Below, one piece after another: positions 1 to 64,000 of a stretch of 64,000 bases of DNA (positions within the stretch are counted from its first letter, which is position 1; every line of letters begins with the position of its first letter). Source of the stretch: Eutreptiella sp. 'Long Island Sound 2002' (Eukaryota > Euglenozoa > Euglenophyceae > Eutreptiales > Eutreptiaceae); assembly GCA_964036045.1 (NCBI GenBank), contig OZ038380.1:118554699-118618698 (forward strand). Reading direction: 5' to 3'. The notes under the pieces were generated by a model that saw nothing but the letters and a program-made list of their open reading frames with translations, searched no databases and was not told the origin of the DNA. A program made the translations under genes and the position numbers.

Positions 1-1149
1 GCATCACACCGCCTCACTGCCTAGGGGCAGTGGGCGGTGGGACTCTTGCAATACACTGCCTCACTGCATGGGGGTAGTGAGCCATGTAACCCCTACAATG
101 CATGGCCTCATTACCTGGGGGCAGTGGGCAGTGCAATTCCTGCAATATAGCGCCTTACCACTTGGGGGCAGTGAGCAGTGGGACTCCTGCAATACATCGC
201 CTCACTGCCTGGGGGCAGCGGGTAGTGGGACTCTTGCAAAGCACTGCCTCATTGCCTCGGGGCAGTGGGCAGTCCAACTCCTGCAACGCACTGCCTCACT
301 GCTTGGGGGCAGTGGGTAGTAGAACTGGTGCAACACAGTGCCTCATCTTCCTAGTGGCAGTGGGCCGCGGGACTCTTGCTGCGCACTACCTCATTGCCCG
401 GAGGCATAGCGCGGTGGGACTGCTCGAATACAGTGCCTCACTGCCTGGGGGCGGTGGGGTGCTACTTCTGCAAGGCGCTGCCTCAGTGCCCGGGGTAATG
501 GGCAGTGCAACTCTTGCAATGCGGCCTCATTGCTTGGGGGCAGGGGCCGTGGGACTTTTGCAACGCACTGCCTCATTGCCTGGGGTCAGCGGGCAGTGCA
601 ACTCCTACCAAGCACTGCCCAAGTGCTTGAGGGCTGTGGGTAGTAGAACTCGTGCAGCAGAGTGCGTTGCTGCCTGGAGGCAGTGGGCAATGCTACTCCT
701 GCAATACAGTGCCTCGCTGCTTGGGGGCGGTGGGGTGCTACTACTGCAAGGCGTTGCCTCACTGCCTGGGGGTAGTGGGCACTGCAACTCGTGCAATGCA
801 CTGCCTCATTGCCTGGGTGCAGTCGGCAATGCAATTCTTGCAATACACTGCCTCACCGCTTGGGGCTAGTGGGTAGTGGGAATCTTGCAACACAGTGCCT
901 CACTGCCTGGTGGCAGTGGGAAATGGAACACTTGCAACACACTTCCTCATTGCCTCGGGGGAATGGGTAGTGCAAATCCTGCAATACACAGCCTCACTGC
1001 CGGGGGGCAGTGGGCAGTGCATTTCCTGCAACACATCCCCTCACTGCCTGGGGGCAGTGGGCAGTGTAACTCCTGCAGCACAGTATCTCACTGCCTGGGC
1101 ACAGTGGGCAGTACTACTCCTGCAATACGCTGCCACACTGCCGGGACTG
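1..1149 (+). repeat. 47-bp minisatellite, forward-oriented half
   Basis: About 24 imperfect copies of a 47-bp unit (for example the CACTGCCTAGG and CACTGCATGGG starts lie at 15 and 62). Each unit holds CACTGCC and GGCAGTG arms separated by a few bases, so each can fold into a small hairpin. The unit has few stops and 47 is not a multiple of three, so long open frames run through it in several phases, including one of 255 codons. Those frames are repeat by-products and I do not call them genes. Confidence 0.9.
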
Positions 1150-1940
1150 CCTCACTGGCAGTGGGTCAAGCTCAAGAGTCCCACTGCCCACTGCCCCCAG
1201 GCAGTGAAGCAGTGTGTTGCAGGAGTTCCACTGCCCACTGCCCGAGGCAATGAGGCAGTGCGTTGCAGGAGCTTCACTACCAACTACTCCCAGGCAGTGA
1301 GGCATTGTAGGAGTTGCACGGCCCATTGCCCCCGAATAATGAAGCAGTGTATTGCAAGAGTCCCACTGCCCACTGCCCCAGGTAATGAGGCAGTGTACTG
1401 CAGGAGTTCCAATGCCCACTGCCCCCAGGAAGTCAGGCACTGTGTTGCAGGAGTTGCACTGCCCGCTGCACCTTGGCAGTGTGGCAGTGTATTGCAGGAG
1501 TAGCACTGCCTACTGCCCAAAAACATTGAGGCAGTCTGCCGCGGGAGTTGCATTGCCCCTTGCGCCTGTGTTGCAGGAGTTGCACTGCCCACTGCCCCCA
1601 GGCAGTGACGCATTCTATTGCAGGATTTCCACTGCCCACTGCCCCTAGGCAATGGGGCAGTGCATTGTAGGAGTTGCACTGCCCACGGCCCCCAGGCAGT
1701 GAGGCAATGTGTTGCAAAGGTTGCACAGCCCACTGCCCCCGGGTAGTGAGGCAGTGTATTGCAAAGGGGGCACAGCCCACTGCCCCCGGGTAGTGAGGCA
1801 GTGTATTGCAAGAGTCCCACTGCCTACTGCCCCAAGGTAGTGAGGCAGCGTATGGAAGGAGTTGCACTGCCCTCTGCCCCTAGGTAGTGAGGCGTTGTAT
1901 CGCACGACTTTCACCCACTGCCCCCAGGCAGTGAGGTAGT
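1150..1940 (-). repeat. 47-bp minisatellite, inverted half
   Basis: The same unit continues in reverse complement (CCCACTGCCCCCAGGCAGTGAGGCAGTGT) after a switch at about 1,145-1,165. The two halves form a large imperfect inverted repeat of roughly 0.8 kb per arm. The array ends near 1,940 where the sequence becomes non-repetitive. Confidence 0.88.
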
Positions 1941-2440
1941 TTATTGCCGGCACCACATCGCCTGAGGCTGGAAGATCTTTGTGGGCGGAGTCCAAGAAGC
2001 AGCCCTACCACTGTGGGCCCCGACCCTGACAGGGAATACCCCGCCCGCAAGGCCCACCGTCGTGGGGGAGGACAGAAGCACCGACACAGGTGTACCCCTG
2101 CTGGGATGTGCAGGCACATGTGGAGGGCGCACGGAGGCGGGATGAACGGGGCTTTGTCCGGGGCAGGCATGGGCACCAAGCCCCATTTACGGGGGGGGGG
2201 GGGGGGGGCTAGGGGTGTATGCACCCAGGTGCAGGTCCGTCAGCCAGGAGACGCCATCGAGGTGGGAGTGGCGAGCCGCGAGACGGCGTCGGGGATGTCC
2301 TCATTGCGCCCCGCTGGTGCCTGGTCTAGCGGTCCCTCGGGTGACGCCCGAAGTACGGCTGGTACGAGGTATTGTGTGACCTACTGCGCAGCACGCTGTT
2401 CCAACATGCAAAACAGACATGGTGACATAGAGACATATAA
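1941..2440. other. No gene seen; 18-G homopolymer
   Basis: GC-rich unique sequence with no protein-like frame. A run of 18 G lies at 2191-2208. It separates the minisatellite from the decayed transposon gene on the minus strand. Confidence 0.6.
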
Positions 2441-3320
2441 TCATGATAGCCCGAACAAGCATACTACTTTTTGTTTTGCCGGTCGGGGCTTCTTGCCCTT
2501 GGTTGCAGCCACCCTAGTGTGGAAAGAGGTGAGGGGTTCTTTATCCTTGGCCCCCCTCAATGGCTGGTTTGGGGCCTCACTGACACTATCCTTGTTGTTT
2601 GAAGTGCCTGGTGCCTTCTTCGAGGGTGTGGTCTTGTTCTTCATGTGAGCCCACGCCACCTGCATGACCTCATTCTCAAACTCATCATCGTTCACACACT
2701 CCTCCCCCTGCTCCTCTCCGTCCTTTCGTTTCTCGACATCAACGGGGCAACAATCTATGATCCTTGGTAGCCGGGCATTCCGATTGACAGGGTACACATA
2801 GTTCATATCTTGCAAATTGGCCGCGAGAGGCTCACGAAACTCATCAAACGGACCCTGACGACCAATCAGGAACGCTGCAATGAAGGGGCTCTGGGCACGC
2901 AAGGCAGAAGTTGTGCTGATAGAATCGCGGAAAATGTGAGAAGCAGCAACAAAACTTCATCCTGAGACTCGTGCTCACGCCCTGGCATCCCCCCTATGAC
3001 ACAAAGTACCCACCGAAACACTCCTAGACCAAAGTTGCCACAATATGTAACCCTAATCACAGATAGAGGCATTTGGGACTTTTAGATGTAAAGTTATCTG
3101 GCACACAAAGGCAAATGGTCCTCTCCTTGAACAGATAAAATGGGTCTCCAATCGCCTTATCATAGAATGAGGTCATAATATATTGCCAGCCCCCAGACTC
3201 CTCAGAATCACGTAAATGGTTCACCACAAACGTACAACCCATCATTTGCAATAGGGACCAGCTTGATAACGAACCTCAAGAGGAACTGTTGCATATTCTC
3301 CACCTGTTCTTTCATACAGC
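2441..3320 (-). pseudogene. Decayed copy of the second gene of element A
   Basis: Read on the minus strand, three or four frames joined by frameshifts (near 3,250, 3,065 and 2,880) match the last exon of the second gene of element A in order. Matching landmarks are KEQVENMQ against KEQMDDIH, GGWQYIMTSF in both, RTICLCVPDNF against RTICFCVPDKF, and the C-terminal order acidic stretch, TPSKK, then FHTRV and a lysine-rich end. No intact start, no other exon and no terminal repeat of the A/B type was found nearby, so this is a fragment of a third family member. The function of the family is unknown; similarity to the copy in element A is clear by eye. Confidence 0.75.
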
Positions 3321-3454
3321 CAATGAAGAGGGTGCAAAAGCATTGTTTGTGTGAGAGGGAATTGCAGCTTCTAACTCGTTCCACCTTGCATTTTCAAGAC
3401 CATTTTCACGCCCATTGCACACACACCTAACTAATAACACGGCTACGAGGTTTT

Positions 3455-5435
3455 CAGGATTAGGCAACTATGGGGCCCCACCGGTGAGGACTTGGCCGTT
3501 GTTAGGTCCGCATGGGTTGGTTGAACAATCACAATTTTCGGGAACCCTAACCACCCCCGGGGAACCTTGGGCTTTTGTTGGGTGATCATTTGTTGACAAT
3601 CAGAGTATATTTGAAGCCATGGTGAGCCAGGTAGCACCAACTAAGCCCATTTAGTGGGGCTTATTGGCCCCTAAAAGAGTTTTTCTCCGCCTCTTTGTAA
3701 TCTAGTAGGCAAAAGTTGGATGCCCATGGTAACCACTGTGCGTTGATTCAGACTTTCGTCCCATTCCACTTTTTTTTTCTATGTAGACTCTTAACCAATG
3801 ATGAGCTCCCGGGTGCTATCTTCAAGTTTCTTAGATTGGCCCCCTATGGGGCCTCAGCAGTGAGGAATTGGTCATTTTCATGTTCGCATGGGTTGGCTAA
3901 AAACCACCATTTTCGGGTGACCCTTGACAACCTCTAGGGACCCTTGTGCTTGTGTTCGCTGATCATTCGGTGACAATGAGGGATTGTATAAAGCGATGGT
4001 GAGCCATGTAGCACCCACTAGGCCCATTGAGTGGGGCATATTGGGCCCTAAGGAATGTTTTTCGGCTTTTTTGCAGCCTAGTGGGCAAAAGTTAGTTGGC
4101 CCATGGTGACCATTGTGAGTTGATTCAGACTCTTGTCCCATTCCACTTTTTTCTTCTTCATAGGCCCTCAAGGAATGAGGAGATCCTCGGTGCTACGTCC
4201 AAGTTTCTTAGATTGGCCTATGAAGCCCCACCCATGAGGATTTGGCTATTTTTAGGTTTGCATGGGTTGGCTGAAAAATCACACTTTTTAGGTGACCCTT
4301 CACAACCCATGGGGATCCTTGTGTCCTTGTGTGCGGATTATTTGGTGACAATCAGGGTAAGTTATTCAGCCATGGTGAGCCATGTAGCACCAACTAGGCC
4401 TCTTTAGTGGGCCCAAGGGTATTGTTTTTGGCTTTTTTGCAGTCTAGTGCGCAAAAGTTGGTTGGCCCATGGTGACCAGTGTGAGTTGATTGAGACTCTC
4501 GTCCCATTCTATTTTTTTCTTTAATCTAGGGCTCTCACCAATGAGGAGGTCCCGGGTGTTATCTTTAACTGATTGATTAAGTTTCTTAGATCGACCCCCT
4601 ATGGGGTCTCGCCGGTGAGGATTTGGCCATTTGCAAGTCCGCATGGGTGGGTTGAACAATCACAATTTTTAGGTGACCCTTGACAGCCAACATGGACCCT
4701 TGGGCTGTTGTTGGCTGACCATTTGGTGACAATCAGGGATTGTATTGAGCCATGGTGAGCCATGTAGCACCAACTAGGCCTATTTAGTGGGGCTTATTGG
4801 CCCCTGAAGGCGTTATTTTTGCAGCCTGGTGGGCAAAAGTTGGTTGGCCCATGGTGACCATTGTATGTTGATTTAGACTCTCGTCCCATTCCACTTTTTT
4901 CTTCTATATAGACTCTTAACCAATGACGAGGACCTGGGTCTTGTCTTCAACTGATTGATTAAGTTTCTTAGATTGGTCCCCTATGGAGCTCCACCAGTGA
5001 CGATTTGACCGTTTTTAGGTTCCCATGGGTTGGTTGAACAGTCACAAATCTCAGGTGACCCTTGACAACCCCCGGGGACGTTTGGGATGTTGTTGGCTGA
5101 TCATTTTGTGACAATCAGGGGAGGCATAAAGCCATGCTGAGCCATGTGTAGCCCCAACTAGGCCCATTTAGTGGGGTATATTGGCCCTTGAAGGTGTTGT
5201 TTTTGGTTTTTTTGCAGTCTAGTGGGCAACCCTTGCTTGCCCCAAGGCCAATCATTGTGTGTTGATCTAGACTGTCGTCCCATTCCACCTTTTCCTTCTC
5301 TACAAACCCTTAACCAATGAGGTGGTTTTGGGTGCTATCTCTAAGCTTCTTAGATCCACGCCCTATGGGGTCTCAGCGGTGATGATTTGGCCATTTTCAG
5401 GTGCACATGGGTTGTCTGAAACATCACAATTTTTG
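3455..5435 (+). repeat. ~375-bp tandem repeat array, copy 1
   Basis: About five tandem units 365-395 bp long. The phrase CTAGTGGGCAAAAGTTG recurs near 3703, 4078, 4442, 4822 and (diverged) 5217. Each unit also has a conserved CCCATTCCACTTTTTTCTTC block and a GGTGACCCTTGACAACC block. Short open frames are repeat by-products. The array stops near 5,435; the same unit reappears at 13,028 in the same orientation. Confidence 0.88.
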
Positions 5436-5659
5436 GGTGACCCCTGACACCTGGCACACGACTATGCTCGGCCTTCGATTCGGGGACACTCGGTGGCCCG
5501 GGCCTCCGTCGCCTTGAAGGAACACTTAGCGCGCCCTCTATTGCAGCTCCACTCCTACGCCCACTCGTACCTCCCCATCTTTTAGTTGCATGGCCAACTA
5601 TATGAAGTTTACACCGGGCACGTGCGACCTATTGGTGGGGCCACCCTGCACCACGTGGC

Positions 5660-5892
5660 GATGGCCCACCAAAAATTCTCAAGCTGGCCATGGTGACACA
5701 TTACATGCGTGCACACAACCAATGGTTGCGCATGGCCTGCCAAAGGTTGGAGGAAACATACTTGGCTTCCTTCCGCAAGGTCTCCCGCTATTTTGAGGGG
5801 GAATATGACTGGAGAGTACAGGACTAGTGCTACCACAGCTATACCCAGGCGGGGGGACTGGAAAACACCTCTTTCTCGTGGGCAGCCACCGT
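5660..5892 (+). pseudogene. Possible host reading-frame fragment left of element A
   Basis: A short frame with protein-like composition ends at a stop at 5825-5827 (it contains HYMRAHNQWLRMAC and RKVSRYFEGEYDWRV). Element A is inserted 65 bp further on, at 5892/5893, and protein-like sequence resumes on its other side at 12,422. The two pieces may belong to one older gene or mobile element, but the frames do not join without a stop, so this is tentative. No family recognised. Confidence 0.3.
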
Positions 5893-5917
5893 CTTAGGCG
5901 GCCCTTTACGCACGTAG
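5888..5917 (+). repeat. Element A left end: 5-bp duplication and inverted repeat
   Basis: ACCGT (5888-5892) is followed by the 25-bp end starting CTTAGGCGGCCCT (5893-5917). The reverse complement of 12392-12416 matches it at 24 of 25 bases, and ACCGT recurs at 12417-12421. This is the signature of a cut-and-paste insertion. Confidence 0.95.
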
Positions 5918-6110
5918 ACTTCGTTGCTAAAAGGCACGATTCATGGCAATTTCAACATCCGTTTTTTGCCCCCCAAACAAGCATATCAATTTTTTGGCCA
6001 AACCCACGTGGATTTTCATCGTGGGATACAACAACCTTGCCTTTTGTTGCTTCCAGAGGTGTACGTATACACCCCCTATTCCGGGCTGAAAATTGTATCA
6101 TTTAAACTTT

Positions 6111-6130
6111 TTGGGCACTGCAGTGCCCAA
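6111..6130. promoter_or_regulatory. Element A palindrome 1 (perfect)
   Basis: TTGGGCACTGCAGTGCCCAA, a perfect 20-bp palindrome with three more matching T/A pairs outside it. It lies 218 bp inside the left end and upstream of the transposase gene, as expected of a protein-binding site. Confidence 0.85.
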
Positions 6131-6351
6131 AAATTTGAAATGGCTTTTTTCAGTGGGTTCTCCAGTACACCTCTGTAGTCATCTCCACAGGTGATGTCAT
6201 ACTGCAGCAGCATGCATCAAAACTTGGCATACCCGTTATCCATGGGTCATCGCACCGCGGTGTTATACTCGGAAGGCCACGTACAATGTACCTTACCCAA
6301 TCACTTCCATTCCTGCCCAAATGTGCACTTGAAAATGGACTTCAAGTTCTT

Positions 6352-6371
6352 TTGGGCACTGCAGTGTCCAA
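6352..6371. promoter_or_regulatory. Element A palindrome 2 (one mismatch)
   Basis: Same site with GTGTCC in place of GTGCCC in the right arm, 241 bp after the first copy and upstream of the transposase start. Confidence 0.82.
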
Positions 6372-6670
6372 AAAATTTAAAACTCCGTATTTCACTCCTA
6401 TTGGTTCCCATTGCGTAACACCTGACAAAGGACGTATGAAACATCGGACGTTGGTACTCATCCTTTGCTCATTGGAAATATGTTGCCGGTTGTTTGACTG
6501 CCACCTTGGAGTGTACCCAGGCTTTGGAACGTCCCACGTCCATTGGGGGATACATTGTTTGGATCTTCGCTAGCTGCTTTTGGCCTATGCCGCATCAGGT
6601 TTGTTTTGTGATAGTGTCTCTGTTTTCTTTGTCTCCTTACCTTTGCTGCCTGCGAACAGGACTTTTGTCC

Positions 6671-8979
6671 ATGGATGCGGCTCCCTTCCGGCAGTTCCTT
6701 AGTTCGAAGGTATATGCTTCAAAGGAGGATCTATCTGAGGCTGTGGGTGTTGATAAGGGTGCCGATGCGTTTTGTACGTGGGTGTTAGATCTCCGGTTGG
6801 AGTGGAGAAGTAGGCGGTCAATTGGTGAATACATCCAACAAAGGGACAGGCGGACCGTTAATTGTCTGCCGGACCAATGGTTCCGTGTTGCTGAGCAAGA
6901 GATTTTTAATATATGGTGTGTTCTACACAAGAGGTGTCGTCCACATGCCAAGAGGGCTGTAGGTGTTCAACCCAAGAGTCGTGTGCAACGTAGGTGTTTG
7001 GCTCACATGGGTCAATGTTCTTACAATGTACCCTCCTTTGCAGTTCAAGGAGCAACTGCGTGCACCAGTCTTTGGCAGACCTTGGAAGGTAAAGCCGCTG
7101 TTCTATGGTTTGATAATCCTTATAGACGTAACTTCCGGCCCGTGCCTGGTAATGAGAACCGGTCCCTTAATTGTACAGCTGGTGCTATCATACTCTTGAA
7201 ACGACCTGTCGACATTATGCCGTCTTTTCCTAGCCTCTCGGTCTTGCGGCAGAGGATTGGGTACACTGCAGACTTGTTGGTGCAGAGCCATAAAAACTTC
7301 ATTGATGGCTTGCAAGCGTTGATGGACGACCCCATCCGCCTTCAACATGTTCGTTGTCCCTTGGACATACGACGGGATAATGTTACCAGCCCAGCTTGGA
7401 CCCCCTTTTTTCTCACAGACCTAACTCTGTCCGCCACCCCCGACCTTGTCTCTATTATTCACGGGCTCCAGGAGGTGCAGCAGCACACACAGCACCGTCT
7501 TCCATTGTTGGTCGACGAAAATATTCACTACCGTGTCCTTAAGCTCGTTTACAGCATCAGCTATGCTCGGTACAACGTGCCCCTGTTCATTACACGTACC
7601 CCGGTAGTGTACGGCACATGGCACCCATATAAATATTGTGTAACCCTGTGCTACAGAAGATTCTTCCCTTTATTTACCTATTTTTCCTATGGTTCACTCA
7701 ATTTGGGCACTGCAGTGCCCAACTTTCCGAAACTCATCTATATGGAGCGTATGATTCTGGTGCTCTTGCACTTGGCCCATAAGTGGCGCCAACCTTTGGA
7801 ACAGAAGTTACAGACTCTAAGGGGTTTGCACCGACCGGGTAACGCTAATCACAGCACACTTCTTACACAGGTGCAAGGGTTGGTAACACTGCTGTATGGT
7901 TACATTCCAGCCTTGTTTATTATTGGGTCGCAAGTGAGGGATTGTCATTGGTCTGCACAGGGAGAGCAGCACGCTGCAGGGCCATTGTTGAGCCGTTGTC
8001 TACACGTCCTTCTGAGGCTCACCCTAGGTTATGAGGACAAGGTTGAATATGTGCGCACCATTGTTGTTGCTAGGCTGTTGTGGTCCCAGTGGTTTGCCCG
8101 CTTACCTGGGGTGGCACACAGTGAGGAACCGTGTGAGGCCCTGTTAAGCCGTGTTGTGCACTTAATGGCACAACACCCTGGGAACTGGACGTTGCAACAG
8201 GTGCATGACCTGTTTATACTCACTCCCGTTGCAGACCAGACCCCAAAGGACCTGCAGTACGTTAATGTTCCCAAGGGACTGCCACAACTGGTTGATCGTC
8301 GTTTCACCAGATTGATGGCGCGATTCGATGTTGGTGTTATACCCCCCCTGGTCTGGTCCAGTCAGAAGTCGAGTATCGTGCAACACAGGTGGGATCCTGC
8401 CAAGATGGATTTTCCTTGCGCACTAGATACGGTGCTCACTGCAGAGCATTACCGAGATCTATGTGCCAAGACATTGCAGACACTTGTTAAACTTGTTAAA
8501 GTTGATGCTGATGTGATGACAGCCCTTGGTAGACACGTGCCACAGCGTCCTCCAGGTGATATGGACACAACAGTAGCACAGGCACAGGACATGTTACGCG
8601 CATGTAATACACCAGACCGGTACAAGCGACGCCGGCCAGCACGCGCTTTTGCGCAAAGGGACCCCGCCCGGATACCCGCCCCCCCCAATGCTGATGGCGA
8701 CAGTGACAGTGATGAGGACCCCCCCCCCCCCTGCTGGTGGGGCAGCCGGGGATCCAGACCTGAGGGCTGCTGATTTTGTGGGTGATGATGGATGGGACCC
8801 GGACCCCCCCCCCTCCAGAAGCAGTGTCTGTTCACAGTGATGATTCCGACGCCCCCGTGGCTGTCCTTTCGGAGCTGAATGAGTTTGACCCTCGATTTTT
8901 ACCAGGTGCATCCGACTGTGATGCTATTTCTGCCATCTGTGTTCAATCGTCGAGCGCTGCCAGTAGTCATCAACATTAG
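6671..8979 (+). CDS. Element A transposase-like protein
   Basis: About 769 codons if two frame shifts at C runs (8719-8731 and 8804-8813) are bridged; the uninterrupted frame ends at 8773. The ATG at 6671 is chosen because it follows a possible splice acceptor and because motif spacing then matches the homologue in element B: WFDN Asp at residue 148 (B: 150), LVDENIH Asp at 282 (B: 282) and HSEEPCEALLSR Glu at 485 (B: 489). I infer these as a D-D-E catalytic triad with an insertion domain before the Glu. Other shared blocks are LNCTA, VYGTWHPYKYCV and EYVRTIVVARLLWSQW. The C-terminus is proline-rich then acidic and ends HQH. A perfect element palindrome lies in frame at 7703-7722. It probably cuts and joins the element ends in the nucleus. 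The superfamily is not recognised; homology to B is certain, the enzymatic role likely. Confidence 0.82.
7703..7722. promoter_or_regulatory. Element A palindrome 3, inside the transposase frame
   Basis: A perfect TTGGGCACTGCAGTGCCCAA read as LGTAVP in the transposase frame. The homologous protein segment in element B has almost the same length, so the site was fitted into coding sequence without a net insertion. Confidence 0.85.
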
Positions 8980-9060
8980 AAGCCTGTAAATCAACAATTT
9001 GCAGCCCTGTGGCCTTTTGTAGTGTGTCGTGTGACCCTTTGTTAGCCCCTTTGCTAAGCT

Positions 9061-11735
9061 ATGCCTTCGGATACCGAACTGCCGGAAGGGGATGAGCAGC
9101 AGACCGCATCGCAAGCCGTTCACACAGCAGAGAAGACACGGGCGCAGTCGGGGCAGGCTCCAGTGAAGCGGACAGGGACAGACCGGGCAACAGAAACATT
9201 CCGGACAACGTGGATCAAAAAGGAGCTGGTCAAGATACAGCTGACCAAGATAAAGTTTGACACCGACCTCACGCGTGGGCAGACCAGAGAGAGGGACGAG
9301 GACTCAGTACTATCGCGGATCGCAAGCCTGAGGACAAATCCACCCTGCCGGCCTATCTCAAACATTCTCATATGGCGAAACGAAGGTACACTACCATCCT
9401 GTCACACACGCGTCGTAATTTTCACACAGTCTGGTCGTTTGGGAACTGCAGTGCCCATCTCGCTGATATTCCCCATCTACCATCTCCCTGTGGTGCATTT
9501 TTCTATCAGCTGAAATTCCCTACTGCTTGGGCGGGGCTCATATCCTGACGGCACTCCAAAGACTTCACCGAGAATACTGTGAGAAGTCACGGGCACTGCC
9601 GGACTGGTTACAACACGTCTACTGCGAGGAGATCAGACACGACTGTCCTGTTGACATCAGAGAGATTGTTGGAGGCGATCACAATGCGGTACAACACTCA
9701 GTGAGCAAGCTGAGTATGGGACAAGTGGCTGCTCGAATTTGGACCGAAGTGCAGAAGGGCAAAGCGAAAGAGATGCTGCTGGTGGCTCTGCGGAGGTGTG
9801 GCCGGCTGGGCGAGAAAACATCTGTGGTATGAGAGATGCACGATGAGACCACCGTTGTCAGTCCTTTGCGTACATGTGGCCTGTCCAACACTGTATCCCT
9901 GCCGGGACTCAATCTAGAAAAATTGGAGACCGCTGGTCTCATTACTGCAGATATCTGGTGGCCGCGTGGCTGAGTTTATTGACACCTTTGAGAAGACTGC
10001 CGGTGAAGGTATTATGTCCTCTGAGCACCTGTTTTCGTCGTCTTTTGGTGTTCATGGGAACTGCAGTGCCCAAATTCGATGCGACCCTAATTTTTGCACT
10101 GCAGTGCTCAACCCATACACTCTGCGGCCGTTGACGGGACTGCATGGCGACCAGATGGATGAAATACTGCTGTACATGGCTGGAGATGGGGCCAAGATCG
10201 CAGGACTACATGCCAAGGCCAGACTGTTGAAGCGGGACCGCCTGTGGGAGATGCTGTACCTTCACCCGGACAACACGCTCATCCATCCTTCTCGACGTAT
10301 GTTTATGGGGCGGCAGGGTCTGGCGCGATCGCTGTTGACCCCCCCCCCCCCCGAACCCACGACGTAAGGCTGTTTCGATCCCAGTGGTACCAGTGGTCTC
10401 CTGTTCTAACAGTGAACGTGCATGAAATGCAAAGAGTCCGCAAACTGCTTGCAAAGTCGCCGAGGGCCGCCAAATTGTCACTGGGGAAACGGACCTGGAG
10501 TGCCGAAAATCCCTTACCAAGCTGGGACACCATCCAGAAAGCACCGCTGTGGCAGGATGAGGAATGGGCTGACCTGAGGATTGCGCTGGCGAGGCTTGTC
10601 AAGGAAACTGCGGTGACAACAACTGATGGGGAGAAATCAACAACTATCTGGCTCAACAAGCCGCAGGATGGGACTGAAGCAACCGGAGCTCGGGCAGAGG
10701 CAATTGCGTTGGTTCCTGGCAAGGCCATCCCGTATACGATTGCATTGAGGGAGTACAAAGCGGTATGCAACCATTAGGCATAATAAACGGATCGATTTCG
10801 CATTGCTGGTCACTTTAGGCACTGCAGTGCCCATCTGTAATGAAATGTGCTTTTGACAACAGGTCTTCATTGAGTGTACGAAGGAACAAATGGACGATAT
10901 CCATCCCCTGGTGCTGAAGGTTGCTGCGAAGTTGGTACCTGTGGCTATTGGTGGAATGGCGGCCGATGTTAAGTTCCTGGTTAATCAATTGCGCGACTTT
11001 GAGGAGTGTGGAGGCTGGCAGTATATTATGACCTCTTTTTTTGATCAGGCAGTCGGTCACCCGACCTATCGGTTTGAGGAGAGGACTATTTGCTTCTGTG
11101 TCCCCGACAAGTTTAGGGTGAAGGTCCCGAATATTTTCATTTGCGATCAGGGTGCATACGGCAGCACCATTGGTCTGACAGCGGCTGGTTGGCTCCTGCG
11201 TGTGCTTGGTATTGTTCCCCGACGCGACAGACAGTCCGAGGATGAAGTCTGGCTCCTGCTTTTGACAGCATCGGCTGTATTGCTAGCACAGCTCCTGTCC
11301 TGCCTTCCTGAGTCCCCCTGTCTGGTAGCTTGCTTCACTGGGCGCCAGGGTTTGTTTAACGAATTCTGTGAACAGCTAGCGGCGTATGTGCAGGAGATGG
11401 ACTGTGTCTACTTGGTTAACTGGGACGCTTGGATGCCAAGGATTAGGGACTGTATGCCAGTTGTGGTGCAGCGGCCTGGGGAAGGGGAAGATGAGGAGGG
11501 GGGGGACGATGTGGAGGAAGAGGAGGAGGAGGAGATCATGCTGGTCGGTGGTGGTGACAGCAAGAAGAGGAGCACCCCCAGCAAGAAGAAGCCGTCCTCC
11601 GACGACAGTGGGGATGAGGTTGATGATCCCCCCAAAAGGCCAGCCAAAAAGGCCAAGGACAGTACCCCCCTCAATATGTTTCACGCCAAAGTAGGTCACG
11701 CCAAGGGTAAGAAGGCTCCACCAAAGAAGAAGTAG
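9061..11735 (+). CDS. Element A second gene, six inferred exons, charged C-terminus
   Basis: I infer exons 9061-9385, 9510-9826, 9951-10008, 10105-10296, 10413-10762 and 10863-11735. All introns begin GT and end AG, all phases agree, and the coding total of 2,115 nt is exactly 705 codons including the TAG stop. Introns are 96-124 nt. The product (about 704 residues) has a lysine/arginine-rich N-terminal region, a middle part with no motif I recognise (it includes GGWQYIMTSFF), then an acidic run near 11,490-11,535, a TPSKKK block, LNMFHAKV and a lysine-rich tail. The tail suggests a nuclear DNA-binding or accessory protein. By analogy with two-gene transposons such as En/Spm, it is my candidate for binding the element palindromes, three of which lie in its introns. 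A decayed relative lies at 2441-3320. Confidence 0.75.
9439..9458. promoter_or_regulatory. Element A palindrome 4, intron 1 of gene 2
   Basis: TTGGGAACTGCAGTGCCCAT, an imperfect copy, lies within the inferred intron 9386-9509. Confidence 0.75.
10054..10073. promoter_or_regulatory. Element A palindrome 5, intron 3 of gene 2
   Basis: ATGGGAACTGCAGTGCCCAA lies inside the inferred intron 10009-10104. Confidence 0.75.
10096..10107. promoter_or_regulatory. Palindrome core spanning the intron 3 acceptor
   Basis: GCACTGCAGTGC, the 12-bp core only. The AG that keeps the reading frame (10103-10104) is the AG of this core, so the palindrome centre doubles as a splice acceptor in my model. Confidence 0.55.
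10815..10834. promoter_or_regulatory. Element A palindrome 6, intron 5 of gene 2
   Basis: TTAGGCACTGCAGTGCCCAT lies inside the inferred intron 10763-10862. Confidence 0.78.
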
Positions 11736-11861
11736 ACTGCGTTGTGCGGTTGGCACTGCCCGTGACCATGTCAGTAGTTTTTTCGCCTCGATTTGCACAC
11801 TGCCGCGCGTCCTGTTCTATGCAGGTGTGAGACTGGTGCCTTTTTTCATGTTTTGGTAATT

Positions 11862-11881
11862 TTGGGCGCTGCGGTGCCCAA
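11862..11881. promoter_or_regulatory. Element A palindrome 7, 3' flank
   Basis: TTGGGCGCTGCGGTGCCCAA, with two changes in the core, lies 127 bp after the stop of gene 2. Confidence 0.75.
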
Positions 11882-12192
11882 ACTCAGCGACTCGCCCTTT
11901 TTTTTACCCCTGCTGGGCCATTTCTTTTGCAGTCATTGTTGTTGTCATTTATTATTGGATTGCCTGCACTGGCGGCGCCTCCGTTGTTGGTCGGCACCAC
12001 TGGTGGTGCATCATTCTTGACGCTTCGCATACAATCACAGTGACTGGGTCAGCAGTCGCGGTAACAAAAAGCAAACCAGACTTTTGCATGTGTTTGCCTG
12101 TCGTCCTCCTTGCTTCATTTTTTAGGTTGCATTTTACGGCATGGTTTGAAATGCAGCAGCGGATGATTTGGAAGAATTGGGTTTTTCTTTGG

Positions 12193-12212
12193 ATGGACAC
12201 TGCAGTGCCCAA
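12193..12212. promoter_or_regulatory. Element A palindrome 8, near right end
   Basis: ATGGACACTGCAGTGCCCAA lies 204 bp inside the right end, similar to the 218 bp between the left end and the first copy. Confidence 0.8.
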
Positions 12213-12391
12213 ATTTGAAGGGGATACATGACTTTTGACTGGCACATGTTGTACCCCCTACACACAGTCATTTTGGACAATTCACAGGTTTTTTGGGGTG
12301 TTCTCTGCAAAGCACAATTGTGCAATTTTTCAAAGTGGTTTTTCAGCCCCCGTTTTGGGGTGGTACCCATTTGGGAACTGTGGCAATTTTG

Positions 12392-12421
12392 CTACGTGCG
12401 TATAGGGCCGCCTAAGACCGT
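12392..12421 (-). repeat. Element A right end: inverted repeat and 5-bp duplication
   Basis: The 25 bases at 12392-12416 end GGCCGCCTAAG and mirror the left end with one mismatch. ACCGT follows at 12417-12421. Confidence 0.95.
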
Positions 12422-12644
12422 GAGCATCCAGTGACACTTGGGGACACGGGTGGTGCGGCAGGTGGTGATCTCAGACCGCTGGTTGACCTATGCCGGGTCC
12501 CAAAAGGAACGCCATGTGGCCATTGAGGCCGATGTCGTCCGCCGCCTCCTTCTGAAGCGCAAACGTGCCCCCTCCCTTGGGGGCATGCGTTGCAAGCGCT
12601 CATGCTCCCACATCAGGGGATACCTGCGCTATGCAACTCACTAG
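12422..12644 (+). pseudogene. Possible host reading-frame fragment right of element A
   Basis: A frame open from 12438 to a TAG at 12642-12644 has protein-like basic composition (QKERHVAIEADVVRRLLLKR, then a cysteine/arginine-rich end). It sits immediately outside the right end of element A and may continue the fragment at 5660-5892. No family is recognised and it may be a relic of another mobile element. Confidence 0.35.
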
Positions 12645-13027
12645 GTCCCCAGTGCGGCACGCTCTCCATCACACGGATGGCGCCCAACCCATTGCGTCTT
12701 CCATAGAAATGTGTGTTTTCGACGCTCCTCCTTGGGACTGACCCCCTTGCCTCCTCCCTGCCTGCATGATGTCTAACCTCTTTACCTCTCCTATCTTAGT
12801 GTGAATCTAGTGACCTCGACAGAGCCGTGGCACCCTACACCGCTGCATGAACTATACAGTAGCTATGAATTGCCCCCTTGAAAGCATCCCATACACAGTG
12901 ACATGCCTCATCCGCATGAAGTTGCAAGTTTCCCAATTCATGATGTACACGTGTCCTGGGTCTGGGTGCCGACACACACCGTAGGCCAATTGGCTTGAAC
13001 TCAGTCTGTGTCAGCAACCAAAGAAAA
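12645..13027. other. No gene seen
   Basis: Unique sequence between the interrupted fragment and the next ~375-bp array. No protein-like frame, RNA gene or repeat was recognised. Confidence 0.5.
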
Positions 13028-14110
13028 ATCGGCCCCCTATGGGGCCTCGTTGGTGAGGATTTGGCCATTTTCAGGTCCACATGGGTTGGCTGAAAAATCA
13101 CAATTTTTAGGTGACCCTTGACAACCCCGGGGACCCCTTGGGCTGTTGTTGGGGGATCATTTGGTGACAATGAGGGATTGTATTAAGCCATGGTGAGCCA
13201 TGTAGCACCAACTAGGGGCATGTAGTGGGGCTTATTGGCCCCTAAAGGCGTTTTCTTCGGCTTTTTTGTTGTCTAGTGGGCAAAAGTTGTTTGGCCCATG
13301 GTGACCATTGTGAGGTGATCCAGACTCTCGTCCCATTCCACTTTTTTCTTCTACATAGACTCTTAACCAATGAGGAGGTCCCGGGTGTTATCTTCAAGTT
13401 TCTTAGATTGGCCCCACTATGGGGCCCCACCGGTGAGGATTTGGCCGTTTTTAGGTTCGCATGGGTTGGCTGAAAAATCACAATTTTTAGGTGACCCTTG
13501 ACAACCCCCGCGGACCCCTTGGGCTGTTGTTGGCTACTCATTTTGTGACAATTAGGGTATGTATAAAGCAATGGCGAGCCATGTAGCACCACCTAGGGGC
13601 ATTTAGTGGCTTATTGGCCCCTAAAGGCGTTGTTTTCGGCTTTTTTGCAGTCTAGTGGGCAAAAGTTGGTTGACCCATGGTGACCACTGTGAGTTGATTC
13701 AGACTTTTCATCCCATTCCACTTTTTTCTTCTATGTAGACTCTTGACCAATGATGAGGTCCCGGTGCTGTATTCAAGTTTCTTAGATTGGCGCCTTATGG
13801 GGCCTCAGCAGTGAGGATCTGCCCTTTTTCACGTCTTGGCTGTCATATCACAATTTTCCGGTGATCCTTGACAACCCCTGAGGACCCTTGTGCTTTTGTT
13901 GGCGAATCATTTGGTGACAGTTAGGGTATGTCTACAGCGACGGTGAGCCATGTAGCACCAACTAGGCCCATTTAGTGGGGCTTATTGGCCCCTAAAGGCG
14001 TTGTTTTCGGCTTTTTTGCAGTCTAGTGGGCAAAAGTTGGTTGCCCATGGTGACCATTGTGTGTTAATACAGACTCTCGTCCCATTCCACTTTTTTCTTC
14101 TGCATAGATC
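13028..14110 (+). repeat. ~375-bp tandem repeat array, copy 2
   Basis: About three units in the same orientation as 3455-5435. CTAGTGGGCAAAAGTTG recurs near 13274, 13652 and 14021. The array resumes inside a unit at GGCCCCCTATGGGGCC, not at the point where the left array stopped. Confidence 0.88.
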
Positions 14111-14504
14111 CGCCCACATGACGGGTATTGCGATAAAAAAGGCACTATCACATTCAAACCCTGTCCTTTCATGGTGAAAAAAAACCGGAGGTATGCAAAT
14201 ATGTGAATGTGAATTCCGGACAATGGCCTAAGGGTCACCCAAAAATGGCAATGTTTCAATAAACCTGTGCTGGCCTGGAAAGGCTCAAGTTTTTGCCCAT
14301 GGGCCCACATAAGAGGCCTGATGTTGGAAACCTGAAAATAGAACACAAGACAGCTCCCATTGGTCATGGTCCATGGTCCTGCTTGACACATAGTGCCAGC
14401 TTAATGCCGAGTAGGTTTCCATGAGAGCTTGAAGATTGCTCAGTCCTGACCCAACGTATCGTGAGGTTAGGGGTTCCATATACCTTGGTATGGATCGACA
14501 GAAA
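14111..14504. other. Spacer between opposed arrays; no gene seen
   Basis: About 400 bp of unique sequence separates the forward and inverted ~375-bp arrays. Nothing protein-like was recognised. Confidence 0.5.
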
Positions 14505-15955
14505 GTGGTGGGGAGAGGCCAAGCAACTTTTGCCCAGCACAGTGCAAACAATCCTAGAACGGCGTTCTCGGAGGCAACAAGCCGCACTAAGTGGGGCTAG
14601 TCGGTGCCGCGTGGCCCACCATGGCTTTATACATACCCTGATTGTCACCAAATGAGTAGCCAACAACAGCCCAAGGGTCCTCAGGGGTTGTCAAGGGTCA
14701 CCTAAAAATTGTGATTTTTCAGCCAATCCATGCGAACCTAAAAACGGCCAAATCCTCACCGGTGGGGCCCCATAGTGGGGCCAATCTAAGACTCTTGAAC
14801 ATAACACCCGGGACCTCCTCATTGGTTAAGGGTCTATATAGAAGAAAAAAGTGGAATGGGGCGAGAGTCTGAATCAACACACAATGGTCACCATGGGCCA
14901 AACAACTTTTGCCCACTAGACTGCAAAAAGGCCGAAAACAACACCCTTCGGGGCCAATAAGCCCCACTAAATGGGCCTAGTTGGGGCTACACATGGCTCA
15001 CCATGGCTTAATACAATCCCTCATTGTCACCAAATAATCAGCCAACAACAGTCCAAAGGTCCCCAGGGGTTGTCAAGGGTCACCTAAAAATTGTGATTTT
15101 TCAGCCAACCCATGTGGATCTGGAAACGGCCAAATCCTCACTGGTGGGGTCCCATTGGGGACTAATCTAAGAAACTTGAAGATAACACCGAGGTCCTCGT
15201 CATTGGTTAAGGCCATATATAGAAGGAAAAAGTGGAATGGGTCAACACACAATGGTCACCATGGGCAACCAACTTTTGCCCACTAGACTGCAAAAAAGCC
15301 GAAAACAACACCTTTAGGGGCCAATAAGCCCCACTAAATGGGCCTAGGTGGTGCTACATGGCTCCCCATGGCTTAATACATACCCTCATTATCACAAAAC
15401 AATCAACCAACAACAGCCCAAGGGTCCTCAGGGGTTGTCAAGGGTCACCTAAAAATTGAGATTTTTCAGCCAACCCATGCGAACATGAAAATGACCAATT
15501 CCTCACTGCTGAGGCCCCATAGGGGGCCAATCTAAGAAACTTGAAGATAACACCCGGGAGCTCATCATTGGTTAAGGGTCTATATAGAAAAAAAGGGGGA
15601 ATGGGATGAAAAGTCTGAATCAGCACACAATGGTCACCATGGGCAACCAACTTTTGCCCACTAGACTGCAAAAAAGTCGAAAACAACGCCTTTAGGGGCC
15701 AATAAGCCCCACTAAATGGGCCTAGTTGGTGCTACATGGCTCCCCATGGCTTAATACATACCCTCATTATCACGAAATAATCAACCAACAACAGCCCAAG
15801 GGTCCTCAGGGGTTGTCAAGGGTCACCTAAAAATTGTGATTTTTCAGCCAACCCATGCGAACCTAAAAACGGCCAAGTCCTCACCGGTGGGGCCCCATAG
15901 TGGGGCCAATCTAAGAAACTTGAACATAACACCCGGGAGCTCATCATTGGCTAAG
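14505..15955 (-). repeat. ~375-bp tandem repeat array, inverted
   Basis: About four units in reverse orientation (CAACTTTTGCCCACTAGACTGC near 14915, 15283 and 15650, plus a diverged first unit near 14520). With the forward array at 13028-14110 it makes a large inverted repeat around the spacer. Confidence 0.88.
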
Positions 15956-16550
15956 CTGCAGTTGCTGGATGGAAATCTGCTGTTCATGGCCATTCGTTGC
16001 TGCATTTTATCTATTTTTGAGTGCTTGTGTGCACCAGCCTCTTTTGGGTTTCACACTCTTTGCCCTCACATTTTCTTTTCCCACAGGCATGCGCTGGGAA
16101 TCGTTCTTCAGATGCCAAACCACTGAAAATTCTCCCAGACTCCAAAAACATTCAGAAGCCAACCACTTTCAAGGCTGAAATAGAGGTCCTGTCACTCTTG
16201 GGACCACCACGGAAAGCCTCCTGGGAATCATGGTATGTGCCACCCTTGCTCCATCTGGCAGCACCCTGAACAAAGCCTGGGTTAGCATGCTGCGCTTGAG
16301 TCTCATGGTGTGAACTGAGGGTTTTGTGTTTTCTGTCCCTCAGAACGGCGCAGACAGGGGAGATTGGGTTTTTAACCTGGGGGCAATAGAGCCTGCGTAA
16401 ACTGGGGGCAGGGGGGGTCTGGGAGAGGGGCTCGACTTGACAGGGCCATTCATCAATAAGCAGCTGCAGGCCCCAAAAATCACCTGGAAGAGAGGTTGTT
16501 AGATCAAAGGCACGTGCAGGCGCCATATCCCCCCTGGTCATTACACCCTT
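15956..16550. repeat. Interspersed family also seen at 24-26.5 kb
   Basis: Two blocks recur at the second locus: GATGGAAATCTGCTG (near 15969 and 24770) and CACCTGGAAGAGAG followed by TTGTTAGATCAA (near 16481 and 26430). A short protein-like stretch on the plus strand, about 16,085-16,230, ends at a possible donor (GTATGTGCC). This suggests two copies of one mobile element, one of them short. No family recognised. Confidence 0.4.
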
Positions 16551-17442
16551 GTAAAATCATCATTCAGGGAGACAAATGATCCCCCATGAATTTTTCAATT
16601 TTGACCCAGCTGGGTACCACTTTTTTCGGGGGTAAGGAGGAGTGGGGAGGAGAGAGGGGGCCAAAGAGGGCTGCCGAAATTGATCCATACCTATCAATCC
16701 ATGTAATTGTGTCGGCGTTGAAATCCTTGCTACAAAAGTAGGCTCAAATTCTGGGCTGCTGTTGGTCCCAGAAGATTTTTTATGTCGAGGCTTCTTTGGA
16801 GCCAGCACCTGTTGTGCTTGCAAGTTTGATACAGGGGCGATCTGCAGCTGACGCTCCTACTGTGTGACATCCATGCTTCCTGCACCCATGTTTTGAGCTT
16901 CTGCCACTTGTTGATATGTGTTGCCACCAGTGTGGCTGATGTGTGATGAAGCACTGCATTTCGTCGTGTGCATTTTTAACCGCTGCTGGTAGGCATGACA
17001 TGTCTGTCGCGTCGCCAAATGTTGGTTTTGCTGCCGAAACTACGGATGTTGCAAATGCCTGATAAACATATTCCAATGCACCACTCGTGATCCCCCCCCC
17101 CGTCCTACTTGTCAAGTGTAAGTCGCTTATTTTTTTTCCTTTGGCGTAAGTCACTTATACTTTTTTTTTAGGCGTAATTCAACTGTGGAAAAAAAAACTT
17201 GAAAATGTGTGGCATGTGACATAAATTTGTGACGCAACCTACACCCAAAAAAAAGTTACGCGAGTTACACTTTTTTTTAAAAGAATATACAAAGCGAGTC
17301 ATGCTTTTTTTGTTACATGACCTGCGCTTTTTTTTTATACGTGACCTATTGCCAAAAAGAAAATAAGCGAGTTACGCCTTTTCAAAACAGAAAACAAAAG
17401 GGAGGTATGCTTTTTTTGATACACAACGTACACTTTTTTTGA
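16551..17442. other. No supported gene; poly-T and GCGAGTTACGC motifs
   Basis: A minus-strand frame of 124 codons (16780-17154) has no recognisable feature. From about 17,120 the sequence is a series of T or A runs separated by ACTTACGCC or GCGAGTTACGC, which recurs at 21,840-21,980. I read it as a decayed simple repeat. Confidence 0.4.
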
Positions 17443-17960
17443 TATGCCACTTCTGATTTTGGTCCCCTGACAAGGCGCGGGTGAGGCAGCCACTTCTGAT
17501 TTTGTCCACTTGTTTGGGGACCCCAGAATGCAGGGGTTGCGTAGCACTTGTGCCCACTTGTGGCCCCCCAAGAAGGCAGGGGTGTGGCATCCACTTCCGA
17601 TTTTGTCCCCTTGTTTGGGGACCCCCCAGAATGCAGGGCTTATGCAGCACTTCCGCCCACTTGTGGCCCCCGAGAAGGCATGGGTGTTGCAACTACTTCT
17701 GATTTTGTTCCCTTGTTTGGGGACCCCCGAGGATGGAGGGGTTATGTAGCACTTCCGCCCTCTTGTGGGCCCCCGAGAAGGGAGGGGTAAGGCAGCCACT
17801 AGGCCCTCATGTGGGCCGCTTCTGATTTTGTCCCCCGCTATAAGGCGTTGGGGACCCCCTAGACGGCAGGGGTGATGTAGCCACCAGGCCCACTTGGGGG
17901 CCACTTCTGATTTTGTCCCCCGCTCTGAAGCGCTGGACTTTGGATTTTGAAAAGGATGGT
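17443..17960. repeat. ~100-bp minisatellite (TTCTGATTTTGTCCCC family)
   Basis: Five to six units of about 101-102 bp; CCACTTCTGATTTTGTCC recurs near 17489, 17590 and 17692. Each unit has a paired CCCGAGAAGGCAGGGGTG block. Related units occur at 26.74-27.15, 27.63-27.86, 35.99-36.30 and 40.95-41.06 kb. Confidence 0.82.
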
Positions 17961-18088
17961 TGGGCATATGGCTATGAATTGCTTCATCTTTGTGATGAGG
18001 TGGCTGGCTATAGGGGAACCCTAGAGGACGTTGATGTCATCCTGACACCCTTGCTGAAAGGATTCATCTAGGAAGCACTACATCGTCA

Positions 18089-18895
18089 ATGCAGATCGTT
18101 GTGTGCGAGTCCCTGGCACCATCCCGGAGAATGGGTGGGAAGGGGGAAGTGAATTGCTGGGAGCTTGGAGAATCTCCTCCTGCCCTAGCCTCTAACCTTG
18201 AGTCCCCGCCCACCTCTACTTCCCCCCTCTTTTTTGATGAAGATGATCCTCTTTCGGAACTCCAGGGCAACGTTACTGCCTCCTCCTCGGAGCCAATGGT
18301 TGGAGAATCTCCTATGTTCCCAGCCTCGAACTCCGAGGACGTGCCCTCAGATGGGAAGGCATTGAAGGGCAATGTTAAGGCCCCTCCGCAAACCCGCAGT
18401 CCATTTCCTCTTCTCACCACGCCACAAGTGATGATGCCCGTCCATACGTGCTCATGTGTAGGAAGCGTGTTGAGGTCCCCGAGGCGTGACCAAAGGGCGT
18501 AGGGTCGGTTGGTGAACGACCTACTATTAATCCGACAACTGGAAGAGTTCATTGTGAAGGATTTCCGTGACGCTTGTGCGCGGAACACCAATTTGTGTGC
18601 AAAGCCAAAGGCATCAGACACGAAGACTACTTGGAACCACGATCGTGTGTTCGGCAATTTATCGTAGTTGGCCCCACGCCATTCTAGTTGCATGCGAAGA
18701 ATGTATTTGGCCCAAGAAGACCGGACTCTGGTGGTATCGCAGCTTGAGCTTTGTAGCTGGCAGCCGGCAGCAATTAGTCATTTTGATACCTCTTGCCCAA
18801 GGCCGAAGGGCAAATTGCAATTTTTGTTTGCTATGGGTAGTACTGCCCAATCTACATCGCTTGTGGCACAAGGCACTAGCGTGTACTCTAAATAA
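18089..18895 (+). pseudogene. Unassigned reading frame with two in-frame TAG codons
   Basis: One continuous frame of 269 codons from an ATG at 18089 to a TAA at about 18893-18895, broken only by TAG at 18500-18502 and 18665-18667. The first part is acidic and serine/proline-rich (FFDEDDPLSELQ). The second part looks globular (QLEEFIVKDFRDACARNTNL, then RMYLAQEDRTLVVSQLEL). No family is recognised. The two breaks are both TAG, which matters given the TAG/CAG pattern in the LINEs of this window. It may be a decayed gene or a gene with reassigned or suppressed stops. Confidence 0.4.
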
Positions 18896-19370
18896 AATTT
18901 AGGAACCCTTTGATTCCACACCTCAAGGTCCTCTTGCTCCAATCAATCACAATGTCTTCTTTCTCGAGGACGAGGAGCAAGAGCGTACTCTAGTCACAGT
19001 GCAAGTGCTTGGCAACACAATGCTTGAGTATTGCTTTTTGGTGATAAATTGACTCGTAATCCTGAATTCATGTTCCGCATTTGGGTTTAGTGGCATTGGT
19101 TTGCAATAGTACGGATCGCAACTGTAGCTTGATGGTGGTGCGTTAGCCCCGCAGCCGAGGCTTGTTGTCCGCGACATAACGTTTATGCCGCTTCTCTCGC
19201 TGGCGGCTTCGGATGGAGGTGCGTGTTCGCGCAAGGCTGTGTTCACTGGCGTCGAGTGGCGGTTTTCGGACTAGGCCTTGGGTCTTGGGTATTGTTGTGC
19301 TTCTACATATTGCAATTCCGTTGTCCTGGCATGGGCGCTAACACGCCCAGGGCTGTCTTCTAAGAGGCAG
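18896..19370. other. No gene seen
   Basis: Unique sequence before the satellite; no convincing frame on either strand. Confidence 0.5.
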
Positions 19371-21190
19371 GCTGATGCATGGTGTATGTCAGGTCAGGGG
19401 TTTTTGCACCCCAAGGTTTACCCCACAACACCCATCCGTGCACCAAAGCGTTGAGTTTATGGATGGTGTCCGCCCCAAGGGCACCACCCTCTACCCCAAA
19501 ACACCCATCTCTGCACGCAAAGTGTCCGTCAATGGATGTTGTGGACCTCAAGTTGCATGAGTCTAAGCCCCAAAAGACCCATCTCTGCACGAAAATAGTG
19601 AGTCAACTGATTGGTGTGCACCCCAAGGTGAATGAGTATCCACCCCAAAAGACTCATCTATGCACCATCACGGTGAGTTGATGGATGTTGTGCGTTTCAA
19701 GATGTTTGTGATTCTATCCAAAGAGAACCATCCATGCACCACAACTTTGAGTTGACGGATCGTTTGTGCCCACTTGATGCATGATGTGCACCCCAAGTTG
19801 TATGAGGTTCTACCCCAAAACACCCATCCATCCTCCGAACGGCCAGTTGATCGATGGTGTGCACCCCAAGGTGCATCAATTTCTACCCCAAAACACCCAT
19901 CCATCCACCAAACGGGTCAGTTGATGGATGGTGTGCACCCCAAGGTGCATGAGTGTAGGCCCCAAAACACCCATCTATGCGCCGAAACGGGGAGTCGATG
20001 GATGGTCTGCAACGCAAGGTGAATCAGTGCCCACCGCAAAAGACTCGTCTATGCACCATAAGGGTGAGCTAATGGATGGTGTGCAGTTCAAGGTGTAACC
20101 AAATCTACCCCAAAATATCCATCTAAGCACCAAAACAGTTACTTGGTGGGTTGGTCGCGCCCCAAGGTGCATGAGTTTCCACCCAAACAACTCCATGCAC
20201 CAAAACGTGAGTTGATGGATGGTGTGCACCCCAAGGTGCATCAATCTAGGCCACAAAACACCCATCTATGCGCCGAAACGGGAAGTCGATGGATGGTCTA
20301 CAACGCAAGGTTAATCGGTGCCCACCGCAAAAGACTCGTCTATGCACCATAACGGTGAGCTAATGGATGGTGTGCGGTTCAAGGTGTAACCAAATCTACC
20401 CCAAAATATCCATCTAAGCACCAAAACGGTGACTTGATGGGTTGGTCGCGCCCCAAGGTGCATGAGTTTCCACCCAAACAACTCCATGCACCAAAACGTG
20501 AGTTGATGGATGGTGTGCACCCCAAGGTGCATCAGTTTCTACCCCAAAACACCCATCCATCCACCAAACGGGTCAGTTGATGGATGGTGTGCACCCCAAG
20601 GTGCATCAGTCTAGGCCCCAAAACACCCATCTATGCGCCGAAACGGGAAGTCGATGGATGGTCTGCAACGCAAGGGGAATCCACCGCACCAGACTCGTCT
20701 ATGCACCATAAGGGTGAGCTAATGGATGGTGTGCCGTTCAAGGTGTAACCAAACCTACCCCAAAGTATCCATCTAAGCACCAAAACGGTTACTTGATGGG
20801 TTGGTCGCGCCCCAAGGTGCATGAGTTTCCACCCAAACAACTCCATGAACCAAAACGTGAGTTGATGGATGGTATGCACCCCAAGGTGCATCACTCTAGG
20901 CCACAAAACACCCATCTATGCGCCGAAATGGGGAGTCGATGGATGGTTTGCAACGCAAGGTGAATCGGTGCCCACCGCAAAAGACGCGTCTATGCACCAT
21001 AAGGGTGAGCTAATGGATGGTGTGCAGTTCAAGGTGTAACCAAATCTACCCCAAAATATCCATCTGAGCACCAAAACGGTGACTTGATGGGTTGGTCGCG
21101 CCCCAAGGTGCATGAGTTTCCACCCAAACAACTCCTTGCACCAAAACGATGAGCTGAGCACCCCAAGGTGGACCATTTTCTACACCAAGA
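19371..21190. repeat. ~105-120-bp satellite with higher-order repeats
   Basis: Units carry GTTGATGGATGGTGTGCACCCCAAGGTGCATGAG-type blocks alternating with CCCCAAAACACCCATC. A composite unit of several monomers repeats with starts near 19980, 20271, 20636 and 20921 (GCCGAAACGGGAAGTCGATGG and variants). All open frames here are repeat by-products. Confidence 0.85.
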
Positions 21191-22676
21191 CACCCATGTT
21201 TGCACCAAAAGGGTGGCATACACCACAACAAACTCCAAAATATGTAAAACAGACCGCGGACGTGACACTTGTTGGACAAGGTTGGAAAGGAGAGCAAAAT
21301 TGAAAGTAGTAACAAGAACCTCCCACACTTGGAACCCACCAAGTTTGAGAAAGAAAAATCCATTATTTCAGCAAGACAATCTTCTATCCAATCCCCACAT
21401 ATGAGCAAATAGTGGGGTGTGAGTTTTGAGCACATAGATTGCATAGGATATATGGAGCCTTCAATTTGGCTGCTTATGCTAGCAAATGTGCAAATGTGCA
21501 AATGCTAGCAAATTTTCTCCCATTCATTTGCTATACATCCGTGAAGAAAAACCCCTTTCCTCACTTATGTGTTGGTGGGCACAAGAAATATCCATATGTG
21601 AGGTGCAAAGACACATGTCCATGAGTGTGCTCTACGTCATTTCCGCCATTTGCCGGCGATGAATATAAAAACCACCCTTCATGCTATGGCTCCATTGCTT
21701 TACCCGTGCCGGAGGTACCCAAGATGTCTGTGGGGGCTATATGCTTCACCTCCTCCGGTGGCAATAGCGGTTTTTGGGCGGTTCTTGTGTTTTCCCGTCC
21801 TCTTTTTGGAATAAAGGGCTTTTTCTTCCATGCGTGACTCATGGCAAAAAAAAGTTTACTTGCCTTACGACACAAAAAATTGTGTCGAAAAAAAACACGC
21901 CTTACGCCAAAACAAAAGTTACGCGACTTACTCCCCCCAAAAAAGCGAGTTCCGCTTACGCAAAAAAATTTGTTACCACCGAGTGTGTTGTTGTTTGGGT
22001 GACTACGTTGTTAGGCAGTGCCACTTGTTTCCACTCTACCCTTGGCAGGACATTTGGCTCATTTTCGCTGAAATGGAATTAGATAGTACAACCATGTTTG
22101 TCCATGGGACGAACCTAATGTTCATCCGCTCCACAGAGTAACCTGTACCCCGGGGAACCTTTTTTGGTGCAGGTCATGGTATATTCGGAGCACAGTGATG
22201 TGTATCGCCGCATCTCTTATGAGCTGTGAAGGCAAGATAGTGGTGCACGACCATGCCTCTTTTCGTCAGCAAACCACCACCCAAGAGTGCTGCCCAAAGC
22301 ATTCCAATGGAAAGTGGTGAGCATGTTCCGGATTTGAATGTGGTGCAACCGGGAAGCTGGTACCGGGAACCCCCCCCCCAAAAAAAAACGGGCCTCTCGG
22401 GGACCCCCCCCCCCCCGCCCATCAAGGTATAGCGGGCCCAAAACAACTTGAGGGGTTCATGGGGATGAAAACTCAGGGGGGGCTTCCCTCGGTTTAGGGT
22501 AAAACAACATAGGGGCGGTTTTTCGAAAACCCGAGAACCCCTTCTGAGACACCTTCTCGGGACTTCTCAGCTTACCTTCTTGATCAGAAAGAGGTTCTCA
22601 AAATGACTTCTCGAGGGGGGTTCAATCAGAAAGGGGTTCCCAAAATGACTTCTCGGGGGGGTTTTAGATTTGGTGT
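21191..22676. other. No supported gene; short internal repeats
   Basis: Mostly unique sequence. The ACGC/poly-A motif seen at 17.1-17.4 kb recurs at 21,840-21,980. Two copies of a TCAGAAAGGGGTTCCCAAAATGACTTCTCG-type block lie at 22,580-22,660, and long C and A runs at 22,371-22,420. No protein-like frame was accepted. Confidence 0.45.
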
Positions 22677-23681
22677 GTGTGTCCATCGCTTGTCCACTTT
22701 CGTCTCCTTTGCACCTTTGGTCCACTAGTTACCCCCATGCCCGTGTCCCCCGTCATTGGTCGTTGGTTTTGTGAAGCCAATAATCGCTTGGGCACCCGTC
22801 TTATCGCCGCCGCCCCTATTGCAGTGGAGGAGACCATCCTTATCGACGGGCTACCCACGAGGGTCAAGTTGAATCCGGGGACTACGTTGGGTCGTACCGA
22901 GGCGCCGCGGAGTGTTCTTGGAGAGATGGAGCCCGGGCTCGTTAGTGACTTGGTTCATACCACCTTCATGCTCAATCCTACACTTCGGGCCGTTTTGAAC
23001 CACCTCAGTAATGCGGACGTTACGAGCCTTGTTGCAAGGATTTTGCCTCACGTTCCACAGCAGAAGGACAAGGCCAAGGGAAAGGAACCCGGCGGGCGGG
23101 CCCTGGAGGATGTGGTTCATTGGATTGGAGAGGATGCGGACAATTGTGTGGTTTTTGCAAGCACGAAGTCGAGCCCCTCGGAGATGACACGTCGTGCCTT
23201 GGGAAGTGCCCCGATTGGTCACAAGGAGTGTGTATTGCCGGCCTCCAAGATGGACACCTTTCCGGTTCGGAGTTTGGCAACCAATTTCCGGACTTGCCTT
23301 TGCGGATCCGGTGCAGGGCATTACCACCCCATCCCATATGGCCGGGAAGATTCCGGCACTACCGAGGCAATGTCCGTTGCCATGGGTTGGGGTTGGAGAC
23401 CCACCCACGGTTGGTGTATGCGCTCCGAGTTCACCTTCAACGAAGACCCAAGCAAATTTGATGGGACGGCACAATTTTTGTCGAAAGGAGTGGTGCCCAT
23501 GGAAATGCTTGATAAGGTTGTGGAAGCCCTTGAAACTCGACCATGCGACACTTGGGATCCCGTATTCAATGACTTTCCCGGGGTTCAGCGCGGTCCGGAC
23601 TCGGGCAATAGAAGGATGCTTGCCCTACGACTTCCTCATGTTCACGTAGAAGGGTCGGGTGTTGGATGCCATGAATGTTAG
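22677..23681 (+). CDS. Unassigned 334-codon reading frame
   Basis: The longest frame outside the mobile elements of this part. The first half looks protein-like (EMEPGLVSDLVHTTFMLNP, then LNHLSNADVTSLVARILPHV and a KDKAKGKEPGG linker). The second half is less certain: between about 23,230 and 23,460 another frame is equally protein-like, and after 23,681 a third frame continues plausibly (HKLHYRLVQQHMDWGPQGVP) to about 23,826. I suspect a gene with frameshifts or unrecognised introns, or a decayed mobile-element gene. The upstream ATG is not certain; an ATG at 22738 is also possible. No catalytic motif or family recognised. Confidence 0.4.
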   Translation: MCPSLVHFRLLCTFGPLVTPMPVSPVIGRWFCEANNRLGTRLIAAAPIAVEETILIDGLPTRVKLNPGTTLGRTEAPRSVLGEMEPGLVSDLVHTTFMLNPTLRAVLNHLSNADVTSLVARILPHVPQQKDKAKGKEPGGRALEDVVHWIGEDADNCVVFASTKSSPSEMTRRALGSAPIGHKECVLPASKMDTFPVRSLATNFRTCLCGSGAGHYHPIPYGREDSGTTEAMSVAMGWGWRPTHGWCMRSEFTFNEDPSKFDGTAQFLSKGVVPMEMLDKVVEALETRPCDTWDPVFNDFPGVQRGPDSGNRRMLALRLPHVHVEGSGVGCHEC

Positions 23682-24206
23682 ACCCTGATGTCATTCACAA
23701 ACTTCATTATCGGCTTGTTCAACAACACATGGATTGGGGACCACAAGGCGTACCAAGCGTCCGCAACACGTGCAACTCCACCCCTCTTGCACGCCACATC
23801 TTGGCTGTCCTGCGGGTTTCTCACAAGTTTCCACAGCTATAGAACACCTCTCCCCGCTTTTTCACCAATTTCCTCCACACCATTCCCTCAAATTTTTCCA
23901 GTTTCCCACACCTCCCCCTACTTCCCTTTTCCCCTCATTTTCCCCCATTTCCCCCACATTTCCAGGTCCTAGGTATATTCTGGGTATGTTGCTGGGTACA
24001 TTGCTGGCCACTTGGTCTAGGTATTTCTAAGGCCTGCTGAATGGAAAATATCAGCCTTTGGGATAATTTTGCAGTTGAATAGATGTGCCACACTTTGCAC
24101 ATTCAGCCGGGGCTGTAGTCTCTCCTTTGTAGAGAGAGATGGATGGTGTCAACAGATCAATGCGCACTTGGAGACCATTTTTGTGGACAAATACTCTAAA
24201 TGGTAA
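23682..24206. other. Pyrimidine-rich stretch; no firm gene
   Basis: A possible continuation of the upstream frame ends near 23,826. A strongly C/T-rich stretch follows at about 23,840-23,970, then unique sequence. Confidence 0.4.
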
Positions 24207-24736
24207 TTGAGTCTTGGGTTTTCCCTCTTATTGCAGGATTTGGTGTTTTTGGGCTGCAGCGCGCCGTGTGGCACACCTGAAGCACACAAAAGTACCCCCA
24301 CGAAAAAACGGCAAAGTCCTGAAGTACAACGATGGAGCCTTGCCATTGGCGCTGTAAATGGGATCGAGGAAGAGAACAGAGTTGGAGAATTTACTTGGCT
24401 AGAGCTTTTGTGTGCCAACAGGAATTGTTTGTTCATCAGTGCTGACAGGAAGTTTGAGAGGTTCAAGTGCAAGGGGGTTTTCCTAACAGGAAAGCCCGCA
24501 GGCACCTTCATGTGGTCGGTAGATTCTGATTTCTGGGGGTAACGCATACCTCATACGTCAATCAGGTACCGCCAGTGGCGGATCTCGAAACGGCTGAAGG
24601 GAGTGAGCCTGTGCTTGTGGAGGAAGGGACTGCTGTTGAGCAAGGCTCTAAGCATTCCACCCAGGCCACTTGTACACATGCAAAGCATTGGAAGAGACTG
24701 CGAGCAAAGCGGGTGTGTGAATTGTGTCTTCCATGA
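24207..24736 (+). pseudogene. Unassigned frame pair, possible gene fragment
   Basis: A frame from 24207 to 24542 (with EVQRWSLAIGAVNGIEEE and GEFTWLELLCANRNCLFIS) is followed, one frame over, by an acidic then basic stretch (VADLETAEGSEPVLVEEG, then HAKHWKRLRAKRVCELCLP) ending in TGA at 24734-24736. Only 20-30 nt separate them, too few for a typical intron, so a frameshift is likelier. It lies within the 24-26.5 kb copy of the interspersed family also seen at 16 kb. Function unknown. Confidence 0.35.
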
Positions 24737-26539
24737 GCCCTCTGCAACCCTCCAGGGCTGTCATTGATGGAAATCTGCTGGTTTAGTTTAGCAGTTTGGC
24801 AGTCGAGGTCCAGGCAACAGATTTGTGATCAACAGACTGCAGGTGTTGGTTGATGGAGGATGGTTCATGTTTCACCAATGGCATTACTGGTTTGCTGGCA
24901 TTTTGTTTAGTCATGCATGGAGTAGTCCAGCAGCTTGCTGCCTTTTTGTTTTGGGACCGCCAGACTAAGTGTGGGGTTCACACGAATAAGTATCAGGCTG
25001 TGACGGTCTGCGACCATTGCCATCGTGATGGGCTGCAGCCATTTCCAACGACCTCAATGTTTTACATCACGGGTACAAAAATATAATTCAACTATTTGGC
25101 ATTACCTCCATGCATGTTTCACTGGTTCTTTGGTGTGCAATGTGTGGTAATGAAACTGCTGCCAGGCGGGCTGGCACTGCAAGTAGGGCCATCAGTGACA
25201 ATCTCCTGTAGAAGGGTTTGGAATGGTAGGCGCAGTGTGCCGCCCGCTTGGGCAAAACGGATGATAAACACGGTCAGAAGCCACCTCTTTCTGAGTCTTA
25301 ACAACCACCAGTTCTTTCAATGTTGGTGTAGTTTTCAATGTGCTGTACCCCATCCCACAATTTGGGCACAAGTATTTAATGAATATTTACTTACCCTCCG
25401 CTTCGAAACCAGTCATCTTGCCACATCTGTTCTAGGGCCATGTTGATGTTGGGGAATGAATGATTTTTTTCGGCATTGCCGCTCATGAAACTACACTCGG
25501 GGTGTTTAGGGCTTGCGTGTTCCTGTTTCTGTCCCCCAACCCCTTGGGGATGCTCTCCTGGCAAATCCATGAAATGGGGCCTGGGGGGTGGGGGGTGGCA
25601 CAGCGCTTGTTTGGACTGTCGCTTGATTGGAAGTTGCATGGCCGAGGGCTTGGAGCAAAGGAGCTGTTGCTGTGGCCGGGTCGGTGTCAATGAGGAGGTG
25701 CTGCAGTTGAGGAGGTGTCGTATTGCAGGCCTGTGATGCGTAACGCTCTGTTTGACTGTGCAGCTATCGTGTGGTATAGTCCGACGAGGGTCCCCAAGCC
25801 TAATGTGGGCCTCTGCACTTTTGGAGGGATTGGGTTTTTGGCCTTTTGCAAATAATACCACCACAAGCAGTAGCTGTGATGAACAAGGTTCAATTTTTTG
25901 AGGGGCGTTTTGAGTACACAGCCGAGCTTGCTCTTCCTGGTTGTATGGGTGAATGGCTGAAGTGACATGACCGAGGAGCTGCCATAGTGGCCACGGAAAT
26001 TGGTTGCACCTTCGAGGGGCGGCAAAGCATGGAAGGGGTTGTGGATCGTGGTGATGTTGAGGATGTTTGGAAGTGTATTGGGTACAAAGAGGAAGACAAT
26101 CCAGGGCGACCCTGAGGGTGGTGATGGATGACGCTTGAGAGATAGAGAGAGAGAGAGAGTGTGTGTGTGTGTGTTTATGTCTTGGGAGCTGTGGAAGTTG
26201 GTTTTTTGTTGGCAGCATTGCCACATAGGCAAAACTAGACGAAAGAACGAATCGAGATGAGGATTAGTATGGTGGTTGTCTAGTGTTGCTACACAAGAGG
26301 GAAAGGGCCAAGCAAGAGTTGATTGATATTTTTGCAAAGGATCCAAAGGATCTAGATGTTATTGCTCCTAGCATTTTTTGAGGGGCTTCGGAGAGGCCTA
26401 CCTTTTGAACCTGTATTTGTTACCATTAATCACCTGGAAGAGAGATTGTTAGATCAAGTGTGGGCACGGGCGCCACATACTCCCCTTTTTGGGAGTTATC
26501 TGCGTCGCATTCCCCCAAGCATGATAGGGTCTGTAGTAA
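24737..26539. other. Second copy of the 16-kb interspersed family; no firm gene
   Basis: Shared blocks with 15,956-16,550 lie near 24,770 and 26,430. A GA/GT microsatellite occupies 26136-26175. Minus-strand frames at 25.4-26.2 kb are glutamine/proline-rich low-complexity sequence and I do not call them genes. Confidence 0.4.
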
Positions 26540-26720
26540 AACCCAGTTAAAAAAAAGTTTTTTAAAATTTTTTTACTAGATAATAATTTACTAGGTTCAC
26601 TAGTTTTTTACTAGGTATTGGGAACCTAGTTAAAAAAAAAGCTTTTCTACTAGGTTTCACAACCTAGTGAAAATTTTTTTACTAGGTTTCAGAACCTCCA
26701 AAAACAAAAGAATTAGGCTT
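26540..26720. repeat. ACTAGGTTT short repeats, A/T-rich
   Basis: Repeated ACTAGGTTT and its complement among T and A runs. The same motif lies just downstream of element B at 32,133-32,300. Confidence 0.6.
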
Positions 26721-26739
26721 TAGAACTTTCGGGCCATTT

Positions 26740-27150
26740 GTTGGCCACTTCTGATCTTGTCCCCCGCTCTAAGGGGCTTTTTTCCACCGGCCCGGTGAGG
26801 CAGGGTGGTCTTGTAGGACCGATTTTTTTTTGTTCAGGGCCGCCATTAAGGACCCCCACTATGGGATTTTTTCCCGGAGCCCGGCACGGGCCACTTTTGT
26901 TTCCCTCCCCTTATGTAGTGGAGCCCCCAGAACACAGGGGTGACATAGCACTTCCACCCTCTTTTGGGCCCCCGAGAAGGGAGGGGTGAGGCAGCCACTT
27001 TTGATTTTGTTCCCCAATGTTGGGGATCCCCGACAATGCAGGGGTGATGTAGCAATTCCACCCTCTTTTGGGCCCTCGAGTGGCAGCCACTTCTGATTTT
27101 CCTCCCCTTTGTTGGGGATCCCCGAGAATGCACTTTTGCCTCCCACTTTC
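26740..27150. repeat. ~100-bp minisatellite, second site
   Basis: Same TTCTGATTTTGTCCCC and CCGAGAAGGGAGGGGTGAGGC blocks as at 17.4-18.0 kb, about three units with spacing of 80-110 bp where intact. Confidence 0.75.
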
Positions 27151-27167
27151 TTTCCTTTTTTTTTACC

Positions 27168-27325
27168 CCCATGCTTTGTAGCGTGGCCCCTCGAGTTGGG
27201 GTTAGGGACTCACAATCCACGCTTTGTTGCATGGCGCCTTGAGTTGGGTTTGGGGACTCACAATCCACGCTTTGTTGCGTGGCCCCTCGAGTTGGGATTA
27301 GGGACTCACAATTCACGGCTGGGAA
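27168..27325. repeat. 48-bp minisatellite (CCCCTCGAGTTGGGG), site 1
   Basis: Three units of 48 bp. Because 48 is a multiple of three, the frame repeats a 16-residue phrase (FVAWPLELGLGTHNPR). The same unit occurs at 41.29-41.60 kb. Confidence 0.85.
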
Positions 27326-27627
27326 TTTTGCTTGAACTAGTAGAGGGCGAAAAAACTGGTTTTCACCCCATGTGTCTATACTCAAAATACTCAGTTTTTC
27401 CAGAAGAAACCAATAATGGATGAAAACCAAATTAGACCAAACATCAATACCACCCTTGTGCATAGGTATGTCAAAGATGGCTCATACCCTAGCGGGCAAA
27501 ACAATGCTTTTGCAAGTGGAAGGTCATGGTTTCAAACACCATTGGGGGTAATGTGCAAAGCCTTAGGTTGGGTCATGGACATCATGGGAAAATTTTTATT
27601 TTTGTGTTTTTTTGTTTTCTTTTTGTG

Positions 27628-27860
27628 CTTTGATTTTGTCCCTTTTGTTGGCGATAATCGAGAATGCAGGGGTGACATAGCATTTCCTCCCACCCGTGGG
27701 CCCCCAAAAGGCAGGGGTTAGGCAGCCAATTCTGATTTTGTCCCCCTTTGTTTGGGGATTCCCGAGAATGCGGGGGTGACGTAGCATTTCCGCCCTTTGT
27801 GGGGCCTCCAGAAGGCAGGGGTTCGGCAGCCAATTCTGATTTTGTCCTCTTTGCAAACCC
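27628..27860. repeat. ~100-bp minisatellite, third site
   Basis: CTGATTTTGTCC blocks at about 27628, 27729 and 27832 with intervening CCCGAGAATGCGGGGGTGAC. A run of 13-14 C follows at 27857-27870. Confidence 0.75.
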
Positions 27861-27879
27861 CCCCCCCCCCTCCTCCAAA

Positions 27880-27975
27880 GGTTTTCGAAACATACATGAA
27901 CTCCTTCTTCACAACATGCATGGTTTGGCCTGGGTGGGGCGCCACTGGCAACAGTGGCCGGGAATGGACCAAGTA
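27880..27975 (+). repeat. Interspersed block at the element B insertion site
   Basis: TTTTCGAAACATACATGAAC...GTGGCCGGGAATGGA is repeated, diverged, at 34,110-34,200. Element B is inserted at the end of this copy. Confidence 0.6.
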
Positions 27976-28000
27976 CTTAGGCGTCACAAGTTGCCCACCC
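27971..28000 (+). repeat. Element B left end: 5-bp duplication and inverted repeat
   Basis: AAGTA (27971-27975) followed by a 25-bp end beginning CTTAGGCGTCACAAG (27976-28000). The end is matched perfectly by the reverse complement of 32103-32127. Confidence 0.96.
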
Positions 28001-28180
28001 TCTAGGACCCCGTATACGCGCGATTTGACAATATTCTACATTTCTACTTTGAGTATGTTATTTGACGTATGTGACCAAAGTTGTTGGCAGAGCTGTGTGA
28101 CACCCGTTGAAATACGTGTTGATGTGTTAGCCTTGTGTATACCCGTCTTCTAGTGTGTTGTATTTGACTTTTTTCTGAAG

Positions 28181-28481
28181 CTGGCCGAAATTTCGGCCAG
28201 GTTTTGGGTAACATTGCAAACAACTATGTGTATATGCAGTTTTTGACCCTTCTGGCCGAAATTTCGGCCAGCTTTTTGGTTTCCTGGTGAATAGGCATGA
28301 TTATTTTAATTTTTCTTAGGGCTGGCCGAAATTTCGGCCAGCTTTTTGGTCTGTTCACTATTCAAGCACTTATATTCTGGTTTTTGGGTGGGCTGGCCGA
28401 AATTTCGGCCAGCTTTTCCTATTGTTGAACATGTAAGCAATTATTTCCCCTTTGAACACACCTGGCCGAAATTTCGGCCAG
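28181..28481. promoter_or_regulatory. Element B 5' palindrome cluster, five sites at ~70 bp
   Basis: Five perfect copies of CTGGCCGAAATTTCGGCCAG at 28181-28200, 28252-28271, 28322-28341, 28393-28412 and 28462-28481. Spacings are 71, 70, 71 and 69 bp while the sequence between them is not repeated. The cluster ends 71 bp before the transposase ATG at 28553. This looks like a phased operator or transposase-binding array. Confidence 0.93.
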
Positions 28482-28552
28482 CTTGCAATTGTCGTTGTTC
28501 ATGAGTATTACACCATACACTCCTACATAACTATTTTCTTGTCTCAGCATTA

Positions 28553-30764
28553 ATGTCTTCTGCTATTACTGTCAATGTTGTACATGCTGCAGTTACTGGT
28601 GCTTTTGCTACTACAGCCACAGGGCTGTTGCGAAATGCATTACGTGGTGGGACTCTGCAAAAGCTTTTGCAATTGTGCCTCTTCTTGCGGAAGAATCGCA
28701 GGAGCCGGCACTCCCTGACACAGCTGAAGGCCGCCGCCACTGAGAAGAAGCCCCCACGATGGTACTTGACATTTTTGTCACAGTTCCATGCCCTATACTG
28801 CCTGCTGCGCCGTATGGCCCTCCCATACTCTAACTGTGGGTCTGGTTACAACTGGGGTATTATGTCCTGCCGCCAACGCCGTAAGGTAGGAGTCCTTGGT
28901 CAGTGTAACACTAAGCAGGAGTCCATTCACCATCGTGCTGGACTAGCAGCACACAACTTGTGGAACACCATGCAACGTAGGCAAGTTTGTATATGGTTTG
29001 ATAACCTGAGGCGTTACAGGTCGGGAGCTGATCCCCATTCACCCGACTTAACCCTAAATTGTACAGCTGTTGCTGTTTTGCACACTACTGCCCTACCTGC
29101 ATACCGGGGTCTGCCGGAGCTGGCCGAAATTGAGGCCAGGGTACCAAAGGTTGCTGATGACATCTTTCGCTCACATAGAGCATTGTTTGATAGTATTGAT
29201 GTTGCCAACCAAGGTATTCAGAGAGTTTGGGTTCGTGCTCCTTTGGATATTGCCAGAAAAAATGTTCGTTCCCTCAACTGGAGACCCTTTTTCTTGTCTG
29301 AGCTCCGCTCCGGCACACACAAAGAGCTTTTGCAACTTGTGGTTGATTTGTCATGTGTGGAACACCGCACCAGACACTGTGTTCCGCTGCTTGTGGACAT
29401 GAAAATACACTTTGCCCTACTTAAGCTGTGTTATGGTGCTGCTTATGTTCCCTGGAATGTACCACAATTACTGTTGGGTTTTCCTTTGGTGTACGGAGTA
29501 TGGCATAGCTATAAGTATTGCGTTGAATTGATCTACAGGGCGTTCCTGCCGTTCATTAAGTTTTTGGAGCAGGGGAACAGCCTTCAGGTTGGGTCTATCC
29601 TCCCTCGCAAGGTCAAGGTCATCCATATGGAGAAGACGTTGCTTGGACTCATGCTAGCCACATCGTCCAATAGAGGCAGACTAGATGAGCGCGTCACTTC
29701 CCTGCTCAACAGCCAGCGGGACCTGACACCCATTCAGCGCAAGGGTTTGCGTATGTTATTAGCCCTTAAGGCTTTGCTGTACACATACTGTCCAGCTGCT
29801 TTTAGCATTGGGACTTTGGTTCGTGAGTGCAACTGGGAGGGACGGGGGGCAGGTTCCGGTATTGTAGCTAAGCAGGCACTTGAGATGTCCCTACTGCTCA
29901 TGCTGAACATCCTAAAGCCCGAGGAACAGTTAACCACGGAGTATGTGAAAACCACCGCTGTTGCTCTTTTGTTTTGGAGTCAGTGGCATTCCGCCTCCCT
30001 AGGGTGTATCCACTCTGAGGAGCTGGGTGAGGCACTTCTGAGTCGGTTCTCAGCCCACTGTCGCCGCAACACTGCCTGTACTAGTGTCCAACAGTCGTCT
30101 GATTTATTTCTGACACTTCCCCCTGTCCAACCGGGAGAGAAAGTTTTGCGTGGTGTGCTGACTGAGAGATCCGTGGCAATGTTCTCTGCCAATCTTAAAC
30201 AATTCATCTTGACAGCCCATACACAGAGCCTGCCCATTTGTGTTCCCGTTCCGGACTATAAAGTTGAGGTGAGAAGACTGGATGCAGTTGAGGATTTGAC
30301 GTTTCCCGGTACCATGTCTAGGACACGAATCACCACAGACCGTTTAAAAGTGGTTCTGTTGCATGCAATGCAAAATCTGGTTGCGCGTACCAGGGTTCCT
30401 GAGGGTGTTGAGGATTTTTTACAGACAAATGCACCTGCCCGCACTGCTGCCGAGCAAGGGGTGTTGCGTACTGCACATGCTTCTATTCGCACTGCCAACC
30501 GTGCACCGCCTGCTGCTGCTGCTGCTGCTCCTGGTGGAATTGCCTTGCCCCCAAAGCCACCCCCGAAGCCCCGAGCCAGAGGCCCCCCAGTACCCCCCCC
30601 CGGGCCCCCCCCGCCCAGTACCCGCCCCCGCCCTTGATGATTCCATTGCTGTCGACTCTTGTGATAGTGACCAGGATATTGATTGTGATGCAGACAGCGT
30701 TGCCTCCTTTGAAGCCCTAGATGAGGCGGAACACATCGGTGTGGATACCCAGGATTGGGACTGA
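28553..30764 (+). CDS. Element B transposase-like protein
   Basis: The frame is open from ATG 28553 to 30637. An acidic tail (DDSIAVDSCDSDQDIDCD) continues one frame over to a TGA at 30764, with the shift falling in C runs at 30593-30612, as in element A. Together this gives about 737 residues. Candidate catalytic residues are Asp150 in IWFDN, Asp282 in LLVDMKIH and Glu489 in HSEELGEALLSR; their spacing matches element A almost exactly. Shared blocks also include LNCTA, VYGVWHSYKYCV and EYVKTTAVALLFWSQW. It should recognise and cut the element ends. Both members end in a poly-proline then acidic tail. A diverged element palindrome sits in frame at 29120-29139. The superfamily is unknown to me. 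Confidence 0.85.
29120..29139. promoter_or_regulatory. Element B palindrome inside the transposase frame (two mismatches)
   Basis: CTGGCCGAAATTGAGGCCAG, read as LAEIEAR. The left arm and 18 of 20 bases match the flank palindrome. The position in the protein differs from that of the internal site of element A. Confidence 0.7.
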
Positions 30765-30779
30765 TTTCTGTTTGCAGCT

Positions 30780-31343
30780 GTGTTTGTCACTGTGGTATGG
30801 GTTCTGCCACGCATTGCCAGTGATTTTGGTGTGTCTATTTGCTGTTTCATGTGTGTTGTGTGTGCCCTTTTGGGTGAGGAGACTGTTGTGCCCGATGACT
30901 TTGTTCAGCTCATCAGAGCAGGTATCACCAACGCCGACACGTGCCCCCCCAAGTCATGGGAGGATGTGTACCACGACTTGGGGGCAGGTTTTCCTGTGGA
31001 TTGTTCTGGGGTTAGGTATGTAGATGAGGATCCTGAGGAGCAAGATGGGGAGGCAGAGTCGCAACCAGAGACACAGACTCCAAAGAAGAAACCCAAAACT
31101 GCCCCTGCCCCCTCACCCAGTGGCACGCAGTGCGCTCAGGCCACCCCAGCTTCCTCCTCAGGCACTGTTGCCCCTACTGGCAAAGGTATGAATACTTTTG
31201 TGAATCATTTTTCACCATCCCAGGGTGGAAACACACAGTCACAGAACTCTGCCACTGCCAAGTCTGGTGCTGCAGCCCCTGCCAAGCCTCCTGCTAACAC
31301 AGGTGCTAAGAAGCCCCGTGCATCTGGTCTGCGCAAGCGCTAA
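30780..31343 (+). CDS. Element B second gene, short charged protein
   Basis: An open frame of 187 codons that starts just after the transposase stop; a CAG at 30775-30777 could be a splice acceptor, so the true start may lie upstream. The order acidic stretch (DEDPEEQDGEAES), TPKKKPK, MNTFVNHF and a basic C-terminus (GAKKPRASGLRKR) parallels the C-terminal third of the second gene of element A, where the order is acidic run, TPSKKK, LNMFHAKV and lysine-rich end. Sequence identity is weak, so homology is inferred from order and position. A hydrophobic N-terminal stretch (VCFMCV-like, 30,830-30,880) is unusual. Probable nuclear accessory or DNA-binding protein of the transposon. Confidence 0.6.
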   Translation: MFVTVVWVLPRIASDFGVSICCFMCVVCALLGEETVVPDDFVQLIRAGITNADTCPPKSWEDVYHDLGAGFPVDCSGVRYVDEDPEEQDGEAESQPETQTPKKKPKTAPAPSPSGTQCAQATPASSSGTVAPTGKGMNTFVNHFSPSQGGNTQSQNSATAKSGAAAPAKPPANTGAKKPRASGLRKR

Positions 31344-31382
31344 TGCCAGTCCTGCTGCTTATATTGCCTGTCAGCATGAAGT

Positions 31383-31402
31383 CTGGCCGAAATTTCGGCC
31401 AG
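31383..31402. promoter_or_regulatory. Element B palindrome, 3' flank site 1
   Basis: A perfect CTGGCCGAAATTTCGGCCAG 40 bp after the stop of gene 2. Confidence 0.9.
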
Positions 31403-31615
31403 CATGCAGTCCTCAGCCTCTTCAGCCTTTTATTATTGTGTTTCCCCATAGGCACTGCAAAAGTCTGCTTTGATTCGTCAGGTGGCAAGTATTTGCTTGT
31501 AATTGAGTATATTATGTTGCACACCCTGTTCAAATGTCACTGCTCCTGTGTTCCTTGCTCATGTCTACTGTCTTAGGTACCCATTTCAGTGATCATATTC
31601 GGAGTTTCGATGGAC

Positions 31616-31706
31616 CTGGCCGAAATTTCGGCCAGCTTAGGCCTGTCTGTCAAATAGGACCATGTGTTTGGACATTTTTCGAAGAGCTGGCCGAAATTTC
31701 GGCCAG
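31616..31706. promoter_or_regulatory. Element B palindrome pair, 3' flank
   Basis: Perfect copies at 31616-31635 and 31687-31706, 71 bp apart, repeating the spacing of the 5' cluster. Confidence 0.92.
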
Positions 31707-32102
31707 GTTGGTTAAAATAGGAAATACAAGTACATGCTTTGGGATAGTTTTTTGTGTGCTTTAATGAAAGGTATGTTTGGGGTTCCCACATCTGTGGTGT
31801 ATAGGGGGGTTTCTGTGATCAACTTCGAACAAAGGGGAGAGAAAAATAGGCAGCCCCCCCCCCCCCCACTGGAATGCAGTGGTCTAAATGTAAAACAACA
31901 CTATATTTTGGTGATTGAATGTCTTTATTTTGAAAATCTGTGTGTTTCCAGAAATGCAAATAATGGCATATATTTGAAATATACACCTTGCTTTTGCATG
32001 TTGCCACCAGGGGGGTCTGGGTACCCAAAAAATAACACCCCTTTTCACATACTTTCCCCCTCATTACAACATGGACTTCCGTGGGCCATAGCGCCAGGTG
32101 GG

Positions 32103-32132
32103 GGGTGGGCAACTTGTGACGCCTAAGAAGTA
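32103..32132 (-). repeat. Element B right end: inverted repeat and 5-bp duplication
   Basis: The bases at 32103-32127 end TGTGACGCCTAAG and mirror the left end perfectly over 25 bp. AAGTA follows at 32128-32132. Confidence 0.96.
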
Positions 32133-32300
32133 AGGAAAATTTTTTGACCTAGTAAGGAATTTTTTTTCAAATTTTTGCTTTTTTTACTTCGTAGAAAAAA
32201 GGTTTTGAAAAAACTTGAAAAAATTTTTTTACTAGGTTTTACTAAATTTTACTAGGTTTTACTGCATGTTACTAGGTTTTACTACAGCGCATACTAGGTT
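32133..32300. repeat. ACTAGGTTTT short repeats
   Basis: At least five TTACTAGGTTT copies in A/T-rich sequence, the same motif as at 26.54-26.72 kb. Confidence 0.6.
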
Positions 32301-32708
32301 TACCAAACGCCCTGCATGATATCGGATGTCCAGCCCATTGTAAAATTATCACTTTGGAACAAAATTATCCTCCAACGAATTTTTCGAGGTTAAACCTCCC
32401 CGGCCCCCTATTTGGCTGCCACTTTTTGGCCCATGGGGCGCTATCAAATGTTTTTTTTGTACGTATTTCAGCCGTTGTGTGTCAATTTGGAAATATGGAC
32501 GCCGGTCGTCAACCATTTTTTCTTGTACATGCACAGCTAAACAAAACGGGGTTCTTGCGGCCAAAGTTCAGGTAACCTTGGTTGTGCCCCCCCCCCCTTT
32601 CAGATTGGTAGCCATTGGCTCAAAAGTTTCAACATTTTGAATTTTTTGGGAACCCTTGTGTCACCTCTGAGATCGGTTTGGGTGAGCATTTGGTGACGAT
32701 ACAAGTAT
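32301..32708. other. No gene seen
   Basis: Unique sequence between the short repeats and the LINE remnant; nothing protein-like accepted. Confidence 0.45.
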
Positions 32709-33930
32709 TTGCACACCCATGGGGACCCATGTAGTGGCCCCTTTGTTGGTGATGTGCCATTGGTGTACGTGCGCACATTGTGGGCAGGTAGTGCACAGAG
32801 AGATTTTTTTTTTTGGGAAATACATAGTGCGCGTGGTGCAAGCACACACACCCTCCCACAGGCTCCACAGGCAAAATTTAAGGGCACCACCCTTTCACTG
32901 CAAGAGAGAGGCCGGGTCTTACGACTGGCAACGGCAAATGCGCAGCGCCTGGTCACCAAAGGCCATTTGCATCCAGCGCGTGTGGTCACACGCTGCAGCT
33001 CTTTAGTTCCTTTTGGGGGGGCCGGCACTCTGTGGCCTGAACTGTCCCCCCTATTTCACCTGCCGCAGTGCCATGAACATGCACGTTCAGCAGTTAGCGG
33101 CATACTGTGAGCGCACGTGGGCCACGAAGGTTGGTCTCAACAGAATACACCAACTGCGCCCGTACACACATAGGCCACGCAGAACAACGCACGAAGTGGA
33201 GGACCATCGACTACAGCGTGCACTCCAGGGGAATCTGCAGTTGGGGCTGGCTCTGTCCTCGGAGCAGACCAATTTTGCCAAGGGGGGGGGGGGGGGCTGC
33301 TCCTCTTTTGCAGCTGATTTCTTCCCTGTGATAGGGGATGGGAAGCTCCCACAGCGCCCCTACACCGGGACACGCAGGCGCGCAAACACACACAGGGCGC
33401 CGCCACCGGCGCCGCCGGCTGATCCGTCAAAGTGTGCCCAGCACTCTGCTGACGCATGCACGACCTGCAAGAGACTTCGGCGCACAGCTGAAGCATGCTG
33501 TGCGCTGGGACATCACGCTGATGACCACATAGCACGCAGACCGCAACTGCAACTGTGCCCACTGCATGGCCTGCCACCGTGCCCGAGGTGCACACTCAAG
33601 CAAAGGGGAGTGCGCCACTGCTGTCAGCGGGGACACCATAAAGTGTGCACCCCAGTGCCTGCGCGCCGGAAGCGCCCACTTGCTGCACATGCACAACTGC
33701 CCCACAAACGACCACGCCTGCAAGGGCCTGCACATATCTCTACGGGTCTGCTGAGGTCCCCACACCAACCCCCCACCCCTCCAGCCCCCAAACGCAGGAG
33801 GCCGAAAACACCCCCCCCTCCGTCCCCACCAGCCCCAGTTCCACGGGGGCTGGAGGAGACCGTGGCCGAGGATGTCGCCCGCCTGCTTTTCGTGACGAGG
33901 CACGGGAGAGCGAACACTCCGGATACCTAG
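32709..33930 (+). pseudogene. 3' part of a divergent LINE with a doubled zinc-binding module
   Basis: From about 32,880 one frame (GTTLSLQERGRVLRL, SSLVPFGG) aligns with the C-terminal region of the LINE at 59.8-60.0 kb (GVTLPLRTRGQVLK, KSLLPLGG). After a frame shift near 33,010-33,110 a second frame runs to 33930. It holds two copies of a CxxH-x4-CxxC-x9-CC-x3-HH module: CAQH...CTTC...CC...HH at about 33,433-33,522, and CPLH...CPRC...CC...HH at about 33,556-33,630. The single module in the main LINE (61.1-61.2 kb) has the same pattern. The rest is proline/arginine-rich. I infer a 5'-truncated member of the same LINE clade; a (CA)n tract follows 130 bp later, as at the 3' end of the 48-61.7 kb copy. 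Confidence 0.6.
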
Positions 33931-34060
33931 CCAGCAAAATATAGAGGTTCTGATTCCGCAGAAGGGAGGGAAACCACGTCACAAAGAGGCCTCAGCAGAC
34001 CTGAGCCAAATGAGGCGTCCAGCCCAACGCTGCACAAGGATCCACCTCTAAAAGTACAGA

Positions 34061-34061
<1 letters not shown>

Positions 34062-34092
<31 letters not shown>
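34062..34092. repeat. (CA)n microsatellite
   Basis: Fifteen or so CA units, 131 bp after the stop of the divergent LINE frame. Confidence 0.95.
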
Positions 34093-34094
<2 letters not shown>

Positions 34095-34109
34095 GTGTTC
34101 CTCCAACAG

Positions 34110-34200
34110 GTTTCTAAACGTTCATCAACTTTGCCTTGAAAACAAGTATCGATCAGCCTGGGTGGGACGACTAGCAAATGTGGCCGGGAATGGACTCAGG
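34110..34200 (+). repeat. Second copy of the block at the element B insertion site
   Basis: GGTTTCTAAACGTTCATCAAC...GTGGCCGGGAATGGA matches 27,880-27,975 with divergence. It lacks an insertion, so it shows what an empty site looks like up to the duplication point. Confidence 0.55.
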
Positions 34201-34841
34201 AGTCCTATGCCCTTAAACAAAAGTACTATCTACCATCCTCCCCCCCCTGCCCTTGTTTCAAATTCTTGGACCCAACAGAGATACCTCAACCTGATTAGCG
34301 CGATGAGGCGGCCATTTGAAGCCATGTATGTTGGGGTCCGGGAGCCCCCGACCCCCTTCTTTCCCGGCTGGCCCCCAGACCTAGCCCACCCCCCCCCCCC
34401 CCTGCCACCGTGACAGTGGTCCAAAAGTGGGAAGGAGTCGGCGTGTTGCCTGTTAATACGTTCTCCTCGTGGGCAGCCTGCTTCCCGGCGCACTAGTGCC
34501 CCTCCTAGAGTGGTGGGTGTCGTTCGGGGTGTTCCTACTGGGTACGTCTATGCCCTTTGCCTAGTGAGGCGCAACATCGCCCCTGGGGGAGGTAGGCTGC
34601 AATGGGACACAGCCCCACCACCTAGCGTTGGGGTGTGTGACCCCCGCCCCTGGAGATCCCCATTCCCTGCACGCCCCCCCCCCCTCCCTCGCACAAACGC
34701 GGTGTACACATGCCCTGTGACGTGCCGATGGTGTGCGCTTGCGAGATGCGGTTTCTTACACCCGCAACCGGGGCACTTCCTCGTGCGTGGCACTGGCCAA
34801 CGTAACCGTGGAGCTGGGTGCACCTCAACACCCTCCTTGTG
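34201..34841. other. No firm gene; C-rich runs
   Basis: Contains C runs near 34,390 and 34,675. The frames here are GC-rich and none has recognisable features; the last part may belong to the LINE remnant that follows. Confidence 0.4.
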
Positions 34842-35275
34842 TGGGAGGCGGGCGTCGTGCTATTGCTGGAGACCCGTCTCACAGCAATTGGGTAGCTTGT
34901 TGTCGTTGCCGTGGTGTCGTTGCCATGCGCCATGGGGTGGCAAGCCTTGTGGGAGCCAGGCTGGAGTCGCGTGGCGGCGGCATCTAGGATTGATTGCCCC
35001 TCAAGAGGTGTGGGGATACTTGTTGGCCAAGGCCTCTTAGCCCGACAAACTGAAGCCTTGGGCGGATGTACTTGATAGTAATGCAGTAGGGGAGGTGTGG
35101 CAATGTGTGCAGTGCCAACATGCACTTGTGCGGTTTGGCATTGGATTCCACACCCTCCACGCCTCGGTAGTCAAGGAATGCATGGGTGTTGTGTGGGCTG
35201 GAGGTATGCACCCTACATCCATATTAGTATACGGCACGCCTTTGGTTCGAACCCCCCCTCCCAACGATGCATGAA
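34842..35275 (+). pseudogene. LINE AP-endonuclease fragment, decayed
   Basis: One frame with several stops reads WEAGVVLLLETRLTAI, then MGWQALWEPGWSRV and PSRGVGILVGQGLL, then VRFGIGFHTLHASVV and ILVYGTPLV. The order and spacing fit the start of a LINE endonuclease as in the copy at 55.8-56.1 kb (VQETKLS, RGWIVFWGASLETRG, EGGVAVLVRDG, LCVYGVPV). The glutamate of the first block is the expected metal-binding residue. Diverged, interrupted and lacking a reverse transcriptase nearby, it is a relic of a related LINE. Confidence 0.5.
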
Positions 35276-35990
35276 TGTTCAAAGGCCATGGAAGAATCAG
35301 GCAGAAGCGGAAAAGACTGATGACCAAAGAAGGAACAAGAAGAATGGAAGATGCACAAGAAGGCACTGGGTATGGGGTACCGTCCCATCTAGGGCTCAAC
35401 TAAGCGCCGAGGGAGCGTGTGGTGCAATACATGGCAAAGCACGGCGCAGCCCTACCCCAAAAAGGCTAAAGAAGGAGTCTGAAGAAAGAGCGTCACTCCC
35501 CCTATGAGCCCTCCAAGCCCTCCTAGGTCTTGCACGTCCCCCCCCCGAGGCCCTGTAGCGGAGGATGTGCCGTGGCACCTCGTGGGCAGCTGCCACGAGG
35601 ATATTGTTGCTGATGTGGGGGACGTTGTTACTACCAGAGTGCCGGCGCCATTGAAGGGTGCTCTGAACGGGGCCGCAAAGGCAAGGGCACAAGTTAGGGT
35701 GTAGAAGGTGCAAGCGAAGCCAAGGGCTATGAGGGCATGCAACATGAGGAGGGATGAGGAGAGTATGTTAGCGCCATGCGCGTGAGGGGCGCGCCACACA
35801 AACTTTCCCCCTTTTTTCCCCAAGTTCCCCCCGTTTTCCGCATCTTTTGTCCCCGTGCGGGGGACACATTGTTGTTTGAAAACATAGATTTTGATGCTTC
35901 GTTCGTATTAGAGATAAGGCATATTTGGATTTTCACCCCTTTTCACACATTTTTTGCTCATTTCCACAACATCCATTCTTTTCTTGGTTG
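35276..35990. other. No supported gene
   Basis: A basic frame at 35097-35507 and a short one at 35504-35704 lack motifs. The A-rich stretch at 35,277-35,370 might be a LINE-related tail, but nothing proves it. Confidence 0.4.
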
Positions 35991-36300
35991 ATTTATCCGC
36001 ACTATGGGGACCCGAGAAGGCAGGGGTGAGGTAGCCATATTGATCTTTCCCCACTATGCGGACCCCGAGAAGGCAGGGGTGATGTAGCCATATTGATCTT
36101 TCCCCACTATGGGACCCGAGAAGGCAGGGGTGATGTAGCCATTTTGATCTTTCCCCACTATGGGGACCCCTAGAAGGCAAGGGTGATGTAGCCATATTGA
36201 TCTTTCCTCACTATGGGGACCCCGAGAAGGCAGGCGCGATGTAGCCATATTGATCTTTCCTCACTAAGGTGACCCCGAGAAGGCAAGATTGATATAGCCA
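35991..36300. repeat. ~53-bp minisatellite
   Basis: Five units of about 53 bp: CCATATTGATCTTTCCCCAC followed by TATGGGGACCCCGAGAAGGCAGGGGTGATGTAG-type sequence. The CCCGAGAAGGCAGGGGTG half is shared with the ~100-bp family. Confidence 0.85.
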
Positions 36301-36720
36301 TGCCGCCCACATGTGGGCCCCCGAGACGGAGGGTTTAAGCAACCAACTACGGAGTGACAAAGGAAGCCGAAGTGTGTACGCCGTGCGGTTATGGGGACAA
36401 TTGTTAAGGAAGTACCTTCGGGGAACCTAAGGCTGTCCTCCCCCTTGTATTGGTGGTTTCAGTGCCTACTAGGAACCTAACCATCCTTGGTCATGGATTC
36501 AACCTTCCGTTGCTATTGAGGCACCCAGGCCAACCTTCATTACTTTTTTATGTTGTGTTGTGTTGCCAATTGCGTGCGATAAGTGACGCAAGTGACAGGG
36601 CATGTGCTTGCACATGTATTTGCAAAAGGGTGCCCCAAACTCAGTATGACGGGGATACATCGTTGGGGTGCTCTCTTTGGGGCTTCTATTTGTTTGTTCC
36701 CATTCTAGACACAACAATTA
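36301..36720. other. No gene seen
   Basis: Unique sequence with no convincing frame. Confidence 0.45.
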
Positions 36721-37376
36721 ACATGTTTCCAGCGCAGAGCACCGTGCATTATACACGGGCCACCGGTGAACGTGTCATCGCACAAGCCGTGGGGTCTTCT
36801 CCCTCGACTAGTGCGAGCGGCGGGCGGTGCGCAGTAGCACACACTATTTGGGACGGGACGCCTGTGCGCGCCCCCCCCCCCCCCAGGGGAGGGGCGGCGA
36901 CAACGACAATGGGGGAGGGCCTTGTAGGGGCTGGGCGCCGCGCCGGTGCCCACTCGGCGCTCGGGGAGCCCGCGACGGGGCCATGGGAGGGCAGAGGGCG
37001 CGGACACCTCACCCCAGGCGCCCAGTCCTTCCGTTGCGCCGCGACACCAGGGATGGCAGGGCGTCGGGGGGGGGGGGGTGCAGCCAATCCCTAACCCATA
37101 ACCCCCTTGCTTAACCCTTCGCAGCATCTAACCACAACATCCAAGACTTTAATCAGCCCTTGCCTTCGTCAATACTACATCGGTCATGACATTAAAAGAG
37201 CGGCCAGGACATTAAAAGCCTTCAACCCTCATCAATACTTAACCCGTCGCACAGCGTCGAGGACTTTAATCGGCCTTGCCCTCGTCAATACTACATCCCT
37301 AACTCATAACCCCCTCGCTTAACCCGTCGCACAGCGACCGGGACATTCAAAGCCTTCAACCCTCGTCAATACTACA
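36721..37376 (+). mobile_element. LINE 3'-end fragment, plus strand
   Basis: The end of the C-terminal frame (arginine/proline-rich, about 36,830-37,090) resembles that of the 48-61.7 kb LINE. It is followed by three or four copies of the LINE 3' tail unit, with CCGTCGCA and CGTCAATACTACA phrases. The last tail ends at 37376, directly against the minus-strand LINE, so the two lie tail to tail. Only the 3' part is present, as is usual for LINE insertions. Confidence 0.65.
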
Positions 37377-37382
37377 AAAACT

Positions 37383-40300
37383 GCCTTGGTTGCCCCCACA
37401 CGGCCCCGGGGGGGGGAGGGGTTTGTCCAGCTCCACTTGTGCTGTGGGGGTCTCCGCCTCCGCCCCTTGCGCGCCGCCCCCCGAGGAATGGGGGTGGGGG
37501 TCGACCCATGTCCCTTGCTCCTGCCCCCCCCCCCCCCCCCTTGGGGGGGTCTGCGATCCCCTTTGGGGCGGGTCAATGCCCTCCACGGCCGCTGAGGACC
37601 CCGCCCGAGCCGCCGTCAGCCGGCAGGAATGTCCCCGAAAAATATCCGCCAGTCCTCGGCTAGGAGGGGGGGGATGTGGACGCGATTGTTCCCCGCACGC
37701 GTGTGTGTCTTTCCGGGCGCCCTGCCGGCGCGCGTGACGCCTACAGCCGTCCCCCGTGTGCCCCCCCTTGCCCGGCGGTTCCCCCTGGGGGAGTGGGGAG
37801 GGCGGGAAGGGCTGCCTGAGCCCTCCCTCGCTCGTTTAACATACTTCAGTCGCTTGGGTTGTCCACGCCCCCTTGGTGACATGGGGGGGGGCTTGGGGTT
37901 CACTCGCGCGCACTCGTGTGCTGCTGGGCGTACTCGTCGCGTCACGCATGCTCGTGAGGAAGATCGCAAGCGGGGACGTTTGCGCATGCGTTGCGAGCCC
38001 CAGCATGGGACACCGCCACGGAGCCGGCCCCGGGGGGCTGCGCGGGCTGCCGCCACGCCCGCCGCGCTTGCGCCGCGTCCATGCGGTGCCCTTCATCAGC
38101 CTATTGGCAGCAATGCTTAGGGCCACGTTGCACGCCGGCCGCACAGGGCGAGGCCCCGTGTCGCGCACAGAGGGCCACCCGCGGCGGCGATGCCACACGG
38201 CCCGATCCCCTGCCTCCTGCCCCATGCCGGTCGCGCTGCACCCGCTGGCGCGGCAAGCGCTGAAAGGGCCGCAGGGGCTGCTGTCCTGGTCTTACCTGGG
38301 GGAGGTAATCCAATAGGAACACATGCTGCCGCCCCGCTCCCGGCCGGCCGCGCCAAGCGCCACATCCATAGCACGCGGCACTGCGCCTCCGGGTGGCGCA
38401 TCTGGAATAGCATGGCGTCCGGGCGCGCGAACAGCGGGCACGTCCCCCTCCCCACACAACTGAAGCCCCCCAGCGGCAACAGGGATTTGGCCATGCATAC
38501 CTCCTTGCCCTGCAGAAGGTCCCCTGCTTGCAAATGCGGCTACAGCGCATCTAGGGCCGTTTTCAGCTCTTGGCCCCTGGTGCGTAGCGGCAACGTGACC
38601 CCCCGCAGCCAGTGATCGCCGGGGGCCACGAGTGCCCGCTCCGTGTGGGCCTCGAAGTCCAGGGCCAGCTCCACGTGCGTCGTGTGCTCTGCCCTGGTAG
38701 CCACCGCAGTCAGCTAGCCCACTCCAAGAGCGCCATTGCGAAGGACGCCTCCCACGGCCACCCTGGCGGCGGGCCGGCGCGCAAGGCCCGCCGCGCCGTT
38801 GGTGGCCCCGGGGGTTGTGGGCCCGCGCCCAAATGTCCCCATGGGTAGCCCCAGCGCGCATCGGGAAGGCGTCGGCGCGCGATCGCAAAGACCGAGGGGC
38901 CCGCGCCGGCGTCTCGACGCGCCGCGACTTACGCTCCCATGCGTGCCGAAAGCACCGCCAAATACATGCCATACAAGCGGTACATGAACCGCCCCGTTTG
39001 ATCCACCTCCTCTGGTCGGACCAATACTGCCGGCAACAGTCCCGTTGCGCGCAGGCACACCGGTCACGCTGACGGGAGGGCCAGTGCGGGCAGCTGCGCC
39101 GTCTCGGGCCGCACCAGCGGGAGCTAGGCGGCCCGCTGTGTTTGCCACCGCGGGCAGTCCCATAGGAGATGGACCTCCGTCTCCGAGGGGCCCCCGCAGT
39201 AGGGGCAAGGTGCAAAATTCAAAATTCAATGCTTCAGGAACCGCGCCCTGGTCCTTGTCGCCCCGGCACGGCGCGCCGGCAGCAGCGAGCGCTCTGTTTC
39301 CGAGCTCGCCACTGTCATGCACTGGGTGCAGGCGGGCCTGCATACCTCCGCCCCTAGCCCCCCAAAGGTGGATGGTTAGTGCCGTTCCAGTGCCGCCAAA
39401 GCGGTGTGACGCTGCGATTGCCGCACCCGGTGGCATACCTCGCCTCAATCCCCTAGGACCAGGAACAGCTGTTCGTGTTGCCCCGGCACGTGCCACACCC
39501 ACCAGCCGTGCACGGCCCCCCCAGCGCAGCTGCCAGACCGAGGGCAAGGCCTGCCCACTGGTCCTGCGTCGAGCGGGCGGTCGGCTCCCTCCGGTATTGC
39601 CTGCACCAGCACGTGTCCGGCTCCTAGCGTGCGTGCATGGCGGGCCAGCCACGAAACTCTCGAATACTGGAGGCGCCACACTAGTGAGACCCGGTGCCCC
39701 GGCACCAAGACTGCCCATAGCACCTTCTTCGCGCATGAGGTGCGCCTGGATCCCCACAGGGCGCGGACCGCGGCCAGCTCTAGCCGCGCCACGTCCCGGG
39801 AGCCGACGTGTGCGAGCTCCACTCCGTACATCGCCTAGGCGAGGTCTAGTGTACCAATGGCCACTTCCCGCATGCGGAACGTCGGCAGGCATCCCACTCG
39901 CCGCAAAATGGCGGCCCCGCGCGGGAATCGCTCATGGAGCACCGGTCCAGTGCCTCTTTTTGGGTCCAGGCGTACCCACACCCCGAGCTGCTTTAACTCC
40001 CGAGCCAACGGGATCGGCACTCCGTGCAGGGTGACTGGTTGCGCCTACTGGTCGCTCGTCCGCCATGAGCTGGACTTCGCGGCGTTGGCGTTCTTTCCGG
40101 TGTCCGCTAGCGAGACGGTGGTGCGGTCCACGACTGCTTGCGAGTCGGGGATCCAATACGCTCCGGGCCGGGGCTCGAGCGTGATGGCCTGGGTGTCGTC
40201 TGCATACCCCAAGGGGCACATGTCCTCGCGCCCCGGTCCGTGCGCCCGCAGGCGGCGAGGGTAGCGGCTGCCCTAGTGCTGCGCGTGGCTGTTCGAGCAG

Positions 40301-40866
40301 CGGCGGGAGCGCGGCGGTCATCACGACGACGTGGCGCCTCATGGTGTCAATCTTCATCTTCCACACTGTGGTGAGGAGATTGATCCGAATGACGCTGAGC
40401 GGGCAGCCCTTAAGGATGCCGTTGGTGGCCTGCCACCACGCCCGTAGTGCCCCCGCTAGGCGGAACGCACGCCAGAGGTGCCTATACATGGCCGCCAAGG
40501 CGCGCAGCACCCCGTTGTCCATGCCTAGCCCGCGGGTGATCCGCAACACCACCGCTTGCGGGATGAGGTCAAAGCACTTGACATAGTCCAAGCTCAACCC
40601 CTCCAGTTGCCATCCCTTGAGCCGGGCCAGCTCCGGGAGGACGTGGGTGACCTTGGCCGCGTCCACGGCCCCCCGCGCCGGGCGGAATTTGTAGGCCCGC
40701 GGATGGACCCGGGCCTCCTGCCACCGCATCACTTCCCACAAAAGGGTCATTGCCCACAGTCTGTACACCATGGATAGGACCGTCAGCGGGCGCGTGCCCA
40801 ATGGGCCTTCCTCCCCCTGGGGAATGAGTCAGGTGTACGCTTGGGCCAGTAACGTGGGCCACTGCC
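37383..40866 (-). pseudogene. LINE copy 1 reverse transcriptase and C-terminal region
   Basis: Minus-strand frames in order: RPLTVLSMVYRLW and LSLDYVKCFDLIPQ (RT motif A aspartate) near 40.56-40.80 kb, NGILKGCPLSVI (motif B), and GYADDTQAITLEP (motif C, at about 40,193-40,208). The aspartates of YADD are intact here. Further on, CPYCGG...HLLWDCPRW (39,139-39,211) is the CCHC finger common at LINE C-termini, followed by a region ending in a GC-rich, proline-rich stretch near 37.4-37.6 kb. At least four frame changes, many at G or C runs, prevent translation as one protein. Activity would copy RNA at the target site; this copy is probably dead. Confidence 0.8.
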
Positions 40867-41291
40867 CCATCTCCCCCTCCCGGCCCTCCGGGCCCACTTA
40901 GTTACCAAGGGTCAATGGCCACGGGCCATACCCAGGGTCGCGACGAAGGCGCCCAATGATTTTGTCCCCTTTGCTGGTGACCCCCGAGAATGCAAGGGTT
41001 AGGTAGCATTTCCGCCCACTTGCGGGCCCCCAAGAAGGCAAGGGTGAGATAGCCAATTTTGAATTTGGGGTAGCCACCTTTGATTAGAGCTTTGAGCGCC
41101 AGATGTCGCAAAAGGAGGCACTATACAAATGTCGTTTGTTGCGAGGTGCTTTCCGCAGAGACGAGCAAGACGGGCCGCTCTACAAATGTCGTTTGTTGCT
41201 AGCTGAAGATCCTGCATTCGGAGCAAAACCCCGGCCCGAGTGTAGCGCCAATTTCTTTCCGGGGCCAACACATTCGTTCAATCTCTCTTTC

Positions 41292-41600
41292 TCCTTCCCA
41301 CGCTTTGTTGCGTGGGCCCTCCAGTTGGGGTTAGGGACTCACAATCCACGCTTCGGTGTGGCCCCTCAAATTGGGGTTAGGGACTCACATTCCACGCTTT
41401 GTTATGTAGCCCCTTGAGGTGGGGTTAGGGACCCACAATCCAAGCTTTGTTGTGTGGCCCCTCGAGTTGGGGTTAGGGACTCACAATGCACGCTTTGTTG
41501 CGTGGCCCCTCGAGTTGGGGTTAGGGCCCCTCGAGTTGGGGTTAGGGACTCACAATCCACGCTTTTGTGCGTGGCCCCTCGAGTTGGGGTTAGGGACTTG
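41292..41600. repeat. 48-bp minisatellite (CCCCTCGAGTTGGGG), site 2
   Basis: Six to seven units, mostly 48 bp, identical in type to 27,168-27,325. GTTAGGGACTCACAATCCACGC is the conserved part. Confidence 0.88.
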
Positions 41601-42039
41601 CAATAAGGGACGGTGTTCCGCCTTTTTTTAGGTAACTGGGGCAAGGGGCTGTTCCCCGTGCCATAAAAAGTCCACCCAGCAGAGTGCCCAAACCCAAACC
41701 CGTGTGTGCCGAAACCTAAACCAGTACCAATGCACTCGCCGTAGAGCGATGGGAGTAGGCACCCGGGAAAGCATTCACCGCAGAGCGACGGGAGTAGGCA
41801 CTGTCTGGGTGGCATGGTCATTAAGAGCCCCGAATAAAGGAGTCGCATTCCATTCGTCCTTGCCGTGTTTTTTCATGTGTTCCTCTTAAATTCGACGTGT
41901 GTTTCCAGTGTGCAGTTCTTTCTCGTCTCATGAGTGCGCAGAAGAAGGAAAAGATGAAGCTACTTCAATCTGCTTGATTCCAACTCGTCGTCGGAGGGAG
42001 AACTTTTTAAGTGAGCCGCGGGGTAGTGCAAAAAAAAAG

Positions 42040-42215
42040 GGACGGAACGTGCTGTGTTTGTGTATACGGCAAAGGAAAAAAAACTTTTACTATAGAGCGG
42101 TACTTGTGTGTACGGCGAAAGGGGAAAAAACCCTGTGCCCACAGAGCTGTATTTGTTTATGCGGCGAAGGAAAAAAAATATTCATATACAGCGGTACTTG
42201 TGTATACCGCAAAGA
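42040..42215. repeat. ~50-bp tandem, four imperfect units
   Basis: Repeated TTGTGTATACGGC followed by AAAGGAAAAAAA-type sequence at about 42,056, 42,106, 42,154 and 42,200. Confidence 0.6.
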
Positions 42216-42574
42216 AAAACAAACTAATTGGGTGCCTCGTAGGTTTGGGCAACCTGCAAGGCACCCGGCTGCTCTCCAATGTGACGGGCCGTGTTGGAAA
42301 GACCAGCATATATATAGGGGCCTCACCAAGCAGGGGGTGTGGGCGCCTACAACCACCATTGCAATAGTGAGGAGGCAGAGTGGAGGCCTCCGTTGTTGTA
42401 GAGTAACCCCTTAGGCCACCGCGTCTCTGCCAGACTGGATTGGACGTCTGCTAAACCCTCTCCCCTAGCCCCTCCCCCCCTTAGCAACTAGCAGCGACTC
42501 GGCAGTTAGTCCCCTAGAGAAGCCCTCCTCCGCGGCTAGCCCCCCCCAAAAAAGCCCCCCCCCCCTAGGGGCCT

Positions 42575-44446
42575 TCAGCCCACTTCGGCTGGGGGGGGGT
42601 CGCGTACGGAAGCGAGGAGACGTCTCCCCTGTGGCTTGGGGCATTGTCGCACCTCGCGGAGCAAGGCCGCCGTGCCCCGCCCTCGTTGCAGGCACGTCCA
42701 GTAACACCATAGCTTGTCCACCTCCCGCGATGCTAGCCGCCGGTCCCAGTCCGGCTGAACAGCGCCGTCAGCCGCTCCTCCAGCTCCATCCGCAAGACCG
42801 ATTCCCTCTTTGGCACCTCCACCGGGGGTTAAATAATTCACCGAGGTATCAGATAATTCATGGAGGGGGTTAAATGATTCACGGACGTATCAAATAATTC
42901 ACGCAGGCGCACAAATAATTCACGGAGGTATCAAATCATTCATGGAGGGGGTTAAATAATTCACGGAGGTATCAGATAATTCATGGAGGGGTTTAAATAA
43001 TTCACGGACGTATCAAATAATTCACGCAGGCGCACAAATAATTCACGGAGGTATCAAATCATTCATGGAGGGGGTTAAATAATTCACCGAGGTATCCGAT
43101 AATTCATGGAGGGGGTTAAATAATTCACGGACGTATCAAATAATTCACGCAGGCGCACAAATAATTCACGGAGGTATCAAATCATTCATGGAGGGGGTTA
43201 AATAATTCACGGAGGTATCAAATCATTCATGGAGGGGGTTAAATAATTCACGGAGGTATCAAATAATTCACGGAGGGGGTTAAATAATTCACGGAGGTAT
43301 CAAATCATTCATGGAGGGGGTTAAATAATTCACGGAGGTATCAGATAATTCATGGAGGGGTTTAAATAATTCACGGATGTATCAAATAATTCACGCAGGC
43401 GCACAAATAATTCACGGAGGTATCAAATCATTCATGGAGGGGGTTAAATAATTCACCGAGGTATCCGATAATTCATGGAGGGGGTTAAATAATTCACGGA
43501 CGTATCAAATAATTCACGCAGGCGCACAAATAATTCACGGAGGTATCAAATCATTCATGGAGGGGGTTAAATAATTCACGGAGGTATCAAATCATTCATG
43601 GAGGGGGTTAAATAATTCACGGAGGTATCAAATAATTCACGGAGGGGGTGAAATAATTCACGGAGGTCCGGTTGGGGGCGCACCGCGCGGACCAGCCGCC
43701 GCGTGGCTCGCTCGATGGCCATGGTGAACAACACCGGGAGGTGTCCCGGGATGCCCGTGCCGGGCAGCGCCGCGGCGTCTGTAACCATGGCCGCCTCGCG
43801 CGGGTCTGCGAGGACCCCGTCAATGCGGGTGCCCGTGTGCACTCTTTGCCTGTGGAAGGAGCGCTGCGGGGAGTGCCTTGTGCCTGCGGCAAAGGCAGCG
43901 TCCACGTCCACGAGCCGTTGCTTCAACAAGTGCCTGAGGACCACCGGCGGCACTGCCCCCAGTTCCCCCAGGGGGAAATTGAAATCTGGTCGACGACGAA
44001 CGGGTCGTTACCGAGCCACCCTGCGTACTGGAGTACCTAGTCCCACAGCTCCGCATTGAGCTCCCGTTTGTCCGACACCCCATAGACACACAGCACATGT
44101 CGCACGGTGCTGCCCGTTCGCACGGCGACGCGCACGTGCACGAACCTGGCCGACAACCACAGGTCCCACGCCAACGTGTCCGCCTACCCCATTTTGGGCA
44201 GCTTTGGCGCCTCCGCTTGGTTCCCGTCGCGCACGAGCACCGCGACGCCCCCCTCCGGAACGTCCCAGATCCCTCGGCCCCGCGACTCCAAGATGCTCCC
44301 CATAACACAATCCACCCCCGTTGGCGCAACGCCCCGCGCGGTACCCGCTGCCGTGACGCGGACAGCTTGGTGTTCTCGACCAGAATGACGTCCACATCCC
44401 ACGACGTCACTTCGTCCATGTGTAGACGCAGCGACGTCGTGTTCAC
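42575..44446 (-). pseudogene. LINE copy 1 AP endonuclease, interrupted by a tandem array
   Basis: On the minus strand from 44446: MDEVTSW followed by DVILVENTKLS, then PDFNFPLGELGAVPPVVL, VDVDAAFAAGTR, and GIPGHLPVLFTMAIERA just before 43,672. These are the LINE endonuclease blocks (metal-binding Glu, DFN, and the His of the usual SDH position). The linker resumes at 42,825 with GGGAKEGIGL or, one frame over, VEVPKRES, and continues DWDRRLASREVDKLWCYW. Against the plus-strand copy it also lacks about 33 residues between DKLWCYWT and QRGRGTAAL. Frame shifts near 43,980 and others make it a pseudogene. Confidence 0.8.
42826..43671. repeat. 846-bp tandem array inserted in the LINE, CCGG at both edges
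   Basis: About 20-25 units built from AATAATTCACGGAGGTATC and CATTCATGGAGGGGG, organised in a higher-order repeat of about 120 bp that includes CACGCAGGCGCAC. The uninterrupted LINE sequence at the same place in the copy at 56.52 kb contains CCGG once (complement AACCGGTGGAGG). Here CCGG stands at 42822-42825 and again at 43668-43671, with the array between. Confidence 0.9.
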
Positions 44447-44479
44447 TCAGCAACGTTCGCCGCCACGCGGCGACGCGTG

Positions 44480-44860
44480 CCCGGTCTACCCGGTCTGCCC
44501 CACAACCCGCGGCGGAGGTCGGGGCTGGGGCCTGCCCAGACCGGACCCCGCACCGGTCAGAGCTGGGGTCTCATAGGACTAGACTCCTGCACAAGCTAGA
44601 GCCGGGGCTTGACAAGGCTGGACCCCGGAATAGGTCAGAGCAGGGGCCGGGCAGAGCTGTACCCCCCAGCAGGTGAGTGCCAGGGCCTGACTAGACTAGG
44701 CCCTGGCACAGGTCAGAGTTGGGACCTCACAAGACTGGACCCCTGATTAGGTCAAAGCCGGGGCCTGTCCAGGCTGGACCCCTCCACGGGCGTGTGCACA
44801 GTGTAGCGCCAGCAGGGCCTCACAAAATTGGACCCTGGCGCATAAGAGAGGGGTTGCCGC
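44480..44860 (-). repeat. ~57-60-bp tandem block between 2A and endonuclease, copy 1
   Basis: Read on the minus strand, GGGGTCCAGTCTTG and CCCCAGCTCTGACC phrases recur every 55-60 bp. In one frame they give repeats of the type GVQSCQAPALT. The same block precedes the endonuclease of the plus-strand copy. Confidence 0.8.
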
Positions 44861-46185
44861 CGGCGGCGGCGGCCACACAAAGGCTAGCTGTGCCGCCCAC
44901 AGCCACCAATTGCCCAGACCCACCATCAGGAGGGCCAGTAGGGCGAGCATGGTCAGGGTCAGTGGTGACACCCCCCCACCCCCCCAAGCATGGTCCCGGC
45001 TTAGGCTCCACGTCCCCGCACACAAGCAAGGCCTTGCCTGTACTCCCTTGGGTGAAGGACGGCCCACTCATGCATACCGTGCTCACCCCACAAGCTGGCA
45101 GCCGCCCCCGCCACTGCGGGGCCTCAGCTGCTGCGCCCCCTCGGTGCGCAAGGGAGCAAAGTCACCTTCCGTGAAGGGGGGCGACAAGGACATGACGCCC
45201 GTAGGGCGCGGCGCGCCCTCCAACAGCCGTAGCACGTGCTACGGGGTGGGCTGCAGGGGGACACTGAGGGCCCCGGATCGCTGCGGTGCCAGCTGCACCA
45301 CGATACCTGCCCGGCGCATGGGCGGCTGGGCGGGGGGGGGGGGGGGGGGGGCTCGGGGCCACGACGAGCTGCGCGGGATGTGCCGACCCCGATGCCCGCG
45401 ACGAGGCCGCAGCGGCGTAGCCCGCCACGGAATAACCGCCAGCAGGCGTAGGCGAAGCGGCGGAGGGCGACGACGCACGTTTGAGCAGTGGGCGCTGTTC
45501 GTCCCCCAAGCCCAAGGACCACCGCGCCGCCGTGGCCACCAACGCGCGGTCCCCATGTGGGATCGCGTCCCACACCTCTTGTGTGTACGTGGCGGGTGGG
45601 AGACTCCAAGGTGGCGGCGGGCGGCTGGTCTCGCAGTACTCTCTCACCCGGCAGAGGCTAGCGTGGATACACGCTACCTCGTGCGTGTCGTGCGTCCAGC
45701 AGCAGGGAAAATGCGGCGTGTCGGAGGCGGCCACCACGCTGGGTTCCCACGGCCCACCCTTGCGGTAGGGGTTCGGCGGCCCATTGGGGATATTCCCCAT
45801 GCAGCTGCAGGGCAGCGCATGAACATACCTACACACCCTCTCGTCGAGGTTGTTGGTCCACGACAGCCAGCGGCAGCCGTGGTTCGCAGTCGGGGCGGAC
45901 ACGGGGCTCGCTGCACATGATACGGCGGGCACCATCACCGACGGTGGGGACGACGACGGCGTCGTGGCACCCCCCGCCATGTGTTTGCCGCCCCTTGGCT
46001 AGGCGGGGGCTGCACCTTGTGCCTGCTACCGCTGCGCGAGATTCCCAGCGCGCAGAAGTGGAGCACCGCCTGCAGGGCCGCCACCTGCGGCTGCAGTTGG
46101 GCAATGAGCTGCTCCTCCGACGACAGCGGGGCTTGCAGCTGTGCGGCAGCTCCGCGTCCACGGGACGCCGCCCGTGCGCAGCGGA
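44861..46185 (-). pseudogene. LINE copy 1 ORF1 segment with 2A-like motif
   Basis: Minus-strand order: a coiled-coil segment (SSEEQLIAQLQPQVAALQ, about 46,065-46,120), then CRWLSWTNNLDERVCRYVHA and LPCSCMGNIPNGPPNPYR, then CETSRPPPP and an alanine/proline-rich region, and finally LLVCGDVEPKPGP at about 44,992-45,033. The last fits the 2A consensus D-V/I-E-x-N-P-G-P except for Lys in place of Asn. Upstream of about 46,185 the sequence switches to plus-strand LINE, so the N-terminus is missing. Probably an RNA-binding ORF1 protein separated from the polymerase by ribosome skipping. Confidence 0.65.
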
Positions 46186-47600
46186 GGTGCAGGGGGGCAT
46201 CCTGCAGTGCAAGCTCGTAACCCACCGGGGGCCTTGGGATTGCTGCCCTGCAGGGGAGGTTGACCAGGCCACGCCGGGTCACACACTGCGCATTCAGCGG
46301 CGTCGGGATGCCGAAGACGAGGGGGAGCATGACGAACAGGGCATCTTGGTCGAAATTGGGGAGGGGGACGGGGTGAGAGCCGACGACGCGGAACCCCCCC
46401 CCCCCCCCCCCTTGCAGGACCCCCTGCCCCCTAGGGGGGGTAGGTCAGGTGAGGGTTGCTTTCTCCCTCGATCCCCAGCTCTTGGTGGGTCACAGGGAGA
46501 AAAAGCGGGCGCGGGGCTGGACCCGCGCCACTGTGCGGAAATTTTTGCAGGACTTTGTTTCCCCGTACGACCCCTCCCCCTACCCGATGCAAGAGGCCAA
46601 GGCACACCGGGGAAGCGGTGCGAGGCGTCTGTGGTTCTTCCCCTCGTGCAGGCCCAGGCCGTGGTCGTGGCCAGTGGCAAGTACAAGGGAATCACCTGTA
46701 GGCCCCGGATGCAAGGTGGGGATTCACGAGTGCCAGGGGGGATGCTCTGGGTGCGCCTGCACCCGCAATTCGGAGGTTGGTCTGGGGGGCTGGTCATAGG
46801 GGATCGGGATGGCAGGGTTGGGGTTTGCCTTTTTGGTGCGCAGCAAGTGCCACAGGGGTTGGCCTAGGCAGTCGGGGAGCTGTTGGGGGCGGAGATCACC
46901 CCGCGGAAGGGTGTGGTTAATGTTGGGGGCTACCCCATCAGTTACGGGTCCCCCGAGGATGGCTAGGTGGCCTTCCGGCGGGAGTTCCCGGAGGTGTTCG
47001 GGGTGGGCGCGGGGGATGTTCCCGTTGTGCGGTGAGAACACCTCCCTCATTGAGGGTTGGACCCCCCCCCGGTGGGACATCACCCTCACTGGGGTACCCG
47101 AAGGCGGGCCCGGGGTTCTTATCCCCTCGGTTGACTCCCGGGGCCGCAATCGGCTGTGGGAGGTGAGGGGTGTGCAGCGCGCCCCCCCCCCCCAGCGAGT
47201 CCAGCGTCTCGGGAAGTCCGCCCAAGTGCAAGGTCCCCCGCCCCCCCCCCCCTCTTGCAGGGGTATTGGGGCGGGAGGGGGACGGAGGAGATGCGGAGGG
47301 GGCGGCGCCTATGGAGGGCGTCGACGCCGCCGCCCACACGCAAAGCCCGTCTCGGAGCGGCTTGTCGAGGACAAGGAGGCCACGTTCAAGGAGCTCTTGG
47401 TCTTGAGGGGCACGGCGGAGGAAGCCCGTGACATTGCCCGCCCCGCCCTTGGCAATGGAAGGCGGCGCAGGCCGTCTCCACCATTGTGCTGGTGTAGTCC
47501 GCGCCGAAGGCGCACTGCTTTGTGGAGCGCCTGTTGCGTGCGCTGCACCTGCGGCGGCTGGGCGCCGTCTGCTGCTGCGACGGCGTCGTGGGCGCCACGG
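46186..47600 (+). pseudogene. LINE ORF1 C-terminal fragments, plus strand, rearranged
   Basis: GEVDQATPGHTLRIQRRR (46,250-46,310) followed by an acidic stretch, a C run and ATVRKFLQDFVSPYDPSPYP matches 50.28-50.31 plus 54.10-54.39 kb, that is, the LINE without element C. KYKGITCRPRMQGGDS follows at about 46,680. At 47.34-47.56 kb a more N-terminal part (ERLVEDKEATFKELLVLRGT) appears after the C-terminal part, so order is scrambled. A TAG at 47495-47497 corresponds to CAG at 50132-50134. Confidence 0.65.
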
Positions 47601-47750
47601 GCTGGTGCGTGCAGGGCGCCTTGGTTGTTGTTTTTGTCGTTGTTGTTGTTGTTCAAAACTGGGCCATGGCGGCCGCGATCGCGGCTCCCATGGCCTTCAC
47701 CATGTTGTTGTCCGTGTGCATGTTGGTGATTGAAGTATGTCATCGCACAG
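47601..47750 (-). pseudogene. Inverted LINE ORF1 start
   Basis: The minus strand carries a sequence like the ORF1 start at 48,750 (MVKAMGAAIAAAMA against VIALGVAIVAAMAPY, then asparagine-rich NNNNDKNNN). It lies inverted between plus-strand LINE pieces. Confidence 0.55.
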
Positions 47751-48337
47751 TCGCAGAAACGCAGGCGCACAGCCGCGGAGCGCAGAGCTCCCCCCCTCCC
47801 CTTCACAGAAAAGGGCACAGCGGGTGGGGGGGAAACGTACAGGGCAACCACGGCGCCCTGTGCAGACCCTGTCTGATGAGCATTGGGCCCCAGCATGCAA
47901 GTCTTGCAGGGGGCACAGGGGGGTGCGGCAGTGCTGTAGCCGCCATCACGAGGGGCATCCCAGGGTGCTATGTTGTGGTCATTGGTGTCTGCCGGTGGGG
48001 GGGGGGGGGGGCGCAACCGCAACTGGGCGCTATGCCCTTCTGAGGGCCGGTGCGCGTGCCGGCTTCCTCGGCCGGGGGAGGGGGCGGGGGTCCAGCAAGG
48101 CCGGGAGCAGCGGTGTTGCCACGCAGGGGCACGCAGGAGCAGCAGCGCGGCCATGGGACGGCGTCAGAGGAGGGCACCTCACTCGAGGCGGACGTCCTTC
48201 CGCCGCGCCGCAACACACCGGCGGGCCCGGGGTGGGATAGGGCAGGCCACAGGCAGGCTCTGAACCGCTAGCCCTTAACTCTCCCGTCGCAAGAGCGGCC
48301 AGGACATTAAAAGCCTTCAACCCTCGTCAATACTGCA
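47751..48337 (+). mobile_element. LINE 3'-end fragment
   Basis: C-terminal frame with KRAQRVGGKRT, then EHWAPACKSCRG...CCSRHH (the zinc module with Ser replacing the first Cys) and GGIGQATGRL before the stop at about 48,263. One 3' tail unit follows, ending CCCTCGTCAATACTGCA at 48337. 5'-truncated or rearranged. Confidence 0.75.
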
Positions 48338-48749
48338 CCTAACAAAGCTGGCCCCTGCCACTTGGTAGGAGGGCAACCCCACTGAGAGCCAAGCTCCAGT
48401 GGTTCTTCGCGCGGGGATCTGGGCTACCCACGCCCTACCCCTCACACGCGTGTTAGCACGCGCCACACGCTGTGCTCGCTCGTCGCCGTGCGCCGCACCG
48501 TCCTCACACGGCTGTGCGCACGCGCGTTGTAGCGCCCGCGTCTGCGGCCCCTCCGCCGCACCCCGGCAGTCGGCGATAGGCCTGTCCGGCTGGTTGCCCT
48601 CTCTACGGCGCGCCTGGGGCTGCCCCCAGCCCGAAGGACGCACCTCTCGCTCCATATACGCGTAACTGCGCGCGCCAGATCACTGCGCTCCGCGACCGTG
48701 GGCCTGCGTTTTCGCGGCAGTGCGTTGACAGACTTTTCTCGGCAAGATC

Positions 48750-50308
48750 ATGGACAACGACACGGTAATAGCCCTCGGGGTCGCAATCGTGGCCGCCATG
48801 GCACCTTACCTTACCAACATGCACAACGTGGACAAGAACATCAACATCAACAACAACGGCAACGCACAGGCGCCAGCTCGTGGCACCCGCGCAGGAACTG
48901 GCATCGCGACCGCAGCTGCGGGCGGCGCCCAGCTGCGGCCACTGGCTCGCGACTCGCAGGGCGCATCTCGTGATCGTGGGTTGCTGCGCCACCGCTGGCC
49001 CCGCCGTCGCCGGAGGCGCAGCTCATCGTCCAGCTGCAGCGGCAGGTGGAGGCGCTCTAGGCGGAGGTCCAACGGCTGCGCGACGAGAACCTCGCTTAGC
49101 GGCAGCAGCCGCATGGGCGGGCCCTTGCCCCGCCACGGGGCAGTGGACGTGCGCCGGGGGACGCCGCGGCGGCGCCGATGTCGACATTGTCGTCCTTGTC
49201 GAGGGTGCCGACTGCAGCTCGCGTGGCAGGCGCCGCGGCCGGGTGCCGCTGGATATCGTGGACCAACGGCCACGACGAAACAGTGCACAGTTATGTGCAT
49301 GCGCTGCCCTGCACCTGCGGGGGAAATATGCCCAAGGGGCCGCCGAACCCCTATCGCGGCGGCCGGCCATGGGACCCAAGCGTGGCCGCTTCAACCGATC
49401 CGCGGCAGGTGCCCTGCTACTAGATGTAGGACACATACGGGGTCGCAGGCAGCATGCGGGCCGTTGCGAGGCAGGCTCTACTACGAGACGAGCCGCCCCC
49501 CACCGCCGCGGGGCCTCCCGCCTCCCAGGTACACTCGGGAGGCGTGGGACGCGGGCCCCCACGCGGACCGCCCCTTGACGGCCACAGCGGCGCGCTGGTC
49601 TGCGGGCCTGCCGGAGGAGTGCCACCCCATGACGAGTGGGGCCTCGCCGTTTTCCGCCGCCTTGGCCGCACCTGTTGGCGGCTCCACTGCAGTGGGCTAC
49701 GCCGATGCGGCCGCGTCGCGGGCGCGTGGGGCAGCACAGAGCGGGCCCCAGGTTAACGAGGCACTGAGGGGGGGGCAGGCCCAGCCATCCGCACGCCGGG
49801 GCAGTGTTGCGGTGCAGCTGGCGCCGCAACGCCTTGTAGGTCTTAGCACCCCCCTCGCAGACCACCCCGCAGCACTTGCTGCGGCCGCGCGTCACGGCCG
49901 TCATGTCGCTGTCGCGCCCCTTCGTGGAGCGCGACTACGCATCCCTGCATGCGGAAGGGGCAAGCAGATCAAGCCCCGCAGCCGCGTCTCACAGTGGCCC
50001 GTCACGGACAAGGGGGCTGCGTTGAAGGAGCTCCTCGTTCTGGGCGCAACCGCGGACGAGGCGCGGGACGTTGCCGGCGCCGCACTTCAGCGGTGGGAGG
50101 CGGTACGGGCCGTCTCCACCGTTTTCCTGGTGCAGTCCGCGGCGAAGGCGCATTGCTGTGTGGAGCGCCTGCTGCGGGCCCTGGACTTGTCAAGGGCCGA
50201 TCTGGAGGTGCAGAGGGGCGCCCTGCAGTGCCAGCCTCTCACTCTCAAGGCGCCCTGGGAGTGCGCCACGGAGGGGGAGGTCGACCGGGCGCTGCCGGGC
50301 CACACCCT
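48750..50308 (+). pseudogene. LINE copy 2 ORF1, 5' part
   Basis: ATG 48750 begins MDNDTVIALGVAIVAAMAPY, then an asparagine-rich stretch. One frame is open for 533 codons, but the conserved residues move between frames. The coiled coil (EAQLIVQLQRQVEAL, then TAG at 49058-49060, then AEVQRLRDENLA) and CRWISWTNGHDETVHSYVHA are in a second frame, whereas YYETSRPPPPRGLPPPRY and ALKELLVLGATADEARDVAG are in the first. The block ends GEVDRALPGHTL, where element C interrupts it. The homologue on the minus strand has CAG in place of the TAG. Likely an RNA-binding ORF1 protein with a cysteine-containing segment (ALPCTCGGNMPKGPPNPYR) I do not recognise. Confidence 0.65.
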
Positions 50309-53300
50309 AGTGGCCCAAATTAAAGTCAATATGTTAATTTTTCATTTTTAATATTAGAAGGCGTTAATATATTAATCAGGCAAATATTAAGACGTTAAAG
50401 TCAAATTTTTGCGATTGGGCCATTTGTATCCATTTTTCCATGCACATATGCGGACCTATAAGGGGTGTTACGTGGTATATTGTTGCACAACGGTATAGTA
50501 GAGAGGTTCCAATGTTGTGTTGGCGGGCGTCTTGGACACCCCCCCTCCGGTTGCCCGCACTCCCCCCCCCTCCACACCACCAGGTCCCCTTCTATAGGCC
50601 TTGTTATGCCTTTCTCTCGGGACACCCTTACCGAGCTTAACATGACACTCGTGTCTTTGAGCGGGGTCAAGAGTTTGCGGGACCCTTTGGTCTCCCAACT
50701 CCTTGGTGAGTGGGTGGCCTCATCCCCTTTGGCCCGGGCCCGATGGTCCGAGGCCATGGAGGTTGGCTACCCCTCCCTTATTCGTACTAAGCAAGTGGAG
50801 GCGGTGAAGGAATATGCCTCCCACCTCTTCCCGGCCCCGGACCTCATTGGCCTCCTCATGGACTTGAACTTCCCCAAGGTTGGCTTCCGCCACATGATGG
50901 AGTACATGAGCCGCCGGGGGTTGGCCTACACGGCCGCAACGGGCCTCCCGTTCCCCCGACCCATCCCCACTCGGGAAGCGTTCACGGAGGCGTGGAAGGA
51001 GTTGGTCACCCCCTTGACCTACAACCACCCGTGTCCGTCCCCGATCCCCCCGCGATTGGGTGCTCTTGGCCGCTACCCTCATGGGCCCGGCACGTCCAAT
51101 CACGCCCATCGCTAGTGGAGACCATGGATTGGACAAGGCCCCTCACCTTCATTGTGCGTGGGGATGCGTACCCGTGCGCCGGTGGTAGTTGGACCCAACT
51201 CTCTATTGCGCTCCTCAACCACGGCACGGGGCCGCACACCCGCGTACTCGTCGATGATAGGGATGGCCGGGGACAAGGACATGGCGGCACTTGCAACGAT
51301 ATGGGCCGACAACTTGAAGGTTTGTGGCCCATTCGTTGTTTGTTAATTTTTGCGCTTTTTGCGTTAATTTCCCCAGATTAATATTTGGTTTTCAGTTAAT
51401 ATTAACGCCGACTGCTCAATTAACTTAATATTAATCTCCAGAAATTAATGTAAATATTAATCCATGTCCTTTTTATAGGTATGTAGTCCATACAAGACTG
51501 CAAGACGTTTCATTGGGTGTCGCGCTGGGTGCCAAGCAGGTTGGTCATCGGGGGAGACCAACCGTTCGTGCGGCGCCTTATCGGTGTGTCCACCTCGCCC
51601 TTGGTGGGCTCAATTTACAATATGGGGGTGTGGGACAAGGTTGCGGCTGCATGGGTCAACGTGGAGAGGGGGCGGGGGGGGGGGGGGGGTAGAGGCCAGC
51701 TGGGGGGGGGGGGGGGGGTCAAGGATGAGGGGGAGGGGGAAGTGGTGGTGGACGAGGGGGACGGGGATGGGGAAGTTCAAGTTGTTGACCCCCCAAATTA
51801 CCCCCCCCCCCCTCCCCCAGTGGCTTCTCAAAGCCCTGGGCCCCCAGTCTGCCACCGCCCGAAAGGCGGGGCCGATCCCCTGGTCAGCCCAGGCCCAGGT
51901 GCTGCACGAGGGGTGCGCGGGGGATTAACCCGTTTTTTCCTCCCCCCCCCCTCCATAGCCACAAGATAGTCATGTGGATTTTTCGGCGGTTGATCCGGTG
52001 TTTGGTCCGCCGGAAGGAGGGGGAACAAAGAGGCACCTGGGGTAAGGATGCCTCCAGGGGGGGGGGGGGGTTGTGTCTGGAAACCCCTCCCTGGTGCCTC
52101 CTTTGCCCCCATGCCAGAGGCAATCAGTGCGGGTGCCTTGCCCGCACTGAATTTGCTTTTTGACCCCTGCGGCGTCCGTTTTGGGACGCCGCATTACCTG
52201 GTGCTGCTGCAACCCTGGGCCCAGCTGGGCTGGGTCAGGCAGTGGCGCCAGGGCAAGGCTGTGGCCTTCGGGGTGGACTGGGCCACTGTGCTGGCCCTGC
52301 TCCGCCCCATCTACGACCCGGGCTGCCAGCCCTCGTACCAGGGCTTGGTCCCCCAGTCCCGCGCCGTCAAGTCGGCGACCGCGGCCAAACCGGGGGCCCA
52401 GGCGGCCCCGATGGCCAGTGCGGGAGCCTCTGTGGCCCCTGCGGAGGCCCCCAGTGCCTCCGCGGTCTTCCGGGAGGCCATGGGGGCTGTGCAGGCAGGC
52501 GGAGTGAACGGGAGTTTTGAGGTATGTTGCTTGCGTGCCTGCATTAATTTTTAGGACGCCAGCGTTAATTTCTCGAGATTAATATTTAATTTTTGCGCCG
52601 CCAGTCGAAATATTCAAAATTCAGAGTTAATATTAAAGTCGGAAACTTGAAAATGTCGCCGAAAAAATTAATTTACTTTTTTTTTTTTTTCCAGGTTATT
52701 GACGTTGTGGTCAACGCGACGAATGCCAGGCCCATCCGGGTGGTTTGGCGAGACGCTGAAGGATACCAGGAAGTACCCCTGGGGTCCCTCCACCGCATCG
52801 TGGCCCGAGACCCACCCTTGGGCCTTGCTCTCTTGCGAGGTCTCCACGATTGGGAGACTTCGCGCGTGGTGAGGGGCGTATGGGTGGCGCCGCGCCACTT
52901 CCGGCCCGCGGAGTGGGCTCGGATGCAGGAGTCGGGGTACGCGGGGGGGGAGGATGAGGAGATGTGGGGGAGCATGGGTGGGGGCGGGGTGAGCGAGGGG
53001 GAGGCGGGGGGGGGCGTCCACCACCACCGCCCCAAAACCCCCCCCCCCCAAGCGAAGCCCACCCCCCCCAACGTGCCCCCAAGAAACAAAAGTTTTCATT
53101 CGAGTCGTCCGAAAAAAGCGACGACGGGGCGATCCCCCGGCCCAAAAGCCCCAAACCACCCCCCACCACCACCACCGCACGGCCTACGAAGGCCGTCCCC
53201 GCCCCCAAACCCACCAACCCCCCCAAGACCGCCACCACAACCCCCCCCTCCCCCACCAAGACCGACACCCCCAAGGGTGCGGAGAAGAAGGACGACTGTC

Positions 53301-54099
53301 CCGAGGATCCAATCGTCGGGAGGGTCGTCCACGTACCCTACCCCAAAGGGGTAGAGAGGGGCATCGTCCGTGGTATTCGCGGGCGGAAGTATGGTGCCGT
53401 TTGGGTGGAATACCCGGGCGGCACCACCCTCTACGAGGTGCACCGCTCCCTCCTCTTCCCCACTACCGAGGAGACCGACCGGCACCGGGAAGAGGCCCCG
53501 GCGGAGGGCCCAAAGAAGACCAAACCCACCACCCCCACAAACGAAACGCCTAACCCCCTGAACGCCAATCCTACCACCGAACCCACTAACCCAACTAACC
53601 CCACTAACGCCACTAACCCCCCATTCAGACCCGCAAAGATGTGGGACCCCACTACGGGGTCCCACGAGGTATGAGGGCCCGGATAGGGATCCAAGGGGCC
53701 ACAATGGCCATGGACAAGAAACATAAACACACACATGATGCATTCCATGTTGCGTTGTGCCATTGTTAGGAGGGTTAATATTTGGGGAAATGAGTTAATA
53801 TTTGTGAGATTAATATTAATGCCGGCGACCCTTTAATTTTTAACTTTTCAAATATTAATGGAAAAATTGAAAACAAAAATTAAAGCCGAGAGCCATTTTA
53901 ACATTTTGAAACAACCACATGGGTAGGACCCCCCCACCAACCCCCGGGGGAAAATGACACCCGAGCCTGCAAGGCAACCCGTGGGGGTCATAATTTTCAT
54001 GGCAAACCCCCGAACCCCCCCTTAAAAAAATTGAAACTTGAGATTAACGTGTTAATTTTTCACCAAATATTAAACATATTGGCTTTAATTTGGGCCACT
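50309..54099 (+). mobile_element. Element C: spliced DNA element inside LINE ORF1, ~3.79 kb
   Basis: Inverted ends AGTGGCCCAAATTAAAG at 50309-50325, continuing to 50333, mirror 54075-54099 with one mismatch. Up to four more bases outside may belong to the ends. The LINE reads continuously when it is removed: GHTL before it, and IPLRRAADEGEDQDDQD after it, as in the uninterrupted copy at 46.28-46.33 kb. No clear target duplication was found. It encodes at least one multi-exon gene. The non-coding parts are A/T-rich with TTAATATT motifs, in contrast to the GC-rich exons. Confidence 0.8.
50606..53674 (+). CDS. Element C multi-exon gene, possible transposase
   Basis: Exon blocks: about 50,606-51,319; about 51,505-51,960; 52,048 or earlier to 52,521; and 52,695-53,674. 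The intron 52522-52694 (GTATGT to a T-tract and CCAG) keeps phase exactly; that at about 51,320-51,504 is approximate. Frames change at runs near 51,060, 51,225 and 53,038-53,049, perhaps by sequence error. The first exon has a helical N-terminal part, TFIVRGDAYPCAGGSWTQLS and GMAGDKDMAALATIWADNL, whose aspartates might be catalytic. The third has FGTPHYLVLLQPWAQLGWV. The last is proline-rich and ends with a compact domain, GRVVHVPYPKGVERGIVRGI followed by VWVEYPGGTTLYEVHRSLLF, like a Tudor/SH3-type barrel. I cannot name the family. Confidence 0.55.
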
Positions 54100-55151
54100 T
54101 GGGCACGCTCTGTATTCCGTTGCGCCGGGCCGCGGACGAGGGGGAGGATCAGGACGATCAGGACATGCTGGACGACGACGGGGAGGGGGGCTGTGGGCAG
54201 TTCGACAGCGCAAACCCCCCCCCCCCCCTGCAAGACCCCCAACCCCGCGGGGGGGGGGGGGGGGCTCAGGTGCGGTTTGCCATCACCCTCGACCCCCAGC
54301 TGCTGCTGGGGTAGGGGGAGAAGAGGGGGGCGCGGGTGTGGACCCGAGCCACGGTCCAAAATTTTGTGCGAGAGTTTGTTGCTCCCTACGACCCCTCCTC
54401 TTACCCTATTCAGGAGGCGGGGGACGCGCAGGGGAAGCACTACGAGGCATCAGTGGTGCTCTCCCTCGTGCAGGCCCAGCCCGTGATCAGGGCTAGTGGC
54501 AAGCACAAGGGGATCACCTGCAGGCCCTGCATGCAAGGGGGGGATTCGCCGGTGCCGGGGGGCATGCTCTGGGTGCGGCATGCTCTGGGTGCGCCTTCTA
54601 GCCTCAGCCAGGGCCCCCCTCCCCGATCTGTGGGCCAAGCTGTCTTCCGTCCCCGGGATCTGCGGCCAGTTCGGGGGGCCAATCCCGGGGGATCAAGAGG
54701 GGAGAGCGGGGATCCGCTTTTTCGGGGCACGGCAGGTAGCTCAGGGTGTGGCGCTGGGCCGTCGCTCACCAAAGGGGGCACGGGCAAGGCCCTGCTGGAG
54801 TGCAGGGACGTGGAGCCTAACCCAGGAGGACCCTGCTTAGGGGGGGTGCCGCCACTGACCCCGGCCATGATGACCCTATTGGCCCTCTTGATGGTGGTGT
54901 GGCTGTGGGCTGCACAGCCAGCCTCTATGTGGCCGCCGGCGGCAGAGGCCCCTCTCTTGGGCGGCGGTGTCCAGTCTTGTCAGGCCCTGCTGGCGCTCCA
55001 GTGTGCGCACGCCTGTGGGGAGGTCCAGCCAGGACGGGCCCCGGCCCTAACCTATTTAGGGGTTCCAGTCTTGTTAGGCCCTAGCTCTGACACGCGCCAG
55101 GCCCTGATGGCGCATGAGTGTGCGCACGCCTATAGAGAGGTCCAGCTTTGA
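54100..55151 (+). pseudogene. LINE copy 2 ORF1, 3' part, with 2A-like motif
   Basis: Continues ORF1 after element C: acidic ADEGEDQDDQDMLDDDGEGG, a C run (54,220) and G run, TRATVQNFVREFVAPYDPSS, KHKGITCRPCMQGGDS, then LLECRDVEPNPGGP at 54,794-54,834. This resembles the 2A consensus D-V/I-E-x-N-P-G-P but has an extra Gly before the last Pro. A hydrophobic segment (MTLLALLMVVWLWAAQP) follows at about 54,866-54,918. 2A peptides at the start of LINE polyproteins are known; here one would separate ORF1 from the enzyme part. The motif is probably impaired in this copy. Confidence 0.6.
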
Positions 55152-55620
55152 CAGTTTTTGGGTGTGACCTGTTCAGGGGTCCAGTCTTGTCGGGCCCTAG
55201 CACTGAACCGCGCCAGGGCCTAGTCTTGCCAGGCCCCGATGGCGCATCAACGTGCGCACACCAGTTGAGGGGTCCAGCCTGGACAGGTTTTGGTTCTGAC
55301 CTATTCAAGTGTCCAGTCTTGTCAGGCCCCAGCTCTGACCCGCGCCAGGGCCCAGTCTTGCTAGGCCCTGATGGCGCATCAATGTGCGCACGCCATTAGA
55401 GGGGTCCAGCCCGAACAGGTTTTGGCTTCGACCTCTACAGGGGTGTAGTCTTGTCAGACCCCAGCACTGACCCGCATCAGGGCCCAGTCTCAGGACCTGA
55501 CACTGACCTGTTGGGGGGTCCAGCTGTGCCCGGCCCCAGCTCTGACCCTTACCGGGGCGCAGTCTTGTGAGGCCCCGGCCCCAGTCAGGGCAGGGGTCCA
55601 GTCTTGGCAGACCCTAGCAC
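54990..55620 (+). repeat. ~57-60-bp tandem block between 2A and endonuclease, copy 2
   Basis: About ten imperfect units with GGTCCAGTCTTGTCAGGCCC and CTCTGACCCGCGCCAGGGCC phrases, longer than the block in copy 1. In part it stays open and encodes repeated cysteine-containing phrases (VQSCQALLALQCAHA). Confidence 0.82.
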
Positions 55621-55691
55621 TACCCGGAGCGGGGATCCGGTCTGGGCAGGCCTCAGCCCCGGCCTGCGTAGGGGGGTGTGGGGCAAACCGG

Positions 55692-57005
55692 GTGAACCGG
55701 GCACACGTCGCCGCGTGGCGACGAACGCTGCTCAGCGGCGACGTCCACCCCCACCCACGGCCGCTGCGGAGGGCCATCGTCAACACGCTACACATGGACG
55801 AAGTGACGTCGTGGGTCCAGGAGACCAAGCTGTCCGTGTCAGGGCAGCGGGTGCTGCGGGGGGCGTTGCGCCAACGAGGGTGGATTGTGTTCTGGGGAGC
55901 GTCCCTAGAAACCCGGGGGCGGGGGATTTGGGACATTCCGGAGGGGGGTGTCGCGGTGCTCGTGCGCGACGGGCACGCGGTGGAGGCGGCAAAGCTGCCC
56001 AAAACAAGGCGGGCGGACCCGTTGGCGTGGGACCTGTGGCTGTCGTCCAGGTGCTTGCCAGTGCGTATCGCCGTGCGAACGGGCAGCACCGTGCTGCATG
56101 TGCTGTGTGTCTATGGGGTGCCGGTCGAACCAGAGCTCAATGCGGAAATGTGGGACTCGGTACTCCAGTACGCGGCGCGGCTGGGTAACGCCTCATTCGT
56201 CGTTGGCCGGGATTTTAATTTCCCCTTTGGGGAACTGGGGGCAGTGCCGCCGGTGGTCCTGGGGTACTTGCTAACGCAGCGGCTCGTGGACGTGGACGCC
56301 GCCTTTGCCGCAGGCACAAGGCGCTCCCCGCAATGCTCCTTCCACAGGCAAGGGGTGCACCCGGGCACCCGCATAGACGGGGTCCTCGGAGACCCGCGCG
56401 TGGTGGCCATGGTCACGGGCGTCGCGGCGTTGCCCAGCACGGGCATCCCGGGACACCTCCCGGTGTTGTTCACCATGGCCATGGAGCGGGCCACACAGTG
56501 CTTGGTCCGCGCGGTGCGCCCCCAACCGGTGGAGGTGCCAAAGAGGGAATCGGTCTTGCGGATGGAGCTGGAGGAGCGGGCGCCGGCGCCGTTGCAGCCG
56601 GATTGGGACCGACTGCTAGCATCGCGGGAGGTTGACAAGCTATGGTGTTGCTGGACGTGGGCTGAGGAGGAGTCCCTCCTGGCGCCGTCAATGCCCGCCC
56701 TGCAGCCCGAGGACGTCAACGAGGCACACCCATTGCCCGTGGCGCCGATGGCCGTGCAACGGGGGCGGGGCACGGCGGCCTTGATCCGCGAGGTGCGGCA
56801 ATGCCCTGAGCAGATGCGGGCAGGCGGAGGGCCGAAGACGTCAGTACTGGCCCGCATACACGCCGCGCAGGGAGCGTTACGGTCGTTGCAGCAGCAAGCG
56901 CACCCCCCACAATGGCCGGCCGACAGGGTGTGGGGGGGGGGGGGGGGGGCAGAGGACGTCCCACTCTTGGTGCGCGCTGCGCCGGCGGGCGCAGCGGTTG
57001 CATGA
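55692..57005 (+). CDS. LINE copy 2 AP endonuclease
   Basis: An open frame of 437 codons. Blocks of the exonuclease-endonuclease-phosphatase fold appear in order: VQETKLS (metal-binding Glu, about residue 44), EGGVAVLVRDG, VLCVYGVP, FVVGRDFNFPFGELG (about residues 170-185, the DFN block), RIDGVLGDP and GIPGHLPVLFTMA (His near the usual SDH position). It would nick target DNA to prime reverse transcription. Compared with copy 1 about seven residues before VQETKLS (DVDVILV) are absent, so a core strand is damaged, and the Asp of the SDH position is not seen. The frame continues into a linker (VEVPKRESVLRMELEERAP) and stops in a G run near 56,933-56,949. The start codon is uncertain, because the protein may be produced by 2A skipping. 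Confidence 0.8.
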   Translation: MNRAHVAAWRRTLLSGDVHPHPRPLRRAIVNTLHMDEVTSWVQETKLSVSGQRVLRGALRQRGWIVFWGASLETRGRGIWDIPEGGVAVLVRDGHAVEAAKLPKTRRADPLAWDLWLSSRCLPVRIAVRTGSTVLHVLCVYGVPVEPELNAEMWDSVLQYAARLGNASFVVGRDFNFPFGELGAVPPVVLGYLLTQRLVDVDAAFAAGTRRSPQCSFHRQGVHPGTRIDGVLGDPRVVAMVTGVAALPSTGIPGHLPVLFTMAMERATQCLVRAVRPQPVEVPKRESVLRMELEERAPAPLQPDWDRLLASREVDKLWCCWTWAEEESLLAPSMPALQPEDVNEAHPLPVAPMAVQRGRGTAALIREVRQCPEQMRAGGGPKTSVLARIHAAQGALRSLQQQAHPPQWPADRVWGGGGGAEDVPLLVRAAPAGAAVA

Positions 57006-59100
57006 GTTGCAGATGCCGGAGCTAGCCCGGTTTCCGCTGACGCCGCAGGCAGTAGCCAACGCGGGGGCGCTGGTGCCATCCGCAGCGGCACTGGACGAGT
57101 GCAATGTGCAACTAAAGAGACTGGCGGCCACACAGGTGCAGCGGGAGGACCGGGAGCGCTTGCAGGCATGGCGGGCCTGGTTGTAGGCGGATTGGGGAAC
57201 CAAGCCAGGTGCTCTGTACCGCTGGCTGAAGAAGGAGGGGTTCTCACCGCCGGTGGTGTTTATTGCCCGACCGGATTGAACCCCCACGGCCAATGTCCGG
57301 GGGATGGAAGAACTGGTCCGCGCGGCATGGGTGCCCATCAACCGCAAGTACGCGGAACGGCTGGAGCCTTGCCCGGAGGCCTTTGTGGCTAAGTACGGGC
57401 ACCTGCTGCATTGGGTGCCCATGTTGGCCAAGCAGCTGACAGGGCCGTATCTCAGGCACCGCCTCATGGCCATGTGTCCATCGGCCATGGGCCTGGACGG
57501 GTGGAGCCTACAGGATCTGCGGGCGCTCCCGGACCGGGTGGTGCATTGGTTGGCCCAGCACCTCACGCTAATTGAGAAGATGGGCCGGGCCCGGGGATTT
57601 CCTGGCCCGGGGATACACCTCCCTCATCCCCAAGCCAGGGGAGGAGGGGCCATTGGACACACGCCCGATGACGGTCTTGTCCATGGTCTACAGACTGTGG
57701 GCAGGGTCCCGTTCGTTGGAAGTGATGCGGTGGCAGGAGGCCTGCGTCCATCCGCGGGCCTACGGGTTCCGCCTGGCGCGGGTGGCCGTGGACGCGGCCA
57801 CAGTCACCCAGGTCCTCCTAGAGCTGGCCCGGCTCAAGGGATGGCGACCGGAGGGGCTCAGCCTTGACTATGTCAAGTGCTTTGACCTCATCCCGCAAGC
57901 GGTGGTGCTACGGATCGCCCGCGAGTTGGGCATGGACGACGGGGTGCTGCGCGCCTTGGCGACCATGTATGGGCAGCTGCGGCGGGCTTTCCGGTTTGGG
58001 GGGGGCGCTGGGGGCGTGGTGGCGGGCCACCAACGGCATGCTGAAGGGCTGCCCGCTCAGCGGCATTTTGATCCATCTCCTCACCATAGTGTGGAAGATT
58101 GAGATTGACACCATGAGGTGCCACGTCGTCGTGATGACCGCCACGCTCCCGCCGCTGCTCGAACAGCCCCGGATAGCGCCACGGCAGCCACTATCCTGGC
58201 CGCCTCCGGGCGCAGGGCCTGGGGCGCGAGGACATGTGCCCCTTGGGGTATGCGAACGACACCCAGGCCATCACGCTCGAGCCCCGGCCCGGAGCGCAAG
58301 GGATCCCCGACTCGCAAGCAGTCCTGGACCGCACGGCCGTTTGGCCGGCGGACACCGGACATAACGCCAACGCCGCGAAGTCCAGCTCATGGCGGCTGAG
58401 CGACCAGCTGGCGCATCCGGGCACCTTGCACGGACTGCCGATCCCGTTGGCACGGGAGTTCAAGCAGCTTGGGGTGAGGGGACGGCTGGACCCAGAAAGA
58501 GGCACTGGACCGGTGCTCCAGGAGCAATTCGCGCGCGGGGCCGCCATTTTTCGGCAAGTGGGATGCCTGCTGACATTCCGCATGCGGGAAGTGGCCATTG
58601 GGACGCTAGCCCTCGCCAAGGCTATGTATGGAGTGGAGCTAGCGGACGTCGGCTCCCGGGACGTGGCGCGGCTAGAGCTGGCCGCAATCCGCGAAGTGTG
58701 GGGACCCACGCGCACCTCACGGGCGAAGGAGGTATTATGGGCCGTCGTGGCGCCGGGGCACCGGGTCTCACCAGCGTGGCGCCTCCAGTATTCGCCAGTG
58801 CTGTGGCTGGCGCGCCACGCACGCACGCTCGGAACCGGATAGGTTCTCGTCCAGGCAATATTGGAGGAGACCGACCGCCTGCCGGACACAGGACCAGTGG
58901 GCAGGGCCCTGCAGTCGGTCCGGCAGCTACGCTGGGAGGCCGTGCACGGTTGGTGGGTGTGGAGCGTGCCGGGGCAGCGCGAACAGCTACACCTGGTCCT
59001 AGGGGACTGGGGCGAGGTATGCCACCGGGTGCGGCATCGCAGCGTTACACCGCTTTGGCTGCACTGGAACGGCGCTGACCAGCCACCTTTGGGGGGCTAG
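57006..59100 (+). pseudogene. LINE copy 2 reverse transcriptase
   Basis: Frames in order: linker with TAG at 57184-57186, MEELVRAAW, GYTSLIPKPGEEGPLDTRPM, VLSMVYRLW, LSLDYVKCFDLIPQ (motif A), a frame shift at the G run near 58,000, NGMLKGCPLSGI (motif B), and GYANDTQAITLEP at about 58,246-58,284. Motif C is YAND instead of YADD, so a catalytic aspartate is changed; copies 1 and 3 have YADD. The thumb region follows (HGLPIPLAREFKQLGV, KAMYGVELADVGSRDVA). A TAG at 58840-58842 corresponds to CAG at 62745-62747 in copy 3. Frame shifts and the motif change make this copy unlikely to be active. Confidence 0.82.
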
Positions 59101-61522
59101 GGGCGGAGGTGTGCAGGCCGGCCTGCACCCAGGGCATGGCAATGGCCAGCTCGGAGACGGAGCGCTCGTTCCTGCGAGCGCTACAAGCCGGGGCCACATG
59201 GACCCGGGCGCGGGTCCGGAAGCATTAAATTTCGGATTTAGCGGCCTGCCCCTACTGTGGGGGCCCCCCGGAGACGGAGGTCCATCTCCTATGGGACTGC
59301 CCGCAGCCGCATACACAGCGGGCCGAGACGGCGCAGCTGCCGGCACTGGCCCTCCCGTCAGCGTGGCCGGTGTGCCTGCGCGCAACGGGACTGTTGCCGG
59401 CGGCATTGGTCCGACCGGAGGAGGTGGATCATGCGGGGCGGCTCATGTACCGTTTGTATGGCATGTATCTGGCGGTGCTATCGGCATGCATGGGAGCGGA
59501 AGTTGCGGCGCGTCGAGACGCGGGCGGGGGCCCCTCGGTCTTTGCGATCGCGCGCCGACGCCTTCCCGATGCGCGCCGGGGCTACCCATGTCGACATTTG
59601 GGCGCGGGCCCACATCCCCCGGCGCCTCCAACGGCGCGGCGGGCCTTGCGCGCCGGCCCGCCGCCGGGGTGGCCGTGGGAGGCGTACTTCGCGATGGCGC
59701 TCCTGCAATGGGCTAGCCAGCTGCGGTGGCTACCAGGGCAGGGCCACGTGACGTACAGGGTGCTGACCCTGCACTTCGAGGCCCACGCGGCCCCCAGCGA
59801 TCACCGGCTGCGGGGTGTCACGTTGCCGCTACGCACCAGGGGCCAAGTGCTGAAAACGGCCCTAGATGCGCTGCAGCCGCATTTGCAAGCAGGGGACCTG
59901 CTGCGGGGCAAAGAGGTGTGGATGGCCAAATCCCTCTTGCCGCTTGGGGGCTTCAGGTGTGTGGGGAGGGCGGCGCGCCCACTGTTCGCGCACCCGGACG
60001 CCATGCTGTTCCAGATGCGCCACCCGGAGGCGCATTGCCGCGCGCTATGGACGTGGCGCCGGGCGCAGCCGGGAGCGGGGCGGCAGGACATGTTCCTATT
60101 GGATTACATCCCCCCGGCAGGACCACGGCAACAGCGTCTGCGGCCCTTTCAGCGCTTGCCGCGCCAGCGGTTGTAGCGCGACCGGCATGGGGTAGGAGGC
60201 AGGGGCGTGGGCCGCGTGGCACCGCCGCCGCGGGTGGCCATGTTGGCCGCAACGGGCCCCGCCTTGTGCCGCCTGCGTGCAGCGGGGCGCCGAGCACTGC
60301 TGCTAGCGGGCCCACGAAGGGCACCGCATGGACGCGGCTCAAGCGTGCGGGGCGGCACGAGTGCCGCGGGCGTGGCTGCAGCCCGCGCAGCGGGCCGGGG
60401 CCGGCTCTGTGGCGGCGTCCCAGGCCGCACGGGGCTCGCCAAACGCGCGCAAACGTCCCCGCTCGCAATCTTCCTCACCAGCGCGCGAGGCGCGAGGAGC
60501 ACGCACAGAGCACGAGCACGCAAGACGCCAGGAGGGGTCCTCGGCCCTCCCCCCCCAAGCGTCCTTGGGGGGGGGGGGGGGCACACAGCTTAAGCGGCTC
60601 CGGTATGTTAAACGAGCGGGGAGGGCTCAGGCAGCCCCTCCCACTCTCCCTGCTCCCCCCGACGGGAATTGTCGGGCAAGGGGGGGCACGCAAAGTACAG
60701 GCGTCACGCGCGCCGGCAGGTTGCCTGGGCGGATACACACGCGTGGGGGGCGTACAACCGCGTCCCCATCTCCCCCTCCCCTCCCGAGAATTGGCGGACA
60801 TTTTCGGGGACAGCTCCCGCTGGCTGACGGCGGCGCGGGCGGGGTCATCAGCCAAAGGGGAGGGCATTGACCCCCCCCCCCCCCCCCCAAGGGGGGGGTT
60901 GGAGCGTGGGACATCGGCCGACCCCCACCCCCATCCCTCGGGGGGTGGTGCGCAGGGGGAGGAGGCGGAGACCTCCGCAGCACAAGTGGAACAAGACCCG
61001 CCCTCCCCACAAGCGGCCGGGCCGGGGCAACCAAGGCACACTCTCCCACCCTCCCCCCCACAGAAAAGGGCTCAGCGGGTGGGGGGGAAACGAACAAGGC
61101 AGCCACGGCGCCCTATGCAGACCCTGTGTGATGAGCACCGGGCCCCGGTGTGCAAGTCGTGCAAGGGACACAGGGGGGGGCGGCACTGCTGTAGCCGCCA
61201 CCACGAGGGGCATCCCAGGGTGCTGGGGGGGGGGGGGGGGACAGTGTCTCCCGGTTCAAGCGGGGGGGGGGTGCATCAGCAACTGGGCACTATGCCCTTC
61301 GGAGGGCTGGTGCGCGCACCGGCACCCTCGTCCGGGGGAGGCGGCGACGGTCCGGCAAGGCCGGGGGCAACAATGCTGCCGCGCAGGGGCACGCACGTCA
61401 GCAGCGCGGCCACGGCACGGCCTCAGAGGAGGGCACATACCCCGAGGCGGAAGTCCTTCCGCCGCGCCGCGACATACCGGGGGGCCGGGGGAGGGATAGG
61501 GCAGGCCACAGGCAGGCTCTAA
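59101..61522 (+). pseudogene. LINE copy 2 CCHC finger and C-terminal region with zinc module
   Basis: CPYCGGPPETEVHLLWDC near 59,240-59,300 is the CCHC finger typical of LINE C-termini. Next come RLMYRLYGMYLAVL and VTLPLRTRGQVLKTALDALQ, KSLLPLGGFRCVGRAARPLF. A long proline/arginine-rich frame (59726-61522) contains CDEHRAPVCKSCKGHRGGRH followed by CCSRHH at about 61,130-61,205, the CxxH-x4-CxxC-x8-CC-x2-HH module. It ends GGIGQATGRL. Several frame changes lie at G runs near 60,570, 60,880 and 61,225. The module probably binds zinc and nucleic acid; its exact role is unknown. Confidence 0.65.
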
Positions 61523-61533
61523 CCTGCTATCCC

Positions 61534-61661
61534 CTAACCCTCCCGTCGCAAGAGCGGCCAGGACATAAATAGCCATCAACCCTCGTCAATACTACACCCC
61601 TAACCCCCCGTCGCAAGAGCGGCCAAGACAATAATAGCCATCAACCCTCGTCAATACTACA
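61534..61661 (+). repeat. LINE 3' tail units
   Basis: Two units of about 65 bp, each with CCCGTCGCAAGAGCGGCCA and ending CCCTCGTCAATACTACA. The unit is also found at 48,277-48,337 (one copy) and 37,107-37,376 (three to four variant copies), marking LINE 3' ends. Confidence 0.85.
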
Positions 61662-61662
61662 G

Positions 61663-61664
<2 letters not shown>

Positions 61665-61711
<47 letters not shown>

Positions 61712-61720
61712 ACACACACT
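61665..61720. repeat. (CA)n microsatellite after the LINE 3' end
   Basis: About 27 CA units with a few changes, starting four bases after the last tail unit. Confidence 0.95.
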
Positions 61721-61831
61721 CACACAGAGCATTTGTTGGAACAAGTACTATCACATAATACCCAACTTCTTCAGGTCGGACCAAAGGCCATGTTGACCCA
61801 AAAATTCATTGCGACCCCCCCCCCCCCCTCT

Positions 61832-64000
61832 GGGCATGGACGACGGGGTGCTGCGCGCCCTGGCGGCCATGTATCGGCAGCTGCGGCGGGCGTTCCGCCT
61901 GGCGGGGGCGCTGGGGGCATGGTGGCAGGCGACCAAAGGCATCCTGCAGGGCGGCCCGCTCAGCGTCATTTTGCTCAATCTCCTCACCACAGCGTGGAAG
62001 ATGGAGATGGACACCATGAGGCGTCACGTCGTCGTGACGACCGCCACGCTCCCGCCGCTGCTCGAGCAGCCCTGGGCAGCACCAGGGCAGCCACTACCCC
62101 CGCCGCGCCTGCGGGTGCAGGGCCCGGGGCGAGAGGACGTGTGCCCCTTGGGGTATGCAGACGACACACAGTCCATCACGCTCGAGCCTCGGACCGGGGC
62201 GCTAGGGATTCCCGACTCACAAGCGGTCATGGACCGCACGGCCGTTTGGCCGGCGGACACCGGACAGAACGCCAACGCAGCGAGGTCCTGCTCATGGCGG
62301 ATGAGTGACCAGCTGGCGCATCAGGTCACCCTGCACCGAGTGCCGATCCCGTTGGCGCGGGAGTTCAAGCAGCTCGGGGTGGGGGTACGCTTGGACCCAG
62401 AAAGAGGCACCGGACCGGTGCTCCAGGAGCGATTCGCGCGTGGGGCGGTCATCCTACGGCGAGTAGGATGTTTGCCGACGTTCCGCATGCGGGAAGTGGC
62501 CATTGGGACGCTGGCCCTCGCCAAGGCAATGTATGGAGTGGAACTAGCGGACGTCGGCTCCCGGGATGTGGCGCGGCTGGAGCTGGCCGTGGTCCGCGCC
62601 CTGCGGGGACCCACGCGCACCTCACGGGCGAAGGAGGTATTATGGGCTGTCTTGCCGCCGGGGCACCGGGTCTCATCAGCGTGGCGCCTCCAGTCTTCGA
62701 GGGACCTGTGGCTGGCCCGCCAGGCACGCATGCCGGGGGCCGGGCAGGTGCTAGTTCGGGCAATATTGCAGGAAACCGACCGCCTGTGGGACACAGGACC
62801 AGTGGGCAGGGCCTTGCAGTCGGTCCGGTAGCTGCGCTGGGAGGCGGTGCACGGCTGGTGGGTGTGGCGCGTGCCGGGGCAGCGCGAACAGCTACACCTG
62901 GTCCTAGGGGACTGGGGCGAGGTATGCCACCGGGTGCGGCATCGCAGCGTTACACCGCTTTGGCGGTGCTGGAACGGCGCCGACCGGCCACCCTTGGGGG
63001 GCTAGGGGCGGAGGTGTGCAGGCCCGCCTGCACCCAGGGCATGACGGTGGCCAGCTCGGGGACGGAGCGCTCGCTGCTGCGAGCGCTGCAAGCCGGGCCA
63101 CATGGACCCGGGCGCGGGTCCGGAAGCATCGAATTTCGGATTTAGCGGCCTGCCCCTACTACGGGGGCCCCCCGGAGACGGAGGTCCATCTCCTGTGGGA
63201 CTGCCCGCGGTGGCATGCATAGCGGGCAGCCTGCCTCCCGCTGGTGCGGGCCGAGGCGGCGCCTATGCCGGCACTGGCCCTCCCGTCAGCGTGGCCGGTG
63301 TGCCTGCGGGCAACGGGCCTGTTGCCGGCAGTATTGGTCCGACCAGAGGAGGTGGATCATGCGGGGCGGCTCATGTACCGCCTCTATGGCACGTATCTGA
63401 CGGTGCTAGCGGCGCGTCGACACGCGGGCGCGGGCCCCTTGGTCTTTGCGATCGCGCGCCGACACCCTCCCGATGCACGTCGGGGCTACCCATGGGGACA
63501 ACTGGGCGCGGGCCCACACCCCCCGGCGCCACCATCGGCGCCACTGGCGCTGCGCGCCGGCCCGCCGCCGGGGTGGCCGTGGGAGGCATCCTTTGCTATG
63601 GCGCTCCTGCAATGGGCTAGCCGACTGCGGTGGCTGCCGGGGCAGGGCCATGTGACCTACGTGGAGCTGGCCCTGGACTTCGAGGCCACGCGGAGCGGGC
63701 ACTCGTGGCCCCCAGCGATCACCGGCTGCGGGGGGTCACCCTGCCACTACGCACCAGGGGCCAAGTGCTGAAAACGTGGATGCGTTGCAGTCGCATCTGC
63801 ACGCAGGGGACCTCCTGCAGGGCAAGGAGGTGTGGATGGCGAAGTCCCTCCTGCCGCTGGGGGGCTTTAGGTGTGTGGGGCGGTTGGCGCTCCCGCTGTT
63901 TGCCTTCCCTGCAGCCATGCTGTTTCAAATGAGGCAGCTGGAGGCGCATTGCCGCGAGCTATGGACGCGGCGCTTGGCGCGGCCGGGAAGGGGAAGGCAT
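61832..64000 (+). mobile_element. LINE copy 3, 5'-truncated, runs off the window
   Basis: Begins abruptly after a C run (61815-61828) within the reverse transcriptase at GMDDGVLRALAAMYRQLRRA. The frame is open to 62831 and includes NG-like KGILQGGPLSVILLNLLT and an intact GYADDTQSITLEP. It stops at TAG 62829-62831, where copy 2 has CAG. Later frames hold CPYYGGPPETEVHLLWDCPR (first finger lost a Cys) and the region up to KSLLPLGGF equivalents at the window end. High similarity to copies 1 and 2 suggests fairly recent activity of the family. Confidence 0.85.

Follow-up and report, generated by a model that had tools for sequence, protein, structure and literature searches.

A repeated palindrome and the element that carries it

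What is a 20-bp palindrome doing five times over, at nearly even intervals, directly upstream of a probable transposase gene? The question arose in a 64,000-nucleotide stretch of the genome of Eutreptiella sp. 'Long Island Sound 2002' (contig OZ038380.1, positions 118,554,699 to 118,618,698; hereafter the window). A preliminary description, made from the letters alone, had reported five identical palindromes and two further copies downstream. Both observations were borne out: the five 5′ copies of CTGGCCGAAATTTCGGCCAG are exact and start 71, 70, 71, and 69 bp apart, and the two 3′ copies are exact and 71 bp apart (Table 1). The window also holds an eighth exact copy (site 6) and a copy with two mismatches, CTGGCCGAAATTGAGGCCAG, inside gene 1, neither of which the preliminary description mentions. 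No match to CTGGCCGAAATTTCGGCCAG with three or fewer mismatches occurred in 100 dinucleotide shuffles of the window, and the 2.28-Gb genome contains 6168 exact copies, compared with none of the reversed control. A hairpin in RNA or single-stranded DNA was rejected on an argument from the sequence, CTGGCCGAAATTTCGGCCAG being a palindrome without a loop. Dimeric proteins usually have DNA sites of this loop-less palindromic form.

Table 1. Coordinates of the features discussed, in the window unless marked as positions in the majority sequence of 14 element B copies
Feature	Position	Strand	Remark
Element A	5893..12416	+	TIR CTTAGGCGGCCC..., TSD ACCGT
Element A palindrome sites, TTGGGCACTGCAGTGCCCAA	6111, 6352, 7703, 9439, 10054, 10092, 10815, 11862, 12193		nine sites with three or fewer mismatches, two of them perfect
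Left target-site duplication (TSD), element B	27971..27975		AAGTA, read by eye
Left terminal inverted repeat (TIR), element B	27976..28000	+	CTTAGGCGTCACAAGTTGCCCACCC; 25/25 complementary to 32103-32127
Palindrome site 1	28181..28200		exact
Palindrome site 2	28252..28271		exact
Palindrome site 3	28322..28341		exact
Palindrome site 4	28393..28412		exact
Palindrome site 5	28462..28481		exact
Gene 1	28553..30637	+	intronless ORF, 694 aa (P0001), probable transposase
Variant palindrome	29120..29139		CTGGCCGAAATTGAGGCCAG, two mismatches, inside gene 1 (ORF1)
Gene 2, 3′ part	30856..31343	+	Lys/Pro-rich C terminus; upstream exons deleted in this copy
Palindrome site 6	31383..31402		exact
Palindrome site 7	31616..31635		exact
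Palindrome site 8	31687..31706		exact
Right TIR, element B	32103..32127	-	pairs with left TIR
Right TSD, element B	32128..32132		AAGTA, read by eye
Majority-sequence sites 5′ of gene 1	206-487		five sites
Majority-sequence sites between genes 1 and 2	2881, 2952, 3020		
Majority-sequence sites in two gene-2 introns	3979, 4377		one per intron
Majority-sequence sites in 3′ region	5786, 6019, 6090		

All nine copies, eight exact and one variant, lie inside one transposon bounded by TIRs (27976-32127), which we call element B. Its termini are CTTAGG..CCTAAG, and each genome strand carries the exact TIR 449 times. From 34 TIR pairs, chosen by eye among 100 TIR places listed, we fetched 20 copies. 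Every one had a perfect 5-bp target duplication, and 12 were full-length (6.51-6.60 kb). A full-length element B (~6.5 kb) consists of 25-bp TIRs enclosing an intronless, transposase-like gene 1 followed by a multi-exon gene 2, whose exon borders we predicted by reading GT..AG and frame in the full-length copy L005. That copy carries one stop in each gene. The window copy is internally deleted, with ~2.4 kb gone, including most of gene 2. Its 187-aa ORF (P0003, 30780-31343) arose when the deletion fused two stretches: residues 1-24 match L005 4760-4831, and 26-187 correspond to L005 7213-7698. As judged by eye in the 20 sampled copies, sites per kb were not clearly higher in internally deleted ones.

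Sites occupy the non-coding parts of element B

We aligned the 12 full-length sampled copies together with L005 and L010. The majority sequence of these 14 copies contains 13 perfect palindrome sites (Table 1), none of which touches an exon, although exons, with borders set by hand, account for roughly two thirds of the element's length. The probability of this arrangement would be ~5e-7 on the assumption of independent sites, which does not hold for duplicated ones. Intron 1 of gene 2 has no intact site. The variant CTGGCCGAAATTGAGGCCAG also occurs in the majority sequence, at 1145, and the identical 20 letters form one site in the relative L006 described below. At 30 TIR loci, some of which are the two ends of one element, a site with three or fewer mismatches was present within 700 bp inside the TIR in 27 and outside it in none.

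Sites outlast their spacers in an older relative

The preliminary description had taken the identical sites as a sign of selection, had proposed aligning other copies to compare sites with spacers, and had regarded mutated palindromes as evidence against it. Among the 14 recent copies, divergence per cell outside CpG was 0.018 in sites, 0.024 beside sites, 0.020 in other non-coding DNA (a class that includes gene-2 exon 1), 0.025 in gene 1, and 0.019 in gene 2. No constraint is visible in these copies at sites, spacers, or genes, all of which decay alike. At CpG, divergence was 0.034 in sites and 0.056 in flanks. The TIR value, 0.005, is not comparable with the other classes because an exact TIR was the criterion by which 12 of the 14 copies were selected. 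Many copies do carry mutated palindromes; since sites, spacers, and genes decay about equally, these say little either way and do not refute a function.

At greater depth the alignment gave a different answer. L006 is a 3.9-kb relative with the TSD TACTA that lacks gene 1 and is 74-82% identical to element B in shared segments. It has 31 sites with four or fewer mismatches, 11 of them exact, many in segments that were amplified or inverted within L006. Over 11 segments aligned with element B, sites were identical at 599 of 639 positions (93.7%) and spacers, which here include some coding sequence, at 2458 of 3210 (76.6%). The difference persisted outside CpG (485/511 versus 2388/3084), and one letter was missing from L006 at sites, compared with 36 in spacers. 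As amplified segments are not independent, the computed p-values overstate the significance; four segments taken from distinct places in L006 (3364-3923, 1-487, 1525-2233, and 2237-2722) gave 228/240 for sites and 1533/1980 for spacers. This comparison with a single copy of a single relative supports the view that the sites were under selection. Support for selection comes at this older depth and not from the recent copies.

L006 also contains an open ORF for exon 1 of gene 2 (element positions 1827-2312, locus positions 4019-4504; 162 aa) that is 94% identical to P0088, a protein representing 32 sequences; it may represent a truncated regulator produced by non-autonomous copies. The peptides of P0088, P0092, P0094, and P0095 spell a palindrome, and we considered a third family with the same site in gene-2 intron 1. 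We dropped it: given the 94% identity of P0088 to the L006 ORF, these proteins look as if they come from L006-type elements. The 26-mer predicted from the peptides had no genomic match, and the 25-mer without the first base had 64, one of them in L006, directly after the truncated exon 1 of gene 2, which in that element is fused to the 3′ region.

A sister element carries a different palindrome

Element A, also in the window, resembles element B in gene order, TIR start, and TSD length. Its gene 1 product is 30% identical to that of element B, its gene 2 is 25% identical over exons 1-2, and exact matches to its left TIR number 76 on one genome strand and 95 on the other. Its palindrome differs, however. 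By reading, the nine TTGGGCACTGCAGTGCCCAA sites divide into four within gene-2 introns, a single one in gene 1, and two each in the 5′ and 3′ regions. The outer letters TGG.C are common to CTGGCCGAAATTTCGGCCAG and TTGGGCACTGCAGTGCCCAA, but we estimate that 4 of 10 half-site matches is not significant. A second element A copy (L062, 97% identical) has nine sites at matching places, mostly as the same variants, and no B-type site. The gene-1 frame holds one palindrome in both elements, perfect in A (7703-7722) and with two mismatches in B (29120-29139), at different places.

What might bind the palindromes

We favor, with a probability of about 0.5, the reading that the palindromes are family-specific binding sites of an element-encoded homodimeric protein, most likely the gene 2 product, that promotes the element's expression or mobility. 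Element B, a two-gene DNA transposon family, would make its own sequence-specific DNA-binding homodimer, and multi-exon gene 2 would encode the protein that recognizes the 20-bp palindromes. By binding at the ends, between the genes, and in the introns, this protein would coat the whole element. Coating could promote expression or mobility by keeping the element unsilenced, as VANC does on VANDAL, where an accessory protein bound to its motif lowers DNA methylation, and/or by helping the ends to meet, as TnpA does on En/Spm. We infer the binding of a protein, gene 2 as its source, and the effect of binding; a dimeric, element-encoded binder fits because the palindrome is non-coding, conserved, multiplied in the gene-1-less L006, and replaced in element A. 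Several findings count against this reading: gene 2 has no recognized DNA-binding domain, sites in the recent copies show no constraint, older conservation comes from a single relative, internally deleted copies are not clearly richer in sites, intron 1 of gene 2 has no intact site, and element A's sites are looser (2/9 perfect).

A possible, though somewhat unlikely, alternative is that the gene 1 transposase itself binds the palindromes as subterminal repeats for excision and that gene 2 does something else. In Ac/Ds-like elements, the transposase binds subterminal repeats that excision needs. In favor of this alternative, element B has five sites close to its 5′ end and three close to its 3′ end, the eight sampled copies that are not full-length all keep the last two 3′ sites (five keep the whole 5′ array), and L006 retains both ends while multiplying site-bearing segments. 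However, 5 of the 13 sites are in mid-element, three intergenic and two in gene-2 introns, and the deleted copy L045 lacks the entire 5′ array.

The palindromes could instead be promoter, enhancer, or insulator sites at which the element recruits a transcription or architectural factor of the host. We consider this unlikely. Five sites do lie directly upstream of gene 1, and the gain of one array unit in L055 and the loss of one in L058 have counterparts in enhancer arrays. Yet all 50 exact genomic sites listed (of 6168), compared by hand, lie between B-type TIRs, in one case a pair 13.5 kb apart (L007/L008), and none in this sample is at a host locus. That element A has its own palindrome also makes a binder travelling with the element more likely than a host factor, as sites would change more easily between sister families.

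The proteins encoded by element B

The gene 1 product is a putative transposase, a reasonable reading from context. Candidate D/D/E-like blocks, such as a DDE transposase with an RNase-H fold would have, were picked out by eye and are WFDN, L(V/I)DMK, and EE(L/Y)GEALLSR (mean pLDDT of the gene 1 structure model, 38). P0001 has no Pfam match, and a set of 18 relatives gave three weak Pfam hits, each from a single member; neither P0001 nor 17 relatives hit a hAT, MULE-type, Transib, or Ginger transposase domain. Ten long ORFs of the window likewise had no Pfam hits. A protein search that scored the best 8000 candidates listed at least 26 gene 1 relatives. Among those listed, sixteen (P0004-P0019) are 77-98% identical to the gene 1 protein, including P0004 (96%), which represents 267 sequences; nine (P0020-P0028) are 42-50% identical, and P0029, on a 2.6-kb contig, is 27% identical. 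One motif of the 42-50% group matches the genome 162 times, with several sequence types among the 100 matches listed.

A second palindrome, CAAAAGCTTTTG, lies in gene 1 at window positions 28658-28669 and occurs once in each of 40 sequences examined, some of them overlapping. It is coding and probably incidental.

Gene 2 had no Pfam match at E values up to 10 and no recognized DNA-binding domain, and its structure model (mean pLDDT 36) was uninformative. A GGxH stretch in exon 2 raised the suspicion of a ParB/sulfiredoxin fold, the sulfiredoxin fold being related to ParB. When a two-sequence gene 2 profile was compared with the PDB, six of the seven hits with E up to 10 were sulfiredoxin, over the expected region, with a best E of 0.36, which is not significant; the reversed control had no hits. 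An eight-sequence profile placed ftsY first (E 1.1) and sulfiredoxin second (E 1.8), a single gene 2 sequence had no hits, and no profile search returned ParB. A ParB/sulfiredoxin-like domain in gene 2 is therefore only hinted at.

Were the hint correct, the gene 2 protein might load at parS-like palindromes and slide or spread to coat the transposon, the palindrome changing with the protein between families, and a eukaryotic DNA transposon would carry a centromere-like system. We regard this version as improbable. Like bacterial ParB-parS partition systems, as far as the sources consulted describe them, element B has short palindromic sites, and the best PDB hit of the GGxH profile is sulfiredoxin (E 0.36). 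Unlike them, it has a gene 2 match that is not significant, no ParB hit, no known ParA, and a eukaryotic host.

Site spacing appears to be mostly inherited

According to the preliminary description, the ~50-bp spacers of the array are not repeated. Comparison of the 5′-array spacers in the majority sequence contradicts this: three adjacent pairs are 51-61% identical (z 3.2-3.5 relative to shuffles), and three non-adjacent pairs have z values of 1.2-3.2. The spacer on the 3′ side is similar to two of the four 5′ spacers (z 3.1 and 3.5). Since adjacent spacers are residually alike, the 5′ array looks like an old tandem duplication with diverged spacers, and the ~70-bp spacing appears to be mostly inherited from it.

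We consider it very improbable that the palindromes are functionless by-products of neutral tandem duplication of a ~70-bp unit. Such duplication would account for the residual similarity of the spacers and for the varying number of units, but the comparison of L006 with element B shows far stronger conservation at sites than in the spacers around them, and some sites stand alone in introns and in the 3′ region.

A phased protein array or nucleosome-scale architecture had also been proposed. In its favor, the seven short gaps of element B vary little, measuring 68-71 bp, and they keep helical phase (R(10.5) = 0.79, p about 0.012), although most descend from one unit and are not independent. 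The other observations do not support it well. The 23 short gaps of L006 are centered on 70 bp, yet they range over 62-78 bp and show no helical phase (R(10.5) = 0.27, p about 0.18); gaps close to 70 bp are missing from element A; the array spacers share descent; and copies differ by a unit gained in L055 or lost in L058. Strict helical or nucleosomal phasing was rejected on the L006 and element A gaps, and we consider a functional spacing, whether a phased filament or a nucleosome-sized array, very improbable even though the cluster at 2881, 2952, and 3020 keeps gaps of 71 and 68 bp between dissimilar spacers (z 0.2).

Element B compared with known transposon systems

The closest documented way of working that we found, in a source consulted in part, appears to be that of VANC21 on VANDAL21 in Arabidopsis, a resemblance and not a membership. 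The portion consulted reports that VANC21 binds introns, intergenic DNA, and terminal non-coding parts of VANDAL21, that VANC targets are often tandem repeats and vary between related transposable elements, and that the VANDAL21 motifs are YAGTATTAC/T (PMC5735166). Compared with that account, element B likewise has family-specific, tandemly repeated motifs in terminal, intergenic, and intronic non-coding DNA, with repeats gained and lost, and pairs a transposase-like gene with an accessory gene. Unlike VANDAL21 as described there, its site is a 20-bp palindrome, its TIR is CTTAGGCG, and its TSD is 5 bp. Gene 2 was set against VANC through Pfam only and had no match.

In En/Spm (CACTA) elements, the accessory protein TnpA binds subterminal repeats at both ends, with a 12-mer as its motif. 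Element B is similar in having two genes, arrays of short sites at both ends, and a predicted accessory binder; unlike En/Spm, it also has sites in introns and the intergenic region.

Membership in known superfamilies was examined as well. Transib and Ginger elements have TSDs of 5 and 4-5 bp, respectively, and CAC or TGT termini; element B begins with CTTAGG and has no Pfam-recognizable transposase. It also lacks a MULE-type transposase Pfam domain, a feature of the Mutator-like elements, including VANDAL. In the part consulted of a further source, CACTA/EnSpm elements have CAC..GTG termini and a 3-bp TSD, KDZ (Zisupton) elements have an 8-bp TSD, and hAT families with a 5-bp TSD ('hAT5') exist (PMC12730594). 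By that account, element B, with CTTAGG..CCTAAG termini and 5-bp TSDs in 20/20 copies, fits neither of the first two; it shares the 5-bp TSD with hAT5 and lacks a Pfam-recognizable hAT transposase. No matching element was described in the literature searched, which was seen in part and had most subscription papers and Repbase outside its scope.

In this abundant transposon family, the sequence itself reveals where an element-encoded protein is likely to bind, and two sister families differ in these target sites. If our preferred reading of a gene 2-encoded homodimer is true, VANC would be joined by a second, seemingly unrelated system in which to test the co-evolution of a selfish DNA-binding protein and its targets, and each family would offer a 20-bp site/protein pair for targeted chromatin work.

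Other repeats in the window

TTTTACTAGGTTT-type repeats flank element B at 26606-26696 (~1.3 kb to its left) and 32227-32286 (0.1 kb to its right), perhaps as a surrounding, older insertion. Four copies of a 104-bp repeat lie in 26908-27847, and a tandem repeat of 48 bp occupies 27169-27317. Positions 1-1900 form a long, degenerate minisatellite whose units resemble CACTGCCTCACTGCCTGGGGGCAGTGGGCAGTG and run in both orientations.
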